Below are positions 1 to 64,000 of a DNA stretch of 64,000 bases, in pieces; position 1 is the stretch's first letter, and every line of letters starts with the position of its first letter. A program made the translations under genes and the position numbers. The stretch comes from Bacteroidia bacterium (GTDB lineage: Bacteria; Bacteroidota; Bacteroidia; SpSt-205). The notes below the pieces were generated by a model, which was given only the letters and a program-made list of their open reading frames with translations, did not search any database and was not told where the DNA came from. Location: NCBI GenBank assembly GCA_025059535.1, contig JANXCX010000019.1, positions 1 to 64,000 of the forward strand, given 5' to 3'.

Positions 1-200
1 CTTGCGTCGGCTGGGGGTTGCCTAAAGGGACGCTCTTACCGTCCCATTTCACCCTTACCCTGGAAAGGGCGGTATAATTTCTGTGGCCCTATCCGTCTGA
101 AGGCCTTGCGGCGCTTCAGCCTCTCCTTGCGGAGAGCAGCCTGCTCCCAGACGCCCGGACTTTCCTCTGGAGAAACCTCCAGCGCAGGAGCCCCCATCCC
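1..200 (-). ncRNA. rnpB: RNase P RNA (class A), 3' part outside window
   Basis: Catalytic RNA that cuts 5' leaders from pre-tRNAs. Read on the minus strand it has the 5' conserved core GAGGAAAGTCCGGGC (167-153) directly after a small hairpin with CTGGAG/CTCCAG arms (182-167, the P3 position), then ACAGAAATTATACCGCC (84-68) and GGTAAGGGTGAAA followed by the GACGGTAAGAGCGTC block (about 60-28). These are diagnostic of bacterial type A RNase P RNA. The gene runs off the left edge, so only about the first half is present. The 5' end is inferred: the preceding PorE-like gene stops at 201, so the RNA begins within a few bases of that stop codon, and I see no separate promoter between them. Confidence 0.95.
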
Positions 201-2198
201 CTACCGCTCGGCAAAATTTAGGTCCAAAATACGAAACTCGGCGCGCCGATTCGCCTGCTCGTCCGCATCCGACAGCTCAGGGTAAATAAGCGGCTGCGAC
301 TCCCCATACCCTATCCAAGACAAACGCTTAGGATTTATACCCTTTTTCGTAAGATACTCCACCACGGCTTTAGCCCGATTATTGGAAAGGCGAATGTTAT
401 ACTCTTCGCTTCCATTCGTATCCGTATGCGCACCAATGAGAATGCGCAGGCCTGGATTACGCTCCATAAGGAGGGCCAGCCGATCCAGCTCCGCCGCCGC
501 ATCCGGGCGGATCTCATACTTGTCAAAATCAAAATAGATGTTTTGAAGCACGACAGGCCGAGCAATCTCTATGCGATCCAAGAAAATGTCAATATCAGCT
601 TCTAAATCCATAGACTTTGTGGCGTCCTTCGTGGAGACCGAGACTTCATTGGCTAAATACTCGGGGGCATTTCCGATAAGCGTATAGTCTCGGCCGGCCT
701 GAAGGGTAAAGCGGTAGGTCGCACTTTGATCGGTATTGAAGGTGTCCAAGGGGATAAGCTTATCGCCCTGTACCTCGTACAGCGTAACGGTAGCAAACGG
801 GATGGGCAGCTTCGTACTCCCATCACGTACGGTACCATGTACGGCCAGCTCTATCTTCACCCGCGGAATGCGACGCACATAGTAGAGGTCATCCCGGCCT
901 TTTCCCCCCGGCCGATTAGAGGCCACGATTCCGAGGGAATCCTGCTTGATCCATATCAGCGAGAAATCATCATAAGAGGAATTGAGCGGTGGGCCTAGAT
1001 TTACGGGAGGCTCCCAGGTAGAAAATTGGCCTTGGGTCCGAAACACATCGTAGCCCCCTAGGCCCGGATGTCCATCGGAGGCAAAGTAAAGGGTTTTCCC
1101 ATCCTGACCTACGTAGGGGTAGATTTCGTTGAAAGGGGTATTGATGACCTTACCTGCGTGGACGGGCGCGCTCCACTCATTGCCTATCTTGCGGCTGTAC
1201 CAGATATCCGTACCGCCCATACCGCCTTCCCGGTCGGAAATAAAGTACATCACATTTCCATCAGGGGTAAGCGTAGGCTGCGCATCGTAAGTGGGCACCA
1301 GCTTCTTTTTCCCGCGAGAATTCACTACTATTTCCCGCTGACCAGAGAGTACTTCCATTTTTTCAAATGGTCCCCATTCGCGCTTCTGGGGATCAAAGGT
1401 GCTTTTGTAGATTCCACAGCCCCAGTACTTATGGGTAGTGCCTTGGCCGCAGATGGTATAGTACATCGTAAGGCCTCCTGGGGCGATTACGGCACTGCCA
1501 TCATTGGCGCGTGTGTTGATTTTGCGGCCGAGGTTTTGGGGGCCTGAGACGGAATCGCCCTTGATACGGGCTACCCACAGGTCAGAATAAGCGCTCTCCC
1601 CATATTCCCCAAACCTACCCGCACTCTGCCCGCCTGCCCTGTGACTGGTAAAAATGAGGAACGAATCGCCTTTGACTACGAAAAGGGCCGGCGCATACTC
1701 CGCTTCTTTGGTATTAGCGCCGCGCAGAAGTACCAGCTCGTAGTCCGGCTGCTGAGCTAAAAGCCTCTGGGCCAGCCGACACCCCTCCAGCTCAATTTCC
1801 CCCTGCTTGCGCAGGATATCCTTAGCCTTATGCCGCTCCAGAAACCGTTCCAAGGAAACTATAGCTTCGGCATACCGACCCACTTTCTTCTGGGCCATGC
1901 CTAAGTCTAAATATATGGTGTCATTGCTTAGGCTATCTATCGCCAGCGCCTTTTTATAGGCTTCTATAGCATTTTCAGTGTAGTTTGTGTACCAATAACA
2001 GCGTCCCAGGCGATAAGCCGCATAGAAATTCTGGGGGTCTTGGGAAAGTACTTGCTTGAAGAGCTCGGCTGCCCGTTCGGGGTTACGATTTACATAATAT
2101 TCCCGCTCAGCTTCGGCCAGTAGGGCGCGCACTTTAGCCGACTGGGCCCACAGAAAGCCCCCCAGCAGAAGAGCCCTCAGAATAGCTCCTCGTCCCAT
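201..2198 (-). CDS. PorE-like envelope protein (TPR, PD40 propeller, OmpA domain)
   Basis: 665 residues with the domain order of PorE, the peptidoglycan-binding partner of the T9SS ring: signal peptide (about 1-18, ending FLWA before Q), TPR helices (about 25-150), a PD40/WD40-like propeller (about 150-440, repeats such as YFISDREGGMGGTD and YFASDGHPGLGGYD), a carboxypeptidase-regulatory-like sandwich (about 455-535) and a C-terminal OmpA domain (about 545-660, with YFDFDKYEIRP and NRRAEFRI). It should sit in the periplasm or at the outer membrane and grip peptidoglycan. Known PorE is a lipoprotein; this one has no lipobox cysteine, so it may be a paralogous OmpA/PD40 protein. ATG at 2198 follows a TATATTTG box by 7 bases. 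The stop codon abuts rnpB. Confidence 0.85.
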   Translation of the reverse strand: MGRGAILRALLLGGFLWAQSAKVRALLAEAEREYYVNRNPERAAELFKQVLSQDPQNFYAAYRLGRCYWYTNYTENAIEAYKKALAIDSLSNDTIYLDLGMAQKKVGRYAEAIVSLERFLERHKAKDILRKQGEIELEGCRLAQRLLAQQPDYELVLLRGANTKEAEYAPALFVVKGDSFLIFTSHRAGGQSAGRFGEYGESAYSDLWVARIKGDSVSGPQNLGRKINTRANDGSAVIAPGGLTMYYTICGQGTTHKYWGCGIYKSTFDPQKREWGPFEKMEVLSGQREIVVNSRGKKKLVPTYDAQPTLTPDGNVMYFISDREGGMGGTDIWYSRKIGNEWSAPVHAGKVINTPFNEIYPYVGQDGKTLYFASDGHPGLGGYDVFRTQGQFSTWEPPVNLGPPLNSSYDDFSLIWIKQDSLGIVASNRPGGKGRDDLYYVRRIPRVKIELAVHGTVRDGSTKLPIPFATVTLYEVQGDKLIPLDTFNTDQSATYRFTLQAGRDYTLIGNAPEYLANEVSVSTKDATKSMDLEADIDIFLDRIEIARPVVLQNIYFDFDKYEIRPDAAAELDRLALLMERNPGLRILIGAHTDTNGSEEYNIRLSNNRAKAVVEYLTKKGINPKRLSWIGYGESQPLIYPELSDADEQANRRAEFRILDLNFAER

Positions 2199-2205
2199 GC
2201 CCGCA

Positions 2206-2213
2206 CAAATATA
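2206..2213 (-). promoter_or_regulatory. -7 box TATATTTG for the PorE-like gene
   Basis: Matches the Bacteroidota consensus TAnnTTTG; its last base is 7 bases before the ATG at 2198. Only 4 bases separate it from the alaS box on the other strand, across the perfect palindrome ATACGCGTAT (2211-2220). Confidence 0.7.
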
Positions 2214-2217
2214 CGCG

Positions 2218-2225
2218 TATCTTTG
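2218..2225 (+). promoter_or_regulatory. -7 box TATCTTTG for alaS
   Basis: TAnnTTTG match ending 4 bases before the alaS ATG at 2230, which implies a leaderless or nearly leaderless mRNA. Confidence 0.75.
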
Positions 2226-2229
2226 CCTT

Positions 2230-4803
2230 ATGTGGGAAACGGCCCAGGTACGACAAGGTTTTTTAGACTTTTTTGCCCAAAAGGGTCATCGCATCGTACC
2301 CTCAGCGCCTTTAGTGAATCGCACCGATCCTACGCTCTTTTTCGTAAATGCTGGGATGAACCCTTTCAAAGAAGTCTTTTTAGGGTTTGCCCCGCCGCCA
2401 GCCCCGCGTGTAGCGGATACGCAGAAGTGCCTGCGCGTTTCTGGCAAGCATAATGACTTAGAAGAAGTAGGCCACGACACCTACCACCACACCTTCTTTG
2501 AGATGCTGGGAAATTGGTCCTTTGGGGACTACTTCAAGGCAGAGGCCATCGCCTGGGCCTGGGAACTTCTTACCCAGGTGTATGGGATTCCCGCTGAAAG
2601 GCTGTACGTTACGGTATTCGGAGGGGATGAGGCGTGGGGCTTACCCGCTGATACCGAGAGTTATGAGCTCTGGCAGCGCTTCGTGCCGGCTGAGCGCATC
2701 CGTTTCTTCGGCCGAAAGGATAACTTCTGGGAAATGGGCGATACAGGCCCCTGCGGCCCCTGCACAGAAATCCACATAGACCTACGCGCCGACCCTACCT
2801 CCTTAGCCACTCCTCTCCTCAATACCGGAAATGCTGAAGTAATAGAGCTCTGGAATCTCGTATTTATCCAGTACAACCGCCGAATGGATGGCAGCCTGGA
2901 ACCCCTGCCGCTCAAAAGCGTAGATACGGGCATGGGTTTGGAACGGCTCGCCATGGTCCTCCAAGGCAAGAAATCCACCTATGATATTGACCTTTTTCAG
3001 GCGCTTCGCGCCGAGGTAGAGCGTCGTACCCAAAAGGCCTACGGAAAAGACCACTGGACCGATGTGGCGATCCGCGTAGTGTGCGACCACGTGCGGGCGC
3101 TAGCGTTTGCCATAGCGGATGGTCAGCTACCTTCTAATGTAGGTGCGGGATACGTTCTACGTCGGCTGCTGCGGCGCGCCGTCCGGTACGCCCACCAGTA
3201 CTTAGGCTACCATGAACCGCTACTCTACCAGCTCGTGCCTACCCTAGCCCAGCTTTATGCCGAGCCATTCCCCGAACTGCCCGCCCAACAAACCACTATA
3301 GCCGAAATCCTCCACGGCGAAGAGGAGAGCTTCCTGCGTACGCTGGGCCGGGGTATGGCACGCTTAGAAGGCTATTTGGCTCAGAATCCTCAGGCCCGCC
3401 AGATTCCTGGAAGCGTGGCCTTTGAGCTCTACGATACCTATGGCTTCCCGCTGGATCTGACGCAGGTAATTGCCCGCGAGCGGGGGCTCCAAGTGGATAC
3501 CGAAGGGTTTGAGGCGGCTTTAGCTCAGCAAAAAAACCGCAGCCGTCAGGCTACCCAGAAGGCCTTTGGGGATTGGATTGAGATTCATGATGCGGAAGCG
3601 CCGCCGCGCTTTGTAGGGTACGACTTTCACGAAGTGCGCACGGTCATCCTACGCCTACGCCGCGTCCAAACTAAGGATGAACTCCTCTATCACGTGGTGC
3701 TGGCGGAGACTCCTTTCTACCCCGGCGGAGGCGGCCAAGTCTGTGACACCGGCTACCTTCAACAGGGCAACCAAGTGCTACGCGTACTGGAGGCCTACAA
3801 AGAGCAGGATACGGTTATCCATGTACTTAAGGAGCCCCCACGCCACCCTGAAGGCGAATGGCTGGCCGGCATAGACTCCGCCCGGCGCGAACAAATCGCG
3901 GTGCATCACACCGCTACCCACCTGCTACATGCGGCGCTGCGCGAAATTTTAGGCCCCCATGCTAGGCAGAATGGCTCCTACGTAGGCCCTGACCGCTTGC
4001 GCTTTGACTTCACTCATCCCAAAAAACTCTCCCCCAGTGAAATTCGGGATATAGAAGCTCTGGTAAATGAGAAAGTAGCGGCGGCTCTGCCGCGCCGAGA
4101 ATACCGCGACATTCCCTATGATGAGGCCATTCAGAAAGGCGCGGTAGCCCTTTTCGGCGAAAAGTATGGCGAACGGGTGCGTATGATTGAATTCGGGGGC
4201 AAATTCTCCCGCGAGCTGTGCGGCGGTACCCACGTGGATAATACGCTAAGATTGCGCTTCTTCAAAATTCTCAGCGAGTCAGCTATAGCGGCAGGGGTAC
4301 GCCGTATAGAGGCCCTAGCTGGCGAAGCCTACCTTCAATGGGTAGAAAGCCGCCTGCAGGAGTTAGAGCAGGTTAGCCAGCGGCTCAAAAGCGCTGGCAG
4401 CTTGGTCAAAAGCGTGGAAAAACTCCTGGAGGAGCGAGAGGCCCTATTACAGCAGCAGGCGCAATGGATAGACCTTCTGGCCCGGCGGATTGTAGCCCAG
4501 GCAGCTCCTGAAGGGCCCCTCGTAGAAGAGGTGCGCCTACCTAAGGGGGTTTCCCTGCGGGATTTAGCCTTAGCCTGCCAGCGCCACGACCCCCGACGCA
4601 CCTTCGTCCTAGCTACCCCAGAAAACGGCGGCTATAACATAGCCATCGCTGCGCCAGAGGCAGCCAAAACCCTACTCCATCAAGTCCTAGAAAGAATGGG
4701 CGGACGCGGAGGCGGACAGGATAAACTCGCCCTAGGGTATATTCCTAACCCTGAACCGCCCCTGCCCCGGCTGGCTAAACTACTTCTTGAACCTACGGAA
4801 TAA
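2230..4803 (+). CDS. alaS: Alanine--tRNA ligase
   Basis: Charges tRNA-Ala with alanine in the cytoplasm. 857 residues, normal for bacterial AlaRS: class II catalytic domain from the N terminus (QKGHRIVPSAPLV, NAGMNPFK), tRNA-binding helices, editing domain with the zinc-site HxxxH (HHTATH, about 557-562) and CGGTH (about 663-667), and the C-terminal DHHA1-like domain with GGRGGGQDKLALG. I place the start at the ATG at 2230 (MWETAQVRQGFLDFF) because this matches the family N terminus and lies 4 bases after a TATCTTTG box; the upstream ATG at 2197 would add 11 unrelated residues and precede the promoter. It converges with the phosphohexomutase gene, only 4 bases apart. Confidence 0.97.
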   Translation: MWETAQVRQGFLDFFAQKGHRIVPSAPLVNRTDPTLFFVNAGMNPFKEVFLGFAPPPAPRVADTQKCLRVSGKHNDLEEVGHDTYHHTFFEMLGNWSFGDYFKAEAIAWAWELLTQVYGIPAERLYVTVFGGDEAWGLPADTESYELWQRFVPAERIRFFGRKDNFWEMGDTGPCGPCTEIHIDLRADPTSLATPLLNTGNAEVIELWNLVFIQYNRRMDGSLEPLPLKSVDTGMGLERLAMVLQGKKSTYDIDLFQALRAEVERRTQKAYGKDHWTDVAIRVVCDHVRALAFAIADGQLPSNVGAGYVLRRLLRRAVRYAHQYLGYHEPLLYQLVPTLAQLYAEPFPELPAQQTTIAEILHGEEESFLRTLGRGMARLEGYLAQNPQARQIPGSVAFELYDTYGFPLDLTQVIARERGLQVDTEGFEAALAQQKNRSRQATQKAFGDWIEIHDAEAPPRFVGYDFHEVRTVILRLRRVQTKDELLYHVVLAETPFYPGGGGQVCDTGYLQQGNQVLRVLEAYKEQDTVIHVLKEPPRHPEGEWLAGIDSARREQIAVHHTATHLLHAALREILGPHARQNGSYVGPDRLRFDFTHPKKLSPSEIRDIEALVNEKVAAALPRREYRDIPYDEAIQKGAVALFGEKYGERVRMIEFGGKFSRELCGGTHVDNTLRLRFFKILSESAIAAGVRRIEALAGEAYLQWVESRLQELEQVSQRLKSAGSLVKSVEKLLEEREALLQQQAQWIDLLARRIVAQAAPEGPLVEEVRLPKGVSLRDLALACQRHDPRRTFVLATPENGGYNIAIAAPEAAKTLLHQVLERMGGRGGGQDKLALGYIPNPEPPLPRLAKLLLEPTE

Positions 4804-4807
4804 GCCC

Positions 4808-6211
4808 CTAGCCGCTCATTACCCACTCTTGTCCCGCCGTCAAGAGGGCACTAGCCTGAGCAGCTGTCTCGGCTTCCGTGTAGATTCGTAGAAGTGGTTC
4901 CGTACCCGAAGCCCGAAACATTATGGCTGACCCATCGGCCAGATGAAGCTTAAAGCCATCGGTGGTATCTATCCGCTCCACCGAGCGGCCCGCAAAGCGG
5001 TCGGGCGGATTTTGCGCCAGTCGTCTTAGCGCCTCCTGCTTGCGCGCCTCAGGCAAATGCCAATCCAACCGATCAACGGCAAAAGGACCTACTACCTCAT
5101 GAATCTCTTCTATGAGTGCCGTCAGCGCCTTCCCCGTTTCATAGAGCATCTGCAAAATAAGCAAGGCCGCATAGGTGCCATCCCGCTCTGGCAGGTGAGA
5201 AGGAAGCGCTATGCCCCCCGATTCCTCAGCCCCTAAAAGCGTATCCCCGGCTTCTTGCATCCGTTCGGCAATGTACTTGAATCCCACAGGGGTAATCTCC
5301 ACTGGCAGGCCTTGCTTGCGCGCATACTCACCGACCCGCGTAGCGCAGCTGAGGCTTAGGATTACTCGGCCTTTCATACCCCGATAGCGCACAAGATAAT
5401 GCAGCACTAGCAGGATAATATGATGCGCATCAATGTAAGTCCCTTTTGGGCCCATCATGCCAATGCGGTCTGCATCGCCATCCAATACAAAACCAAAATC
5501 TAAATTCTTTTCCCGAATGAATTGAGCGAAATCGCCTAAATTCTTTGGAATAGGTTCGGGATTTACACCGCCGAAGCTTGGATTGTACGAGCAGCGAAAG
5601 GCATATACCGAAGGAAGGAGCTTAGGAAAGATGCGCTGGCCGGCCCCATGCATGGCATCAAACCCTATACGATAGGGTAGGCTTGCTAGCGCTTTGAGAT
5701 CAAAACGGTTCTTGATATAATTCTGGTAAAGGGCTTCCATATCGTAAATCTCTATCTGGCGCTCGCGGAGGTAGTCTTCCCAGGCTTCAGGCACTTCTAC
5801 CGGCTCGGGAGGAATAAAAGCCTCTATTTCTTGCAGAAGTGAAACGGGGGCCGGGCCGCCATAGGAAGCCTTCAACTTATAGCCTAAATAGGAGGGAGGA
5901 TTGTGAGAGGCGGTAAGTACAATACCTAGGTGGGTTTGATGCTGCACGGTGGTCAGGGAGACCATAGGGGTGGAAACGAAGGTGGGGCTGAGATATACTT
6001 TTATGCCATGGGAGGCTAACTGCTGGGCTGCGGCTTCGGCAAACTCGCTGGCCATAAACCGGCAGTCATAGCCTAAGGCGACTTTAGGGGCGTTATACCG
6101 CTGGCGAAGCCAGCGGGCTGTACCTTCTACCACACGGCTGAGGTTGGCAAAGGTAAAATCGCGCGCAATGATAGCCCGCCAGCCATCTGTGCCAAAGCGA
6201 ATGGGCTTCAT
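4808..6211 (-). CDS. Phosphoglucomutase/phosphomannomutase family protein
   Basis: Interconverts hexose 1- and 6-phosphates for cell-wall and polysaccharide precursors. 467 residues with the full alpha-D-phosphohexomutase set: N-terminal FGTDGWRA, phosphoserine loop TASHNPP (about 99-105), magnesium loop DGDADR (about 239-244) and phosphate-binding RASGTEPLLRI near the C terminus (about 430). All catalytic elements are present. Sequence alone does not decide between glucose, mannose and glucosamine phosphate as substrate. Its ATG overlaps the stop codon of the upstream glycosyltransferase (ATGA, 6208-6211), so the two are probably translated from one message, which suits a role in sugar supply. 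Confidence 0.93.
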   Translation of the reverse strand: MKPIRFGTDGWRAIIARDFTFANLSRVVEGTARWLRQRYNAPKVALGYDCRFMASEFAEAAAQQLASHGIKVYLSPTFVSTPMVSLTTVQHQTHLGIVLTASHNPPSYLGYKLKASYGGPAPVSLLQEIEAFIPPEPVEVPEAWEDYLRERQIEIYDMEALYQNYIKNRFDLKALASLPYRIGFDAMHGAGQRIFPKLLPSVYAFRCSYNPSFGGVNPEPIPKNLGDFAQFIREKNLDFGFVLDGDADRIGMMGPKGTYIDAHHIILLVLHYLVRYRGMKGRVILSLSCATRVGEYARKQGLPVEITPVGFKYIAERMQEAGDTLLGAEESGGIALPSHLPERDGTYAALLILQMLYETGKALTALIEEIHEVVGPFAVDRLDWHLPEARKQEALRRLAQNPPDRFAGRSVERIDTTDGFKLHLADGSAIMFRASGTEPLLRIYTEAETAAQASALLTAGQEWVMSG

Positions 6212-7371
6212 GCGGCAAAGTTAGGCGCAAAGCTCTGGTAGAGTGTATGGATATCTGCTAGAAGGCGCAGGTGGCTATAGCGCTGGCGGATATAGGCTTG
6301 GCTGGCTTGGGCTTGCTGGCGGGCCTGCGGGAGGTGCTGCAAAAACGCCAGCAGGCTCTCCGCCAAAGGCTCAGTGAGCAACCATCCCCACTTTCCCTCT
6401 TCTAGTAAATCGGGTATACCCCCTACGGGCGTAGCCGCTACTGGCGTACCACAGGCTAAAGCCTCTATAAGGCTGACAGGCGTCCCTTCATTATCCGAGG
6501 TAAGCACTACGGCATCTAGCGCCCGCAAAACTTCGGGAATATCCCAACGCAATCCCACCCAGACAAGAAGATCCCGAAGGCCGAGGCTGTCTCCCAAGGC
6601 TTCCCATGCGGCACGCTGAGGGCCCTCACCCACTAATACCAGCCGAAAAGGCGGGGCTTGGGCCCGAATCGCCCTCAGCGCTTCAAAAAGCCTATCCAGC
6701 CGCTTGATAGGCACGAGGCGGCCTATCCACCCTAAAAGAATCTCATTTTCGGTGCGCTGCCAGAGTCGGCGCAAACGGGCCACACGCGCTGCATCGTAGT
6801 TATCCAGCCGCTCCAGTTCAAAGCCCAAGGGAATTACCACAACCTTTTCGGGTGGGGCGATCTGAAAGCGCTCCACGATGTCGCGACGCTGCCGCTCGCT
6901 AATAACGATGATCCGATGAGTAAGGCTAGCAAGGAAACGCTCCACCAGCCGATACACCCAGGACCACCCAGGGGAAAAATAGCCCTCAAATGAGTGGCCG
7001 TGATAGGTGTGGATACGCACGGGCACACCCACCAGCCAAGCCGCCAGACGACCTAATGCCCCGGCCTTAGCCGTATGCGTGTGGAGGATGTGAGGGCGCC
7101 AGCGACGCATGGTCCGCCACAACCACAGAAAGGCGCTCACATCCTTCAGCCAGCTGGGTTTGCGTTGGAGGGACGGCAGAAATTCCACCGCCACGCCATA
7201 GGCAGCTATCCAGGGGGTAGCTCTACTTTCGCCTAAGGGTTCCTGCCCAGCGATAAGACGCGTCTCATAAGGCCCCCATTCAGCTAAGTCGCGCGTAAGA
7301 AGGAGCACCTGGTGCGCTGGTCCACCTACATTCAAGCGTGTTACTAGGCGTAAAACGCGTATTTTAGTCAT
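6208..7371 (-). CDS. Family 4 glycosyltransferase
   Basis: Retaining GT-B glycosyltransferase, cytoplasmic or at the membrane face, likely moving a sugar from a nucleotide donor to a glycan or lipid acceptor; acceptor unknown. 387 residues: N-terminal acceptor half starting RVLRLVTRLNVGGPAHQ, with HTHTAKAGALGR and HTYHGH in the middle, and a C-terminal donor half with GWIGRLVPIKR and the EALACGTPVAATPVGGIPDLL block (the E-x7-E region, about residue 300). I use the ATG at 7371 (MTKIRVLRL). A longer frame back to 7464 would overlap the divergent gene on the other strand and adds non-family sequence. It overlaps the phosphohexomutase gene by 4 bases. Confidence 0.9.
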   Translation of the reverse strand: MTKIRVLRLVTRLNVGGPAHQVLLLTRDLAEWGPYETRLIAGQEPLGESRATPWIAAYGVAVEFLPSLQRKPSWLKDVSAFLWLWRTMRRWRPHILHTHTAKAGALGRLAAWLVGVPVRIHTYHGHSFEGYFSPGWSWVYRLVERFLASLTHRIIVISERQRRDIVERFQIAPPEKVVVIPLGFELERLDNYDAARVARLRRLWQRTENEILLGWIGRLVPIKRLDRLFEALRAIRAQAPPFRLVLVGEGPQRAAWEALGDSLGLRDLLVWVGLRWDIPEVLRALDAVVLTSDNEGTPVSLIEALACGTPVAATPVGGIPDLLEEGKWGWLLTEPLAESLLAFLQHLPQARQQAQASQAYIRQRYSHLRLLADIHTLYQSFAPNFAA

Positions 7372-7390
7372 TGCTCTCGGCGAAGCGAAA

Positions 7391-7852
7391 ATGCAAAAAC
7401 TGGGGTTTTTGAATATTTGGGTGCTTTTAGCCCACCCTGTTGGGGGTGATACTTTACGCCCCACTAATCCGCGCTTAGCGGCATGGCTGAGTGGCCTTTT
7501 ACCTGGCGCCGGCCAGTTATATAACGGCTCTATATGGAAAGCGCCGATTGTATGGGCTTATCTAGGAGTTACAGGCTTTCTGGCCTATCAGGCGCATCAA
7601 CAGTACCTCTATTACCGTCAGGCCTATCGCCATAGCCTAATGGGTCAGGCTTCCTCCCCTACCCTTATGCCCGAAAATCTCCGCTTCCTTCGGGAAAGCT
7701 ACCGACGAGATAGGGATGTGTATATAGTGCTTTTCCTTTTAGGCTACATAAGCCAAATAGGGGATGCCTATGTTGAAGCGCACCTGAAAGGCTTCCGCAT
7801 TTATGCTAGGCTTCGGCCAGACGCTATACAACTGGCTCTCGGATGGAGATAG
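7391..7852 (+). CDS. DUF5683-type membrane protein
   Basis: 153 residues with a hydrophobic N-terminal segment, then the motif set of the Bacteroidota DUF5683 family: NPRLAAWLSGLLPGAGQLYNG, KAPIVWAYLGVTGF, and near the C terminus RDVYIVLFLLGYISQIGDAYVEAHL. It is probably an integral envelope protein. The biochemical role of the family is not known to me. The start codon is 19 bases from that of the divergent glycosyltransferase. A hydrophobic reading frame overlaps its 3' end by 50 bases, so the two may be translationally linked. Confidence 0.85.
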   Translation: MQKLGFLNIWVLLAHPVGGDTLRPTNPRLAAWLSGLLPGAGQLYNGSIWKAPIVWAYLGVTGFLAYQAHQQYLYYRQAYRHSLMGQASSPTLMPENLRFLRESYRRDRDVYIVLFLLGYISQIGDAYVEAHLKGFRIYARLRPDAIQLALGWR

Positions 7853-8402
7853 GTGGGCGACGTGGCTTACCCTCCTCTCTCATCCTATTGTGTTAGAAGT
7901 CGTATGGATTTCCTACTACAGCCGCTGGCATCCAGGGTGGATAATAACGAGTTTAGCCCTTCTGGTAGGCTTAGGGGGTTTTTTTCATTATCAACTCCAT
8001 CGCTATCCTGAGCAGTGGGATATCTTGGCTCTCCTAAAATCCCCTCGGCGATTCCTTCTTCTATGGCATACATTTGTCATTTTCCTACTGTGGGGCGCCG
8101 CTACCCCTATTCTCTTACACCTTTGGCTGGGCTTCTTTTTATGGATGAGTCTATCCGCTTTGATTCTCCACTGGTTTACTGAGTATTCCTTTCATACCTA
8201 CGGCTGGGGGGGCCTGACAGGCTTCTTTAGCTGGTATCTTTTTACCTACCCTTTTACCACTATGCTTTGGCTTGTGGGTACGCTGGGGGTAGCGTATCTG
8301 CGCTACACTACCCGAAGCCACTTGCTGAGGGAAGTAGTCTTGGGTGCGGCGGCGGGGCTAGGCAGCGCTTGGCTTTATCAGCTTGCCCAAAGCCTTACTT
8401 AG
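7803..8402 (+). CDS. Multi-pass membrane protein, possibly a degenerate PAP2-like family
   Basis: 199 residues with about five or six hydrophobic segments. The stretch FHTYGWGGLTGF followed by a C-terminal REVVLGAAAGLGSAW helix recalls the unusual PAP2-like membrane proteins of Bacteroidota, but the canonical phosphatase signatures (KxxxxxxRP, PSGH, SRxxxxxHxxxD) are missing, so I do not assign an activity. No in-frame ATG or GTG downstream of 7803 gives a non-overlapping start, so the 50-base overlap with the DUF5683 gene seems real. The 3' end overlaps the convergent LptF/LptG-type gene by 8 bases. Confidence 0.6.
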   Translation: MLGFGQTLYNWLSDGDRWATWLTLLSHPIVLEVVWISYYSRWHPGWIITSLALLVGLGGFFHYQLHRYPEQWDILALLKSPRRFLLLWHTFVIFLLWGAATPILLHLWLGFFLWMSLSALILHWFTEYSFHTYGWGGLTGFFSWYLFTYPFTTMLWLVGTLGVAYLRYTTRSHLLREVVLGAAAGLGSAWLYQLAQSLT

Positions 8403-9459
8403 GCGCGCGCAGGAGCCAAATCCCTGCTATAGTGAAAAAAAGCAGGTTAGGTAGCCACACCCCTAACCATGCCCAGCCTGTAATACCCCCTAAGGCACTT
8501 TTGGCAATCACTAGGAGAAAGACATAGATAAAGGCCAGTACCAGACCTAGGCCGATTTGCCAGGCTACACCCCCGCGCCGCTTGCGCGAGGCAGAGGCAA
8601 ATCCTAGCGCCGTCAGTCCCAAAGAGGCTAAAGGAATAGCTATCCGCTCATGTAGTTCCATCTCCAAAAGATCGGCGATGTCGCCCCCCACATACCGCTG
8701 GCGCTGATACTCCGCCCATAGCTCCTCCAGCGTCATCGTGCGCGCATAGAGGTCCGACCGAATAATATCCTCGGGCGTCAGCGGTAAAAGCGTATCCATT
8801 TGCGCTATAAAGCGTGGCGGCTTACCCGCCGCAAAGTACCACACCTGAAAAAATCGCCACCGCCCCGTCTCGCGCAGCCATTGCACCTCCTGCGCCACAT
8901 AGCGGTGCCGCAGATATCGGCCTCTCAAGGTCTCCAAATGCGCCTCCTGCCCCACCCAGTCAAACCGATCAAAAGCCCGCACGAAAAAATAGTCCTCATG
9001 CGAGAGCTTTATATGCACTTGACGCTGATCAAAGTAAAGGCGATTCTTGATGTACTTGTATTCAAATTCCTCTATGCGCCGAACATTCTGCGGAATGACA
9101 TAGAGCTGGAGGGCGGAGCTTGCCAAACTAAATAGGAAAGCTAAGGCTAGATAAGGCCAAAGAATCCGCCAGAAACTCACCCCACTAGCTAAAAGCGCTA
9201 CAATCTCCGAACGCTGAGCCAAACGCCCCGTAAAAAAAAGTACCGATAGAAAAATCATAAGGGGTGAAAGAAGATTGGCGTAAAAAGGGATGAGATTCCG
9301 GTAATACCGCAGAAGGGCCGAAAAAGGCACCTGTCGGGCTATAAAATCATCTATTTTCTCCGCCACATCAATAGCAATCAGGACTACTACAAGGAGGAGG
9401 AGGCTCCCTAAAAAGCTTACCAGAAAGTGGCGCAGGATGTAGCGGTCTAGCCGTTTCAT
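8395..9459 (-). CDS. LptF/LptG family permease
   Basis: Membrane subunit of the LPS export ABC transporter, which pulls lipopolysaccharide out of the inner membrane towards the Lpt bridge. 354 residues: an N-terminal pair of helices beginning RLDRYILRHFLVSFLGSLLLL, two more helices near 55-120, a periplasmic beta-jellyroll region (about 125-270) and two C-terminal helices, the YjgP/YjgQ layout. Only one such gene is here, so I cannot say whether it is LptF or LptG. It overlaps mutS by 4 bases (ATGA at 9456-9459). Confidence 0.9.
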   Translation of the reverse strand: MKRLDRYILRHFLVSFLGSLLLLVVVLIAIDVAEKIDDFIARQVPFSALLRYYRNLIPFYANLLSPLMIFLSVLFFTGRLAQRSEIVALLASGVSFWRILWPYLALAFLFSLASSALQLYVIPQNVRRIEEFEYKYIKNRLYFDQRQVHIKLSHEDYFFVRAFDRFDWVGQEAHLETLRGRYLRHRYVAQEVQWLRETGRWRFFQVWYFAAGKPPRFIAQMDTLLPLTPEDIIRSDLYARTMTLEELWAEYQRQRYVGGDIADLLEMELHERIAIPLASLGLTALGFASASRKRRGGVAWQIGLGLVLAFIYVFLLVIAKSALGGITGWAWLGVWLPNLLFFTIAGIWLLRAPK

Positions 9460-12026
9460 GACTGGGCGGCAAGCTGGCGCAGTTCTTGGAGCTTGAGAAG
9501 GGCTTCTATGGGGGTGAGCGTATTCAGGTCCAACTCTAAAAGGTGCTTACGGAGCTGGCTTTCTTTATCGGGCAGCGAGGAAAAGAGCGTATCGCTGGTG
9601 GCTGAGGCCGAAGCGGACTGGCGCTGGAGGTACTCCAGCAGCTCAGTGGCCCGCCGAATCACCGCTGGCGGTATCCCTGCCATTTCGGCCACAGTCAGGC
9701 CAAAACTGCGCCGCATAGCGCCTCGACGCAATTGATGCAGAAAAATCAGCTTATTCCCCCGTTGCTCTACCGCAAGGTGATAGTTAGCCAAGCGGGGCAG
9801 GGCGGCCTCAAGTTGGGTCAGCTCGTGGTAGTGCGTGGCAAAAAGGGTCCAAGGCCGGCGATTAGGCATATTGTGGAGATACTCTAAAAGGGCCCATGCA
9901 ATCGCAAGGCCGTCATAGGTGCTTGTCCCACGACCGATCTCATCAAGGACTATAAAGCTTCGGTCGGTGGCCTGATGCAGAATCTGGGCGGCCTCCTGCA
10001 TCTCCACAAGGAAGGTACTTTCGCCCGCCGCTAAATTATCCGAAGCCCCTATGCGTGTGAGGATCTGATCAACGGGATGAATCTCTGCCCGCTCCGCTGG
10101 CACAAAGCTACCGATTTGGGCCAGAAGGATTATTAGCGCATTCTGGCGCATGTAGGCTGACTTGCCGGCCATATTAGGGCCCGTAATGAGCAAAATTTTA
10201 GTCTCCGGCGTAAGGTGAAGGTCATTAGGTTGGTAAGGTTGATGAGGGGGTAAAAAGCGTTCAATTACGGGATGGCGCCCTTGACGAATCGTAATGACCG
10301 GCTTATCGGTAAATACAGGGCGCGTATAGCGGTACTTATGGGCTACTTCCGCTAGCGCCAGACTTACATCTACCTCGGCGGCCCAGTGGGCGATTCGTCG
10401 CAGAAGGGGTATGTAGGGCTTGAGCGTTTGGAGCAGCTGGGCATACAGCAGCGGTTCGCGTTCGGCCAGGATTTCTTCGGCGGAGGCGATTTCGGCGCTA
10501 AGGCGGTCCAGTTCTGGGCTGGAGAAGCGAGCCACCCCCTGAGCTAATTGCTGACGGAGGCGATATTCGGGGGGTACCTTAGCTAAGTGGCTCGCGGTGA
10601 TATGAAATACATACCCAAGCTGGCGGTTGAGTTGAATTTTGAGGTTAGGAATTCCCAGCCGCTCGCGCTCGCGCGCTGCGAGCGCCTGGATAGCCTCTTC
10701 GGCGTGGGTGCGCAGGTAACGCGCGCGATCCAGGGCCTCATCTATACCTTCAGCGATTACGGTACCCTCGCCAGGCCTTTCCCCCGTATAAGGTGGAGTA
10801 GGCTCTAAGCGCAGATATTTTGCGATAATCTGCTCCACCTGCTCAAGCGCCTCAAGGAGCTCTTTGGAAAGATGGAATATAGGTGGCAGGCTGTCATGAA
10901 GGTCTTTGACCGCCTTGAGGCCGAAGTAGAGGTGAGCCAGCTCGCGCGGGGTAGCTTTAGCCGTAGAGAGGCGCGCCAGGCGCCGTTCCAAATCCCCTAC
11001 TCCTCGCAGAAAGGCTTTCCATTTTGCCTGATGCTCTATCAGTTTATATAGCGCCTCCACCTGATCAAGGCGATTCTCCAAAGTGGGCACATCGGTAAGA
11101 GGCAAGCTAAGGCGGGCACGCAAAAGGCGCGTCCCACTAGCCGTAACCGTGCACCGCAGAACATCTAAAAGCGTTTTGCCGCCGGCCTGCAAAGGGGTCA
11201 GAATTTCCAAATGCCGCAGCGTACTAGCAGGGAGAATAGCGGTTTTATCCACGGGTATCAAGCGCGGAAAATCCAGATGGGGAAGCTGAGTAAAGCGCAT
11301 ATCTTGGAGATACTTCAAAAAGGCTGCATAGGCCCCGCCTATATGCGTATCTTCTAAGAAAACGGCCTTTGGTGGGGCTGTATAGCCATAAATCGCCCGA
11401 AAAAGCTCAGGCAAAAGGGCTTTATCAAAATACCACTCGGGCAGAGGCTCTAGACGCGCACTGCCAGTGTAAAGCGTTTTCAAGAGAGGCTCTTGGTCAG
11501 GATATACTAAGACTTCCTTAGGGGCGAAAGCCGATAAAAGCCCTGCTAGCTGAGCTAGTTTGCCCTTATAGTAAAGCACACGGCCAGAGGCCGCCACATC
11601 CGCTAAAAAAAGTACAGCCTCCTCTGGCTGATAGGCCCAGAAAGTGGCCATATAGAGGGTACTCGTGAGCTCTTCCTCGCTGGGCCAGTACGTAGCGGCA
11701 GTGGCTATCTGAGTAATTTCCCGCCGAACGATGCGACGAGCCTTTTTGGGGTCCTCTACTTGCTCGCAGATCGCTACGCGGTAGCCCGCCGCCACCAGCT
11801 GAGGTAAATAGGTATCCAACGCCCGCACTGGAAAGCCCGCCAGCAGTACATCGCCCGCCTTTCCGTTATTGCGTCGCGTCAGATTAAGCCCCAAAAGAGC
11901 GGACACAAGCTGCGCATCTTCTTCAAAGGTTTCGTAGAAATCCCCCACCTGAAAGAGTAAAATAGCCCCTGGCTGCTGCGCCTTAAGCGCGTAGTACTGC
12001 TGCATCAGCTCGGTAGACTCAGACAT
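9456..12026 (-). CDS. mutS: DNA mismatch repair protein MutS
   Basis: Recognises mismatches and starts repair with MutL. 856 residues, typical length. Seen in order: mismatch-binding domain I with the Phe-x-Glu wedge in VGDFYETFEEDA (about 27-38), connector, lever and clamp, then the ATPase with Walker A GPNMAGKSAYMRQ (about 615), the STFLVEM loop, Walker B VLDEIGRGTSTYDG and the FATHYHELTQLE motif, and a C-terminal helix-turn-helix region (AEMAGIPPAVIRRATELL). ATG at 12026 overlaps the 3' end of the acyltransferase gene by 8 bases; the next gene, the Lpt permease, overlaps by 4, so all three are one transcription unit. Confidence 0.97.
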   Translation of the reverse strand: MSESTELMQQYYALKAQQPGAILLFQVGDFYETFEEDAQLVSALLGLNLTRRNNGKAGDVLLAGFPVRALDTYLPQLVAAGYRVAICEQVEDPKKARRIVRREITQIATAATYWPSEEELTSTLYMATFWAYQPEEAVLFLADVAASGRVLYYKGKLAQLAGLLSAFAPKEVLVYPDQEPLLKTLYTGSARLEPLPEWYFDKALLPELFRAIYGYTAPPKAVFLEDTHIGGAYAAFLKYLQDMRFTQLPHLDFPRLIPVDKTAILPASTLRHLEILTPLQAGGKTLLDVLRCTVTASGTRLLRARLSLPLTDVPTLENRLDQVEALYKLIEHQAKWKAFLRGVGDLERRLARLSTAKATPRELAHLYFGLKAVKDLHDSLPPIFHLSKELLEALEQVEQIIAKYLRLEPTPPYTGERPGEGTVIAEGIDEALDRARYLRTHAEEAIQALAARERERLGIPNLKIQLNRQLGYVFHITASHLAKVPPEYRLRQQLAQGVARFSSPELDRLSAEIASAEEILAEREPLLYAQLLQTLKPYIPLLRRIAHWAAEVDVSLALAEVAHKYRYTRPVFTDKPVITIRQGRHPVIERFLPPHQPYQPNDLHLTPETKILLITGPNMAGKSAYMRQNALIILLAQIGSFVPAERAEIHPVDQILTRIGASDNLAAGESTFLVEMQEAAQILHQATDRSFIVLDEIGRGTSTYDGLAIAWALLEYLHNMPNRRPWTLFATHYHELTQLEAALPRLANYHLAVEQRGNKLIFLHQLRRGAMRRSFGLTVAEMAGIPPAVIRRATELLEYLQRQSASASATSDTLFSSLPDKESQLRKHLLELDLNTLTPIEALLKLQELRQLAAQS

Positions 12027-12810
12027 GCGGCATGTCCTTTAGTAAGGCCTCCATGAGACGTTTAATATTTTGGGCTTCCCGATTGAGCTGGAACCAGCGC
12101 TCGCGCGGGCGATTGCTAAGTTCATCATACGAAATTCGGGGAAAGTAAAGCGTTGAGTGTAGGCTCAACCTATGAATGCGCGTAATTCGTAAGGGTAGAT
12201 TAAGCACAGGGTTTTTCATCAATGGTCGCACATAGGAAGGTTGCCAGCGGGCCACAAGTGGCCAAAGCCAACTGGGCACATAAAAGTCTTTACCCCACTC
12301 CTCAGAACCACGATGGACCGTAACAAGTATTGGCGCATTTGCCGCTATAGCTAACTCCACAAACTTAGGCGAGCGAAAAGGACGAATCTCATAGACATCA
12401 CCCAGGACGCAATTGTCTCCTTCTGGGAATATAGCTATATCAGATACTTCTGTTTCTTTAAATGCCTCAATAACTTTAGAGAAGTGAGGAGGCTCATGGC
12501 TTTCAAAGATGGTCTTCAGTATCCATCGGGTGGGGCCAAAACGATAGAGGGATCGGTGAAAGACGCCTAAGGCGCGGCGCTGCTTACCGCCTGCTTCTAA
12601 AGCTACTTTAAGCATACCTAGGATAGCTGGGATCCAGCCCAAGGAGCCCGCATGACTTATTGCATGGACTATTTTGGGATATTTGGCTAACACTTCCTTA
12701 AGCGGAGGGGTACTTCGGAAAAGAATATCATCAAAAATTAGCGGATACAGCCACCGTACGCGGGCATAAAGGGTGGACAGGGGCAGGGCTACTCCTACGC
12801 TTGCCTTCAT
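12019..12810 (-). CDS. Acyltransferase-like protein (PlsC/lysophospholipid superfamily)
   Basis: 263 residues resembling membrane glycerolipid acyltransferases: an N-terminal amphipathic region, a catalytic-type histidine in ISHAGSLGWIP (about 52), and the substrate-binding block IFPEGDNCVLG (about 127), then PILVTVHRGSEEW. The family motif HxxxxD is imperfect: the residue at the Asp position is Gly (HAGSLG), and FPEGTR is FPEGDN. It may still bind acyl chains or use a different geometry; activity is uncertain. I choose the ATG at 12810 rather than the TTG at 12825 because it lies 4 bases after a TATCTTTT box. It leads a unit with mutS and the Lpt permease. Confidence 0.75.
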   Translation of the reverse strand: MKASVGVALPLSTLYARVRWLYPLIFDDILFRSTPPLKEVLAKYPKIVHAISHAGSLGWIPAILGMLKVALEAGGKQRRALGVFHRSLYRFGPTRWILKTIFESHEPPHFSKVIEAFKETEVSDIAIFPEGDNCVLGDVYEIRPFRSPKFVELAIAANAPILVTVHRGSEEWGKDFYVPSWLWPLVARWQPSYVRPLMKNPVLNLPLRITRIHRLSLHSTLYFPRISYDELSNRPRERWFQLNREAQNIKRLMEALLKDMPHV

Positions 12811-12814
12811 AGGG

Positions 12815-12822
12815 AAAAGATA
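12815..12822 (-). promoter_or_regulatory. -7 box TATCTTTT for the acyltransferase-mutS-lpt unit
   Basis: One mismatch from TAnnTTTG; ends 4 bases before ATG 12810 and comes one base after the U-tract of the preceding terminator. Confidence 0.55.
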
Positions 12823-12823
12823 C

Positions 12824-12854
12824 AAAAAAAGGGTAGAGGCCTATACCTCTACCC
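12824..12854 (-). terminator. Rho-independent terminator after the FecR-like gene
   Basis: On the minus strand: a 9-bp perfect stem (GGGTAGAGG/CCTCTACCC, 12854-12846 with 12839-12831), a 6-base loop and then seven T residues (12830-12824). It lies 28 bases after the stop codon of the FecR-like gene, and its T-run leads directly into the promoter of the next gene. Confidence 0.85.
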
Positions 12855-12882
12855 CTGTGCTGTAGTTTGTACAGGAGTGTAT

Positions 12883-13800
12883 TTACTCGGTTACACTCGT
12901 CTGGTGGAGGGTGAGGGCCCGCTGAGCAAGGCCATCACGCAAGGCTACATACCCTTCGGCTCCAGGCTCCAAGGCCACGGCTTGCTGATAGGCATTCCAC
13001 GCATAGCCGAAAAGGCCATTTTGTTCGTAGAAGGCGCCTAAAATGGCTTGCCCGACGGCTGTATTCAGATCCACACTACGGCGCAGATTTTCTTCTTCTT
13101 TCTTGAGAGCGGCGGCCCGCTCAGCAGGCAATACCCGTAGGCACAGGCCCGTAGAGCGCAGGCTGGCATGGCGGCGCGTACTTACCCGCCAGTAGTAACA
13201 GGCTCCAGGCTTTAGCTTTTGTTCTAGATTGATTTCCACACTCGTCTGATCAGCTGAGGCTTCTTGGGTATGAATCACTTGGGCGGCTTCATCCAATATT
13301 TCTACGATATAGCCTTCGGAGCCGGGCACGCGATCCCAGTGAAGCTGGACTCGATCCGCATAGAAAAGGCTCTGAGCCGGTACGCGTGGGGTGGGCGCCA
13401 TGGTAGAACGGGTCACAGCGCCTAGCGTTTTACCCGAGGCGCGTCCCCCACTTGAAGCCACCGCCTGACTTATTACATAGCCGGTATAGCGGGAGACGTA
13501 GGGGTTATCGTCGGCGGCAGGACCCCGCTGCGCCAGCAACTCGGCAAGAGTATAGGTGCCACTTTGACGCAGCTCGCGCGTTTTATTACCCGGGAAGACA
13601 AGCGCTACATAAGACTGAGGGCCTAGGCGGATCTTCTGCTGTTCCGTTAGCTTCATGCCTGTAACCGCTTTAGCCCATACGCCCCCTTGCTCTACTTGTA
13701 CATCACCCCGCGTGGCGAGAATGGTAATATTCTGGGCATACCCAGACAGGATGGTCAGCCCTGCAACAAGGGCTAGAGTTTGGCGTACGATGTAGCTCAT
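12883..13800 (-). CDS. FecR-like secreted protein with fibronectin-like and TPR-like regions
   Basis: 305 residues. Signal peptide (1 to about 22, ending SGYA before Q); a FecR-like beta region (about 25-85: ILATRGDVQVEQGGVWAKAV, GPQSYVALVFPG); a sandwich resembling an fn3-type fold (about 120-190: LHWDRVPGSEGYIVEI, CYYWRV); and a TPR-like helical tail. FecR domains often sit beside CHASE2 proteins in signalling operons, and here the CHASE2 gene ends 20 bases upstream, so the two probably work together as periplasmic sensors. Start at ATG 13800: the open frame continues upstream to 13983, but that part covers the CHASE2 gene and lacks signal-peptide character. Confidence 0.75.
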   Translation of the reverse strand: MSYIVRQTLALVAGLTILSGYAQNITILATRGDVQVEQGGVWAKAVTGMKLTEQQKIRLGPQSYVALVFPGNKTRELRQSGTYTLAELLAQRGPAADDNPYVSRYTGYVISQAVASSGGRASGKTLGAVTRSTMAPTPRVPAQSLFYADRVQLHWDRVPGSEGYIVEILDEAAQVIHTQEASADQTSVEINLEQKLKPGACYYWRVSTRRHASLRSTGLCLRVLPAERAAALKKEEENLRRSVDLNTAVGQAILGAFYEQNGLFGYAWNAYQQAVALEPGAEGYVALRDGLAQRALTLHQTSVTE

Positions 13801-13820
13801 AAGGAGAATTGCAGCAAAAT

Positions 13821-14930
13821 TTATGCCAAGCGGCCTCCCCATCCAATCTCCACTTCCCCTGCTAAAAGTACCCCCCATAGGTAAGGTTCTATGGTAAGCC
13901 ACCAGCCCTTTATCGCTAGGAGTAGAGTGAGCTCTATGCCGCCCCAAATTAGGAGGCCCTGCAGCACGCGCACCCCTACCCACCGTAGCCTTACCCTGTC
14001 TAAATACCTACTCAACAGGCTAATCAACCCATAGGCCAAAACCAAAAGAGCCTCTGACCACCCTACTGACAACTGCAGGTATTGCCATCTATGCACGAGC
14101 ATGCTAGCTATGTTAGCATGTATAACTACGCCATACATGTCTGGAAAACTGGGCTGCAGAAAGGTTAGGCCCAAGGGCGTGAAAAAAATATCTTCCATAG
14201 AAAGGCGTATGGGATCTGAGAAGCCCATAAGAACCGCTTTACCCTTGATCCAGGGTAAGGCCAAACTGTCACGCAGAACTTCTTCGCCGCTTATGGAGTA
14301 GAAGTGATCAAGGTTGCCGCGAAACCGGATAGGCTGGATGCCCCGCCAGGCGCTCAGCTCACGATAAAGGCCTGGATCCAAGGCCAGGGCTAGGCGTAGG
14401 CCTAAGGAATAATGCGTGTCCCTCCCTGCCACGGTGTAAGGCAGAAATTCTCGCACGATGCGAGGTGCATAGGCTTCTTGAAGGATAAGGTTAGCGTAGG
14501 CTGTTTCTACGCACCGAAGAAAAGGGGCCGCACTTACCGCACGCGGGGCTGCTTTCTCTACTTGAGGCGTATCTTCTAAGCTACTTACTAGGCATACAGG
14601 TATCCGCACCGCTACGCTACACAAAGCCGTTTCCCAGGCCCGGTCGATTTCGGGAGAGCCTAAAAAGGAAAATACGGCGTCTATACCTATAAAGCGCGGC
14701 TGGTATTCCGCCAAACGGAGGAGTAAACGGGCTAGGTCGGCCCTATCCAAACGCGCAATATCTACAATTACAATTTGGGTGTCTGGTTCAGCAGGGGGTA
14801 GCCGCTTATAGACTAGATCATGAATCCGCCATCCCCACATAGAGGGCGGAAAGAGATAGTGTAGTAAGAAAGCCCCGCCACTTATTAGACCCAGTCGACT
14901 TAGCCATCCTACCAGCGCCTTAGCCTTCAT
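13821..14930 (-). CDS. CHASE2-domain membrane sensor protein
   Basis: 369 residues. One N-terminal membrane helix (about 10-30), a periplasmic CHASE2 domain (about 30-280, with WGWRIHDLVYKRLPP, IVIVDIARLDRADLARLL, FIGIDAVFSF, GKAVLMGFSDP) and two or three C-terminal membrane helices. CHASE2 is an extracytoplasmic sensory domain, usually joined to a kinase, cyclase or GGDEF output domain; none follows here, so the signal must pass to a separate partner or the protein is receptor-only. It overlaps pdxJ by 4 bases (ATGA, 14927-14930) and precedes the FecR-like gene. Confidence 0.82.
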   Translation of the reverse strand: MKAKALVGWLSRLGLISGGAFLLHYLFPPSMWGWRIHDLVYKRLPPAEPDTQIVIVDIARLDRADLARLLLRLAEYQPRFIGIDAVFSFLGSPEIDRAWETALCSVAVRIPVCLVSSLEDTPQVEKAAPRAVSAAPFLRCVETAYANLILQEAYAPRIVREFLPYTVAGRDTHYSLGLRLALALDPGLYRELSAWRGIQPIRFRGNLDHFYSISGEEVLRDSLALPWIKGKAVLMGFSDPIRLSMEDIFFTPLGLTFLQPSFPDMYGVVIHANIASMLVHRWQYLQLSVGWSEALLVLAYGLISLLSRYLDRVRLRWVGVRVLQGLLIWGGIELTLLLAIKGWWLTIEPYLWGVLLAGEVEIGWGGRLA

Positions 14931-15640
14931 GCCAGCGCCTGCTTATAGCGCCGTATCGTCTCACCTATACCAAAGTATAAGGCATCGGCGATAAGCGCAT
15001 GGCCAATAGAAACTTCCACCAGGTTTGGCAAGTGTACCCGAAGGAAGCGCAGGTTTTGCAGGTTGAGGTCATGACCTGCGTGTAGGCGCAGGCCTAATTC
15101 CTGAGCCTTTTGAGCTGACTGGTGGTAGGGCGCAATCGCTCGGTCGGGATCTTCCCGAAAAGCTCTGGCATAAGGCCCCGTAAAAAGCTCTATGCAGTCG
15201 GCTCCAATCTCAGCCGCTGCCTCTACCTGAGCAGGCTCTGGATTGATAAAGAGGCTGACGCGTACGCCCCACTCGTGCAAGCGTTCTATGATAGGGGCTA
15301 AAAAGCCCCGGTGAGTCTCTACTTCCCAGCCGTGGTCCGAGGTAACGGCGTTAGGCGGATCGGGCACTAGCGTAACTTGAGCCGGCCGCGCCTTCTCTAC
15401 AAGCGCGAGGAATTCGGCTGAGGGGAAACCCTCTACATTTAGTTCTATGCCGATGGCATCGCGAAGGGTCAGTACATCAGTATAGCGAATGTGTCGCTGA
15501 TCGGGGCGCGGGTGCACCGTAATTCCATCCGCTCCAGCCCGCTCACATACCTGGGCAAAAACCACAATGTCTGGAATATTACCAGGGCGGGAATTGCGCA
15601 AAAGAGCCACTTTGTTTATATTTACGCTTAGGCGGGTCAT
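14927..15640 (-). CDS. pdxJ: Pyridoxine 5'-phosphate synthase
   Basis: Condenses 1-deoxyxylulose 5-phosphate with 3-amino-2-oxopropyl phosphate to form pyridoxine 5'-phosphate (DXP-dependent vitamin B6 synthesis, cytoplasm). 237 residues, the usual size, with family blocks RLSVNINKVALLRNSR, GADGITVHPRPDQRHI, ELNVEGFPS, VTLVPD, IELFTGPYA, LHAGHDLN and the C-terminal EVSIGHALIADALYFG. Start ATG at 15640 overlaps the stop of the upstream dehydrogenase by 4 bases. The rest of the B6 pathway is not in this window. Confidence 0.96.
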   Translation of the reverse strand: MTRLSVNINKVALLRNSRPGNIPDIVVFAQVCERAGADGITVHPRPDQRHIRYTDVLTLRDAIGIELNVEGFPSAEFLALVEKARPAQVTLVPDPPNAVTSDHGWEVETHRGFLAPIIERLHEWGVRVSLFINPEPAQVEAAAEIGADCIELFTGPYARAFREDPDRAIAPYHQSAQKAQELGLRLHAGHDLNLQNLRFLRVHLPNLVEVSIGHALIADALYFGIGETIRRYKQALA

Positions 15641-16845
15641 TCAGGCACGTCAATAAAATCCAGAGGATAATCCACCACTACTTTCCACGGGAGGCCAGCG
15701 GCGGGAAGGCGCTCCAAAAGCGGCTCGGGGGGCAGCTGTTCTACATTCCAGACGCCGGGACGCTTCCACAGGCCCGAAATCATAAGCTCAGCGGCTATGG
15801 CCGGCGGCACCCCAGCCGTATAGGCAATGGCTTGCGAACCGCAGTCTTGATAAGCCCACTCATGCCGAATATTAGTATAAATATAGGCCGTGCGCGGCTT
15901 ACCCTGGTAAATCCCGCGCAATTGCACCCCAATAGATACCCATCCCTTATAGTCAGGGGCCAGGGAAGCCGGGTCAGGCAGAAGTTTCTGCAGAAACTTT
16001 ATGGGAACTACCGGATGACCCTCATAATCAATAGGGTCTATACGCGTAAGGCCTACATTCATAAAGGCCTTCAAATGCATGAGGTAAGATTCGCTAAAAG
16101 TCATCCAGAAGCGCGCTCGGCGAATTGTGGGAAAGTGCTTGACTAGGGATTCCAGCTCTTCGTGGAATATCAGATAGGCCTTACGAACCCCTATCTCAGG
16201 AAAACGCACCTCCTGCGAAATAGAGAGGGGAGGCACTTCTACAAGCCGACCATCTTCATAATAGCGGCCAGGCTGGGTTATTTCCCGAAGGTTAATTTCT
16301 AAGTTGAAGTTAGTGGCGAAGGGACGCCCATGCGAACCGGCATTACAGTCCACGATATCCAGATAGTGAATCTCATCAAAGAGGTGTTTAGCGGCATAGG
16401 CTACAAAGGCGTTAGTGACTCCCGGGTCAAATCCAATTCCCAGAACAGCCATGAGGCCTGCTTGGGCGTAGCGTTCGTGATAGGCCCACTGGTATCGGTA
16501 CTCATAGAGGGGCGTTTCGGGAGGCTCATAGGAAGCCGTATCCAAGTAATGTACCCCTGCCTCTAAACAGGCATCCATAAGCGGAAGATCCTGATAAGGA
16601 AGGGCTAGGTTTAGGAGAAGTTCGGGTTTATACTTTCGCAGGAGAGCTACGGTAGCGGCAGTATTGTCTGCGTCAAGGGCTTCGGGGATGATGCGCGCTT
16701 GAGGGTAGCGCTCAGCCAGGCGCTGGCACTTGCTGAAGGTGCGGCTAGCTACGACAATTTCCGGGAAGAGGTCTGGGCGACGGGCCAGCTTGCAGACGGT
16801 CACTTGCGCTACAGCCCCTGCGCCGACCACCACGATTCGTGCCAT
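15637..16845 (-). CDS. Saccharopine dehydrogenase family, likely carboxynorspermidine synthase type
   Basis: 402 residues. N-terminal Rossmann fold (ARIVVVGAGAVAQVTVCKLA), ASRTFSKC, then a catalytic domain with GIGFDPGVTNAFVAY and CNAGSHGRPFATNFN, as in carboxynorspermidine/carboxyspermidine dehydrogenases, which reductively join aspartate semialdehyde to a diamine in an alternative polyamine pathway. True saccharopine dehydrogenase activity cannot be excluded. I use the ATG at 16845 (MARIVVVGAG), 4 bases after a TACCTTTG box, not the longer frame to 16875. First gene of a unit with pdxJ, CHASE2 and FecR-like genes. Confidence 0.85.
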   Translation of the reverse strand: MARIVVVGAGAVAQVTVCKLARRPDLFPEIVVASRTFSKCQRLAERYPQARIIPEALDADNTAATVALLRKYKPELLLNLALPYQDLPLMDACLEAGVHYLDTASYEPPETPLYEYRYQWAYHERYAQAGLMAVLGIGFDPGVTNAFVAYAAKHLFDEIHYLDIVDCNAGSHGRPFATNFNLEINLREITQPGRYYEDGRLVEVPPLSISQEVRFPEIGVRKAYLIFHEELESLVKHFPTIRRARFWMTFSESYLMHLKAFMNVGLTRIDPIDYEGHPVVPIKFLQKLLPDPASLAPDYKGWVSIGVQLRGIYQGKPRTAYIYTNIRHEWAYQDCGSQAIAYTAGVPPAIAAELMISGLWKRPGVWNVEQLPPEPLLERLPAAGLPWKVVVDYPLDFIDVPE

Positions 16846-16849
16846 ACTG

Positions 16850-16857
16850 CAAAGGTA
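16850..16857 (-). promoter_or_regulatory. -7 box TACCTTTG for the saccharopine dehydrogenase-like gene
   Basis: Perfect TAnnTTTG ending 4 bases before ATG 16845. Confidence 0.75.
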
Positions 16858-16907
16858 CAATCCTACTGCGCCCACTGACGGATTGGCAGGATGGCAAAGG
16901 GATTGCT

Positions 16908-16915
16908 TATATTTG
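16908..16915 (+). promoter_or_regulatory. -7 box TATATTTG for htpX
   Basis: Perfect TAnnTTTG ending 4 bases before ATG 16920. Confidence 0.75.
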
Positions 16916-16919
16916 CGCT

Positions 16920-17804
16920 ATGACCTGGAGTAGCCTCAGAACCTTCATCCTTTTAGCTACCCTCACCCTGCTACTGGTGGTAGTGGGAAAGGCAGTAGGT
17001 GGGGCTGCTGGCATGACCATAGCCCTGATTATAGCGGCTTTCATGAATCTAGGGGCGTATCTCTTTGGTCATAAGCTTATTCTCTGGCAATATCGGGCTC
17101 AACCGCTTCCGGAGCGAGAGTACGGTTGGCTTTATGAGATGACCCGGCGGTTAGCTCAGCGCGCTGGTCTACCGATGCCTAAGCTTTACCTGATTCCAGA
17201 GATGCAGCCGAATGCCTTTGCCACCGGGCCTTCACCAGCGCAAGGCATAGTAGCCTTTACGGCCGGCCTTCTCCAAACTATGACGCCTCAAGAAGTAGAG
17301 GGCGTCCTGGCGCACGAATTAGCCCACATCAAGAATCGGGATATGCTTACGATGACCGTAGCGGCTACCATCGTAGGCGCCATTACTTGGCTTGTGGATA
17401 TGCTGCGCTGGTCGGTCTTTTTCCGTAGTGCGCGCGATCGGGAGGAGGACAATGGGCTGGGGCTAATTGTGGCCATCGTAGTAGGGATTGTTGCCAGCCT
17501 CGCGGCTACCCTTATTCAGCTTGCCATATCTCGTACGCGCGAGTATGAGGCGGATCGGACGGCCGCTGAGCTGGTTGGTAGCCCAGATGGCCTAATTAGC
17601 GCCCTGAGCAAGTTAGATAGCTACACGCGGGCAGTGCCCATGGAGCAGGCTACTACCGCTACGGCCCATCTTTTTATTGCCAATCCTTTAGCGGGAGCTG
17701 GCGATTTTCTTTTGGAGCTTTTCAGTACCCACCCACCTATTCCGAAGCGGATAGCCCGACTAAGCCAGCTTCGCCAAAAGCGTGCTTCCTACCGACTTGC
17801 CTGA
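16920..17804 (+). CDS. htpX: Membrane zinc metalloprotease HtpX (M48B)
   Basis: Inner-membrane protease that removes damaged or misfolded membrane proteins. 294 residues: two N-terminal helices (about 5-50), the M48 zinc motif HELAH in VLAHELAHIKNRD (about 132-136), two further hydrophobic segments, and the third zinc ligand region TREYEADRTAAEL. All metal ligands are present. ATG 16920 is chosen because it fits the family start and follows a TATATTTG box by 4 bases; the frame opens earlier at 16839, which would put the start upstream of the promoter. The stop codon touches the 3' end of the SRP RNA on the other strand. Confidence 0.95.
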   Translation: MTWSSLRTFILLATLTLLLVVVGKAVGGAAGMTIALIIAAFMNLGAYLFGHKLILWQYRAQPLPEREYGWLYEMTRRLAQRAGLPMPKLYLIPEMQPNAFATGPSPAQGIVAFTAGLLQTMTPQEVEGVLAHELAHIKNRDMLTMTVAATIVGAITWLVDMLRWSVFFRSARDREEDNGLGLIVAIVVGIVASLAATLIQLAISRTREYEADRTAAELVGSPDGLISALSKLDSYTRAVPMEQATTATAHLFIANPLAGAGDFLLELFSTHPPIPKRIARLSQLRQKRASYRLA

Positions 17805-17895
17805 AAAGGCGGAGGAGCATCGCCCGCCTCGCTTCCGACCCTTGCTTCCTTTCGGACCTGGGGGATTGGGAAGGAGTACGTCGTGCCCTCCGCAC
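17804..17895 (-). ncRNA. ffs: Signal recognition particle RNA (4.5S-type)
   Basis: Small bacterial SRP RNA that works with Ffh in co-translational membrane targeting. On the minus strand it contains the domain IV hallmark AGGTCCGAAAGGAAGCA (within 17859-17838), and its ends pair: GCGGAGGGCA (17893-17884) with TGCTCCTCCGC (17819-17809, one bulged T). The 3' side ends in CCTTTT at 17804, consistent with termination. About 90 nt, the short form lacking an Alu domain. It is antisense to the transcription direction of htpX and the LytM-like gene and fills the gap between them. Exact 5' end inferred from the -7 box. Confidence 0.93.
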
Positions 17896-17897
17896 CC

Positions 17898-17905
17898 CAA
17901 AGATA
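17898..17905 (-). promoter_or_regulatory. -7 box TATCTTTG for SRP RNA
   Basis: Perfect TAnnTTTG on the minus strand, with a TTTG about 18 bases further upstream at the -33 position; the paired RNA 5' arm starts about 5 bases after it. Confidence 0.7.
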
Positions 17906-17915
17906 AGCCTATTTG

Positions 17916-18842
17916 GTGAAATCCAAATCGCGTTACCGTTTTCATCCCCGTGACCTGCGCTTCCGTCAGCTTCCCTTTTGGCGGAAAATTCGCTGGGGCT
18001 GGCTGACGCTTTTCCTCCTGGCCTTTGTGGCGGGGGCAGCGGGGGCAGCCTATCTAGCCTCTTATTGGTGGCCTTCCCCCCTTTTACGCCAGGCGCGCCG
18101 CCGCGAAGCGGAGGCTCAAGCCCAGCTTCAGAAACTTCAAGCCGACCTTCATGAGCTCCGCTCCCTTACCAGCCGTATAGAATCCCTCCACCAAGCCATA
18201 TACCAAGAGCTTGTTCCTCAAGCCGAAACGACCCTCACCTCCCCTTCTACCTTGAGACGGGAAGCCTTGAGTTATCCTTTAGCCGAGGATACGCTCACCC
18301 TTTATCTGAATCGCGCCGAGGCCCTTATGCGTAGCCTTATCAGAGCCGAGCCGATACTTTATAGCCCCGAGCTTCGCTCCACCCTCCTGCCGCGCAGCCT
18401 TCCTTGCACCTGCCGCGAGATCGGCGCAGGTTTTGGCTGGGTACTGCATCCACTTCTAGGACAGCCCTATCAACATGCCGGTATAGATCTGCTTATGGGG
18501 GAAGGGGAAGTCGTACGAGCCACCGCTGAAGGCCTCGTAGCCCGAATCCAAAACCTCTACCCCAGCGAGGGCTACCAAGTAGTGATTCAACATACCCCAG
18601 CGCTGGCTACCTACTATTACCCCCTTCAGCCTCGCGTGGAGGTAGGACAATGGGTAGCCCCTGGCACGCCTATAGGCACGGTAGTACGTCTTACCTTGAG
18701 CCGTATGCCTTTCCTACACTATGAAGTGCGCGTAAATGGAGAAAGCGTAAATCCCCTCGACTACCTCTGGGGCGAATTTTCCGTGGAGGAACGGGGGCAC
18801 TTTCAAAAGGCGTTTCAGCAACCCACTTATGGCCTCCACTAA
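17916..18842 (+). CDS. M23/LytM-type protein, apparently lacking catalytic histidines
   Basis: 308 residues: a basic cytoplasmic start, one membrane helix (about 27-48), a coiled coil (about 60-110) and a C-terminal LytM domain (about 165-295). The zinc ligands are kept (HAGID about 186-190, and the His of FLHYEVRVNG about 266). But the usual HxH is FLH and the usual YxHL is YYYPL, so both catalytic histidines seem lost. This pattern is known from EnvC/NlpD-type activators that switch on amidases instead of cutting peptidoglycan. Start GTG at 17916 (VKSKSRYRF); a TTG at 17913 is possible. It overlaps the next gene by 14 bases. Confidence 0.8.
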   Translation: MKSKSRYRFHPRDLRFRQLPFWRKIRWGWLTLFLLAFVAGAAGAAYLASYWWPSPLLRQARRREAEAQAQLQKLQADLHELRSLTSRIESLHQAIYQELVPQAETTLTSPSTLRREALSYPLAEDTLTLYLNRAEALMRSLIRAEPILYSPELRSTLLPRSLPCTCREIGAGFGWVLHPLLGQPYQHAGIDLLMGEGEVVRATAEGLVARIQNLYPSEGYQVVIQHTPALATYYYPLQPRVEVGQWVAPGTPIGTVVRLTLSRMPFLHYEVRVNGESVNPLDYLWGEFSVEERGHFQKAFQQPTYGLH

Positions 18843-19155
18843 GCGGTATTATACGCTGCGGGAAGCAGCCGACTCGCTCCGCGTGCCTATTCATCAGCTG
18901 CGCCGCTGGGTTCGGACCTTCTTAGACCTTCGTGCCAGTCGTCCGCTACGCATACCAGCGGAAAAGCTGAGCTTTCTTCAGCAGGTGCGCACGGCCGTAT
19001 ATGAACACCGACTGCACGGACAGGCCTTGCGAAATTTCTTAAAGCAGTCCCCTCCGCTTCCGCCCAGCTGGGATTGGGAAACTTACCTTACCGAAATCCT
19101 AAACGAACTTACGGCCCTAGAAAGGCTCCTTCAGCCTCCTCAAGGGGATTTATAG
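18829..19155 (+). CDS. MerR-family transcriptional regulator
   Basis: 108 residues. The N-terminal half is a MerR winged helix-turn-helix (YYTLREAADSLRVPIHQLRRWVRTF, DLRASRPLRIPAEKLSFLQQV); the remainder is a short helical segment without a sensor domain or metal-binding cysteines. Stand-alone MerR-type regulators of about this size are common in Bacteroidota; the regulated genes are not evident. Starts inside the last codons of the LytM-like gene and overlaps the convergent SPOR gene by 16 bases at its end. Confidence 0.88.
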   Translation: MASTKRYYTLREAADSLRVPIHQLRRWVRTFLDLRASRPLRIPAEKLSFLQQVRTAVYEHRLHGQALRNFLKQSPPLPPSWDWETYLTEILNELTALERLLQPPQGDL

Positions 19156-20282
19156 ACCCAGGCATCGGGTACTTCTTTCTTAATGGCTTTGAGCCGGCTC
19201 TGTACTTCTTTAGGGTCTGAGCTACTGAATATGCTGAGGCGCACCCAGCCAGGCTTGTTACTAGGCAGGAATTCTACCTTGTAGGTAGGCCTGAAACGGG
19301 CGGCATTCGCTTCGGCTTCAGCCTGGCTAGGATAGGAGCCTACGATGAGGTAGTAGCGGGCGCCTGCGGGCGCAGGCTTAGGTGGAGAGGGAGGAGGAGA
19401 AGCAGGCTCAGGCGGAGGCGGCGGCAAAGGCTTCGCCCCTGAAGCTGACTCGGATTTAGGAGAAGGGGAGACAGAAGCCGAAGAAGGAGATTTAGAGGGC
19501 GCAACCGACTCCCTTTTGGGCTGCGCCGCAGAGGGGAGGTGTTCTATCCTAACCTCCTTAATGCCTTTCTCTCTAATTTCCACAGGCCCTCGGGGAGCAG
19601 GGCGTTTAGTCAAGAGCCAAACCGCCCCAACTAGGAGAAGCGCAAGGCCGACAGTGCCTGCTAAAATCAATACGAGCCCGCGTCGCCGCGGAGGAACTTC
19701 TCCAACCGGCTGGATCTCTCGTTCTTCTTCTACTACTTGAGCCCGGGGGGATTCAGGCTGAGGAGGCAAAACGGCTTTGGTTTTCTTGGCCTTTTCTTTT
19801 TTGGCCACCTTTGGCGTGGTAGAGGGTTCAACTTGAGGGAGCGGAGGGCCCACACCCACGGCACCTGCCCTTAGAGAAACCTCATAAAGCTCGGCCGTTA
19901 CTGGCGGCACTGGCCCTTCTTCCAACGGTTCTAGTCTGTAAAGGCCACCTACGCGCTTGAGTTTGCCTATACGCCATAGGTCCAGCTCAGGGGAAGCTTT
20001 GAGGTAAGCGGCGGTCAGCCGGCCTATCTCACGTAATAGCTCTGCAGCCTCGCTTTCTTCTATACCGAAGTAATCGCGCAGAAAAGCCACGGTTTCCGCT
20101 TGGTAGCGCAGGCCCGGTTCGTACTTGAGGAAAGGCCGTGGCGGGCTTACCACCCCCGTCTTAGGATCCACCTGAGATTTTTCTACATGCCATACGAAGC
20201 TCCCTAGTCCCGGCAGGGAAAAGCGTGGAAGCTCAGCCGCCAAAAAGCTCACATAGGCCTGAAAATCTATGCGCACGCTCAT
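19140..20282 (-). CDS. HU-CCDC81 and SPOR domain membrane protein
   Basis: 380 residues. The N-terminal cytoplasmic part (1-120: FSLPGLGSFVWHVEKSQVDP, VSPPRPFLKYEPGL) is the HU-fold CCDC81-like domain known in Bacteroidota; then a lysine-rich linker, one membrane helix (about 207-227: VLILAGTVGLALLLVGAVWLL), a Ser/Pro-rich periplasmic spacer (about 260-305) and a C-terminal SPOR domain (about 307-380: YYLIVGSYPSQAEAEANAARF). SPOR domains bind denuded septal peptidoglycan, so it is probably a division-site protein that could link the wall to a cytoplasmic partner. Starts 2 bases after the porin gene stops (same unit). Confidence 0.88.
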   Translation of the reverse strand: MSVRIDFQAYVSFLAAELPRFSLPGLGSFVWHVEKSQVDPKTGVVSPPRPFLKYEPGLRYQAETVAFLRDYFGIEESEAAELLREIGRLTAAYLKASPELDLWRIGKLKRVGGLYRLEPLEEGPVPPVTAELYEVSLRAGAVGVGPPLPQVEPSTTPKVAKKEKAKKTKAVLPPQPESPRAQVVEEEREIQPVGEVPPRRRGLVLILAGTVGLALLLVGAVWLLTKRPAPRGPVEIREKGIKEVRIEHLPSAAQPKRESVAPSKSPSSASVSPSPKSESASGAKPLPPPPPEPASPPPSPPKPAPAGARYYLIVGSYPSQAEAEANAARFRPTYKVEFLPSNKPGWVRLSIFSSSDPKEVQSRLKAIKKEVPDAWVYKSP

Positions 20283-20284
20283 GA

Positions 20285-21889
20285 TTATCCGATCTTTAGC
20301 CAGATTCCCAACCGTATATCCAGGGGCCGCTCTCTATACCCATACCACCGATAGAAGCGGCGGTTGAGGAGGTTGTTCATTTCTACAAAGAAACTTAGCA
20401 TGGGCAGAAAACGCAAGTGCGCTTCCCACGAAATATCCACAAAGGGTGGAGCCGCTAGGGTATCGCTAAGGGGGCGTGCGCCAATGGCATACATGCGAAG
20501 AGCAAAATAAAACTTTTCCACCCAGTTATATCCCATCCGTGCGGTAATCTCCCAGTTGGGGATGCTATAATAAGTCCATCCGCGCGGCAGGAGCCAATGG
20601 CGATAGGCGGCGCGCAGCTCCGCATGCGGCCCCATTGGCAAAGGGATATACTGGAAAGCCAAAATTCCACCCACGCTATGCAGATAGGGCAAACCGCGCA
20701 AGGTAAAGTAGTAGGTATTAGGTAGGAAGACTAAAGCCCCCTGTTGGAAACGGTATTCAGCGGCTAGGCGGTAGTCCCAACCTGTACCTTGACCTTGGCT
20801 TCCGATTTCAGCTTGGGTCCACTGCCGCAAGAGGGGTAGAGGTTCGGCCTGCCGACGCACATATGGATTGAGCTCCGTGGCCCCGAAGTAGGTAAGCGGT
20901 ATAAGGTCGGCTTCGGCTTGGAAGTAAGGGCGAAAAAGGGGCGAGAAACCCCTATACAGCGCCAGCAGCTGAGGCCCTCCTAAAAAGCGCAAACGGCTAT
21001 CGCGCCCTAAGCCTAAAAGTAGGCCTAACCGAAGCTGCCAAGTTTTAGTTTCCTGATAAAGGAGGGCACCAGTTTTGAGGAGGAAGCGCTGACCTTCACT
21101 GAAAGCTTCAGCGGTGCAGCGCAGCCGACCGAGAGAAGATAGCTCTAAGTAGGGAGATTCGGCGCTGAGGCGTACTTGCCACTCGGGAATGCCTTGGCGG
21201 AAGTCCAGCCGGCGCGTGGTAAGGCGGAGCCACCCCCAACTTGTATCACGCGCATTGACGGTCAGCTCCTGCCGCCAAAAATGCCCCCGCAGCGTATCAG
21301 GTATGCGCCGCCCCTCTTCCAGAGCCAGCCAGCCTTCCGCTAAAGGCGCATAGAAGAAAAACTTCTCGTAGCTGCCCCTATATCGTACTTCAAAGGCCTG
21401 GCGTGCCGAGTAGCGTCCCCACCAGCCTTGGAGAGTAGTAGTACCCCATCGGGCTGCCGTTACATGACCTAGGGGGGTGGAATGGTGCTGGAAGGCTAAG
21501 CCGCCATCGCGCGCTAAGTCGCGCGTATGGCCCCAGCTTACCTGCACCTGCTGGGTAAAAAATCGCCCTAAGCTATATCTGAAATGCAGGGGCGCTAGCT
21601 TAGTCCAGGTGGGCCGGGTGGGGGCGTGCGGCGGCACTAAAATAGGCCGGCTAAGCGGAGCCTCTTGCCACGAGGGCGACTCCAAACGCCAAGCCGGCGC
21701 AGCCAGCTCAGGTAGTGGAGGAAAAGGCCGCTCCACCAGCTCCAAGACTTCTATCCGTTCATTCTCTACCATAAACGAGTCGCGCAGACCCGCCCAGCTC
21801 TGAGTCCAACCTAACCCAAACGCCCCCCAAAGACCTATACCCCCTCCAAAGGCATGTAGAAGGATTTTGTAGGTTTGCGGCATGGCCAT
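20285..21889 (-). CDS. Putative outer-membrane porin-like beta-barrel protein
   Basis: About 534 residues: a signal peptide (ending near GLGWT before Q), a short spacer rich in proline, then alternating aromatic/hydrophobic strands from about residue 100 to the C terminus (for example [52 protein letters not shown]), consistent with the Bacteroidota putative porin family. Start could be ATG 21889 (MAMPQT) or 21883 (MPQT); the latter shares CATG with the sucD start on the opposite strand. A GTG at 21907 overlaps the -7 box and is unlikely. Followed by the SPOR gene 2 bases on. Confidence 0.75.
21870..21877 (+). promoter_or_regulatory. -7 box TAGGTTTG for sucD
   Basis: Perfect TAnnTTTG ending 4 bases before sucD ATG 21882. 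It lies within codons 3-7 of the divergent porin gene. Confidence 0.7.
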
Positions 21890-22766
21890 CTTAGTGGATG
21901 CACACACAAAGGTAGTGGTACAAGGTATAACTGGCCGCGAAGGCTCCTTTCACGCTCAGCAAATGCTGGAATATGGCACGCGCGTAGTAGCCGGCGTAAC
22001 CCCCGGCAAAGGCGGCCAAACTCATCTCGGCGTGCCCGTCTTCAACACGGTCCAGGAAGCCGTAGAAGCCACAGGAGCCGATACCTCCATTATTTTTGTA
22101 CCTGCCCCAAGCGCGGCCGACGCTATCTTAGAAGCCGCGGCCAGCGGCATACGCCTTATCGTCGCTATAACCGATGGGGTTCCAGTGCGCGACATGCTGC
22201 GCGTAAAGCATATCCTACGATATGAATATCCCCATGTGCGCCTCATAGGGCCTAACTGCCCTGGCGTAATAACCCCTGGGCAGTGTAAAGTGGGAATCAT
22301 GCCCGGCTTTATTCATCGGCCTGGGTCCATCGGCGTAGTAAGCCGCTCGGGTACGCTAACCTATGAGGCCGTGCATCAGATTTCCCAAGTGGGCTTGGGC
22401 CAATCCACCTGCGTGGGAATCGGCGGCGACCCTATCATCGGCACGCGCCATGTAGAAATAATTCAGCTTTTCATGGAGGATCCTCAGACCGAAGCCATCG
22501 TGATGATCGGCGAAATAGGTGGCACCGACGAGGAGATTGCGGGGGAATGGATACAGCGACACGGCACGAAGCCTGTAGTGGCTTTCATTGCAGGTCAGAC
22601 AGCGCCCCCAGGGCGCCGTATGGGCCATGCAGGGGCTATTATCACAGGCGGCAAAGGAAGCGCCAAGGATAAAATGGAATCCTTAGCCCGGTGTGGCATC
22701 CATATTGTGGAAAGCCCCGCTGATATCGGCCGGACTGTCGCCCGCGTCTTAGGCAAAGCCGCCTAA
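21882..22766 (+). CDS. sucD: Succinyl-CoA synthetase alpha subunit
   Basis: TCA-cycle enzyme subunit that makes ATP or GTP from succinyl-CoA; carries the CoA site and phosphohistidine. 294 residues with the family start [19 protein letters not shown], CoA-binding Rossmann domain ([17 protein letters not shown]), [11 protein letters not shown], and the active-site segment [18 protein letters not shown] with the phosphorylated His. The beta subunit gene sucC is not adjacent. The start codon overlaps that of the divergent porin gene, and both promoters lie in the partner's coding sequence. Confidence 0.96.
21907..21914 (-). promoter_or_regulatory. -7 box TACCTTTG for the porin-SPOR unit
   Basis: Perfect TAnnTTTG on the minus strand, 17 bases before ATG 21889; it lies within codons 9-11 of sucD. 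Confidence 0.65.
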
Positions 22767-22785
22767 TCTCTCTTCACCTATTCCT

Positions 22786-22801
22786 CTGGCCTCTGGGCCA
22801 G
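22786..22801. terminator. Small hairpin between convergent sucD and the HhH gene
   Basis: CTGGCC/GGCCAG arms (6 bp) with a 4-base loop in the 50-base convergent gap. No T-run follows on either strand, so termination here is only a guess. Confidence 0.3.
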
Positions 22802-22816
22802 CCCTCCGCACCTCCC

Positions 22817-24886
22817 TTAGAGTTGATAGCGCACTTGGATAAGGCCGTCTAAAATGCGCCGATAGGTCTTCTCACCGGGCGGCCGGAAAAGATTTTGACC
22901 TAAACGCAGCCAGAGCGTCCAGGCCCGACTGAGCCGCACGCGTAGGAGCGCATACACTCGCTGGCCCTCCCCATAGTAGCCGGGGATATAAAAGGTTGTA
23001 GGCGGCATGGCCTCATATGTATAAATCCGTGCTTCATAACTGGTAGTGCGATAGAGCACCCATCGCAGGCTAAGGCTCCAGCGGAAATTCGGCTGCCAGC
23101 GCACATCCTGATACAAGAGGAGGCCTTGACTGGTACTTTCGCGCTGGTAGCCGCTCAGCTCCAAACGCGCCTGATAGCGGAAAAAGGGGCTCAACTCATA
23201 TATCCCATGCAGGCGCACATAGGCTCGCTGATGCGGAATAAGCACGGGCAGAGGCGTTGAGAAGGTATCGCTTCGGTAATTGTAGGGCTTGGTCTCATAG
23301 CGCACGCGCGCATAAAGGTGGAGGCGCCGGCGAAGGGTATAGCTTACCTGAAGAAATCCTTCATGACCGGCTGTGGGGCTACTGGCCCTATAGCGATACC
23401 AGAGGAAGCGGTATGCATCCTGAAAGGCCGCAATTTCCCAGCGCGGCGTAGGCCGCACGCGCAGCCCGATATACAGGCCGGCTTCGTTTTCGGGTGCAAA
23501 AGGCCGCTCGGCGAAGGTATAGCCCCACAGAGAGTGATAATTGGGGTCAAAGTGGCGCACCTGTAGGGCTAGGTCGGCGCGGCGATGCACCGCCACCAGT
23601 ACGGAAGCCGTAAGCGCTTTACCCCCAGAACGGCTTTGCGCTACCTCACCGAAAAAATTGAGGTTGGCCCACGTGGCATCCCAGTAAAGGCTACCTATGA
23701 GATTTTCTGCCCCCGCAAAGCCAAAAAATCGGTAGGGTGGGCCAGTATTCAGGGCCAAGGGTGGGGTGAAGCGCTCGTAAAGGAGGGTGAGCCCTGCGCG
23801 CTGCCAGCCTTGCTGCCAATGCAGTACACCGCCTAGCGCCTCCTGCCGCAGCTGCTGGCGCCGCGCCATTTCGCTACGGGTGCGATGAAGGCCCCCTGTC
23901 CAAAGCGTACGGGCTTCCGCTAGCACCTCCGCCACAGTATCTTCCACTACCGTCGCATCATAGAAGCGCCGCGAAACCATTGCGGTAAGCTCCCATTGGG
24001 GCGAAAACAGATAGGTTAGGGCGGCCCCTCGCCAAAACTGATACTCATTCACCGAGGAGTAGGGCAAAAGGCCATAATGGGGTTGCTTGAGAGTGAGGAT
24101 GGGATCACCGCCCTTACCAAAGCCCAGCCCACGCGCAAAGACGAGCCCCTGCCCCACCTGGAGGACATAATCGCCTAGGAGGGCTCGGCGCAGCGGCCCC
24201 AGTCGGCCCACGGCTATATGCCCACTGACGAAATCATACCCATAGTAGCGCTGCGAAGCTGTCCATCGGAGCGGCTCGTAGGCATCCTTTTCGGCGATGA
24301 GGGCTACGGAGAGGTAGGGCAACGCTTGAAACCACAGGCGCTGGTAAAGGCGGTAAGGATCGCCTAAAGCGCGCGGCAGGCGTTCCTCTTGCCAGCGCCC
24401 CCCTGCATTAGTAAAGACGATAGTGCGCTGGAGGCGCTGAATCCAAGTAAAGCGTTGGGCCGCTTTTATCTGGGTCCAGGTAGGCCACTGAGGAAGCCCT
24501 GAGCCTATATCCGTCTCAGCCGCAGGCCGAACTTGTATATAGGGCCTGAGCGTCTCAAATACCGCCTCTGTAAAGCCGGGTATGGCTTGTAGCTCATAGA
24601 TGGAGAGGAGGGGGCCATAGCGCTTCTGATGCGCGCGCAGCGCTTGGAGAAGCTGCGGCGTCATCCCCGGCAGGGCCAGCAGCTCCTCATCCGAAGCCGT
24701 ATTCAAATCCAGCGGCCGGCTTACCCGCTCTTGCAGAAGGTCAGCCCACTGGGTCCAATCTATGCCTTCGGGGGCCTGCTCGGCTTGATCCTCCAGTTGC
24801 AATTCCCAGCGCCCTCCATCCAGCGTATCGGGTAGGATTTGCCCCAGCGCTATACCTAAAGCCAGCCCCCAGCGCCAGCCTACCAT
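22817..24886 (-). CDS. Helix-hairpin-helix (ComEA-like) protein with outer-membrane barrel
   Basis: 689 residues. Signal peptide (about 1-15, ALG before Q); two helix-hairpin-helix motifs (about 57-118: DLNTASDEELLALPGMTPQ and LLSIYELQAIPGFTEAV), as in the DNA-binding ComEA family; then about 550 residues rich in aromatic, alternating strands typical of an outer-membrane barrel (YDFVSGHIAVGRLGPL, LQVRHFDPNYHSLWGY, RLHLYARVRYETKPYNYR). The combination is known in Bacteroidota but its role is unproven. It overlaps the stop of the upstream TonB receptor by 7 bases, so both are made from one message. Confidence 0.8.
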   Translation of the reverse strand: MVGWRWGLALGIALGQILPDTLDGGRWELQLEDQAEQAPEGIDWTQWADLLQERVSRPLDLNTASDEELLALPGMTPQLLQALRAHQKRYGPLLSIYELQAIPGFTEAVFETLRPYIQVRPAAETDIGSGLPQWPTWTQIKAAQRFTWIQRLQRTIVFTNAGGRWQEERLPRALGDPYRLYQRLWFQALPYLSVALIAEKDAYEPLRWTASQRYYGYDFVSGHIAVGRLGPLRRALLGDYVLQVGQGLVFARGLGFGKGGDPILTLKQPHYGLLPYSSVNEYQFWRGAALTYLFSPQWELTAMVSRRFYDATVVEDTVAEVLAEARTLWTGGLHRTRSEMARRQQLRQEALGGVLHWQQGWQRAGLTLLYERFTPPLALNTGPPYRFFGFAGAENLIGSLYWDATWANLNFFGEVAQSRSGGKALTASVLVAVHRRADLALQVRHFDPNYHSLWGYTFAERPFAPENEAGLYIGLRVRPTPRWEIAAFQDAYRFLWYRYRASSPTAGHEGFLQVSYTLRRRLHLYARVRYETKPYNYRSDTFSTPLPVLIPHQRAYVRLHGIYELSPFFRYQARLELSGYQRESTSQGLLLYQDVRWQPNFRWSLSLRWVLYRTTSYEARIYTYEAMPPTTFYIPGYYGEGQRVYALLRVRLSRAWTLWLRLGQNLFRPPGEKTYRRILDGLIQVRYQL

Positions 24887-27174
24887 AGCCCTACCAAGCC
24901 TAGCATCGGTAAAATAGGCAGCTGGTTATAGCGGCGCGCCGTGATGCGATCTATATAGAAAAGGTTAGGCCGGTTGTAAGCGTTGAGGAGCGTGGCATCC
25001 AGCTCTAAGAGAAAGGTGCGGCCCACTTGCCACCGCCTTCTTAGGGCTAAGTCTAGCCGATGGTAGGTAGGCAGCCGTGCCGCATTATAGTCTGGGCTGA
25101 GGAGGACAGCCAGGGTGCCTTGTTGGATAGGATAGGGGGCCTGGCTACCTTCCCATAGGAAAAGTTTTTCAAAAAAGCCCAGCGTCTGGGTGAAAGGGAG
25201 GCCCGAGCCGAAGGTCCAGCGTAAGGAAAACTCCCAGCGGCGCTCGCGCAGGCGGCGCGTGGCCACCGCCGGCCCCCACGTATAAGTAGCGAGGGCATTT
25301 ACCGTGTGGCGCCTATCCCACAACGGGAAATACCATAGGGTAAAGTCGGTGCGGCGATTGTACTGCAGGCTGTAGGTCAGGTAGAGGCTCCAGGGCCCGC
25401 GCGCATATCGCCCTGTTACATCGGCGCCCCACGCATAGCCAACCTCTGTAAGGAAGCTAGGGTCCTCAGGGAAAACGCGCGCACGGTTGATAATAGTGAG
25501 TTGGGTGAAGCGCTTGTACCACCCTTCTACACTGACGAGCCCGCCAGCGCCCAGCTGATACTCCACCCCGCCGGCCAGATGATAGGCTTCTTGGAGTGGG
25601 TGGGGAAGCTGACGATTAGCCGGAAGCTCAGGCGCTGTGAGAAACCCCTGAAAGAGAATCACTACGTCCCGGTCGGAAACCGCCGCCACCCAATTTTGCG
25701 CGTAGCGGCCGGCCGCCGCCTGAAAGCTCCACCCCGCCCCATTATACTTGAAACGCAGGCGCGGCTCTATAGAGAGATAGCTGTAGTTATTGTAAAAGTG
25801 CAGGCGCAGGCTAGGCTCTAAAACAGCGCGGGTATTTATGCGTAGCTCGCCGCTCTCGCTCCAGCGTATGGACCGAAAGAGCTTCTGGTACTTTACCCAC
25901 ACGGCTAGCTCGGTATTGCTCTGGCGCTGCTGCGTAATAAAGCCTAAGGTGTTAGTGAAGAGAAAGTCCGTGCTAAAGCCGCGCACTTCTACGCTGTAAG
26001 CCAGCTCATCCGCGCCCAAAAGGTAGGAGAAGGTGAAGCCGCCGTTGAAGCCGCCAATCTCGCTATAGCGCGGCCGAAATTCCAGCGGTACGCGGAAGGT
26101 ATTACTAAATTGGCTATAGGCCAGCTGGCCTAAAATGCGTACGCGCGTGCCTTGGGGTAGATTCGTAAAGTTGAGGCCTATTCCGGTCTGGCGCCAATCG
26201 TTGCGGCCATTGGCCCCGAGGTCGGTACGGTCCGTCTGATGAAAGCCCCATAGGCTGAGCTGGTCGGGGCCTCGGCCAAAGGTTACTTTTCCATACCAGT
26301 CCTGAAAGCTGAAAGGGAGTGAGTCGTTTAGGTAGGGGTAGAGGCGCGGCGCCGCCGACTGAATGTAGCCTTGTCGCGCGGCAAAAAGCCAAGAGCTATT
26401 TAGGCGGCGCAGTAGCGGGCCCTCCAAAATGCTCCCCCCTACAAAAGGCGTTACATAGAGCTTCCCGCCAAAGCGGTCAAAATCCCCCGGCCGCGTGCGC
26501 ATATCTATGACGGAGGAAATCCGCCCCCCATACTCGGCCCCAAACCCGGCCGAATACACATTTACCTGCCGTAAAATTTCGGGGTCTATCACGCTAAAGA
26601 GGGCCAAGGTGTGAAAGGGGTTATATACGATCGTCCCATCCAGCAGGGTAAGGTTCTGAATGGGCGTGCCGCCGCGGATATACAGCTGCCCGCCTTGATC
26701 GCCCGTAAATACCACCCCAGGAAGCACCTGCAGGTACTGGGCGATATCCGGGGCGCCTACGCTGGGCAATTGGAGGATTTGGCGCGGGCTGATCGGCGTA
26801 ACGGCCACCGTAACGCGCCCGGGGTCTATGCGGACAGGGGAGAGGCTTTCTATTATTTCCACGGCTTCCAATTCCACGCCGCGGAAGGTAGCCCGTAGCT
26901 TGAGCGTAACTACAGGGCGGCGGGCCGAAAGCTCCACCTCCTGCCAGAGCGTATCCATGCCCAGGAAAGTTACCCGCAGCCTATACCGCCCATACGGCAC
27001 GCCTGCAAGGGAAAAAAGCCCCTCGGCATTGGTCAGCGTGCCCTTCTGGGAGGGAAAAAGCACTACTTGAGCCCCTACCACAGGCTCACCCGTACTATCC
27101 ACTACGGCGCCGCGCACGAGCCCTTGCGCCCAGAGAAGACCAAGTAGGCTTAGGAGAGCTGCCAACCGCCCCAC
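24880..27174 (-). CDS. TonB-dependent receptor with carboxypeptidase-regulatory-like domain
   Basis: 764 residues: signal peptide (about 1-16, LLWA before Q), a CarbopepD_reg-like sandwich (about 20-105: GAVVDSTGEPVVGAQVVL), plug domain (about 135-235: QYLQVLPGVVFTGDQGG, LYIRGGTPIQNLTLLDG, YSAGFGAEYGGRISSVID) and a barrel ending in Trp. It imports an unidentified ligand across the outer membrane using TonB energy. No SusD-like partner follows; instead the HhH barrel gene does. GTG start at 27174 lies 4 bases after a TACTTTTG box. Confidence 0.92.
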   Translation of the reverse strand: MGRLAALLSLLGLLWAQGLVRGAVVDSTGEPVVGAQVVLFPSQKGTLTNAEGLFSLAGVPYGRYRLRVTFLGMDTLWQEVELSARRPVVTLKLRATFRGVELEAVEIIESLSPVRIDPGRVTVAVTPISPRQILQLPSVGAPDIAQYLQVLPGVVFTGDQGGQLYIRGGTPIQNLTLLDGTIVYNPFHTLALFSVIDPEILRQVNVYSAGFGAEYGGRISSVIDMRTRPGDFDRFGGKLYVTPFVGGSILEGPLLRRLNSSWLFAARQGYIQSAAPRLYPYLNDSLPFSFQDWYGKVTFGRGPDQLSLWGFHQTDRTDLGANGRNDWRQTGIGLNFTNLPQGTRVRILGQLAYSQFSNTFRVPLEFRPRYSEIGGFNGGFTFSYLLGADELAYSVEVRGFSTDFLFTNTLGFITQQRQSNTELAVWVKYQKLFRSIRWSESGELRINTRAVLEPSLRLHFYNNYSYLSIEPRLRFKYNGAGWSFQAAAGRYAQNWVAAVSDRDVVILFQGFLTAPELPANRQLPHPLQEAYHLAGGVEYQLGAGGLVSVEGWYKRFTQLTIINRARVFPEDPSFLTEVGYAWGADVTGRYARGPWSLYLTYSLQYNRRTDFTLWYFPLWDRRHTVNALATYTWGPAVATRRLRERRWEFSLRWTFGSGLPFTQTLGFFEKLFLWEGSQAPYPIQQGTLAVLLSPDYNAARLPTYHRLDLALRRRWQVGRTFLLELDATLLNAYNRPNLFYIDRITARRYNQLPILPMLGLVGLW

Positions 27175-27178
27175 CCTG

Positions 27179-27186
27179 CAAAAGTA
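27179..27186 (-). promoter_or_regulatory. -7 box TACTTTTG for the TonB receptor
   Basis: Perfect TAnnTTTG ending 4 bases before GTG 27174. Confidence 0.7.
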
Positions 27187-27193
27187 GTCCGCT

Positions 27194-27216
27194 ACCTCCT
27201 AAATCTAACAGGAGGT
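27194..27216. repeat. Inverted repeat in the divergent TonB receptor/YceI region
   Basis: Perfect 7-bp arms ACCTCCT and AGGAGGT around 9 bases, placed 7 bases upstream of the receptor -7 box and touching the TTTG (27216-27219) that is the likely -33 element of yceI. A candidate operator; it could also be chance. Confidence 0.4.
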
Positions 27217-27234
27217 TTGAATCCAACCTTTTCG

Positions 27235-27242
27235 TACCTTCG
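27235..27242 (+). promoter_or_regulatory. -7 box TACCTTCG for the YceI-like gene
   Basis: TAnnTTcG variant with TTTG at 27216-27219 upstream; it ends 36 bases before the ATG at 27279, so this gene should have a short true leader. Confidence 0.5.
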
Positions 27243-27278
27243 GGGCTTGAGTTAGTAAAAACCTACTACAAAAGGCAT

Positions 27279-27956
27279 ATGGAATGGCTGCAGAAGGTGT
27301 TGAGCTGGCTGGGCTTAGGAAATGGGAAGACGGCTGAGCGCCAGCAGCTGGAGAAGAAAGTAAGCCGTTTTCCGCAGATTAGCCGATGGGTGGTGGATCC
27401 GACGCATACCACCGTGGGCTTCCGAGTGATGCATATGGGTTTAGTGGAGGTGCGTGGGCGCTTCCGCCGCTATACGGCGGAAGTTAAGGGCTCTTCGCCC
27501 GCCTTTACTGACCTCCAGATATACGCCCAGATAGAGGTAGCCAGTATAGACACGGATCTCCCGGCGCGCGACACTCACCTGCGGTCGGCGGATTTCTTTG
27601 ATGCCGAGCGCTATCCCCATATGACCTTCCGTAGTACCGCCGTGCGGTGGCGCCCCCTACGCCGGTTTATTCTGGAAGGGGAACTCACCATCAAAGGTAT
27701 AACCCGGCCTATACAGCTGGAAGGGGAGCTCAAAGGGCTTGTCCTTTCTGACATTGTAGGCCATCCGCGCGCCAGCTTCGCCCTGCGCGGGGAGCTAGAC
27801 CGCCGCCAATGGGGCCTTACCTGGCACATGGAGACCCAGGATGGAAGCATTGTGGTGGATAATAGGGTAATTTTAGAGATAGAAGCCGAAATCACCACCC
27901 CGGAGGGCATGGAGGCCCTACGGCAAGCACTGGCCCAGATGGGTCTTCAGATTTAG
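27279..27956 (+). CDS. YceI-like lipocalin-fold protein
   Basis: 225 residues. After a 35-residue basic, amphipathic N-terminal extension comes a complete YceI domain (WVVDPTHTTVGFRVMHMGLVEVRGRF, LRSADFFDAERYPHMTFRST, LEGELTIKGITRPIQLEGEL, WGLTWHMETQDGSIVVDN). YceI proteins bind isoprenoid-like lipids. There is no signal peptide, so it is probably cytoplasmic or membrane-associated, unlike the periplasmic E. coli form. It is followed 6 bases later by the PAS-SpoIIE gene, and the two may form a unit. Confidence 0.92.
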   Translation: MEWLQKVLSWLGLGNGKTAERQQLEKKVSRFPQISRWVVDPTHTTVGFRVMHMGLVEVRGRFRRYTAEVKGSSPAFTDLQIYAQIEVASIDTDLPARDTHLRSADFFDAERYPHMTFRSTAVRWRPLRRFILEGELTIKGITRPIQLEGELKGLVLSDIVGHPRASFALRGELDRRQWGLTWHMETQDGSIVVDNRVILEIEAEITTPEGMEALRQALAQMGLQI

Positions 27957-27962
27957 GCGGGC

Positions 27963-29543
27963 ATGGCCCTCTTTGGTTTAGGGACGACGCTAAAGGCGCC
28001 CTTTCCGGGCGTGCGCTACGACCCAGCGACAGGTAAGATTCTAAGCCGAAATGAGGCATGGGAGACTCTTTCCCCCGAAGCCCAAGCCCAAGCGCTCAGC
28101 TTGCCCTCCTGGGATTTTCTCCGCGAAAACGGCCGCATATGGGTCAAGCACCTTCTGCCCTCTGAGAACGGCATAGAAACCTTTTTCCTCCTGCCAGCCG
28201 AGGGCTATTACGAAGCCCTTCAGCGATTGGAGAAGGTAGAGGGCGAGGCGCACTTCCTGCGGGAGCAGCTGCACGCCTTCGTGCAGAATGTGCCCCTTCC
28301 CCTTTTCGTTGTGGAGGAGAAGCTGCTGGAGGGGGGAGAGGGCCGCATTATTTTCGCCAATAAGCTCCTTTTAGACCTTCTGGGGCTACCTTTGGCACGT
28401 CTTTACCAAGGGCTACAGCTAAAGGATATTTTAGGCCCTGCCGAATCTATGGGACGGGCCCTTCTAAGCCAAGCGCTAACAGCCCGTCAGCCTGTACAGG
28501 ATACGCTCATCCGTCCTACCGAAAGCGGCGAGCGCTACTGGATCCTACGGGCCTTTCCCTTTCAAAGCAGCAGCCTCACAGGGATCATGGTGGGGATAGT
28601 GGACATTACGCACGAAAAGGAGCAGGAGCGGGCGCTAGCCGAGGCTTACCAGGAACTTCAGGTACAGGCCGAAGAGCTTAAGCAGCAGCAGGAAGAGCTT
28701 TTAGTTCTGAACGAAGCTTTAGAGGAGGCGCGCCGCGAGTCTGAAGCCCGACGTAAGGAACTGGAAGAATCGCTCATAGCGGCGCAGCGCTACCAACGCA
28801 CCCTGCTCTTACGCACCCGTTTGCTTTACGAGGTGTGGGGCTATGAACGCGTTGCTGTTACGGCGCGCCCCCATGCGTATGTAGGCGGCGATTTCCTTAT
28901 TGTTCGCCGACGGGAGCCCTACCTGTATGTAGGCATAGGGGATGCTACAGGCCATGGGAGCAGTGGTGCCCTTCTGGCGGCTACGGTTCAGGCCCTTATT
29001 CATGAAGCGCTTTTGCTGCTTCCCAGTCCAGCGGCGCTGCACCAGACCTTAGAAGAGGTGCGTCGCGAACTAGCCGAAATCTTGGAGGTAAATTTAGGCC
29101 AGCAGATTTCTACCGATGGGGCGGAGGTGGGGTTAGTGGCGCTTCCCCTCCACCCCAGCCCAGAGACGCCCCTCTACCTAGCCACGGCGGGCCGTGCCGT
29201 GTACCTTCTTACGCCCGAAGGGCACCTTCAAGAATTCATCCAAGGCAAACGTGCCCTAGGCTGGTCTATGAGCGGCTGGGAAGTAGAGCCTTATACCACC
29301 CAGGCGCTTCCCTATCCAGCTGGGGCCACGCTCTTCCTTTTCTCCGATGGCCTTACCGACCAGCTCAATCCTCAGGGCAAACGCCTGGGCAAAAAGCTCT
29401 TTCTCCATTGGCTGGAAGGCTCGCAGGCGGCTGGACCCGATCCCCGAGCCAAAACCCGCTTTATCCTCCAGCAGTGGAATCAGTGGAAAGGGGAAGATAC
29501 CCCACAAACCGATGACCTCTTGCTTTTAGCCCTTCAGCTGTAG
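27963..29543 (+). CDS. PAS-domain SpoIIE/PP2C-type phosphatase
   Basis: 526 residues, soluble. Order: N-terminal segment of unclear fold (1-95), a PAS domain (about 105-220: FVQNVPLPLFVVEE, IIFANKLLLDLLGL, GIVDITHEKEQERA), a coiled coil (about 220-280), and a SpoIIE-type PP2C serine phosphatase (about 290-525: YVGGDFLIV, GIGDATGHGSSGALLAATVQAL, FLFSDGLTDQLN, TDDLLLLAL). Metal-binding aspartates in GGD, GDATGHG and DGLTD are present. Such proteins usually dephosphorylate anti-sigma-factor antagonists; no such partner is in the window. Confidence 0.92.
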   Translation: MALFGLGTTLKAPFPGVRYDPATGKILSRNEAWETLSPEAQAQALSLPSWDFLRENGRIWVKHLLPSENGIETFFLLPAEGYYEALQRLEKVEGEAHFLREQLHAFVQNVPLPLFVVEEKLLEGGEGRIIFANKLLLDLLGLPLARLYQGLQLKDILGPAESMGRALLSQALTARQPVQDTLIRPTESGERYWILRAFPFQSSSLTGIMVGIVDITHEKEQERALAEAYQELQVQAEELKQQQEELLVLNEALEEARRESEARRKELEESLIAAQRYQRTLLLRTRLLYEVWGYERVAVTARPHAYVGGDFLIVRRREPYLYVGIGDATGHGSSGALLAATVQALIHEALLLLPSPAALHQTLEEVRRELAEILEVNLGQQISTDGAEVGLVALPLHPSPETPLYLATAGRAVYLLTPEGHLQEFIQGKRALGWSMSGWEVEPYTTQALPYPAGATLFLFSDGLTDQLNPQGKRLGKKLFLHWLEGSQAAGPDPRAKTRFILQQWNQWKGEDTPQTDDLLLLALQL

Positions 29544-29562
29544 GAAAAAGCGGGAATTTTCT

Positions 29563-29570
29563 TACCTTCA
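29563..29570 (+). promoter_or_regulatory. -7 box TACCTTCA for the PorT-like gene
   Basis: TAnnTT variant ending 5 bases before ATG 29576, in the 32-base gap after the phosphatase gene. Confidence 0.45.
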
Positions 29571-29575
29571 CGAGC

Positions 29576-30238
29576 ATGAGAGGTAGGGGGGGTGTTCTCT
29601 TGGCCTTAACTGGTGCAATATGGGCGCAGGATCGCTCACCCGTCTGGTTCGGCGTACGCGGGGGTATGAACTGGGGCCAGTATCGGAATGTGCCTACGGA
29701 TGAACCACCCTCACGCTCCTACTGGGGTGGAGGGTTCCATGGAGGTATAGGGGTGCAGCAGAGCTTGGGCGCACGCACGCCCTGGGCTATCCAAGGCGAG
29801 CTTACTCTCACCCAGCGGCGCTCAACCGACCGCAACCTCCTCTATGACTATCGCTATACCCTTTGGGGCATAGACTTCACTGTCTTGGGTGTATGGCGAT
29901 GGCTACGAAAATTTGAAGGGTTCTTTTTAGAATTTGGGCCTACTTCTACGCTTTTGCTGGCGGGCCGCTACTGGCAGCGAAATAACCTCACAGGGCAAAC
30001 GCAGACGCGTCGCGTGGAATTTGGCCGCGGTGAGCGGCGCGATGTGCGGCGCGGGGAAATTGCGCTCAACGCTGGACTAGGCGCGGGCTATCCCGTCGGC
30101 CCAGGCTATCTTGTATTCGGCTTACGCTTCTGGCATGGCCTCAATAACCTGGCTGGCGGCGCCTATAAGAGCTGGCACAATTATGGGGTACTCACCACCC
30201 TCACCTATTGGTATGACCCCCAAGCCCGAGACAAATAG
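29576..30238 (+). CDS. PorT-like outer-membrane beta-barrel protein
   Basis: 220 residues: signal peptide (about 1-17, AIWA before Q), then an 8-strand-type barrel (FGVRGGMNWGQY, WAIQGELTLTQRR, GIDFTVLGVWRW, LVFGLRFWHGLNN). Resembles the outer-membrane beta-barrel group that includes the T9SS protein PorT, but also many unrelated small barrels, so a T9SS role is unproven. The last 26 bases overlap the MazG-like gene. Confidence 0.78.
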   Translation: MRGRGGVLLALTGAIWAQDRSPVWFGVRGGMNWGQYRNVPTDEPPSRSYWGGGFHGGIGVQQSLGARTPWAIQGELTLTQRRSTDRNLLYDYRYTLWGIDFTVLGVWRWLRKFEGFFLEFGPTSTLLLAGRYWQRNNLTGQTQTRRVEFGRGERRDVRRGEIALNAGLGAGYPVGPGYLVFGLRFWHGLNNLAGGAYKSWHNYGVLTTLTYWYDPQARDK

Positions 30239-30569
30239 TACCCTTTCCCTTGACGCGCTACAGGGCCAGGTAGAGCGTTGGATTACGGAGATAGGTGGCG
30301 GCTACTACTCCATCCTGACTAATGCGCTTCTCCTCATGGAAGAGGTTGGGGAGCTTGCGCGCCTGCTGGCGCGCCACTACGGGGATCAGTCTTTCAAACC
30401 TGGGGAGGACTCCTCGCCTCAGGCGTTGGCCGATGAGTTTGCCGATATCCTTTTTGTCTTAGCCTGCCTGGCTAATCAGACCGGCGTAGACCTAGCTCAG
30501 GCTTTCCAGGAGAAGCTGGCGCGCAAAAATGTACGCCTTCGCCCCAAGCCAGCGGGGAATTCGTCTTAG
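30213..30569 (+). CDS. MazG-like nucleotide pyrophosphohydrolase
   Basis: 118 residues. Single MazG-type four-helix domain with metal-binding carboxylates in MEEVGELARLL and ALADEFADILFVLACLA. These enzymes hydrolyse (d)NTPs to the monophosphate and pyrophosphate, removing damaged nucleotides or lowering alarmone levels. I start at ATG 30213; the frame opens at 30111, but that part lies within the barrel gene and has no family similarity. It ends 4 bases into the convergent pssA gene. Confidence 0.85.
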   Translation: MTPKPETNSTLSLDALQGQVERWITEIGGGYYSILTNALLLMEEVGELARLLARHYGDQSFKPGEDSSPQALADEFADILFVLACLANQTGVDLAQAFQEKLARKNVRLRPKPAGNSS

Positions 30570-31264
30570 GGGCTGCGCCGCTGGCGGCTGTAAGCGAGTA
30601 GCCCACTGATACCTAAATACCCCAGAAGTAGAGCGACAAGAGCCATAGAGAGGGAGAAGCGGCTTAGAATTAGCCCGCCAGCACTGGCCCAAAGAAGCAG
30701 CGGTAGGAGGTTCTGACGGGTTTTTAGCGAGAGGCAAGGCCAGCGGCTAATCATACTGAGGCTGATTCCCAGTATAAGGCTATTCCATACAATGGGGTGG
30801 AGCCAGATCCCGCTCGGCCGGCTGAGGAGCCAAGCCGCCCAAAATAGCCCTTGCGCTGGGGTAGGCAAGCCTTCAAAGAAAGCGGTACTTTTAGTCGGGA
30901 AGGCATTGAAGCGGGCAAGGCGCCAAGCCGCCGCTAAAGGCAGGATAAAAGGCATTAGGATCATAGTAAAGCGCGCTTCGGCCGCATAGGTTAGCTCAGG
31001 CAGCCAAGGACGCAGGTAGTTATAGAGCGCAAAGGCTGGGGCTACGCCGAAGGTGGCAAGATCGGCCAGGGCGTCCAGCTCTTTACCTAAGGGCGACTCC
31101 GCTCGCAGCTGCCGCGCTACAAAGCCATCCAGCCAATCCAGCAGTAGGGCGCCCCCGATTAGAAGAGCAAATCCCAGCCACTCTCGCTCATAGCTTAGGG
31201 CTATAGCGGCGCTTCCGCAAGCCAAATTACCCAGAGTGAGCAGATTCGGCAGAATAAAGCGCAT
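30566..31264 (-). CDS. pssA: CDP-diacylglycerol--serine O-phosphatidyltransferase
   Basis: Makes phosphatidylserine, the precursor of phosphatidylethanolamine, in the inner membrane. 232 residues, about seven hydrophobic helices, and the complete CDP-alcohol phosphotransferase signature DGxxARxxxxxxxxGxxxDxxxD (about residues 44-66), preceded by NLLTLGNLACG, which is typical of type II PssA. Overlaps nadD by 38 bases and is the third gene of a gmk-nadD-pssA unit. Confidence 0.93.
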   Translation of the reverse strand: MRFILPNLLTLGNLACGSAAIALSYEREWLGFALLIGGALLLDWLDGFVARQLRAESPLGKELDALADLATFGVAPAFALYNYLRPWLPELTYAAEARFTMILMPFILPLAAAWRLARFNAFPTKSTAFFEGLPTPAQGLFWAAWLLSRPSGIWLHPIVWNSLILGISLSMISRWPCLSLKTRQNLLPLLLWASAGGLILSRFSLSMALVALLLGYLGISGLLAYSRQRRSP

Positions 31265-31823
31265 GCGCCAGAATGTAGGCTTCTACCGCAGGTGGTACGA
31301 GGTACCGGATGGATTTACCTTGGCGTCGATAGTGGCGTATTTGCGTGGCCGAAAGCTCAATAAGTGGCGCCTGGGCAAAAAACTGGAGCCGAGACGCCGT
31401 CGGCAGCGCCTTTTCAGACGTGCCGCGCCGAGGATATACCCAAATCTCCCAATCGGCCAGTATAGTCTCACCCTCTTTCCAAGTAGGGAGAGCCGCCGCC
31501 GCATCCGCCCCTAAAAGAAGTATCCACTGCCAATCTGGCTGGGCTGATTGCAGGTAGCGTAGCGTGTGAATCGTATAGGAGGGCTGCGGTAAAGCCATTT
31601 CTACCGCTGAAACCTGCAGGGCGGCTTCATCCGCTACCGCCGCACGTGCCATGGCTAAACGATGCTGGACCGGCACCAGTTCCTCAAGGCGCTTATGGGG
31701 ATTGTGAGGCGAGACTACCAGCCATAGCTGGTCTAAGTCCGTTTCGTTGAGCCAGTAGCGCGCCACAATCAAATGGCCCCAGTGAAGCGGATTAAAGGAA
31801 CCGAAAAGCAGACCTACTTTCAT
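31227..31823 (-). CDS. nadD: Nicotinate-nucleotide adenylyltransferase
   Basis: Forms deamido-NAD from nicotinate mononucleotide and ATP (cytoplasm). 198 residues with the nucleotidyltransferase start VGLLFGSFNPLHWGHLIVA, then VVSPHNPHK, LLGADAAAALPTW and the C-terminal SATQIRHYRRQGKSIRYLVPPAVEAYI. Start ATG 31823 overlaps the gmk stop by 4 bases. Its 3' 38 bases overlap the pssA start. Confidence 0.96.
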   Translation of the reverse strand: MKVGLLFGSFNPLHWGHLIVARYWLNETDLDQLWLVVSPHNPHKRLEELVPVQHRLAMARAAVADEAALQVSAVEMALPQPSYTIHTLRYLQSAQPDWQWILLLGADAAAALPTWKEGETILADWEIWVYPRRGTSEKALPTASRLQFFAQAPLIELSATQIRHYRRQGKSIRYLVPPAVEAYILAHALYSAESAHSG

Positions 31824-32374
31824 GGGCTTGATTGCAAGAGGGGGCCTATCCGTTCTACCGCTGTTTCCAGCTGGTCGTTGTAAAGCACGAAGTCAAACTG
31901 AGGCAGAAAGGCGATTTCTTGTTCGGCGCGCGCCAGCCGTTCTTCTAATTCGCCAAGGGAAGCGATACCCCGCTGCAAAAGGCGCTGCCGTAGCACCGCC
32001 AAAGAAGGCGGTAGAATAAAGAGGGCATGGGCGCCTTCACCCAGAAAGTGCCGAAGCGCAAGCGTGCCGCGTACGTCCTTGATAAAAAGGGGTATTTTTC
32101 CTAGTCCTTTTAGCCGCTCTAGCTCTCGGCGCAGCGTACCGTAGCGATGCCCACCGAAAAGCTCCTCCCACTCAATGAATTCCCCCTGCCGGATATAAGC
32201 CTCAAACGCCTCTGAGGAAAGGAAGTAGTAGTCGCGATCAGGTACTTCACCCGGCCGCGGGGGACGCGTGGTAGCGGAAATAGAAAAAGCAAATTGCGGG
32301 TAGCGCTCAAGGATTAGGCGGGCCAAAGTAGTTTTCCCCGAACCGCTAGGGCCAGTAAGGAGCAGGGCTTTCAC
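31820..32374 (-). CDS. gmk: Guanylate kinase
   Basis: Phosphorylates GMP to GDP. 184 residues: P-loop LLTGPSGSGKTTLA, GMP-binding SISATTRPPRPGEV and DYYFLS, FIEWEELFGGHRYGT. Start at GTG 32374 (VKALLL), 6 bases after a TAAGTTTG box; a TTG at 32383 would overlap that box. The divergent amino-acid permease starts 23 bases away, and the two -7 boxes overlap physically. Confidence 0.96.
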   Translation of the reverse strand: MKALLLTGPSGSGKTTLARLILERYPQFAFSISATTRPPRPGEVPDRDYYFLSSEAFEAYIRQGEFIEWEELFGGHRYGTLRRELERLKGLGKIPLFIKDVRGTLALRHFLGEGAHALFILPPSLAVLRQRLLQRGIASLGELEERLARAEQEIAFLPQFDFVLYNDQLETAVERIGPLLQSSP

Positions 32375-32380
32375 ACCACA

Positions 32381-32388
32381 CAAACTTA
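32381..32388 (-). promoter_or_regulatory. -7 box TAAGTTTG for gmk
   Basis: Perfect TAnnTTTG ending 6 bases before GTG 32374; overlaps the permease box by three bases inside a near-palindrome at 32381-32393. Confidence 0.7.
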
Positions 32389-32393
32389 CTTTG
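32386..32393 (+). promoter_or_regulatory. -7 box TTACTTTG for the permease
   Basis: One mismatch from TAnnTTTG, ending 4 bases before GTG 32398. Confidence 0.55.
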
Positions 32394-32397
32394 TAGG

Positions 32398-33648
32398 GTG
32401 CAAAGGCCGCGCTTTGGCTGGCTTTCAGCCACCTTCTTAGTGATAGCGAATATGATAGGAACGGGAATTTACACGACTACGGGGTTTATCGTGGCGGAGC
32501 TGCCGGCAGGGTGGGGAGTAATCCTATTGTGGCTCTTAGGGGGTATAACGGCGCTTGGAGGGGCTTTAGCTTATGCTGAGCTGGCTCGGCGTCACCCGCG
32601 TTCGGGCGGAGAGTACCACTTTCTAGGCCTACTCTATCACCCTTTTGTAGGCTACTTAGCGGGGCTGGTATCGCTGGTAGCGGGCTTCGGGGCGCCCATA
32701 GCGGCTTCGGCCTATACCTTCGGGGCCTACTTACCCCTACCCCTTTCGGAGACCCAACGCAAGCTAGCTGCCTTAGGCGTAATTGGAGGCCTTACCGCTG
32801 TCCACCTCTTAGGTTTGAGTAGAGGCGCCCGCATCCAGAACGTATTCGTGCTTTTCAAAATCGCCCTGCTTCTGGCTCTGATTGGCGGCGGCCTTACTCA
32901 GGGAAAGAGCACCGAGCCCTTTACTTGGCCAATGCTTTCAGGGCCTACCTTAGGCAAAGCAGCCGTCGCTCTGATTTTTATTAGCTTTGCTTATTCTGGC
33001 TGGAACGCCGCCGCTTATATTATGAGTGAAGTGCCAGAGGCTGCACGCATAGTCCCACGGGCTATTCTCAGTGGCACGCTTTTGGTAACGGTGTTGTACC
33101 TCGCTTTCAATTGGGCCTTGCTGAGCCATGTGCCCTTGAAAGAACTGGCCGGGCAAGCCGCTGTGGGTCGCCTCTTAGCCCTTAAGATTTGGGGACCGGT
33201 GGGAGAACAGATTTTCGGGTGGGGCATAAGCTTAACGATGCTTTCCTCCATGAGCGCCATGCTGATGATAGCGCCACGCGTAGCCAGCGTAATGGGCGAA
33301 GATTATCCGCGCCTGCGCTACTTAGCACGCCGCAATCGCTTCGGCGCCCCTGTACCTGCCCTTCTCTTAGTGGGCGCCTTAGCGGTTTTTTTTCTCTTCT
33401 CGGCTACTTTTGACATGATACTGAACTACATCGGATTTACGCTCTCGCTCTCTGCGGGCTTGACGGTAGCCGGTCTTTTTTGGCGCTACCGGCGCGAGAA
33501 GCAGCTTCCTTGGGCTTTAGGCCTGACTTTCCTTGTCCTTACGGCCTGGATCGTGGGGAATAACTTTTGGAGCCGACCTTTAGAGAGTTTGGGCGGCCTT
33601 TTGACCGTAGGAGCCGTAGGAAGTACCTATCTTTGGCTTCGCCGATGA
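32398..33648 (+). CDS. APC-family amino-acid permease
   Basis: 416 residues with about 12 membrane helices. The N-terminal helix carries the unwound substrate motif ANMIGTGIYTTTGF, followed by LGGALAYAELARRHPRSGGEYHFL and, in helix 6, FAYSGWNAAAYIMSEVPEAAR, all typical of LAT/APC amino-acid transporters. Substrate cannot be called. GTG start at 32398 is 4 bases after a -7 box. The stop overlaps the lipoprotein start (ATGA, 33645-33648). Confidence 0.9.
   Translation: MQRPRFGWLSATFLVIANMIGTGIYTTTGFIVAELPAGWGVILLWLLGGITALGGALAYAELARRHPRSGGEYHFLGLLYHPFVGYLAGLVSLVAGFGAPIAASAYTFGAYLPLPLSETQRKLAALGVIGGLTAVHLLGLSRGARIQNVFVLFKIALLLALIGGGLTQGKSTEPFTWPMLSGPTLGKAAVALIFISFAYSGWNAAAYIMSEVPEAARIVPRAILSGTLLVTVLYLAFNWALLSHVPLKELAGQAAVGRLLALKIWGPVGEQIFGWGISLTMLSSMSAMLMIAPRVASVMGEDYPRLRYLARRNRFGAPVPALLLVGALAVFFLFSATFDMILNYIGFTLSLSAGLTVAGLFWRYRREKQLPWALGLTFLVLTAWIVGNNFWSRPLESLGGLLTVGAVGSTYLWLRR
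33628..33635 (+). promoter_or_regulatory. -7 box TATCTTTG inside the permease 3' end
   Basis: Perfect TAnnTTTG ending 9 bases before the lipoprotein ATG at 33645, giving this gene a possible promoter of its own within the upstream coding region. Confidence 0.5.
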
Positions 33649-35009
33649 AAGGTAGGATGGGCATTATAGGGTTATGGCTTCTTTGGGGCTGTCAGCCTCC
33701 CTCCCCTCCACCAGCGGAAAGAGCCGCCGACACCCTCGTAGTTACTCCCAAGACCTCTTTACCTCTTGCGCGGCCCCAACCCGATTCTTTTTGGACGGAT
33801 CTGGCTCGCCTCTTGGGTGGGCTACCGCCCCAAGACTCGGCAAAGTGGGCCGTGGTTCTCCGAGACACTAGCTGGCAGCTCTACGCCCGGCGCCTCCAAT
33901 ATCTATGGGAGCAACGGCAGAAATCCCTCTACGACTCCCTTGCCGTTTGGGCGGCGCGCGAGCTAGAACCCTACCACACCTGGAAAGGGCGGATATTCTA
34001 TCCCTTCAGCGGGGCCGATTGGCCTACGGTGTACACCGTCTATCCCCAAGGAAGCACCTATATCCTATTTGGTTTAGAACAGGAGGGTGATCCGCACTAT
34101 TTGCGTACCCTCCCACCTCGGGAAATTCCACCCCACCTCCAGGGGCCTTATGGCGCTCTAGCCGACCTTCTCCGCCTCACCTTCTTCAAAACCAAGGACA
34201 TGCAGACCCAACTGGCCCACGGAAAGCTACGTGGCCTACTGCCGGTGTTTTTAGCCCTTTTTGCGCGGACCGGCCATGCGATTTATAAAGTAGAGCACAT
34301 AATTCTCCGAGAAGGGGGGCAAATAGATACGCTGGCGGCCTCCCAGAAAAAGCCGCCGCAATCCTGTTGGGACAATCCTATCACGGGGCTTCGGTTTCAG
34401 GTAGGCCGTTCGCCAGAGGCACTCCAGGAAGTGATTTACTTCAGCCTCAATGCGGCCAATGCTGGCCTCAAAACTCAAACTGGAAGTTATGCATTTTTGA
34501 GCCGCTTGGCCCCGTGTGTAACCCTTATCAAGTCGGCCTCTTATCTACTCTTTAGTCCTGAATTCAGTGAGATGCGTCGGCTCATTCTTACGCAGAGCGT
34601 GGGCATCCTTCAAGAGGATACGGGCATACCATATCGGTTCTTTGACACTACGGCCTGGCGGATAGCCCTATACGGAAGCTACACCCAACCCATACCTCTC
34701 TTCCGTTCAAAGTACCAGCAAGATTTGTGGGAAGCTTATCGTCGCCTGCCCGTAAAGCCGCTGCCCTTCGGGATAGGGTATCACATTTATCCAGCGCAGA
34801 GTAATCTTTTGTGGGCCGTGCGACGTGACCCTATGGCGGCGCTTCCTCCACTCCCCGAGGATGTGCCGCCACCTCATAGGCGTATGCCTACTCAGCTAAG
34901 CCCATCTCTACTGCCAACTGATACTACGCCACGCTTACCCACCCCCCCTCCTGCCGCCGATAGCTTAGGAGGTGACTCTACCGCAGCTCCTTCCAGCGGT
35001 TCCGAATAA
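33645..35009 (+). CDS. Lipoprotein of unknown function
   Basis: 454 residues. N-terminal lipoprotein signal (MGIIGLWLLWGC, lipobox cysteine about residue 16), then a proline-rich spacer and a globular part that I do not recognise (SGADWPTVYTVYPQGSTYIL, YLRTLPPREIPPH, KSASYLLFSPEFS), and a Pro/Ser/Thr-rich tail. Probably anchored in the inner leaflet of the outer membrane. The longer frame to 33567 is rejected because the lipoprotein signal starts at 33645. The 3' end overlaps the convergent vWA gene by 32 bases. Confidence 0.75.
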   Translation: MKGRMGIIGLWLLWGCQPPSPPPAERAADTLVVTPKTSLPLARPQPDSFWTDLARLLGGLPPQDSAKWAVVLRDTSWQLYARRLQYLWEQRQKSLYDSLAVWAARELEPYHTWKGRIFYPFSGADWPTVYTVYPQGSTYILFGLEQEGDPHYLRTLPPREIPPHLQGPYGALADLLRLTFFKTKDMQTQLAHGKLRGLLPVFLALFARTGHAIYKVEHIILREGGQIDTLAASQKKPPQSCWDNPITGLRFQVGRSPEALQEVIYFSLNAANAGLKTQTGSYAFLSRLAPCVTLIKSASYLLFSPEFSEMRRLILTQSVGILQEDTGIPYRFFDTTAWRIALYGSYTQPIPLFRSKYQQDLWEAYRRLPVKPLPFGIGYHIYPAQSNLLWAVRRDPMAALPPLPEDVPPPHRRMPTQLSPSLLPTDTTPRLPTPPPAADSLGGDSTAAPSSGSE

Positions 35010-36081
35010 AATCCTGAAATATAAAAATCCCTATTTTCTGTGGATGCACGTAGTAGGCGCGTCCTTTGTTGATTTCAGTAAAGCGCTGCACAAATTGCTG
35101 AAGGTAGCTGTCCTTGGCTATCATGAAGGTAGTGATAGGGATGCGATGGCGGCGGGCCTTCTCCGCCATCTCTAGGGTCTTATTGACGATTTTGGGATCT
35201 AGACCGAAGCTATTGCGGTAAAAGCGATTGCCTTCCCGTATGCAGGTAGGTTTGCCGTCGGTGATGAGAAAAATTTGCTTGTTCTCTACCTTAGTGCGCA
35301 GAAGCACGCTGATAGCCAGTTCAATCGCTTCGCGCGTATTAGTGTGGTAGGGTCCTGCTTGGAGGAAAGGGAGTTTATCTAGCTCTACGCGCCACGCATA
35401 GTCGCCAAAGGCCCCCACGAAGAGGAGGTCGCGCGGGTAGCGCCGCCGAATCAGTTCCGCCAAGGCCATCGCTACCTTCTTAGCGGGCGTAATCCGATCC
35501 TCCCCATACAGGACCATGGAGTGCGAGGCATCTATGAGTACAAAGGTGGCCGTTCGGGTCTTTTGCTCCGTCTGGATAATCGCAATATCCTGCGGCTCTA
35601 AAGAGAAGTCTTCTATGCCATGGTGCAGGTAGGCGTTATTGAGGGTTTCCGTAAGGTGGAGATTTTCTAAGCGGTCGCCAAATTCGTAAGGGCGCGTCTC
35701 AAAGCTGAGATCATCGCCAGGGCCTGGCTTAGGCAGGGGGTGATCCCCCTGCGCGCCCGAACGAAGCGAGGAAAAAATCTCCTCCAAGCTGCGCTGACGA
35801 ATCTCCGCCTGCGCCTTTATGGAAGGGGTGAGGATGGTACCCTGCGCCGAGGGGCTGTCCGTTATGTAGCCTTTTTCCCGAAGGTCGCGCAGGAAGTCGC
35901 CCATCGTATAGGAAGAGTCCGTAAGCCCATGCCGCTTATCAAAGTAAGCCAGCCAGCGCAAAGCTTCATGCACATTACCGCCCGTCTTCATGAGAAGTTC
36001 TAAGAAGACCGAGAGGAGCCGATTGAAGTTCTTGGCCCGGCTATCGGGCGGCAACGGCGCATGAAAAAGAATGTACCGCAT
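34978..36081 (-). CDS. von Willebrand factor A domain protein
   Basis: 367 residues, apparently soluble. N-terminal helical region (1-150) and a vWA domain (about 175-365) with the metal-ion-dependent adhesion site DASHSM, the threonine in the TREAIELAI stretch, and IFLITDGKPT. Stand-alone vWA proteins of this type usually work with a MoxR-type AAA+ ATPase, which is absent nearby. Start at ATG 36081 (MRYILFHAP), 6 bases after TATTTTG, instead of the TTG at 36090. Confidence 0.82.
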   Translation of the reverse strand: MRYILFHAPLPPDSRAKNFNRLLSVFLELLMKTGGNVHEALRWLAYFDKRHGLTDSSYTMGDFLRDLREKGYITDSPSAQGTILTPSIKAQAEIRQRSLEEIFSSLRSGAQGDHPLPKPGPGDDLSFETRPYEFGDRLENLHLTETLNNAYLHHGIEDFSLEPQDIAIIQTEQKTRTATFVLIDASHSMVLYGEDRITPAKKVAMALAELIRRRYPRDLLFVGAFGDYAWRVELDKLPFLQAGPYHTNTREAIELAISVLLRTKVENKQIFLITDGKPTCIREGNRFYRNSFGLDPKIVNKTLEMAEKARRHRIPITTFMIAKDSYLQQFVQRFTEINKGRAYYVHPQKIGIFIFQDFIRNRWKELR

Positions 36082-36087
36082 AGAAAA

Positions 36088-36094
36088 CAAAATA
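36088..36094 (-). promoter_or_regulatory. Possible -7 box TATTTTG for the vWA gene
   Basis: Shortened TAnnTTG form ending 6 bases before ATG 36081; the identical heptamer precedes ctpA. Confidence 0.4.
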
Positions 36095-36125
36095 CAATTT
36101 TTTAGCTACAAGCGCAAGGAGGGAC

Positions 36126-36884
36126 TCAGCGCAGGTAAGGATCGGGGGTCAGATGTGCGCGTATAAATTCCCGTTGGAGCTGAGCGATGGCTGTGAGGGG
36201 GATTTTAGCTGGGCACTCTACAGCACAGGCGCCCGTATTACTACAGTGGCCGAAGCCTTCGGCGTCCATTTGCTGGACCATTCGGCGGACGCGCTGGCGT
36301 CGCTCGGGCTGCCCCTGTGGCAGAAGGGCTAAATGCGCCACTTTAGCCGCCGTGAAGAGCATAGCTGAGGCATTCTTACACGCCGCTACACAGGCACCGC
36401 AGCCGATGCAGGTGGCATAGTCAAAAGCACGGTCCGCCACCGGCTTAGGGATAGGGATGGCATTGGCATCGGGCGCACTACCTGCATTTACCGAGATATA
36501 CCCACCTTTCTGAATGATGCGGTCCAGAGCTGAGCGATCTACCACTAAATCTTTTATAACCGGGAAGGGCTTAGCGCGAAAGGGTTCTACCGTGATAGTG
36601 GAGCCATCTTCAAAATGGCGCATGTAAAGGCGACAGGTGGTGATATTAGGGAGGGGACCATGCGCACGGCCATTAATGAAAAGGCCGCATGAACCGCAGA
36701 TGCCCTCACGACAGTCATGGTCAAACGCCACGGGGTCTTTCCCCTCTTTGATTAGGCGCTCATTGAGCACATCCAGCATTTCCAGGAAGGAAGCATCTGG
36801 GGAAATGCCATCCACTTCATAGGTTTCAAAGTGTCCAGGGGCCTGGGCATTCTTTTGCCGCCAAATTCGCAGGGTAAAGCGCAT
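36126..36884 (-). CDS. sdhB: Succinate dehydrogenase/fumarate reductase iron-sulfur subunit
   Basis: Carries electrons from the flavoprotein to quinone in the membrane complex. 252 residues with ligands for all three clusters: [2Fe-2S] in [10 protein letters not shown] (with a later cysteine in ITTC), [4Fe-4S] in [11 protein letters not shown], and the [3Fe-4S] set in [15 protein letters not shown]. Third gene of sdhCAB, 9 bases after sdhA. Confidence 0.95.
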
Positions 36885-36893
36885 AGGCTGAGC

Positions 36894-38873
36894 TTATTTG
36901 TAGCTTCGGATAGTAGGTTTTACAAATTCAAAGGTGAGGGGTTCTTTGTGAAGGGCGGGCGGCTCATTTTCCCCGCGCCATTCCCATGCGGCGACGTAGG
37001 CGTAGTCCTTATCGTTGCGCAGGGGCTCGCCTTCCTCAGTCTGGTACTCCTCCCGCAGGTGGCAGCCACAGGACTCTTCCCGATGGTAGGCGTCTATTAT
37101 CATAAGTTCGCCCAGTTCCAAGAAGTCGGCTACCCGTAGAGCCTTTTCTAAGACCTGATTGAATTCGGCGCCCGTCCCAGGTACCTTTACCTCTTTCCAG
37201 AAGCGCTCACGCAGGACTCGTATTTGCTCATAGGCCTGCCGTAGGCCGGAGGCGTTGCGCGCTAGACCGCAGTAGTCCCACAGTATTTTACCCAGATTGC
37301 GGTGAAATTCATCTACGGTGTACTTACCTTGGATATCCAGAAGTTTCGTGATACGGGCCCGGGTCTCTTTCTCCGCTTGGGCGAAGGCGGAGGTGTCCGT
37401 AGACAGCTTGACAAAGAGCTGCGTAGCTAAGTAATCCCCAATTGTATAGGGCAAGATAAAGTAGCCATCAGCTAAGCCTTGCATGAGCGCACTGGCGCCC
37501 AGCCGATTGGCCCCATGATCGGAGAAATTCGCCTCACCGATGGCATACAGCCCCTCTATATTCGTCATGAGGTTATAATCCACCCATAAACCGCCCATGG
37601 TGTAGTGGACCGCCGGATAGATGCGCATGGGCGTTTCCCAGGGACTTTCACCGGTGATTTCTTCATACATCTCAAAGAGATTGCCGTAACGCTGGTAGAT
37701 TACCTCACGGCCTAGGCGGCGGATAGCGTCGGAGAAGTCCAGATAAACGGCCCGGCCAGTAGGGCCTACGCCATACCCCATGTCGCAGACTTTTTTAGCC
37801 GCTCGGGAGGCGATGTCGCGCGGCACGAGGTTGCCGTAAGAGGGATACCACTCCTCTAAGTAGTACCAGCGTTCGGACTCGGGGATATCATTGGGGTGGC
37901 GCTTATCGCCTGGCGTGCGCGGCACCCAGACGCGCCCATCGTTACGCAGGCTTTCGCTCATAAGGGTGAGCTTGGACTGATACTCGCCTGATTGGGGAAT
38001 GCAGGTAGGGTGGATTTGGACGAAGCTGGGATTACCAAAGTAAGCGCCGCGCTTATAGGCCCGCCAGATAGCCGTAGCATTAGACATTTTGGCGTTAGTG
38101 GAGAGGTAGTAGGCGTTACCATAGCCCCCCGTGGCTAAGACGACGGCATGAGCGGCTACGCGATGGAGCTCGCCTGTAATCAGATTGCGTACAATAATGC
38201 CCCGAGCCCGTCCATCTTCTACGACTATATCCAGCACCTCGTGATTGTAGAAGACTTGGGCATTGCCTAGCTCTACTTGCCTTTGTAAGGCGGCGTAAGC
38301 CCCTAAGAGGAGCTGCTGACCCGTCTGGCCACGCGCATAGAAGGTACGCATGAGCTGCGCCCCCCCAAACGAGCGCGTATCCAGATAGCCACCGTATTCA
38401 CGCGCAAAAGGCACGCCCTGGGCCACACAGTGGTCTATAATCTGGACGCTAACCTCCGCAAGCCGATAGACGTTGGACTCACGTGCCCGAAAGTCGCCGC
38501 CCTTAATGGTATCATAAAAGAGGCGCCAGATGCTATCGCCATCGTTACGGTAGTTTTTAGCGGCATTGATACCGCCCTGGGCGGCGATGCTATGGGCCCG
38601 ACGCGGGGAATTGTGATACACAAATACCTTCACGCGATAGCCAAGCTCGCCTAAGGTAGCCGCGGCAGAAGCCCCGGCCAGCCCAGCCCCTACTACGACT
38701 ATCTCCAGCTTTCGCTTATTATGCGGCGCTACTAGACGCAGGCTATCTTTATGACGCGTCCAGCGCTTCTCCAAATCACCCGATGGACAGCGGTTATTTA
38801 GGATGGGCTCACCTTCCCGCCAGCTTAGGTCCGCCGTCCGAACAGGTGCTGGTATGGTCAGCGTCTCCGCCAT
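36894..38873 (-). CDS. sdhA: Succinate dehydrogenase/fumarate reductase flavoprotein subunit
   Basis: Holds covalent FAD and oxidises succinate (or reduces fumarate). 659 residues: FAD-binding [20 protein letters not shown], the flavin-attachment His in [17 protein letters not shown], the active-site segment [20 protein letters not shown], and a capping domain and C-terminal arm ([13 protein letters not shown]). Its size and the single cytochrome subunit suit the type B (Bacteroidota/Wolinella-like) enzyme, which can work with menaquinone. Confidence 0.96.
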
Positions 38874-38885
38874 AGGTAGGCCAAT

Positions 38886-39557
38886 TTATAGAGTACGCAA
38901 CAGAAAGTAAAGCGGGATGATTGCAAAACCAAGGGGAATGACAAAGGCAAAGGCTGCGCCCGCCCACCGAACCGCCCGTTCAATCCGCCTATTTAGAATA
39001 AGCCCTAAAGTCTGAAAGCTACTGTAAAAGCCATGCGCTAAATGAAAGGCCAGAAACACCATGCTCAGCACATAAAAGGCGCTATAGTAGGGATTTTCAA
39101 AAGCCGCTACGCAGAGCTCGTACATGGTATAAGGCGAGCCCAAAAGCCTATGCTCCACAAAGAAATGCCGCAAATGCACTATGAGAAAAACCAGCACTAC
39201 AATGGCGCTAAGGCGCATCGTACGGGAGAAAATATTCGTATTGGCCTCGGCGCGATTGAGGCTATAGCGGATAGGCCGAGCCGCCCGTTCCCGAAAGATA
39301 AAGTAGAGCCCTTGGTAAATATGCAGGACAAAGCCTAAGAAGAGGAGAATTTCCAGTACGCGAATGAGGGGGTTAGTGCTCATAAATTCGGCGTAGGCGT
39401 TGAAGGCTGCGCCGCCATCGCTGCGCAGCAGGAGCAGATTGCCCGCCAGATGTACCACTAAAAAGCTCATTAGGAAGATGCCCGTAGCTGCCATGACGAC
39501 CTTGCGTCCTACGGACGTGTGCAGCCAGCTCGTGGCCGAAGGAGATACCGCTTCCAT
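38886..39557 (-). CDS. sdhC: Succinate dehydrogenase cytochrome b subunit (type B)
   Basis: 223 residues, five membrane helices, with histidines placed for two b hemes (VVHLAGN, VLHIYQGLY, VHLRHFF, HLAHGFYSSFQTLGL). A single large subunit of this kind defines class B succinate:quinone reductases. I use ATG 39557 (MEAVSPSATSW); the frame could start at the TTG at 39563. It leads sdhCAB; sdhA follows 12 bases later. Confidence 0.93.
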   Translation of the reverse strand: MEAVSPSATSWLHTSVGRKVVMAATGIFLMSFLVVHLAGNLLLLRSDGGAAFNAYAEFMSTNPLIRVLEILLFLGFVLHIYQGLYFIFRERAARPIRYSLNRAEANTNIFSRTMRLSAIVVLVFLIVHLRHFFVEHRLLGSPYTMYELCVAAFENPYYSAFYVLSMVFLAFHLAHGFYSSFQTLGLILNRRIERAVRWAGAAFAFVIPLGFAIIPLYFLLRTL

Positions 39558-39573
39558 ACCCAAATAAGTTGTA

Positions 39574-39581
39574 CAAAAATA
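39574..39581 (-). promoter_or_regulatory. -7 box TATTTTTG for sdhCAB
   Basis: Perfect TAnnTTTG, 16 bases before ATG 39557. It also follows the rsmE hairpin and could double as that hairpin's U-rich tail. Confidence 0.5.
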
Positions 39582-39582
39582 G

Positions 39583-39598
39583 GGGAATTAGTATTCCC
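39583..39598 (-). terminator. Short hairpin overlapping the rsmE stop codon
   Basis: Minus strand GGGAAT/ATTCCC (6 bp, 4-base loop) followed by CTATTTTTG. The rsmE TAA (39590-39588) lies in the loop and stem. Weak intrinsic terminator candidate. Confidence 0.4.
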
Positions 39599-40289
39599 AA
39601 ATGGTTTTGAGGTGGCTCAGGAAGGCAAGGGCGGCGGTTTCGGCGCGCAGCCGTAAGCGGCCCAGGCTAACTCCTTGCACCTTCTTTTGGCGTAGGTAAG
39701 CTAGCTCGTCGGCGGTGAAGTCGCCTTCGGGGCCTACTACCCATAAGGTAGGTTGAGGCGTAGGGGCCAGCATCGTGCGCAGGGTAGAGGTGGCGCCAAT
39801 TTCGCCCATAAGCCGTTGCGAGTAGCTTTCCCAAGGCACAGACTCCCAGTTTTCCGAAACCTCTATCTGCGGGAGCCAGCTGCGTAGGTTTTGGGTCAGA
39901 GCGGCTATGGCTACGCGCACAAGGCGCGCTTTATTGACCCCTCGGCGGAGGCTGCGCGCCATAGGAAGGAAGTAAAGCGCCGTAGCCCCCAACTCCACGG
40001 CTTTTTCTACTAGCCATTCCATGCGCATCGGCTGCTTAAGCACGGCAGCTACTAAAGCTATGGGGGCCGGTGGTTCGCCGGGACGCTCCAGTACTTCTTC
40101 TACCTCACACTCGGCTTCCGCGGGGCGGATGGCCGTAACCAGGGCTTGCCCTATAAGACCTTTGCCATTAGTGATCCAGAGCCTTTCCCCTACCCTATGG
40201 CGCTGCACGCGAATCGCCTGATGATAGGCTGTCCCCCTTAGATACACTTTTCCTGTCCCAAAAAAGTCCGGGAGGTACAGCCCATGCAC
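39588..40289 (-). CDS. rsmE: 16S rRNA (uracil1498-N3)-methyltransferase
   Basis: Methylates U1498 of 16S rRNA. 233 residues: small N-terminal PUA-like domain (HGLYLPDFF, AIRVQRHRVGERLWITNG) and a SPOUT fold with VAAVLKQPMRMEWLVEKAVELGA, WVVGPEGDFTADELAYL and the knot segment LGRLRLRAETAALAFL. GTG start 40289 gives the normal RsmE N terminus and lies just 5 bases after the 3' end of tRNA-Pro, with no promoter between, so it is very probably co-transcribed with the two tRNAs and released by tRNA processing. Confidence 0.94.
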   Translation of the reverse strand: MHGLYLPDFFGTGKVYLRGTAYHQAIRVQRHRVGERLWITNGKGLIGQALVTAIRPAEAECEVEEVLERPGEPPAPIALVAAVLKQPMRMEWLVEKAVELGATALYFLPMARSLRRGVNKARLVRVAIAALTQNLRSWLPQIEVSENWESVPWESYSQRLMGEIGATSTLRTMLAPTPQPTLWVVGPEGDFTADELAYLRQKKVQGVSLGRLRLRAETAALAFLSHLKTIWEY

Positions 40290-40294
40290 GGCTG

Positions 40295-40367
40295 TCGGGG
40301 CGACTGGACTCGAACCAGCGACCTCAGCGTCCCGAACGCTGCGCGCTACCAGCTGCGCTACGCCCCG
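40295..40367 (-). tRNA. tRNA-Pro (CGG)
   Basis: 73 nt; acceptor CGGGGCG/CGCCCCG, D-stem GCGC/GCGC, anticodon loop TTCGGGA (anticodon CGG), T-arm with TTCGAGT, discriminator A. CCA is not encoded. Starts 2 bases after tRNA-Met and ends 5 bases before the rsmE start. Confidence 0.95.
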
Positions 40368-40369
40368 CG

Positions 40370-40443
40370 TGGCGAGAGCGGGACTCGAACCCGCGACCTC
40401 AGGGTTATGAATCCTGCGCTCTGACCAGCTGAGCTATCTCGCC
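40370..40443 (-). tRNA. tRNA-Met (CAT), elongator type
   Basis: 74 nt; acceptor GGCGAGA/TCTCGCC is fully paired from position 1, unlike an initiator. Anticodon loop TTCATAA (CAT). The last anticodon-stem pair (31-39) is A-C, not a Watson-Crick pair. CCA not encoded. A tRNA-Ile2 read by lysidine cannot be excluded from sequence alone. Confidence 0.9.
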
Positions 40444-40449
40444 TTTAGG

Positions 40450-40457
40450 CAAAAATA
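40450..40457 (-). promoter_or_regulatory. -7 box TATTTTTG for the tRNA-Met/tRNA-Pro/rsmE unit
   Basis: Perfect TAnnTTTG ending 6 bases before the tRNA-Met 5' end. Confidence 0.7.
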
Positions 40458-40460
40458 CGA

Positions 40461-40976
40461 CTAAAGCACCTTCTGGCTAACGACGCTCGTAGGGTCAGCC
40501 GCCAGCGTACGCCGAATCGCATCCAAAAGCCCATTTACAAAACCCGGACTGCGCGGCGTGCCATAAGCCTTTGCAATCTCTATCCACTCATTCAGTGTCA
40601 CACGCAGGGGAATGTCCGGAAAATGCGTAAGCTCGTAGGTCCCACAGAGCAGAATGCATTTATCCACTAAGAAAAGCCGGTCCCAGGTCCAGCCCCGTAG
40701 GTGGTCCTCAATAAGCTGACGTAACTTAGGCAGCTCGCGCGTTACACCAAAGAAAAGCTCTTTGAGAAAGGTAGCATTATGCGGGGCCTCTACCTGAGCG
40801 GCCGCATACATTTCCTCTAAAAGGTGGGCAAATACCTCTTCCGGCGGGGACTCACTCACCAAATAGGCGTAAATAGCCTGCATTACGCGTGCGCGGATGC
40901 GATGCCGCGGCACAATCAGAGGAGCTCCCCCTTCGCCCATGGGGGTTTCGCCTTCTACAGCTCGGAATTCAGACAT
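40461..40976 (-). CDS. nusB: Transcription antitermination factor NusB
   Basis: Binds boxA RNA with S10 in rRNA antitermination. 171 residues: all-helical NusB fold with RIRARVMQAIYAYLVSESP, WDRLFLVDKCILLCGTYEL and the C-terminal RVTLNEWIEIAKAYGTPRSPGFVNGLLDAI signature. The first about 25 residues are variable, so the start could be a later Met. Overlaps the leucine dehydrogenase 3' end by 22 bases, and the tRNA-Met promoter comes right after its stop. Confidence 0.92.
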   Translation of the reverse strand: MSEFRAVEGETPMGEGGAPLIVPRHRIRARVMQAIYAYLVSESPPEEVFAHLLEEMYAAAQVEAPHNATFLKELFFGVTRELPKLRQLIEDHLRGWTWDRLFLVDKCILLCGTYELTHFPDIPLRVTLNEWIEIAKAYGTPRSPGFVNGLLDAIRRTLAADPTSVVSQKVL

Positions 40977-42075
40977 AGGCTAGAAGTAGAAGAAAATTTA
41001 CAAGGAAATCCTGAAACAGGTCGCGTACGCAGGGCCGCCATGGTCTGAATGCGCTCTTCCGCTAGCTGCATGGCCGCCTGGTGGGGCGTTAGGCCCCGCT
41101 GCTCCGCCACCGCAAAAACTTTTAGCGTAGCCTCGTAGATGTAGGCCGTACGGGCCAAAGCCCGCTTGCGGCTATACCCCTCCAGCTCCGTATAGACATT
41201 AATAAGACCGCCCGCATTGATAAGAAAATCCGGCGCATACAAAATCCCCTTCTGGACCAGAAGAAGGCTGTCGCGCTCCTCCTCTTCCAGCTGATTATTA
41301 GCCGAGCCGGCTATTACGGCGCACTGGAGGGCTGAAATAGTGTGCGGATTTAGGATACCCCCGCGCGCACAAGGGGAAAAAATATCCACGGGAATGGCAT
41401 ACCAATTTTCAGGGGAAACTGGTTGTACGCCGAATTTGCGTTGCGCTTCTTCCAGTTGGCGGGCGGAGAGGTCGGTCGCATATAGCACAGCCCCTTCCTT
41501 ATGCAGCAGCTCCACTAAGGCCCAGCCTACCTTGCCTAAGCCTTGGACAAGTATTTTGAGGCCTTGGAGGGACTCCGTGCCGGTGAGCTTTTTCCAGGAG
41601 GCCTTCATGGCTAGGTACACGCCGTAAGCGGTTACGGGTGAGGGATCGCCGCTGCCGCCCATCTCCTCGGGCAACCCCGTAACATAAGGGGTCTCCATAC
41701 GCACGTACTCCATGTCCTTTACGGAGACGCCCATGTCTTCGGCCGTGATGTATAGCCCATTGAGGCTATTTACGAATTGGCCAAAGCGCCGCAGAAGGGC
41801 TTCAGACTTAGTCCGTAGAGGATCTCCGATAATTACGGCTTTTCCTCCGCCCAGATTGAGGCCGCTGATGGCGGCTTTGTAGGTCATTCCGCGCGCCAGC
41901 CGTAGGACATCCTCTAAGGCTTCGGCTTCCGAGGCATAGGGCCAAAAACGCACCCCTCCTAAGGCAGGGCCTAGCGTAGTATCGTGAATAGCAATAATAG
42001 AACGCAACCCAACGGCTGCATCATGGCAAAAAACCACCTGCTGATGCCCCAGCGCGGCAATCCGCTCAAAGCAAT

Positions 42076-42079
<4 letters not shown>
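40955..42079 (-). CDS. Leucine dehydrogenase-type Glu/Leu/Phe/Val dehydrogenase
   Basis: NAD-dependent oxidative deamination of a branched-chain amino acid. 374 residues: catalytic domain with [28 protein letters not shown] (catalytic Lys) and [12 protein letters not shown], then a Rossmann domain with [15 protein letters not shown] and [11 protein letters not shown]. It is closer in length and motifs to leucine dehydrogenase than to hexameric glutamate dehydrogenase. The last residues ([12 protein letters not shown]) read over the nusB start. ATG 42079 overlaps the ndk stop by 4 bases. Confidence 0.9.
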
Positions 42080-44128
<2,049 letters not shown>

Positions 44129-44132
<4 letters not shown>

Positions 44133-45634
44133 AGGTGGCTATTGGATGGCTCTGGGCCCTCTGGCGCCAACGGGCATATGAGCGCTTCGTAGGCCAAGAG
44201 ATCGCTCACCAGCGAGCCGTTCTCGGTTACCTCCTGCGGCGCGGAAGTAAAACAGCCTTTGGGCGCGCCCACCACCTAAACGAGGTCCATAATTACGAGG
44301 AGTTTCGGCAGGCCGTACCTCTCTACACATACGAGCAGCTTTGGGAAAAGTACCTGGTTCGCAGCTGGGCGGGGGAGCCCGATGTTACCTGGCCAGGCGT
44401 GCCGCGCTACTTTGCCAAAACCTCTGGTACTACGGCTGGCGCCAAGTACCTTCCCCTCACCGCCGAAAGCATACCCCATCATATTCGCGGGGCCAGAGAT
44501 GTACTCCTTTTATACTTAGCTCGGCGTAAGGATAGTCGCTTTGTTACGCGCAAGTGGCTTTTCCTTTCAGGCAGTCCTGCCTTAGAGCAGAATCCGGCGG
44601 GAATTCGGTATGGGCGCCTCTCGGGTATCGTCCATCACTGGGTGCCAGGCTACCTTCTGCGGAACCGCTTACCCAGCTGGTCCGTCAATTGCCTGGAAGA
44701 CTGGCCGAAAAAGGTAGAGGCGGTCTTGCAGGAAGCCCGTCGCCAGGACCTAGGCCTACTTTCCGGGATTCCGCCTTGGATTGAGCAGATGCTTCAGCGG
44801 GCTGAGCAGCTTTTCGGCCAGCCGGTCAAAGCCCTATGGCCCAACCTCCAGGTATATGTGCATGGGGGGGTGGACTTTCGCCTCTACGAGAAGCGACTTC
44901 AGGACCTTATGCCTGGGGTGGATTTTTTAGAGACCTTCCCAGCTTCCGAAGGCTTTTTCGCCTTTCAGGATACTCCCGACCGCGAGGAGGGGCTCAGGCT
45001 CCTCACCGATAATGGGATATTCTACGAGTTTGTGCCGCTGGAAAAGGCCCTTCTACCCAATCCCCCCCGTCTCCCGCTGTGGGAAGTAGAAGTGGGGAAG
45101 TCCTACGCCATGATTATCTCTACCAACGCGGGCCTGTGGGCCTATGACTTAGGCGATGTGGTGCGCTTCACTTCCCTTCGGCCCTACCGCGTGCAGGTAG
45201 TAGGGCGCGTGAAGAATCACCTCAGCGCCTTTGGAGAACATGTGATTGAAGCGGAGGTGGAGGCGGCGCTGCAGGCGGCCCTCCAAGCCACAGGCGCCGC
45301 CGTACAAGAATATACCGTAGGCCCTTACTTAGGGCCTGGACAGCCCTGCCACGAGTGGCTTTTAGAAGTGCAAACGCCACCAAAGGATTGGGGGGCCTTC
45401 ATAGAGATACTAGACCGCACGCTGCGCCAGCTCAACCCCTACTACGAGGACCTACGCCGGGGGGAAATCTTAGGCGCGCCGCGCGTGTATGTCCTCCCAA
45501 TTGGCGCCGGCTATAGCTGGATGGAAAAAGAGGGCCGCTTAGGTGGGCAAAATAAGTTTCCCCATTTGCGCAGCGACCGTCGGCTTTTAGAGGCCCTTCT
45601 CCCCCAAGCTACGCCCATCCATGCGGCAACCTGA
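44129..45634 (+). CDS. GH3-family acyl-acid-amido synthetase-like protein
   Basis: 501 residues resembling the GH3 branch of adenylate-forming enzymes: ATP-binding YFAKTSGTTAGAKYLPLT, FLETFPASEGFFAFQD, LWAYDLGDVVRFTS and GRVKNHLSAFGEHVIEAEVEAAL. Plant GH3 enzymes attach amino acids to carboxylic acids such as auxin; bacterial homologues, including those in Bacteroidota, have no settled substrate. Starts by ATGA overlap with the FtsB-like gene and ends in TGATG with the Plug gene, so it is part of the eno unit. Confidence 0.88.
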
Positions 45635-46890
45635 TGCTCGTTAGCCTTCTTCTGAATCTCGTACTTACCGACACTATCGCTGACCGGCTTATCTACACGG
45701 TGCAATTCTATCGGGGCGAAAACACGCTGAGCTTTCCCTTCCTGGGACTTCGGGAGGAGAATTTTCTCTCGCTGGAGTTTGATTGGCTGGGCGAGGGGGC
45801 GCCGCGGGATTTTTGGGTTCGGGTGCAGCTTTGTAGCCCGGATTGGCAGCCCTCCCCCCTACCCCTTACTGAGTATTGGAATGGTCCCCTTACGGAACGC
45901 ATCACGGAGGTTCTCCCGGCAATAGGCACGCGCGTGGCCTATGTACATTACCGCTACCTTCTGCGCAATCGCTTCCTACGCAGCGGCCTGTACGTCTTAG
46001 AGGTATATGCCGATGAAGGGGGGACTATTTTAGCCCTGCGCCGTCGCTTTTATGTAGTAGAGAATCTCGTCCGAATTACCCTCGATCCTGACGCGCAGGT
46101 GGTAACGGGAGCCCGCCAGCAGCTTCAGAGCTTGGCCTTCTCTATATACCCGGCTGGTCTTCAATCCTTACAAGCCTATCAGGAGTTTAGCTGTATGATT
46201 TTACAGAATGGGCGTTGGGACAATGCGCGCCGCGGCCTCAAGCCTACTTTCGTCCATAGCGATCGTTTGGAGTACCGTTTCCAGCCTGGCTTAGACCTAC
46301 CAGCTGGGGTGGAGTTTCGGCTCTTAGATATCCGTTCGGTGACGCGCCGACGCAGCTTTCAAGTAGAGCGTACGCTATGGAGTGATAGCGGGATCGTGGT
46401 GCGCTTGATGGCGGAGCGTCCCCGCGCTGGCCTAGCCTATACGCGCCAGATAGACCTCAACGGGCGCTTCTTCATCCAGCTTCAGGATGGAGGCCTGGAT
46501 ACGGCGCGCCAGTGGCTGGGACGCGACGCGCTAAGCGCCCAGCAGGCCGATTACTTCTGGGTAGAATTTCGGCTAGAAGCCAGCGTGCCCTACGAAAAAC
46601 CCCTCTATGTCGTAGGGAGCTTTATGGGGTGGAGCCCAGACCCACGCTTCCAACTTAAGTATGATGCGCTGCAAGGCGAGTATAGGGTGCGGATTCCGCT
46701 AAAGCAAGGCGTGTATGACTACCTGTATGCGCTGTGGGACGAAAGCCAAAGGGCCTTCAACGCCGAGCCCATAGAAGGTAGCTACTTTGAAGCCGAAAAT
46801 GCCTATGCTATCTTGGCCGTCTATAAAGGTTTCACGGACCGAGAAGCCCGCATAGTGGGGCACCGCTGGGTCAGCTCATACGAACGCTGA
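45634..46890 (+). CDS. T9SS Plug protein (DUF5103)
   Basis: 418 residues. Signal-like hydrophobic start, then the DUF5103/T9SS plug domains (TVQFYRGENTLSFPFLGLREENFLSLEFDWL split over 20-55, PLTEYWNGPLTERI, YVHYRYLLRNRFLRSGLYVLEVY, DYFWVEFRLEAS, VGSFMGWSPDPRFQLKYD). In Flavobacterium, Plug closes the periplasmic side of the SprA translocon when PorV is absent. Start codon shares TGATG with the GH3 stop. Together with the PorE-like protein and a sorting domain elsewhere in the window it points to an active T9SS. Confidence 0.9.
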   Translation: MLVSLLLNLVLTDTIADRLIYTVQFYRGENTLSFPFLGLREENFLSLEFDWLGEGAPRDFWVRVQLCSPDWQPSPLPLTEYWNGPLTERITEVLPAIGTRVAYVHYRYLLRNRFLRSGLYVLEVYADEGGTILALRRRFYVVENLVRITLDPDAQVVTGARQQLQSLAFSIYPAGLQSLQAYQEFSCMILQNGRWDNARRGLKPTFVHSDRLEYRFQPGLDLPAGVEFRLLDIRSVTRRRSFQVERTLWSDSGIVVRLMAERPRAGLAYTRQIDLNGRFFIQLQDGGLDTARQWLGRDALSAQQADYFWVEFRLEASVPYEKPLYVVGSFMGWSPDPRFQLKYDALQGEYRVRIPLKQGVYDYLYALWDESQRAFNAEPIEGSYFEAENAYAILAVYKGFTDREARIVGHRWVSSYER

Positions 46891-48098
46891 TGCCCCCTCC
46901 CCACTGGGCTAAGCTAAAAGCTGCCTTACTTCAGATGGGTGGGCGCTATGGGGGGCTTCTTTACGCACTCTTAGCCGTGGGGGCTAGTCTTCAAGCCTAT
47001 TGGCTCGGGCCTAAGCCTAACTCCTCCTACACCCACTACAATAACTTCCTCATCTTCCGACAGGCGTACTTCCACCTCTGCGCTGGTCAGGACTTGTATA
47101 GGCCTTATCCGGCTGAGCACTGGGACCTTTTCAAGTACAGCCCTACTTTTCCCCTGCTAATGGCCCCCTTAGCCTATCTTCCCGATTGGCTTGGGCTAGT
47201 GGGATGGAACCTGCTAAATGCCCTCGTCCTTTTCTGGGGTGTGCGCTACCTGCCCTTAGCTCCGTCCTTACAGACCGCGATTCTCCTTTTTAGCGCCTTA
47301 GAACTGCTTACGGCACTCCAAAATGCCCAAAGTAATGCCCTTATAGCGGGCCTACTTCTTCTTGGTTTTGGCGCCTATGAGCGCGGTCAGTTTTTCTGGG
47401 GCAGTTTCCCAATAGCTCTGACAGGGTATATAAAACTCTTTGGCTTAGGCGGCTACCTAGTAGGGCTTTTCTACCCTGCGCGCTTGAGGATAGCGCTGTA
47501 TGGGCTGTTTTGGGGGGCTTTATTGGGGATTTTGCCCTTAGGCGTAGTGTCCCCAGCGCAGTTAGGCGCCTTGTATGCAAGCTGGGGGCGCCTCCTGGCT
47601 CAGGATTATGCCGAATCAATAGGCCTTTCGGTCGCTGGCTGGCTTTATAGCTGGTTCGGGGAAATTCTCCCTAAATCCCACCTCACCCTAATAGGCAGCC
47701 TAGCGCTTCTGCTTCCCCTTTTACGCTGGCAGCTCTATGCCACTCGGGCCTTCCGCTGCCTTTTCCTGGCGTATTTCCTTCTCTGGAGCGTCCTCTTCAA
47801 CCACAAGGCTGAATCGCCTACGTACGTGATCGCCGTCGTGGGGGTGAGCTTGTGGTATTTCGGCCGGCCACGCGCTAGCTTAGATACAGCGCTTTTGATT
47901 GGGGTTTTTGTCTTTGCCTCCCTCTCCCCTACCGACCTCTTTCCTAAGGTCCTACGTGAAAGCTTTGTTAAGCCCTACTACCTCAAGCCCTTCTCCTGTC
48001 TCCTTGTATGGCTGCGTTTAGGAGGCGAGCTTCTATGGGCTAAAAGGGCTTTCTTTGAGGAGGATGGGCCGAGAGCTCGTGCTAGAGCGGCTGGATGA
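46890..48098 (+). CDS. GT87-like (DUF2029) membrane glycosyltransferase
   Basis: 402 residues, about 9-10 membrane helices. The first periplasmic loop and following segment NNFLIFRQAYFHLCAGQDLY and FKYSPTFPLLMAPLAYLP match the DUF2029/GT87 group, polyprenyl-phosphate-dependent sugar transferases of the GT-C type. Donor and acceptor unknown. Starts at the TGATG junction with Plug; its end overlaps PolX by about 35 bases. Confidence 0.85.
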   Translation: MPPPHWAKLKAALLQMGGRYGGLLYALLAVGASLQAYWLGPKPNSSYTHYNNFLIFRQAYFHLCAGQDLYRPYPAEHWDLFKYSPTFPLLMAPLAYLPDWLGLVGWNLLNALVLFWGVRYLPLAPSLQTAILLFSALELLTALQNAQSNALIAGLLLLGFGAYERGQFFWGSFPIALTGYIKLFGLGGYLVGLFYPARLRIALYGLFWGALLGILPLGVVSPAQLGALYASWGRLLAQDYAESIGLSVAGWLYSWFGEILPKSHLTLIGSLALLLPLLRWQLYATRAFRCLFLAYFLLWSVLFNHKAESPTYVIAVVGVSLWYFGRPRASLDTALLIGVFVFASLSPTDLFPKVLRESFVKPYYLKPFSCLLVWLRLGGELLWAKRAFFEEDGPRARARAAG

Positions 48099-49689
48099 GC
48101 TTATTGAGCGTTTGGAGCTGGTGGCGGATGCGCCTTTTCGGGTGCGGGCCTATCAGCGTCTGCGAGAGATACTGACGGCCCTGCCCGAGGAAAGTTGGAC
48201 CTCCGATGCAGCGCTAGCCCGCGCGCTACAAAACAGGCCCGGCATAGGCGAGGGGCTGCGACGACTGGCCTTAGAGCTCTATTTAGAAGGCACGAGCGGC
48301 GTACTGGAAGCGCTGCGGCAGGAAGTACCCGAAAGCCTTCTGGAACTACGGCGCCTACCCGGCCTAGGGCCCAAGCGGATTAAGCAGCTTTGGAAGGAAG
48401 CCCGGATTACTTCGGTAGATGGGCTTGCCCAGGCGCTGCGCCGGGGTACCCTCGCCAAGCTCAAGGGCTGGACCCCAGCTTTGATTAGCCGCTTAGAGGC
48501 GGCCGTCGCTTGGTATCAGAGCCAGCGGGACCTCCTGCTGTACTACGAGGCCTGCAAGGTATGGGAAAAAGCTACCGAAACGCTAACCCAACAGAAAATC
48601 CGCATAGCCGCCGTAGGCGAACTGCGACGGGCCTTACCCTTAGTGCGTCGCGTGGAAGGGATAGTGGAGCTCAGTCAGGCGGAAGTCTTGAGCCGGCTTG
48701 GCTGGCAGGCCCACGAAGGCGCCTGGCACCACCCCACTCTGCCCGTAACGCTCTATGCCGTCTCACCTGAACGCTGGGGTGAGGCCCTGCTCTTCTATAC
48801 AGGTCCCGAAGCTTTCTGGAACGCCCTCGCCCCCCACCTAGCTACACTTAGCACCCTCACGTCGGAGGAGGCAATTTTTGCCCAGCTCGGCCTACCCCGC
48901 ATACTCCCCGCCTGGCGCGACTGGGCCGATATCCTGGAGCTTGCGGCCGAAGGACGCTTGCCCGAACCCATAGAGCCCAGCGACATTCGGGGCAGCCTAC
49001 ATGTACATACCACTTTTTCTGATGGTAGCGCTACCCCTGAAGCTCTGGCTGAAAAGGCGCGCCAGTACGGCTGGAAGTGGCTCGGCATTGCCGACCACAG
49101 CCAAAGGGCCTACTATGCCAAAGGCCTTCCACCCGAGCGCCTAAACGAGCAGATAGCCTACCTCGCGCACCTCAACGCCAGCTTCCAAGGCACCTTTTAC
49201 CTCCTTTGTGGCGTAGAGGCAGACATTCTGCCAGATGGCACGCTGGATTATGGACCCGATGTATGGCCCAAACTGGATTACATCGTAGCTTCGGTGCACG
49301 AGAAGCTCACAATGACGCGGGAGGAAGCCACAGCTCGGCTAGCCCGAGCGCTGGACAACCCCTACGTGCGCGTGCTAGGGCATTGGACAGGCCGCCTCCT
49401 GCGCAATAGGCCCGGCTACCCCTTAGATGAAGCCTACATATTGGACCTCTGCGCCCAGAAGGGCATAGCCATAGAATTCAACGCCAATCCCTACCGCATG
49501 GAAATAGATTGGGTATGGGTGCGCCGGGCGGCCGAAAAAGGCGTGCGAATCGTCCTCACTACCGATGCGCATAGCGTAGATGAACTGGATTACTGGCGCC
49601 AGGGGCTAGCGGTGCTTCAGAAAGGCCTCTTACCCAAAAGCCTACTCCTCAATACCTCCGAAGCGCCCCCTTTCCTCCACATGGAATAG
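48064..49689 (+). CDS. PolX-family protein with intact PHP domain and degenerate polymerase site
   Basis: 541 residues. N-terminal HhH lyase-like region (PFRVRAYQRLREIL, NRPGIGEGLR, RRLPGLGPKRIKQLW), a pol-beta-type palm (about 175-290), and a C-terminal PHP phosphoesterase (about 310-540) with HVHTTFSDGS, GIADHSQ, GVEADIL, VASVHEK, LGHWTGR, EFNANP and TDAHSVDE, all metal ligands in place. In the palm, GELRR keeps the GSxRR position but the catalytic DxD reads RxE (RRVEG), and the third Asp is Thr (LPVTLYAVS), so DNA synthesis looks lost while 3' end processing may remain. Start ATG 48064; an alternative is 48055. Confidence 0.88.
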   Translation: MGRELVLERLDELIERLELVADAPFRVRAYQRLREILTALPEESWTSDAALARALQNRPGIGEGLRRLALELYLEGTSGVLEALRQEVPESLLELRRLPGLGPKRIKQLWKEARITSVDGLAQALRRGTLAKLKGWTPALISRLEAAVAWYQSQRDLLLYYEACKVWEKATETLTQQKIRIAAVGELRRALPLVRRVEGIVELSQAEVLSRLGWQAHEGAWHHPTLPVTLYAVSPERWGEALLFYTGPEAFWNALAPHLATLSTLTSEEAIFAQLGLPRILPAWRDWADILELAAEGRLPEPIEPSDIRGSLHVHTTFSDGSATPEALAEKARQYGWKWLGIADHSQRAYYAKGLPPERLNEQIAYLAHLNASFQGTFYLLCGVEADILPDGTLDYGPDVWPKLDYIVASVHEKLTMTREEATARLARALDNPYVRVLGHWTGRLLRNRPGYPLDEAYILDLCAQKGIAIEFNANPYRMEIDWVWVRRAAEKGVRIVLTTDAHSVDELDYWRQGLAVLQKGLLPKSLLLNTSEAPPFLHME

Positions 49690-49690
49690 G

Positions 49691-49698
49691 TATCTTCG
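49691..49698 (+). promoter_or_regulatory. -7 box TATCTTCG for ftsK
   Basis: TAnnTTcG variant ending 4 bases before ATG 49703, in the 13-base gap after PolX. Confidence 0.5.
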
Positions 49699-49702
49699 CT
49701 CC

Positions 49703-52069
49703 ATGGCGGCGCCTCCGCTTTCCCGAAAGCGTCTTCTTTTGAGTGCGGGGGTAGGCTTTACAGGGGTGTATTTACTCGTAGCGGTACTGGCCTATTTTGT
49801 TAGCTACCCGCTAGATCTGCCAGCGATAGAGGGCGCACCATCCCCCACGCCCCTAAACAATCCCACTGGCTGGCTAGGGGCCAAAATAGCACATCTTTTA
49901 GTGTATAGGGGGTTTGGATGGATAGGTATTCTTTTTCCCATCGCACTGATTTATGCGGCTTTGGCTTGGGTTCAAGGGAAGCCCATCCGGGTAAAGGTAC
50001 TCGGCTGGGGCATAGCGGCCCTTTATGCCCTCTCTACTTTCGGCGGCTGGCTGGTGCGAATGGGCTGGGTGGAAGACCTTATCTGGTGCGGCAGCGTCGG
50101 AGCCGGTCTGACGGCCTGGCTAAGTCTATACATAGGCCCCGTAGGAGTCGGGCTTACTTGGGGTCTGCTAGTCGGCTTAGCGCTTTATCGCCTATGGAGC
50201 GCCTATAAACCTTGGGCGGCTGCGTCTCCACCTTCTGAAATCCCTGCCCCCACCTCCCCACCAGCACCTGCCGAGGAAAGCTGGTATTATGAAGTTATTC
50301 AGGAGTCGCCTCCTGTATGTGCCGCTGAGGGTATCTCTGCCACGACCTCAGCCTCTAGCTCCGATAGCCCCAAAGCCCCCTCAGCCACCGCTGCCGCCGC
50401 TCCTTCTTTAGAAATTTCCCTACCTTCTCCTTCGCCAGAAGCCGCCTCAGCCTCGGAAGGCTTTCATATAGAACGGATAGAAATGGAGGAAGCAGCCGCA
50501 ATGCCCCCCTCTGTTGAGTCTGCCTCCCCCAAGCTGCCCCTAAAGCTAGTGCCTATGCCTCCGTTTGCCGAACCTTCTTCTCCGCCCCCCAAACCTCTCT
50601 GGGGCGAGAAAGCGGCGCTTCCACCTTTAGATCTCCTGACTGGACCTACCACGGCACAGCCACCGCCTATCACACCAGCCGAACTAGAAGCCTATAAGGA
50701 ACAGATTGTACGCACGCTCCAAGAGCATGGAATTCCGCTTAGTCGCATCTCGGCCACCGTAGGGCCTACCGTAACGCTTTACGAAGTAGTACCCGCTCCT
50801 GGCATACGAATCAGCAAAATCAAAAGCCTAGAGGAGGATATTGCGCTCAGCCTAGCGGCCTTAGGAATTCGGATTATTGCGCCTATACCGGGCAAGGGTA
50901 CGATTGGGATTGAAGTGCCCCATGCCAATCCACAAGTAGTGGCTTTGGCTGAGCTTTTAGCGGCTCCGGCCTATCAGCAGAGCGCGGCGCGATTGCCTTT
51001 AGCGCTGGGCAAAACGATCACCGGGGAGGCTTTCGTGCGCGACCTTACGCAAATGCCTCACCTCCTTATAGCCGGCGCCACGGGCCAAGGAAAATCCGTA
51101 GCCCTAAACTGCATGATCTTAGCTTTACTTTTCCGCTGCACCCCTGCCGAAGTGCGCCTCGTGTTGATTGACCCCAAAAAGGTAGAGATGAGCGTCTATC
51201 AAGGTCTAGAGGGGCATTACCTGGCCGAGATACCCGGTTTGCCAGAGCCTATTATTACGGATGTACGGTTTGCCCTACCGGCGCTGCAGAGCTTAGTTTT
51301 AGAAATGGAGATGCGGTACGAGCTTCTGCGAGAGCTTCAGGTGCGGAACCTTGTAGAGTATAATCAGCGCTGCCTTGCAGGCAAAGCCCCTGAGGGGCAT
51401 AAACCCCTCCCCTATATCGTTGTGATAATAGACGAGCTGGCGGATCTTATGATGACAGCCGGGAAAGAGGTGGAGGCGCCTATTTGCCGCCTAGCGCAGC
51501 TGGCTCGCGCGGTCGGCCTCCACCTTATTGTGGCTACCCAACGCCCCTCTGTAAATGTCATTACCGGCCTTATCAAGGCTAACTTCCCGGTGCGGATTTC
51601 TTTCCGGGTAGCCTCACGCGTGGACTCGCGCGTGATACTGGATATGGATGGGGCCGAACGGCTTATCGGGCGGGGGGATATGCTTTTTGCTATGGGTACG
51701 GAGGTCCTTCGGCTTCAGAGCGGGTATGTAAGCACGGCGGAGATTGAGCGCGTGATAGGATATATTGCGCAGCAGCCGCCTGCGGAACCTTATGTTTTAC
51801 CTGAGCCGCCTGCGCCAGATAAGGGTGAAAGCGAAGAGGAGGTACTGACCGAGCGCGATCCGCTCTTTTATGAGGCGGCGCGTCTAGTGGTGCGTACGCA
51901 GCAGGGTTCTACCTCGCTCCTTCAGCGACGGCTTGGCATAGGGTACAACCGCGCCGGCCGGCTTATGGAGCAGTTAGAGAAAGCTGGGATTGTGGGGCCA
52001 GCCCGCGGGAGCAAGCCGCGCGAGGTGCTGGTGCCCGATGAAACCCACTTAGGCGCGCTGCTGGGGTGA
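49703..52069 (+). CDS. ftsK: DNA translocase FtsK/SpoIIIE
   Basis: Septal DNA pump that clears chromosome termini and supports dimer resolution. 788 residues: four or five N-terminal membrane helices (about 1-170), a Pro/Ala/Ser-rich linker (about 175-310), and the motor (about 330-680) with Walker A AGATGQGKSVALN, Walker B IVVIIDELADLMM and the FtsK signature RLAQLARAVGLHLIVATQRP, then a C-terminal gamma winged-helix domain (QQGSTSLLQRRLGIGYNRAGRLM) that would read KOPS-like sites. Complete. Confidence 0.96.
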   Translation: MAAPPLSRKRLLLSAGVGFTGVYLLVAVLAYFVSYPLDLPAIEGAPSPTPLNNPTGWLGAKIAHLLVYRGFGWIGILFPIALIYAALAWVQGKPIRVKVLGWGIAALYALSTFGGWLVRMGWVEDLIWCGSVGAGLTAWLSLYIGPVGVGLTWGLLVGLALYRLWSAYKPWAAASPPSEIPAPTSPPAPAEESWYYEVIQESPPVCAAEGISATTSASSSDSPKAPSATAAAAPSLEISLPSPSPEAASASEGFHIERIEMEEAAAMPPSVESASPKLPLKLVPMPPFAEPSSPPPKPLWGEKAALPPLDLLTGPTTAQPPPITPAELEAYKEQIVRTLQEHGIPLSRISATVGPTVTLYEVVPAPGIRISKIKSLEEDIALSLAALGIRIIAPIPGKGTIGIEVPHANPQVVALAELLAAPAYQQSAARLPLALGKTITGEAFVRDLTQMPHLLIAGATGQGKSVALNCMILALLFRCTPAEVRLVLIDPKKVEMSVYQGLEGHYLAEIPGLPEPIITDVRFALPALQSLVLEMEMRYELLRELQVRNLVEYNQRCLAGKAPEGHKPLPYIVVIIDELADLMMTAGKEVEAPICRLAQLARAVGLHLIVATQRPSVNVITGLIKANFPVRISFRVASRVDSRVILDMDGAERLIGRGDMLFAMGTEVLRLQSGYVSTAEIERVIGYIAQQPPAEPYVLPEPPAPDKGESEEEVLTERDPLFYEAARLVVRTQQGSTSLLQRRLGIGYNRAGRLMEQLEKAGIVGPARGSKPREVLVPDETHLGALLG

Positions 52070-52086
52070 GGTAGGGCTTTTTGCCG

Positions 52087-52094
52087 TATATTTG
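52087..52094 (+). promoter_or_regulatory. -7 box TATATTTG for tRNA-Phe
   Basis: Perfect TAnnTTTG ending 10 bases before the tRNA-Phe 5' end; the only promoter I see for tRNA-Phe and the phosphatase after it. Confidence 0.75.
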
Positions 52095-52104
52095 TGCTAG
52101 CGGT

Positions 52105-52177
52105 GGTGATGTAGCTCAGTAGGTAGAGCACCAGACTGAAAATCTGGGGGTCGGCGGTTCGATTCCGCCCGTCACCA
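52105..52177 (+). tRNA. tRNA-Phe (GAA)
   Basis: 73 nt; acceptor GGTGATG/CGTCACC (one T-G pair), D-stem GCTC/GAGC, anticodon loop CTGAAAA (GAA), T-arm GGCGG TTCGATT CCGCC, discriminator A. CCA not encoded. The following start codon is 3 bases away. Confidence 0.96.
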
Positions 52178-52180
52178 CAA

Positions 52181-53890
52181 GTGCGCTTACTGGGGCTGGG
52201 GGTAGGTGGGCTTGTAGCGGCGCAAGTAATAGTGGGAGGCGTTACTGAGCAAAGTGCCCGTCTCTTTATTTGGGATACCATAGCAGAAGTGGCTCTGGGT
52301 TCGGAGCCTCCTCAGCGCCACTACGCTCCCAGCCCCCCCCTCCGCTTAGAACTGGCCAATCTCAGGCCCTCCACACGCTACACCTATACCGTACGCCTCT
52401 CCCAGGGCGATTCGGTGCAAGGAGCCTTCTACACGCCTCCGCTTCAGCCTCTACGGGTGGCCTTTATTTCGTGTAATCAGCTTGGGCGTCAGAACAAGCG
52501 CCAGAAAGGCATATACCAGCAAATAGCCAAGGTCCAACCGCACCTAATCATCCATTTAGGCGACTGGGGCTACCCCGACACCACTGAACCCAACTTTCCC
52601 CCAGGCACGCGATTTTTCCCCTACCGCTGGGAAAATTTAGTTCAGCTCTATGCGGCGCGCTATAACGATCCTCACCTCCAGCCTCTTCTGCGGACAGCGG
52701 GATGGGCCTACCTATACGATGACCACGACTATGTGGCCGATAATACAGGCAAAAATTATCGCGCCCAGTACCGCACGCTGAGCCTCCCTGTAGGAGATTA
52801 TCCTTTTGATCCGCGCTACCGCCAGCATGCTATGGAGGCCTACCGGCAGTTTTTCCCCCATTATCCGCTTGCTGCACCCGAAGAGGCCCTCTTCCAGAGC
52901 TTTCGTTGGGGCGAGGTAGAGTTTTTCTTTTTAGATACGCGCAGTGCCCGCACAGGCACTATGCGCGCCTTTGAGCTAGGGGAGCTAGGTCGGTATTACT
53001 TTCGCCCGAAACCCGAAATCACGCTTTTGGGCAGCCAGCAGCGGGATTGGCTTTTAGAGGGGCTGCGCCGTAGCACGGCTAAATGGAAAATTATCCTCTC
53101 TGGCGTAACCTATAATCGCAATCTCCGTCTCTTTATTGAGCAGGCCCTTACCCTGCCTAATCAGGAGTTTCGTTACCTTGGCGGCCTTTATAGAATGCCG
53201 GCTATCTTCATAGCGGGCTATATAGCTGATAGTTGGGGCGGCTACCCGGCTGATCAGGATTCGCTCTTAGCTTGGTGCTGGCGGCATGGCATTCGCGGCG
53301 TTGTAATTATAAGCGGTGACACCCATGTAGCTACGATGGAGGATGGAACGATGGGCGGGTTTCCTGAGCTTATGACAGGAAGCATAGGTGAAGTTTATAA
53401 GAGAAGCTATAAGTTAGCTAAAAAGCTACGCATAGATATTTTCAATCGGGGTGGTCAAGGTCTTACCACAAAGGCCTTTCGTCCCGCCTTCGGCCTGGCC
53501 GAGTTTTATTCCGACTCGGCAAACTTTCAAATTATAGACGCCAAAGGGCAGGTAGTGGCGCGTATGACCTGTTATGCGCAGGATTTGCCTTTGCCTCCCG
53601 CGCTCTGGAGCCGGCTGACGGCGCCTAACGGTGGCCTTATTTTCTATTTAGAGCCTATTGGCCCCCGAAGCTACAAGCTCAAGTGGTACTTACCGGGCGA
53701 GCTACCCAGCCAATTAACTTTTTGCCTTTATAATGCCCAAGGTGAAAAGGTTTGGGAGGCTCCTACGCGTCCTGGTACTTATTGGCGGGCGCAGAAGGTC
53801 TTGGAGCTACCAGCCGTTCTGCCAGGCACCTATTTTTTGCGGGCTGAATCGGGCGGAAGCTATTATGGCCAGCGTCTGCATCTTCCTTGA
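52181..53890 (+). CDS. PhoD-like metallophosphatase with T9SS sorting domain
   Basis: 569 residues. Signal peptide (1-14, VAA before Q); a short fn3-like N-terminal domain (about 18-85); a PhoD/alkaline phosphatase D-type catalytic domain (about 90-430) with metal motifs HLGDWGYPD, YDDHDYVADN and SGDTHV; then a C-terminal beta domain of about 75 residues (about 495-569: LTFCLYNAQGEKVWEA, LPGTYFLRAESG, YGQRLHLP) resembling type A T9SS sorting domains. It should be secreted or bound at the cell surface and release phosphate from esters or lipids. GTG 52181 follows tRNA-Phe by 3 bases. Confidence 0.85.
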   Translation: MRLLGLGVGGLVAAQVIVGGVTEQSARLFIWDTIAEVALGSEPPQRHYAPSPPLRLELANLRPSTRYTYTVRLSQGDSVQGAFYTPPLQPLRVAFISCNQLGRQNKRQKGIYQQIAKVQPHLIIHLGDWGYPDTTEPNFPPGTRFFPYRWENLVQLYAARYNDPHLQPLLRTAGWAYLYDDHDYVADNTGKNYRAQYRTLSLPVGDYPFDPRYRQHAMEAYRQFFPHYPLAAPEEALFQSFRWGEVEFFFLDTRSARTGTMRAFELGELGRYYFRPKPEITLLGSQQRDWLLEGLRRSTAKWKIILSGVTYNRNLRLFIEQALTLPNQEFRYLGGLYRMPAIFIAGYIADSWGGYPADQDSLLAWCWRHGIRGVVIISGDTHVATMEDGTMGGFPELMTGSIGEVYKRSYKLAKKLRIDIFNRGGQGLTTKAFRPAFGLAEFYSDSANFQIIDAKGQVVARMTCYAQDLPLPPALWSRLTAPNGGLIFYLEPIGPRSYKLKWYLPGELPSQLTFCLYNAQGEKVWEAPTRPGTYWRAQKVLELPAVLPGTYFLRAESGGSYYGQRLHLP

Positions 53891-53896
53891 TTTGTG

Positions 53897-53904
53897 TATC
53901 TTTG
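53897..53904 (+). promoter_or_regulatory. -7 box TATCTTTG for rpsA
   Basis: Perfect TAnnTTTG ending 7 bases before ATG 53912. Confidence 0.75.
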
Positions 53905-53911
53905 CGGCCAC

Positions 53912-55627
53912 ATGAACCTTTCCGAAGCGGAACTGAAGCAGCTATACGAAGCCTACTCACCCCCACGCATTCAGCATGCCTTAGTCAAAGGGAAAATTAT
54001 AGCCGTAGACGAGCACGAGGTACTGGTTTCTATAGGGCATAAGGCGGAGGGACGCATCCCGCGCTCGGAATGGGGGCCCGATGAGCCACCGCCCACCGTG
54101 GGCCAAGAAATAGAGGTTTATGTAGAAAATTTAGAGGCTCGGCAAAGTGGCCTTAAGGTCTCGCGGCGCTTGGCCCACTCGCTGCGCACGTGGGAGCTTA
54201 TCAAAGAAGCCCTGCAAAACAATACCCCGATTGAAGGCGTGATTCGGCGGCGCACGAAAGGGGGATTTGTGGTAGATATTAGCGGCATAGAGGCTTTTCT
54301 TCCGGGGTCGCAGGTGGACCTCAAGCCCCTGCGCGCCTCCGACTCCTATGATGAGCTGCTGGGCAAACGCATGCGCTTCAAAGTCGTCAAAATAAACCCC
54401 GCTCAGTACAACGTGGTGGTATCGCATAAGGCCCTTCTGGAAGAAGAGCTGGCCCGCCAGAAAGAGCGCATCCTCAACGCCTTAGAGCGTGGCCAAATCT
54501 TAGAAGGCACCGTGAAGAATGTAGCGTCTTTTGGCATTTTTGTGGACCTTGGGGGCGTAATGGACGGTCTCGTGCATGTAACGGACCTTTCCTGGGGCCG
54601 CGTTTCACACCCCGAGGAGCTGTACAAGCCCGGGGACAAAGTGCGCGTGGTCGTATTAGATCACGACGCGGAGACCCGCCGCGTCACCCTAGGCATCAAG
54701 CAGCTTACCCCTAACCCTTGGGAAGTCTTACCCGAATGGCTCAAAGTCGGCGCAGTGGTAGAGGGCACCATTATAGCGATTGCCGACTACGGCCTGACGG
54801 TAGAGATTATACCAGGTATAGAAGGACTTATCCCCGTATTTGAGCTCTCTTGGTCCTCCATGCCTACTGATATCCAGAAGAATTACAAGGTAGGCAGCAA
54901 AATCCAGGCTAAAGTGATAGAACTCGACCCGGCCAGCCACCACCTTACCCTCAGCGTAAAGCAGCTTTCACCAGACCCTTGGACCCACGCGGCCGAGAAA
55001 TATCCCGTCGGCTCTACGCACAAAGGTATCGTCAAAAACTATACCGCTCTAGGCGCCTTTGTAGAACTGGAGCCGGGCGTGGAGGGCTTTATTAATGTGC
55101 GTGACCTTTCGTGGATTCGTCGCGTGCGGCATCCTTCCGAAATCCTTCAGCGCGGTCAAGAAATAGAGGTCGTTGTACTGGAGATAGACCCTTCTACGAA
55201 ACGGCTGCGTCTCGGTTATAAACAGCTCTCCGAGGATCCATGGGAAATGATTCGCACGGTGTTTGAGCCTGAGTCGGTCCATGAAGGCGTAATAGCCCGC
55301 ATCACCGAGGCTGGGGCCCAGGTAGAGCTGGCCTTCGGGGTGGAGGGCTTCTGTCCTACGCATTATCTGCGCAGCGCTACGGGCGAAATGCCTAAGGAAG
55401 GCGAAAGTCGGCTCTTCAAGGTCGTAGAACTGGATGAGCAAAACCGAACGATCATTCTAGCCCATCAGGCGGGCCCACGGGTAGCGCGTAAAGGCCGCAA
55501 GAAAGGGGAAGGTACCGCTGAACCTTCCGTAGAGCCGCGCACGCGCGCCGTAGCGCGCCAGAAACTGGGAGATCTGGAAGCGATCGCCCAGCTGCGCGCC
55601 CTTTTTGAAAACCAATCCGGTAACTAA
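53912..55627 (+). CDS. rpsA: 30S ribosomal protein S1
   Basis: 571 residues with six S1 (OB-fold) domains: KGKIIAVDEHEVLVSIGHKAEG (1), IEGVIRRRTKGGFVVDISG (2), LEGTVKNVASFGIFVDLGG (3), VEGTIIAIADYGLTVEI (4), HKGIVKNYTALGAFVELEPG (5), HEGVIARITEAGAQVELAFG (6). S1 helps ribosomes load mRNAs that lack strong Shine-Dalgarno sites, which fits a genome with hardly any leaders. Start ATG 53912; the frame opens at 53894 within the promoter. The TAA stop is one base from the tRNA-Val 5' end. Confidence 0.95.
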   Translation: MNLSEAELKQLYEAYSPPRIQHALVKGKIIAVDEHEVLVSIGHKAEGRIPRSEWGPDEPPPTVGQEIEVYVENLEARQSGLKVSRRLAHSLRTWELIKEALQNNTPIEGVIRRRTKGGFVVDISGIEAFLPGSQVDLKPLRASDSYDELLGKRMRFKVVKINPAQYNVVVSHKALLEEELARQKERILNALERGQILEGTVKNVASFGIFVDLGGVMDGLVHVTDLSWGRVSHPEELYKPGDKVRVVVLDHDAETRRVTLGIKQLTPNPWEVLPEWLKVGAVVEGTIIAIADYGLTVEIIPGIEGLIPVFELSWSSMPTDIQKNYKVGSKIQAKVIELDPASHHLTLSVKQLSPDPWTHAAEKYPVGSTHKGIVKNYTALGAFVELEPGVEGFINVRDLSWIRRVRHPSEILQRGQEIEVVVLEIDPSTKRLRLGYKQLSEDPWEMIRTVFEPESVHEGVIARITEAGAQVELAFGVEGFCPTHYLRSATGEMPKEGESRLFKVVELDEQNRTIILAHQAGPRVARKGRKKGEGTAEPSVEPRTRAVARQKLGDLEAIAQLRALFENQSGN

Positions 55628-55628
55628 A

Positions 55629-55703
55629 GGGCTGTTAGCTCAGTTGGTTTAGAGCGCTGCTTTGACAGGGCAGAGGTCGGAGGTTCGAATCCTCCACAGC
55701 CCA
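55629..55703 (+). tRNA. tRNA-Val (GAC)
   Basis: 75 nt; acceptor GGGCTGT/ACAGCCC, D-stem GCTC/GAGC, anticodon loop TTGACAG (GAC), T-arm GGAGG TTCGAAT CCTCC, discriminator A, no encoded CCA. One base after the rpsA stop and 4 bases before the next ATG; no promoter visible between rpsA and it. Confidence 0.96.
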
Positions 55704-55707
55704 CTTC

Positions 55708-56577
55708 ATGGCACCGCAGCGGTGCCTTTTCCTATTGGGATTTACCCTGCTTTATGCGCAATCACCCTTAGCACTGGCCGACTCTCTTTTTCACGCTGGC
55801 CAGTATCCCGAAGCCCTAAGCTCCTATCAGGCCTTAGCTTTCTCTAGTGAAATGCCTGATTCCACGCGGCTCAGGGCGCTGATAGGCTTAGCCCGCACTT
55901 ATCTTACGCTGCATCAGCCCCGTTCCGCTGCGCCCTGGCTAGCGCAGGCCGAGTCGTTAGCTTCTAGCCGCTTGGATACCCCCGCCCTGGCCAGCTGCCT
56001 TACACTGCGCGGCTTTGCGGCCTTTCTCCGTCAGCAGCTAAGTACAGCCGAGAGCCTTTTTACCTCCGTGCGGGCCTTAGGGTTTTCCAGAACGACTGAA
56101 AGCTATCTGAATGCCACGCTTTTCCTAGCCCGCCTGCGCCTTGCCCAAAGCGCCTTTGCTTCAGCTGAAATGCTCTTGGAAGAAGCCCTTACCCTGACCC
56201 AGGCACACGGCAACTTGAACCTATACGCCCAATCCTTATCCCTCCAGGCCCAACTCTGTCTCTTACGCGGCCAGTACCTTTTAGCAGAAAAGTACCTTCA
56301 AACCGCCCTAAGCCTTCCCACGCTTTCCAAGCCCACCCAACTCAACCTTCTAAATACGCTCGGTGCTGTCTATCTCCATCGGGGCGAGCTCCTTAGGGCT
56401 GAGGAGATATTCCAGCAACTCATCCAGACCATAGAAACGACTTGGCCCGCTCAACCCTCTCGCCTAGCGGCCTACTACAATATGGCGATTATCCTTGACC
56501 AGCAGGGCCGCTACGGCGAAGCCGAGAAGTATTACCGGAAAGCTCTGGCTCTCCTTCTCCAACAAGGCGATACCTAG
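55708..56577 (+). CDS. TPR protein, N-terminal part of an interrupted TPR-CHAT gene
   Basis: 289 residues to an in-frame TAG. Signal peptide (1-17, LLYA before Q), then TPR repeats (ADSLFHAGQYPEALSSYQAL; LYAQSLSLQAQLCLLRGQYL; LAAYYNMAIILDQQGRYGEA). The frame continues after the TAG (SPFYHQVRSGLAVLYRHQQRYAEAE) with another normal TPR, so this is the front of a single ancestral protein whose tail is the CHAT domain. The ATG is 4 bases after tRNA-Val. As sequenced it would give a secreted TPR protein without the CHAT part. Confidence 0.8.
   Translation: MAPQRCLFLLGFTLLYAQSPLALADSLFHAGQYPEALSSYQALAFSSEMPDSTRLRALIGLARTYLTLHQPRSAAPWLAQAESLASSRLDTPALASCLTLRGFAAFLRQQLSTAESLFTSVRALGFSRTTESYLNATLFLARLRLAQSAFASAEMLLEEALTLTQAHGNLNLYAQSLSLQAQLCLLRGQYLLAEKYLQTALSLPTLSKPTQLNLLNTLGAVYLHRGELLRAEEIFQQLIQTIETTWPAQPSRLAAYYNMAIILDQQGRYGEAEKYYRKALALLLQQGDT
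56575..56577 (+). other. In-frame TAG interrupting the TPR-CHAT gene
   Basis: The stop codon lies between two matching TPR segments in one reading frame, with no frame change before or after. Nonsense mutation, sequencing error or readthrough are possible. TAG is used as an ordinary stop by other genes here (PorE-like, DUF5683-type, TonB receptor). Confidence 0.75.
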
Positions 56578-56595
56578 AGCCCCTTTTACCATCAG

Positions 56596-58524
56596 GTGCG
56601 CAGCGGCTTAGCGGTGCTTTACCGCCATCAGCAGCGCTACGCCGAGGCCGAGTCGCTTTTAAAAGTGAGTGCGGCCTACTTCCTCGCTACGCAGGGCGCA
56701 AAAAGCCTAGCCTATCTCACCGCCCTACACAACTTAGCCATACTGTATGACGCAAAGGGCGCCAGTACCGAGGCTAAAGCGCTCTATGAAGAAACCCTTG
56801 CCCAGCGCCGCACCGTTCTAGGCGAAACGCACCCCGAGTATCTCAGTACCCTTCTAAATTTCAGTCTATTTTTGACCGACATAAAAGCCTATGCCCAGGC
56901 AGAAAGCCTTCTTACTTCCCTGTGTGCTACCCTCTCGGCTCTCTCGCCTACTCCCTACTGGCTTTTAGATAAGGCCTACTTCAACTTGGCTGTGCTTTAT
57001 AGCAAGCAGGAGGCCCACGTCCGCGCCGACTCCCTCTGGCCTTTAGTCCTAACCCGCGCCTTTGAACGGCTGCGAAAAGAATTTCTTCCTTTACCGCTCT
57101 ACGCCCGCCAGCAATTTTTGGAAAATGTATTAGAAGAAATTTTTTTCCACTTTCAGGCACAGCTGAGTCGTCGGGAAACTTTGCCGCCGGCCATATTAGA
57201 GCTGGGCTATCGGGCCGCTCGTAGTTTCAAGGGTATTCTCCTTACCTCCACGGAAGGCATGCGCTATCTGCTAGAGACCCGTCGTGATACCACGCTTCTA
57301 AAAGCCTATCAGACCTGGAAAGCCCTCCATGAGAGCCGCTTTTTCCTTCTTACTCAGGGGCGCTACGAAGAGGCTGACTCGCTTAGGGAACAGGTGGAGC
57401 GGCTTGAAAGCACGCTGCTGCGCCAGCTGCCAGATTTGGCTTCGTTTCTCCCTGATATGGCTAAAGAACCGCTCTTTCCCCCTCTGCGCTCGGGAGAAGC
57501 GGCCATAGAAGTAGTTCGGATCCCCTTTGATACGGTGGTAGCCTATGTGCATTATCTGCTAGTGCGCGAGGGGCGCCGAAAAGCCCTCAAACGCTGGGTA
57601 CGATGGCTTACCCCTCAGCAGGAGACTACCCTTGAGCAAATTTTTGAGCTCTACCGCACCTTGGGCAGTCCACCCTCCGAACGCCCCTACGAACTCCTTT
57701 GGGCACCTATAGAAAAGCTCCTTCCTAAGCGCCTCCGTAAGCTCTATTTCGCTCCCGATGGGCTGTACTACAAGGTGAATGTGGCTTGCCTTTATGATAG
57801 CCGAGCGCGAGCCTTTGTAGGCGATAAGTATCTTGTTCAGTATGTGGCTACTACTCGCCGCCTGCTTCGGCCGAAGCCTCGCCTCGCTTCTGCGAAACCG
57901 CTGGTTCTAGGCAATCCCGCTTTTGCCACGAAAGGGGAAGGCAGAAATAGGCGTTTGCAGGAAATCTTAGGCGAAGTACCCGCCTTGCCAGCGGCGGAGA
58001 CTGAGGTCCGACTCATTGCAAACCTTCTAGGCGTTACGCCGCTGATTGGGCCTGCGGCTACGGAAGAGGTGGTCAAAAAAGCCAAACATCCCGCTATCCT
58101 TCACCTAGCCACGCATGGCTACTTTATACCGATTGGGGAAAAGGGGCAGGCAGGGCTTCTACTAGCCCCAAGCCCCGGAGAAGATGGGTATCTTACGACC
58201 GAAGAGGCTTCCCTCCTGGCTCTGCAAGGTACTCACCTAGTGGTGCTTTCCGCCTGTGAGACCGCCTTGGGCATTGTTAAGGGAGAGGGGCTTTATGGGC
58301 TTCAGCGTGCGTTCCTAGAGGCGGGAGCGCAGCAGGTGATTGCCACCCTATGGCCCGTGGAAGATGCCGCTACGCAGGCTCTTATGACGGCGCTTTATAG
58401 GCGGCTTGGGCGCTTGCCTGGGCGCTGGAAACATGCCACCACTATCCTACACCGCACCCTACGCCACTTCCGTCAGCAGTATCCTCACCCCTACCACTGG
58501 GGCGCTTTCGTATGCATGCAGTAG
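56596..58524 (+). CDS. CHAT-domain protein, C-terminal part of the interrupted TPR-CHAT gene
   Basis: 642 residues from a GTG at 56596 (true restart uncertain; the open frame begins right after the TAG at 56577). TPR repeats (1 to about 130), a helical linker (about 130-290) and a CHAT caspase-like protease domain (about 290-640) with the catalytic His in ILHLATHGYF and Cys in VVLSACETALG, and the typical RAFLEAGAQQVIATLWPVED segment. No signal peptide of its own, so if expressed alone it stays in the cytoplasm. CHAT proteases often cut partner proteins in defence or signalling; no partner is visible. Confidence 0.8.
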   Translation: MRSGLAVLYRHQQRYAEAESLLKVSAAYFLATQGAKSLAYLTALHNLAILYDAKGASTEAKALYEETLAQRRTVLGETHPEYLSTLLNFSLFLTDIKAYAQAESLLTSLCATLSALSPTPYWLLDKAYFNLAVLYSKQEAHVRADSLWPLVLTRAFERLRKEFLPLPLYARQQFLENVLEEIFFHFQAQLSRRETLPPAILELGYRAARSFKGILLTSTEGMRYLLETRRDTTLLKAYQTWKALHESRFFLLTQGRYEEADSLREQVERLESTLLRQLPDLASFLPDMAKEPLFPPLRSGEAAIEVVRIPFDTVVAYVHYLLVREGRRKALKRWVRWLTPQQETTLEQIFELYRTLGSPPSERPYELLWAPIEKLLPKRLRKLYFAPDGLYYKVNVACLYDSRARAFVGDKYLVQYVATTRRLLRPKPRLASAKPLVLGNPAFATKGEGRNRRLQEILGEVPALPAAETEVRLIANLLGVTPLIGPAATEEVVKKAKHPAILHLATHGYFIPIGEKGQAGLLLAPSPGEDGYLTTEEASLLALQGTHLVVLSACETALGIVKGEGLYGLQRAFLEAGAQQVIATLWPVEDAATQALMTALYRRLGRLPGRWKHATTILHRTLRHFRQQYPHPYHWGAFVCMQ

Positions 58525-58556
58525 GGTAGTCTAGCCTGGACTTAAGGCGAGGAGTC

Positions 58557-58564
58557 TAATTTTG
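58557..58564 (+). promoter_or_regulatory. -7 box TAATTTTG for the second TonB receptor
   Basis: Perfect TAnnTTTG ending 6 bases before ATG 58571. Confidence 0.7.
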
Positions 58565-58570
58565 AGGCCC

Positions 58571-61495
58571 ATGTGGGTGATTAGGGGGGTACTTATTCTG
58601 GGGTTTGTTTGGGCGCAGGAACTTTTACTACGGCGGGCCCCACGGGCTAAAACCCCGCCTCCAACTACTTCTACCGAGCAGGTGCGGTGGCTCAAAGGGC
58701 GTGTAGTAGATGCCCAGCGAAACGAACCACTGGTAGGCGCCTACGTGCGCATTCCAGGCACCGTACTTGGCGCCGTTACGGATGCCCAGGGGGAATTTCG
58801 CATTCCTACCACCCTCCAAGACCCTGTTACCATAGAAGTCTCCTATGTAGGCTATCAGACCCAGCAGGCTACCCTACGGCCCCAAGCCGAATCAGCCAAA
58901 CCTGAGCTTATCCGCCTCAGTGAGACCTCCGTGCTTACGCAAGAAGTAGTTATCGCCGCCTCACGTATAGAAGAACGGTTCTTAGAGTCACCTGTTCAGA
59001 TTCTCCCGCTCTCGCGCCTTTCTATTCAGACGAGTCCGGCCCTTTTTTCTGCACAAACGGCTAGTTTTCTGCCTGGAGTAGAAGTTATACATACCAGCCT
59101 TACCTTTCCTGTAGTAAATGCCCGCGGCTTCACTAGTACCCAGAATGGACGTTTTATCCAGCGCGTGGATGGTGTAGAGCGGCTTTCAGTAGCCCTTAGC
59201 GTACCTGTGTGGCTCTTTACAGGCCCAGCGGATATTGATGTAGCAAATACTGAGGTAGTGGTCGGGCCAGCTTCTTCGCTCTATGGTCCTAATGCTTTTA
59301 ATGGCGCCATGCTGACTACGCTTAAGACCCCTTTTGCCTATCCCGGCTTGTCGGTTCAAGCTCGCCTAGGGCTAAACTATATAGACCAGGGGCCTAAGCC
59401 TCTCTACGATTTACAGCTGCGCTACGCCACGGTATGGAAGAATCGGCTAGGCCTCAAAGTAGTACTGCAGGGCCTACAGGCGCAGGATTGGATAGCTAAG
59501 GATACTACCGATCGGGGCTTCTACGAGGGCGCTCAGGCCCCGTATGACCAACCCGGCTCAGCTAACCCCGGCTACGTTCCCATAAATGGATATGGATACG
59601 AGGCGCGCCTTCTGGTTTCTGGGTTTCCGCTTGCCAGTGGGAATAGGGCTCCTTCCTTTTACCTCAGCCGCACGGGGTATATGGAAAACGAGCTGATTAG
59701 TCCTCATACCTACGCGCTCAAGTTTTACGGAGAAGCCACCTACCGCTTGTCTGATCAGATTCAGGCCAAAGTAGGCTATCACTTTGCCCAAGGCCAGACT
59801 ATCTTCCAGACGCACCTGAGGTACCTTCTCAAAGACTTTGCCTATCACCTGGGGTATGGGGAGCTTAGCTCGGCTACGGGTTTTGTACGACTCTATCATA
59901 TTCGGGAGCTTGGAGGGCGTACAACGGCCCTGAACCTCCTGGGAGCTAACCTCCTAAATCACCTCAAGCCGCATCGGAACTGGTTCGTACAATACCTGCT
60001 AGCGTATGGAGGGTATTTAGACCAGTTTATTTCACCCGAGGATCGGATGGCTTTTGTGGCGCACTACGGCAGGCCCGTACCTACTGAGGGGGATCACGCA
60101 GCAGCACGACAGCTAGCCGATAGCGATACGCGCTTTATAGGTCAGCTTAGCAGCGTAAGTTTTTTGCCTGCAATTTTTTCGGCGAGTTGGGAGGGGTTGG
60201 CTCGCCCTAGCCCCAACGACCCACTCGTAAAGCGCCTGGCCGACTCGCTCTCAGGGGTGCCTGTAACAAAAGGGGGGGCCCAACTCGTTAGCCGGTCTGG
60301 CATCTACCATGCGGAAGCCCAACAAGAATTTACCCTGCCGGGTGCTGTGCAGTTTATCCTTGGGGGCAGTTTCCGACTATTTGAGCTAAACTCAGAGGGT
60401 ACAGTATTTATAGATAGCAGTGGACGACCTGCATACAACTGGGAAGCTGGAGCTTACGGCCAGCTGCGCCGCAGTTTCCTTGAGAGCCGGCTTACCCTGA
60501 CGATGGGACTTCGCTACGACTACCGACAGTACCTTGTTGGAGTTTTTACGCCGCGGCTGGCCGCAAGCTATCGCCTAGACAAGAAAGGCCAGCATATCCT
60601 TCGGACGGCTTATCAGACAGGCTTCCGTAATCCCGTCATAGATGCTCTTTTTATTCGTCTCCAGGCCGATGTCTTGATAATCGGGGCTCTGCCCCAGATA
60701 AATCGGCAATATGGTATCGCTGGGCGGAATAATTATACGGAGGCTTCGGTACGGGCCTATCGGGAAGCCCGAGCCCGCGGCGCTTCCCCCGAAGAAGCCG
60801 CACGCCTGCTTGTCTCACTTCCCATAGACGGTCTGCGTCCTGAACGCCTCCAAAGCGTAGAGATAGGTAGTCGCCATCTCTTTTGGCGTGACCGGATTCT
60901 GATAGACCTTACCTACGCCTATCAGCGCTACCGTGACTTTCATGGAAACGCTATCCTCTATGGCCCAGTAGATCCTCAGGCTACCCTTTCGCCGCAAGAT
61001 GTGGAGAATAACCGCCTTTCGGGTCCTTATAGCCTCTACTATAATGTTCCGGGAACGCCTCAAGCCCATTTTCTCACCTTGAGCTTACAGTACCGCCTCC
61101 ATCGGTATCTCCTTCTTACAACTAACTACAATTACGCCCAAGCTTCAGGCTTAGAAGAAGCCAGGCGCCTAGCGCCTGGCCTCGTCGTCTTCTTCAATAC
61201 ACCTCTCCACCGTATAAACACAGGTCTTATCCTTCAAGGCGCTGGACGCTGGAATGCTCAAATCTGGCACCAATGGGTGCCTGCTTACCAGTATGGGCGT
61301 ATTACCTACGCTCGCGTAGTGCCTACTTACAATCTGCTCCATGCCCAGATAAGCTACCGGCTGCCTCGCTGGCACAGCGAAATACGCCTGGGTGCGCAAA
61401 ATCTCCTCAACTTCTATCATATAGAAACAGCAGGGGGGCCATCCATAGGCGGCCTGTACTATATTCAATATGCCTTTGACCCCTTAAGCCTGTAG
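58571..61495 (+). CDS. TonB-dependent receptor with carboxypeptidase-regulatory-like domain
   Basis: 974 residues: signal peptide (about 1-16, FVWA before Q), a Pro/Arg-rich spacer, a CarbopepD_reg-like sandwich (about 40-120: KGRVVDAQRNEPLVGAYVRIP), plug (about 140-250: FLPGVEVIHTSLTFPVVNAR, VVGPASSLYGPNAFNGAML) and a large barrel (LTMGLRYDYRQYLVGVFTPRL, FHGNAILYGPVDPQ, EIRLGAQNLLNFYH). Imports an unknown ligand; no SusD-like partner. ATG 58571 is preferred to the TTG at 58562, which overlaps the -7 box. Confidence 0.92.
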   Translation: MWVIRGVLILGFVWAQELLLRRAPRAKTPPPTTSTEQVRWLKGRVVDAQRNEPLVGAYVRIPGTVLGAVTDAQGEFRIPTTLQDPVTIEVSYVGYQTQQATLRPQAESAKPELIRLSETSVLTQEVVIAASRIEERFLESPVQILPLSRLSIQTSPALFSAQTASFLPGVEVIHTSLTFPVVNARGFTSTQNGRFIQRVDGVERLSVALSVPVWLFTGPADIDVANTEVVVGPASSLYGPNAFNGAMLTTLKTPFAYPGLSVQARLGLNYIDQGPKPLYDLQLRYATVWKNRLGLKVVLQGLQAQDWIAKDTTDRGFYEGAQAPYDQPGSANPGYVPINGYGYEARLLVSGFPLASGNRAPSFYLSRTGYMENELISPHTYALKFYGEATYRLSDQIQAKVGYHFAQGQTIFQTHLRYLLKDFAYHLGYGELSSATGFVRLYHIRELGGRTTALNLLGANLLNHLKPHRNWFVQYLLAYGGYLDQFISPEDRMAFVAHYGRPVPTEGDHAAARQLADSDTRFIGQLSSVSFLPAIFSASWEGLARPSPNDPLVKRLADSLSGVPVTKGGAQLVSRSGIYHAEAQQEFTLPGAVQFILGGSFRLFELNSEGTVFIDSSGRPAYNWEAGAYGQLRRSFLESRLTLTMGLRYDYRQYLVGVFTPRLAASYRLDKKGQHILRTAYQTGFRNPVIDALFIRLQADVLIIGALPQINRQYGIAGRNNYTEASVRAYREARARGASPEEAARLLVSLPIDGLRPERLQSVEIGSRHLFWRDRILIDLTYAYQRYRDFHGNAILYGPVDPQATLSPQDVENNRLSGPYSLYYNVPGTPQAHFLTLSLQYRLHRYLLLTTNYNYAQASGLEEARRLAPGLVVFFNTPLHRINTGLILQGAGRWNAQIWHQWVPAYQYGRITYARVVPTYNLLHAQISYRLPRWHSEIRLGAQNLLNFYHIETAGGPSIGGLYYIQYAFDPLSL

Positions 61496-61557
61496 GACGG
61501 CTCAAAAAATGAATGTCTCCCCTTAGCGGTTCCGACTCGCCTTTCTAGGCTCGCAAG

Positions 61558-63144
61558 CTAAGGGCGCAGAAGCCGCTGATACCATTCCTGGTCTCGCAGT
61601 ACTGCCTGCGCTAAATGCACGGTAGAGTCGTGATTAGTTACAAAGTCGTATTCACCTCGCAAACCCAAGCCATGATAGGCGCGCAGCTGACCTATAAGAA
61701 GGCGAAGGGCCTCTTTGTGCTTCAAGAGCTGCTCACGACGATAGGCTTGAAGGGCCAGCTCCAGTTCTCTAAGTTTCTCGCGCAAAGGGGCAACCTCGCC
61801 CAATCGCCCATAAAGTTCTCTAAGGAGGCTCTCGGCCTCCTGACCGTACGCCTGAGGATAGGCGCGCAAAGAGTCCAAAAGCGCCTCTATCATAGCGTCC
61901 GAGGGAACTTCGGCGCGCAGCCGAAGGGAGTCGCGCCGAATGGCATCCCGCCGATGAGCCAAAAAGTAGAAAAAGTAAGGCTCTAGGCGCTCGCGCAGGC
62001 GCAGGCTAAGGTATATCGGCGCCTCTAAGTCTGGCGTAATCCCATTTCCTTCCCGTACCGGCCGACCACTGCGGGTGCGGAATACGCGCGAAGCGGTTGG
62101 CTCACCCGGAAGCCGAATACTACGCCCTGAGGGAATGTAATAGCGGGAGACAGTGATTTTCATTTGCGTATTTTCCACAAGCGGCCGCACTACTTGGACT
62201 AGGCCTTTACCAAAGGAATTTTTGCCAATTATCACGGCTCGGTCTAGGTCCTGCAGCGTACCAGCCACAATCTCCGACGCACTGGCGCTACTCTCATCTA
62301 TCAGCACCGCTAAGGGCAGCGTAGGCTCAAAAGGATGCTGCTGGGCGTAATATTTCTGGTTAGCCTCGCTCATGCGGCCGCGCGTTTCTAAGAGCAGTTC
62401 TCCTTTGGGCAGGAAGAGGTTGAGAATTTCCAGCGCTTCGCTGAGTAGGCCGCCGGGATTACCGCGTAAATCTAGGATGAGGCCCTTTAGAGGAGCTTGG
62501 GCTTTGAGGGCAATAAGCTTCTGCCGCAGGGCTTCTGCACACCCGCGCGTAAATTGCGTCAGGGCTATATATCCTATCCCATCGGGTAGGAGAGTAGCGT
62601 AGGGTATGGCTTCGGTTTCCAGCTCTGCTCGAACTAACTGGAGCTCTTCTACCTTTTGGGTAGTGGGGTGCATGACTTTGACCCGTACGGTCGTGCGTGG
62701 CATGCCGCGTAGAAGCTGTTGTACCTGCTCCAGCAGAAGGTTACTCACGGCTTTGTTTTCTACCTCTACTAAAAGGTCGCCTGGCTCTATACCAGCCTTC
62801 TCCGCAGGACTGCCGGGTAGAACTCTACGGCATATGACTTTGCCTTCCAGTGGCATAAGCACCAGGCCCACCCCCGCATACTGCCCGCTCTGCTCAAGCT
62901 GCGCCTGCGTTACTTCCGTAGCACTATAGTAGTTGGTATAGGGATCCAGCTTAGAAAGCATCGCTTCAATAGCATGATTGGTAAGGAAGTCCAGGTCAGG
63001 GGCTTCCACATAGTTCTGCGCTAGCTCCTGAAGCACGCGTCCATAGATTTCTATGTTGCGTCCTAGGCGGTAAAGGGGATCTTGCCACGCCAGCAGGAGT
63101 ACTCCAAAAAGGAGAAGACAAGCGAGGAGGCCTTTAGCCTTCAT
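61558..63144 (-). CDS. C-terminal processing protease (S41)
   Basis: 528 residues: an N-terminal membrane segment or signal (about 4-20), a helical region, a PDZ domain (about 95-175: GVGLVLMPLEGKVICRRVLPG, AGIEPGDLLVEV) and the S41 protease core with GYIALTQF, LILDLRGNPGGLL, the catalytic Ser in DESSASASEIVAG (about 285) and Lys in GKNSFGKGLVQ (about 310), plus a helical tail (about 400-528). CtpA-type enzyme of the cell envelope that processes or degrades periplasmic proteins. Divergent from the outer-membrane protein to its right. The 62 bases between it and the convergent TonB receptor show no clear terminator. Confidence 0.93.
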   Translation of the reverse strand: MKAKGLLACLLLFGVLLLAWQDPLYRLGRNIEIYGRVLQELAQNYVEAPDLDFLTNHAIEAMLSKLDPYTNYYSATEVTQAQLEQSGQYAGVGLVLMPLEGKVICRRVLPGSPAEKAGIEPGDLLVEVENKAVSNLLLEQVQQLLRGMPRTTVRVKVMHPTTQKVEELQLVRAELETEAIPYATLLPDGIGYIALTQFTRGCAEALRQKLIALKAQAPLKGLILDLRGNPGGLLSEALEILNLFLPKGELLLETRGRMSEANQKYYAQQHPFEPTLPLAVLIDESSASASEIVAGTLQDLDRAVIIGKNSFGKGLVQVVRPLVENTQMKITVSRYYIPSGRSIRLPGEPTASRVFRTRSGRPVREGNGITPDLEAPIYLSLRLRERLEPYFFYFLAHRRDAIRRDSLRLRAEVPSDAMIEALLDSLRAYPQAYGQEAESLLRELYGRLGEVAPLREKLRELELALQAYRREQLLKHKEALRLLIGQLRAYHGLGLRGEYDFVTNHDSTVHLAQAVLRDQEWYQRLLRP

Positions 63145-63151
63145 AGCTTTT

Positions 63152-63158
63152 CAAAATA
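63152..63158 (-). promoter_or_regulatory. Possible -7 box TATTTTG for the S41 protease
   Basis: Shortened TAnnTTG form ending 7 bases before ATG 63144; the same heptamer precedes the vWA gene. Confidence 0.4.
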
Positions 63159-63172
63159 CGCATAAAAATGGA

Positions 63173-63180
63173 TACCTTTG
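63173..63180 (+). promoter_or_regulatory. -7 box TACCTTTG for the partial outer-membrane protein
   Basis: Perfect TAnnTTTG ending 4 bases before ATG 63185. Confidence 0.75.
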
Positions 63181-63184
63181 GGGT

Positions 63185-64000
63185 ATGCGCTGGGTAAGCC
63201 TTTTCGGAGCAGGCCTTCTTTTAGGGCAGACGCCCTTAGATGCCGAGCGTTGGAGTCAGAGTCAGCCGCAGGGTTCGGCTCGAGCGCTCGGTATGGGAGG
63301 GGCCTTTGCCGCCCTCGGAGGCGACCCCGCCAACTTCATCAGTAATCCGGCTGGGCTGGGTCTTTTCGTACGCAGTGGCGTTTGGCTCACGCCGGCCTTA
63401 ACCGTACCCACCACGACTACTACCTACCTCGGTGAGGCTAAAGATGGCACCACCGCCTTAGGGATTAGCCAAGGCGCTGTAATCCTTCATACCTGGGGAA
63501 AGAACCAGAATATCCACGGTAGCTTCGGCCTAGGTTACGATCGGGAGGGCTACTTCACCCAAAACAGCCTAGCTAAAGGCTTCAATAGGCGTAATTCCTA
63601 TACGCAATTTTTAGCCGAGCTGGCAGAGGGTACGCCCGATACGCTCTTAATTAACTTAGGGCCGCCTGCTTTAGCCTATGCCAATTACTTCCAACTCACC
63701 CCCGGCGTCTTTCGCGGTATCCTGGACCCCTTAGGTAATAATCGCTACCGAGGCGTATTTAACGAGGGGAATGTCCTTCAAGAGATAGCTACAGAGGAAA
63801 CGGGCCGCATGGGCACCTGGAGCCTCGGCGGCGCCCTCTCCTACCAGAATGTAGTCTTTGTAGGAGCCTCTCTGCTCATACGAACCCTCCGCTACAGTAA
63901 GCTTTTCCGCCTGCGCGAGATAGACACCGAAAACCGCTATGATGGTAGTAGGCAAACTACTCCCGCCGATGAAGTAGTTTTTCGAGAGAAATATACCTCA
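63185..64000 (+). CDS. Outer-membrane transport protein, OmpP1/FadL-like (3' truncated by window)
   Basis: 272 codons are open to the window edge. Signal peptide (about 1-14, LLLG before Q), then the signature QGSARALGMGGAFAALGGDPANFISNPAGLG common to Bacteroidota OmpP1/FadL- and PorV-related barrels, followed by barrel strands (GSFGLGYDREGYFTQNS, WSLGGALSYQNVVFVGASLL). FadL-like proteins pass hydrophobic compounds; PorV-like ones serve the T9SS. Which applies here cannot be settled without the C-terminal part. ATG 63185 is 4 bases after a perfect -7 box and 40 bases from the divergent protease start. Confidence 0.8.
   Translation, partial: MRWVSLFGAGLLLGQTPLDAERWSQSQPQGSARALGMGGAFAALGGDPANFISNPAGLGLFVRSGVWLTPALTVPTTTTTYLGEAKDGTTALGISQGAVILHTWGKNQNIHGSFGLGYDREGYFTQNSLAKGFNRRNSYTQFLAELAEGTPDTLLINLGPPALAYANYFQLTPGVFRGILDPLGNNRYRGVFNEGNVLQEIATEETGRMGTWSLGGALSYQNVVFVGASLLIRTLRYSKLFRLREIDTENRYDGSRQTTPADEVVFREKYTS

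Follow-up and report, generated by a model that had tools for sequence, protein, structure and literature searches.

In Escherichia coli, the secG-leuU transcript, whose description is attributed to Mohanty and Kushner in 2008, reportedly joins a protein gene, a tRNA, and a Rho-independent terminator in a single RNA that is processed by RNase P. The rpsA–tRNA-Val locus described here shows the same succession of protein gene, tRNA, and terminator, with both genes on one strand and with neither a promoter nor a terminator found between them, and we infer an RNase P step here as well. It differs in that the protein gene is rpsA (rplQ in a parallel case), the spacer measures 1 nt in this genome, the tRNA is the sole copy of its kind, and its CCA end is not encoded. 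A layout of coding sequence, tRNA, and terminator is as such already known. The joint between rpsA and tRNA-Val to which a previous sequence-only reading of this DNA pointed is real and recurs in 11 of 11 genomes of the genus.

A further comparison is with the punctuation of mitochondrial transcripts by tRNAs, which is said to have been set out by Ojala and co-workers in 1981. In both cases, tRNAs abut protein genes, their excision would set the ends of mRNAs, and the mRNAs are, or are predicted to be, leaderless or nearly so. In contrast to mitochondria, only part of the tRNAs in this genus are involved, most of them keep a promoter of their own, and the arrangement is known here from sequence alone. 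Bacterial protein operons led by a tRNA, such as thrU-tufB, metY-nusA, and tRNA-Trp-secE, likewise place a tRNA on one transcript with translation or secretion genes, but there the tRNA leads, whereas here it trails rpsA or rplQ. We know of no genome with such tRNA-led operons in which tight joints of 1 to 5 nt between a tRNA and a start codon occur at ten conserved loci.

Order and conservation of the rpsA–tRNA-Val joint

The locus lies in a window of 64 kb, which is the whole stretch of DNA that was analyzed. The coordinates of the joint agree across the sequence itself, ARAGORN, and Rfam, so that the previously proposed order of rpsA stop codon, one base, tRNA-Val, CTTC, and ATG is correct. 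The features are as follows.

53897–53904, plus strand: −7 element of the rpsA promoter, TATCTTTG, with a predicted transcription start 2–3 nt before the ATG
53912–55627, plus strand: rpsA, ribosomal protein S1, 571 aa, with stop codon TAA at 55625–55627 and the Pfam S1 domain in six stretches
55628, plus strand: single base A55628 that separates the tRNA from the rpsA stop codon, read from the sequence
55629–55703, plus strand: tRNA-Val(GAC), single copy, without encoded CCA and without a promoter element of its own, discriminator A55703
55704–55707, plus strand: spacer CTTC, read from the sequence and followed by the ATG (55708–55710) of the TPR-CHAT open reading frame
55710–55730, plus strand: intrinsic terminator GGCACCGCAGCGGTGCC-TTTT, with a 7-bp stem (55710–55726) and the 3-nt loop CAG

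A 1-nt gap is by itself ordinary, as many co-directional coding sequences in the window are separated by −4 to +13 nt, and in a genome of such compactness it is unremarkable. The order of the two genes on the same strand is, by contrast, kept in all 11 genus genomes, that is, in this one and in ten relatives, which include hot-spring Bacteroidia MAGs such as KatS3mg025 and KatS3mg026; S1 protein identity among members of the genus is 75–83%. The gaps in the 11 genomes are 1, 18, 10, 10, 10, 15, 2, 6, 2, 2, and 13 nt, and the 1-nt distance was accordingly rejected as a conserved feature. At 19 loci from outside the genus, no tRNA was found beside rpsA within the flanks examined, which for the order-level relative G012 extend only ~650 nt downstream of rpsA; in that relative, tRNA-Val(GAC) sits elsewhere, behind a promoter of its own. 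With 11 of 11 occurrences in the genus versus 0 of 19 outside it, the order is, on this sequence comparison, beyond chance.

Promoter elements and a probable joint transcript

Promoters of Bacteroidota carry the element TAnnTTTG, and transcription begins 4–5 nt past it (PMC6847099). We searched for this element, a search to which promoters of other sigma factors are invisible, and dropped a scan for sigma-70 promoters, which are the wrong type for Bacteroidota. In all 11 genus genomes, rpsA is preceded by TAnnTTTG ~7 nt upstream of its ATG. Ahead of tRNA-Val(GAC), no TAnnTTTG was found within 40 nt in four genomes (G000, G005, G010, and G002), even with one mismatch allowed; an exact element adjoining this tRNA is absent in 9 of the 11 genus genomes, and a candidate promoter for the tRNA within rpsA was sought and not found. 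Across the same four genomes, in tRNA contexts gathered locus by locus and not from one whole-genome sequence, an exact TAnnTTTG stands ahead of 28–31 tRNAs per genome, ending 0–15 nt upstream with a mode of 7–9 nt. Those tRNAs that sit inside clusters are without the element, and nearly all others that lead a unit have one, as exemplified by the usual arrangement in this genome.

52087–52094, plus strand: −7 element of the tRNA-Phe promoter, TATATTTG

In the relative G010, additional copies of tRNA-Phe that lack a promoter element lie upstream of the rpsA region (loci L143 and L166).

Because rpsA is separated from the tRNA by neither a terminator nor a promoter element in this genome, the tRNA most likely derives from the rpsA transcript. 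We consider it likely that rpsA and tRNA-Val(GAC) belong to a single transcription unit, running from promoter through rpsA and tRNA-Val to terminator, with RNase P setting the 3′ end of the mRNA; on this point, the layout backs what the sequence-only reading had proposed, and this genome shows no sign of the intervening terminator or promoter that would have refuted it. RNA polymerase would start 2–3 nt ahead of the rpsA ATG, transcribe rpsA and tRNA-Val, and halt at the terminator, 7 nt further on. The tRNA would then probably be excised from the rpsA mRNA, with RNase P cutting at 55628/55629 and leaving an mRNA that ends one base past its stop codon, and with the 3′ end of the tRNA formed by RNase Z or by trimming from the terminator side before CCA is added. 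Encoded are an RNase P RNA (Rfam), RnpA, a protein of the CCA-adding/poly(A)-polymerase family, and an RNase Z homolog whose score lies below the curated cut-off. The RNase P RNA gene (1–201, minus strand, Rfam) is cut by the window edge, and a small SRP RNA (17803–17896, minus strand) barely reaches its Rfam threshold (40.2 versus 40 bits).

The tRNA in question is the sole reader of GUU and GUC, is present as a single copy in the four genomes examined, and serves codons accounting for 26% of those for valine in the window. This only GUU/GUC-reading tRNA would thereby be supplied in step with ribosomal protein S1, and co-transcription, if true, would tie the supply of an essential tRNA to S1 expression.

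Alternatively, tRNA-Val could use a promoter of its own, of an unrecognized kind and located inside the end of rpsA, the adjacency then being mere genome compaction. The tiny gaps between co-directional genes that are general in the window would fit this reading, as would the promoter elements found in the rpsA/tRNA-Val gap of G004 (TAACTTTG) and G001 (TAAATTTG, which incorporates the stop codon) and before the separately located tRNA-Val(GAC) of G012. However, nearly all other unit-leading tRNAs carry the standard element a few bases upstream, and the order of rpsA and tRNA-Val is kept throughout the genus, so that we regard a hidden promoter as unlikely. The elements in G004 and G001 do indicate that any reliance of tRNA-Val on rpsA is not universal in the genus; in the rpsA tree, in which the root of the genus is not fixed, they may be ancestral or regained.

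A second joint of this kind is found behind rplQ (bL17), which is followed by tRNA-Thr(UGU) in four of four genomes examined.

L008:1086–1573: rplQ (L17) stop codon, one base, and a promoterless tRNA-Thr(UGU)

Here, the gap is 1 nt in G000 and 3 nt in G010, both without a promoter, and 23 nt in G005 and 26 nt in G002, both with one. When the rpsA and rplQ pairs are pooled, no promoter is present at gaps of up to ~10 nt (10 cases) and one is present in four of five wider gaps, a correlation that is partly simple geometry because the 8-base element needs room.

It is also conceivable that the rpsA joint acts as a regulatory device, in which tRNA maturation, or ribosomes terminating one base ahead of the tRNA, would control the stability of the S1 mRNA or the yield of the tRNA, in line with the link to tRNA maturation that the sequence-only reading had suggested. 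A ribosome positioned on the rpsA stop codon would occlude the 5′ strand of the acceptor stem, and an rpsA mRNA generated by RNase P would be without a protective 3′ hairpin of its own. Against such a device, which we judge improbable, the spacing ranges from 1 to 18 nt across the genus, and no common structure is apparent in single-sequence folds of the last 80 nt of rpsA.

The terminator and the TPR-CHAT frame

The terminator begins 7 nt past tRNA-Val, on the G of the ATG that opens the next frame, which contains TPR plus CHAT (Pfam) and falls into two parts.

55708–56577, plus strand: TPR part of the TPR-CHAT frame, stopped by an in-frame TAG (56575–56577) after 289 codons, outside the conserved unit
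56578–58524, plus strand: remainder of the frame with the CHAT domain, in the same reading frame past the TAG

Counting both strands, the window holds two sites in all that are as strong as this terminator; the fold of the 37-nt piece at this site has −14.8 kcal/mol (z −2.8). A similar Rho-independent terminator stands directly behind tRNA-Val in G001; in the remaining nine genus genomes, the scan turned up no such site shortly past the tRNA. The suggestion that the tRNA itself serves as terminator does not hold, since it has replaced no terminator: one follows it.

The same reading had proposed that 3′ cleavage of the tRNA would free the next mRNA. As the G of the CHAT ATG already belongs to the terminator stem, transcription is expected to stop at this point, the ATG would be partly buried, and release of a downstream mRNA by tRNA 3′ cleavage is thus unlikely at the tRNA-Val joint. 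TPR-CHAT as a third cistron would be in keeping with the ten other tRNAs that directly precede start codons in each of the four genomes compared, and the first residues of the frame (MAPQRCLFLLGFTLLYAQ) resemble signal peptides of the genus as judged by eye. Nevertheless, the frame is interrupted by the in-frame TAG, which may mark a pseudogene or a sequencing error, and the gene downstream of tRNA-Val varies among species, with CHAT missing from this neighborhood in 10 of 10 relatives. The joint between tRNA-Val and CHAT is hence specific to one genome and blocked by the terminator, and we rejected the third cistron as very unlikely.

tRNA–start-codon joints and predicted leaderless mRNAs

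A start codon placed directly behind a tRNA, as in mitochondrial punctuation, occurs genus-wide: among the tRNAs with no further tRNA behind them, 11–14 in each of the four genomes are followed by a start codon no more than 5 nt past the discriminator. Ten such pairs are common to all four.

52105–52177, plus strand: tRNA-Phe, an example joint, with the GTG start codon of a PhoD-like gene at 52181 after a 3-nt gap
52087–52183 and loci L018, L106, L110, L022, L005, L016, L101, L012, and L030: tRNAs followed by a protein start codon within 1–5 nt

The conserved pairs are Val-CAC/dxr, Ser-UGA/fbp, Gln/prs, Arg-UCG/rplY, Trp/secE (at 2–3 nt in the genus), Met/OsmC-like, Leu-UAG/trigger-factor-like, Phe/PhoD-like, Thr-CGU/lipoprotein-like (by its first residues), and Leu-UAA/a small open reading frame without a family match. 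For dxr, fbp, prs, and rplY, the match to the family profile sets in at the first residues, which makes those start codons firm, and the codon itself varies (ATG, GTG, or TTG) at a held position, most clearly behind tRNA-Met. Tight gaps between tRNA and start codon are also present in the family relative G011, while the class relative G028 has no such gap under 12 nt and none of the ten pairs.

Across the window, TAnnTTTG usually ends 4–7 nt ahead of the start codon (53897–53914 and other promoter-bearing open reading frames), and in the genus, promoter-to-start distances peak at exactly 4 nt, with 14 of 51, 8 of 29, 11 of 27, and 7 of 27 promoter–ORF pairs at this distance. In G028, such short distances account for a smaller fraction, with few cases to count. 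Given that transcription is expected to begin 4–5 nt past the element, this peak predicts leaderless mRNAs, which would be the common form in the genus, and leaderless initiation would explain why start codons can abut tRNAs. The joint of rpsA and tRNA-Val would then be one case of a genus-wide packing of tRNAs against apparently leaderless protein genes. The prediction contrasts with the Bacteroidota studied so far, in which leaders are the rule: in F. johnsoniae, 87% of leaders are longer than 10 nt (PMC6847099), and in B. thetaiotaomicron, about 3.7% of 5′ UTRs are under 10 nt (PMC7366714).

Full punctuation of the mitochondrial type, with long common precursors and promoterless tRNAs, was rejected, as most unit-leading tRNAs keep their TAnnTTTG promoters. 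We tentatively propose, as a reading that falls slightly short of an even chance, that the lineage runs a partial form of it, in which transcription from promoters begins directly at tRNAs or start codons, cleavage at tRNA 3′ ends yields leaderless mRNAs of housekeeping genes (among them dxr, fbp, prs, rplY, and secE), and 5′ cleavage sets the 3′ ends of the rpsA and rplQ mRNAs. The literature on leaderless mRNAs, tRNA punctuation, and RNase Z, in a selection that covers subscription journals thinly and is thus weak evidence of novelty, yielded no report of bacterial leaderless mRNAs made by tRNA 3′ processing. If true, the genus would offer a bacterial test case of how leaderless translation allows mRNA ends to be set by tRNA processing, an arrangement familiar above all from mitochondria.

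In 42 of the 43 tRNAs of this genome, a C directly follows the discriminator even though CCA is generally not encoded; this single retained C perhaps serves recognition by RNase P or RNase Z.
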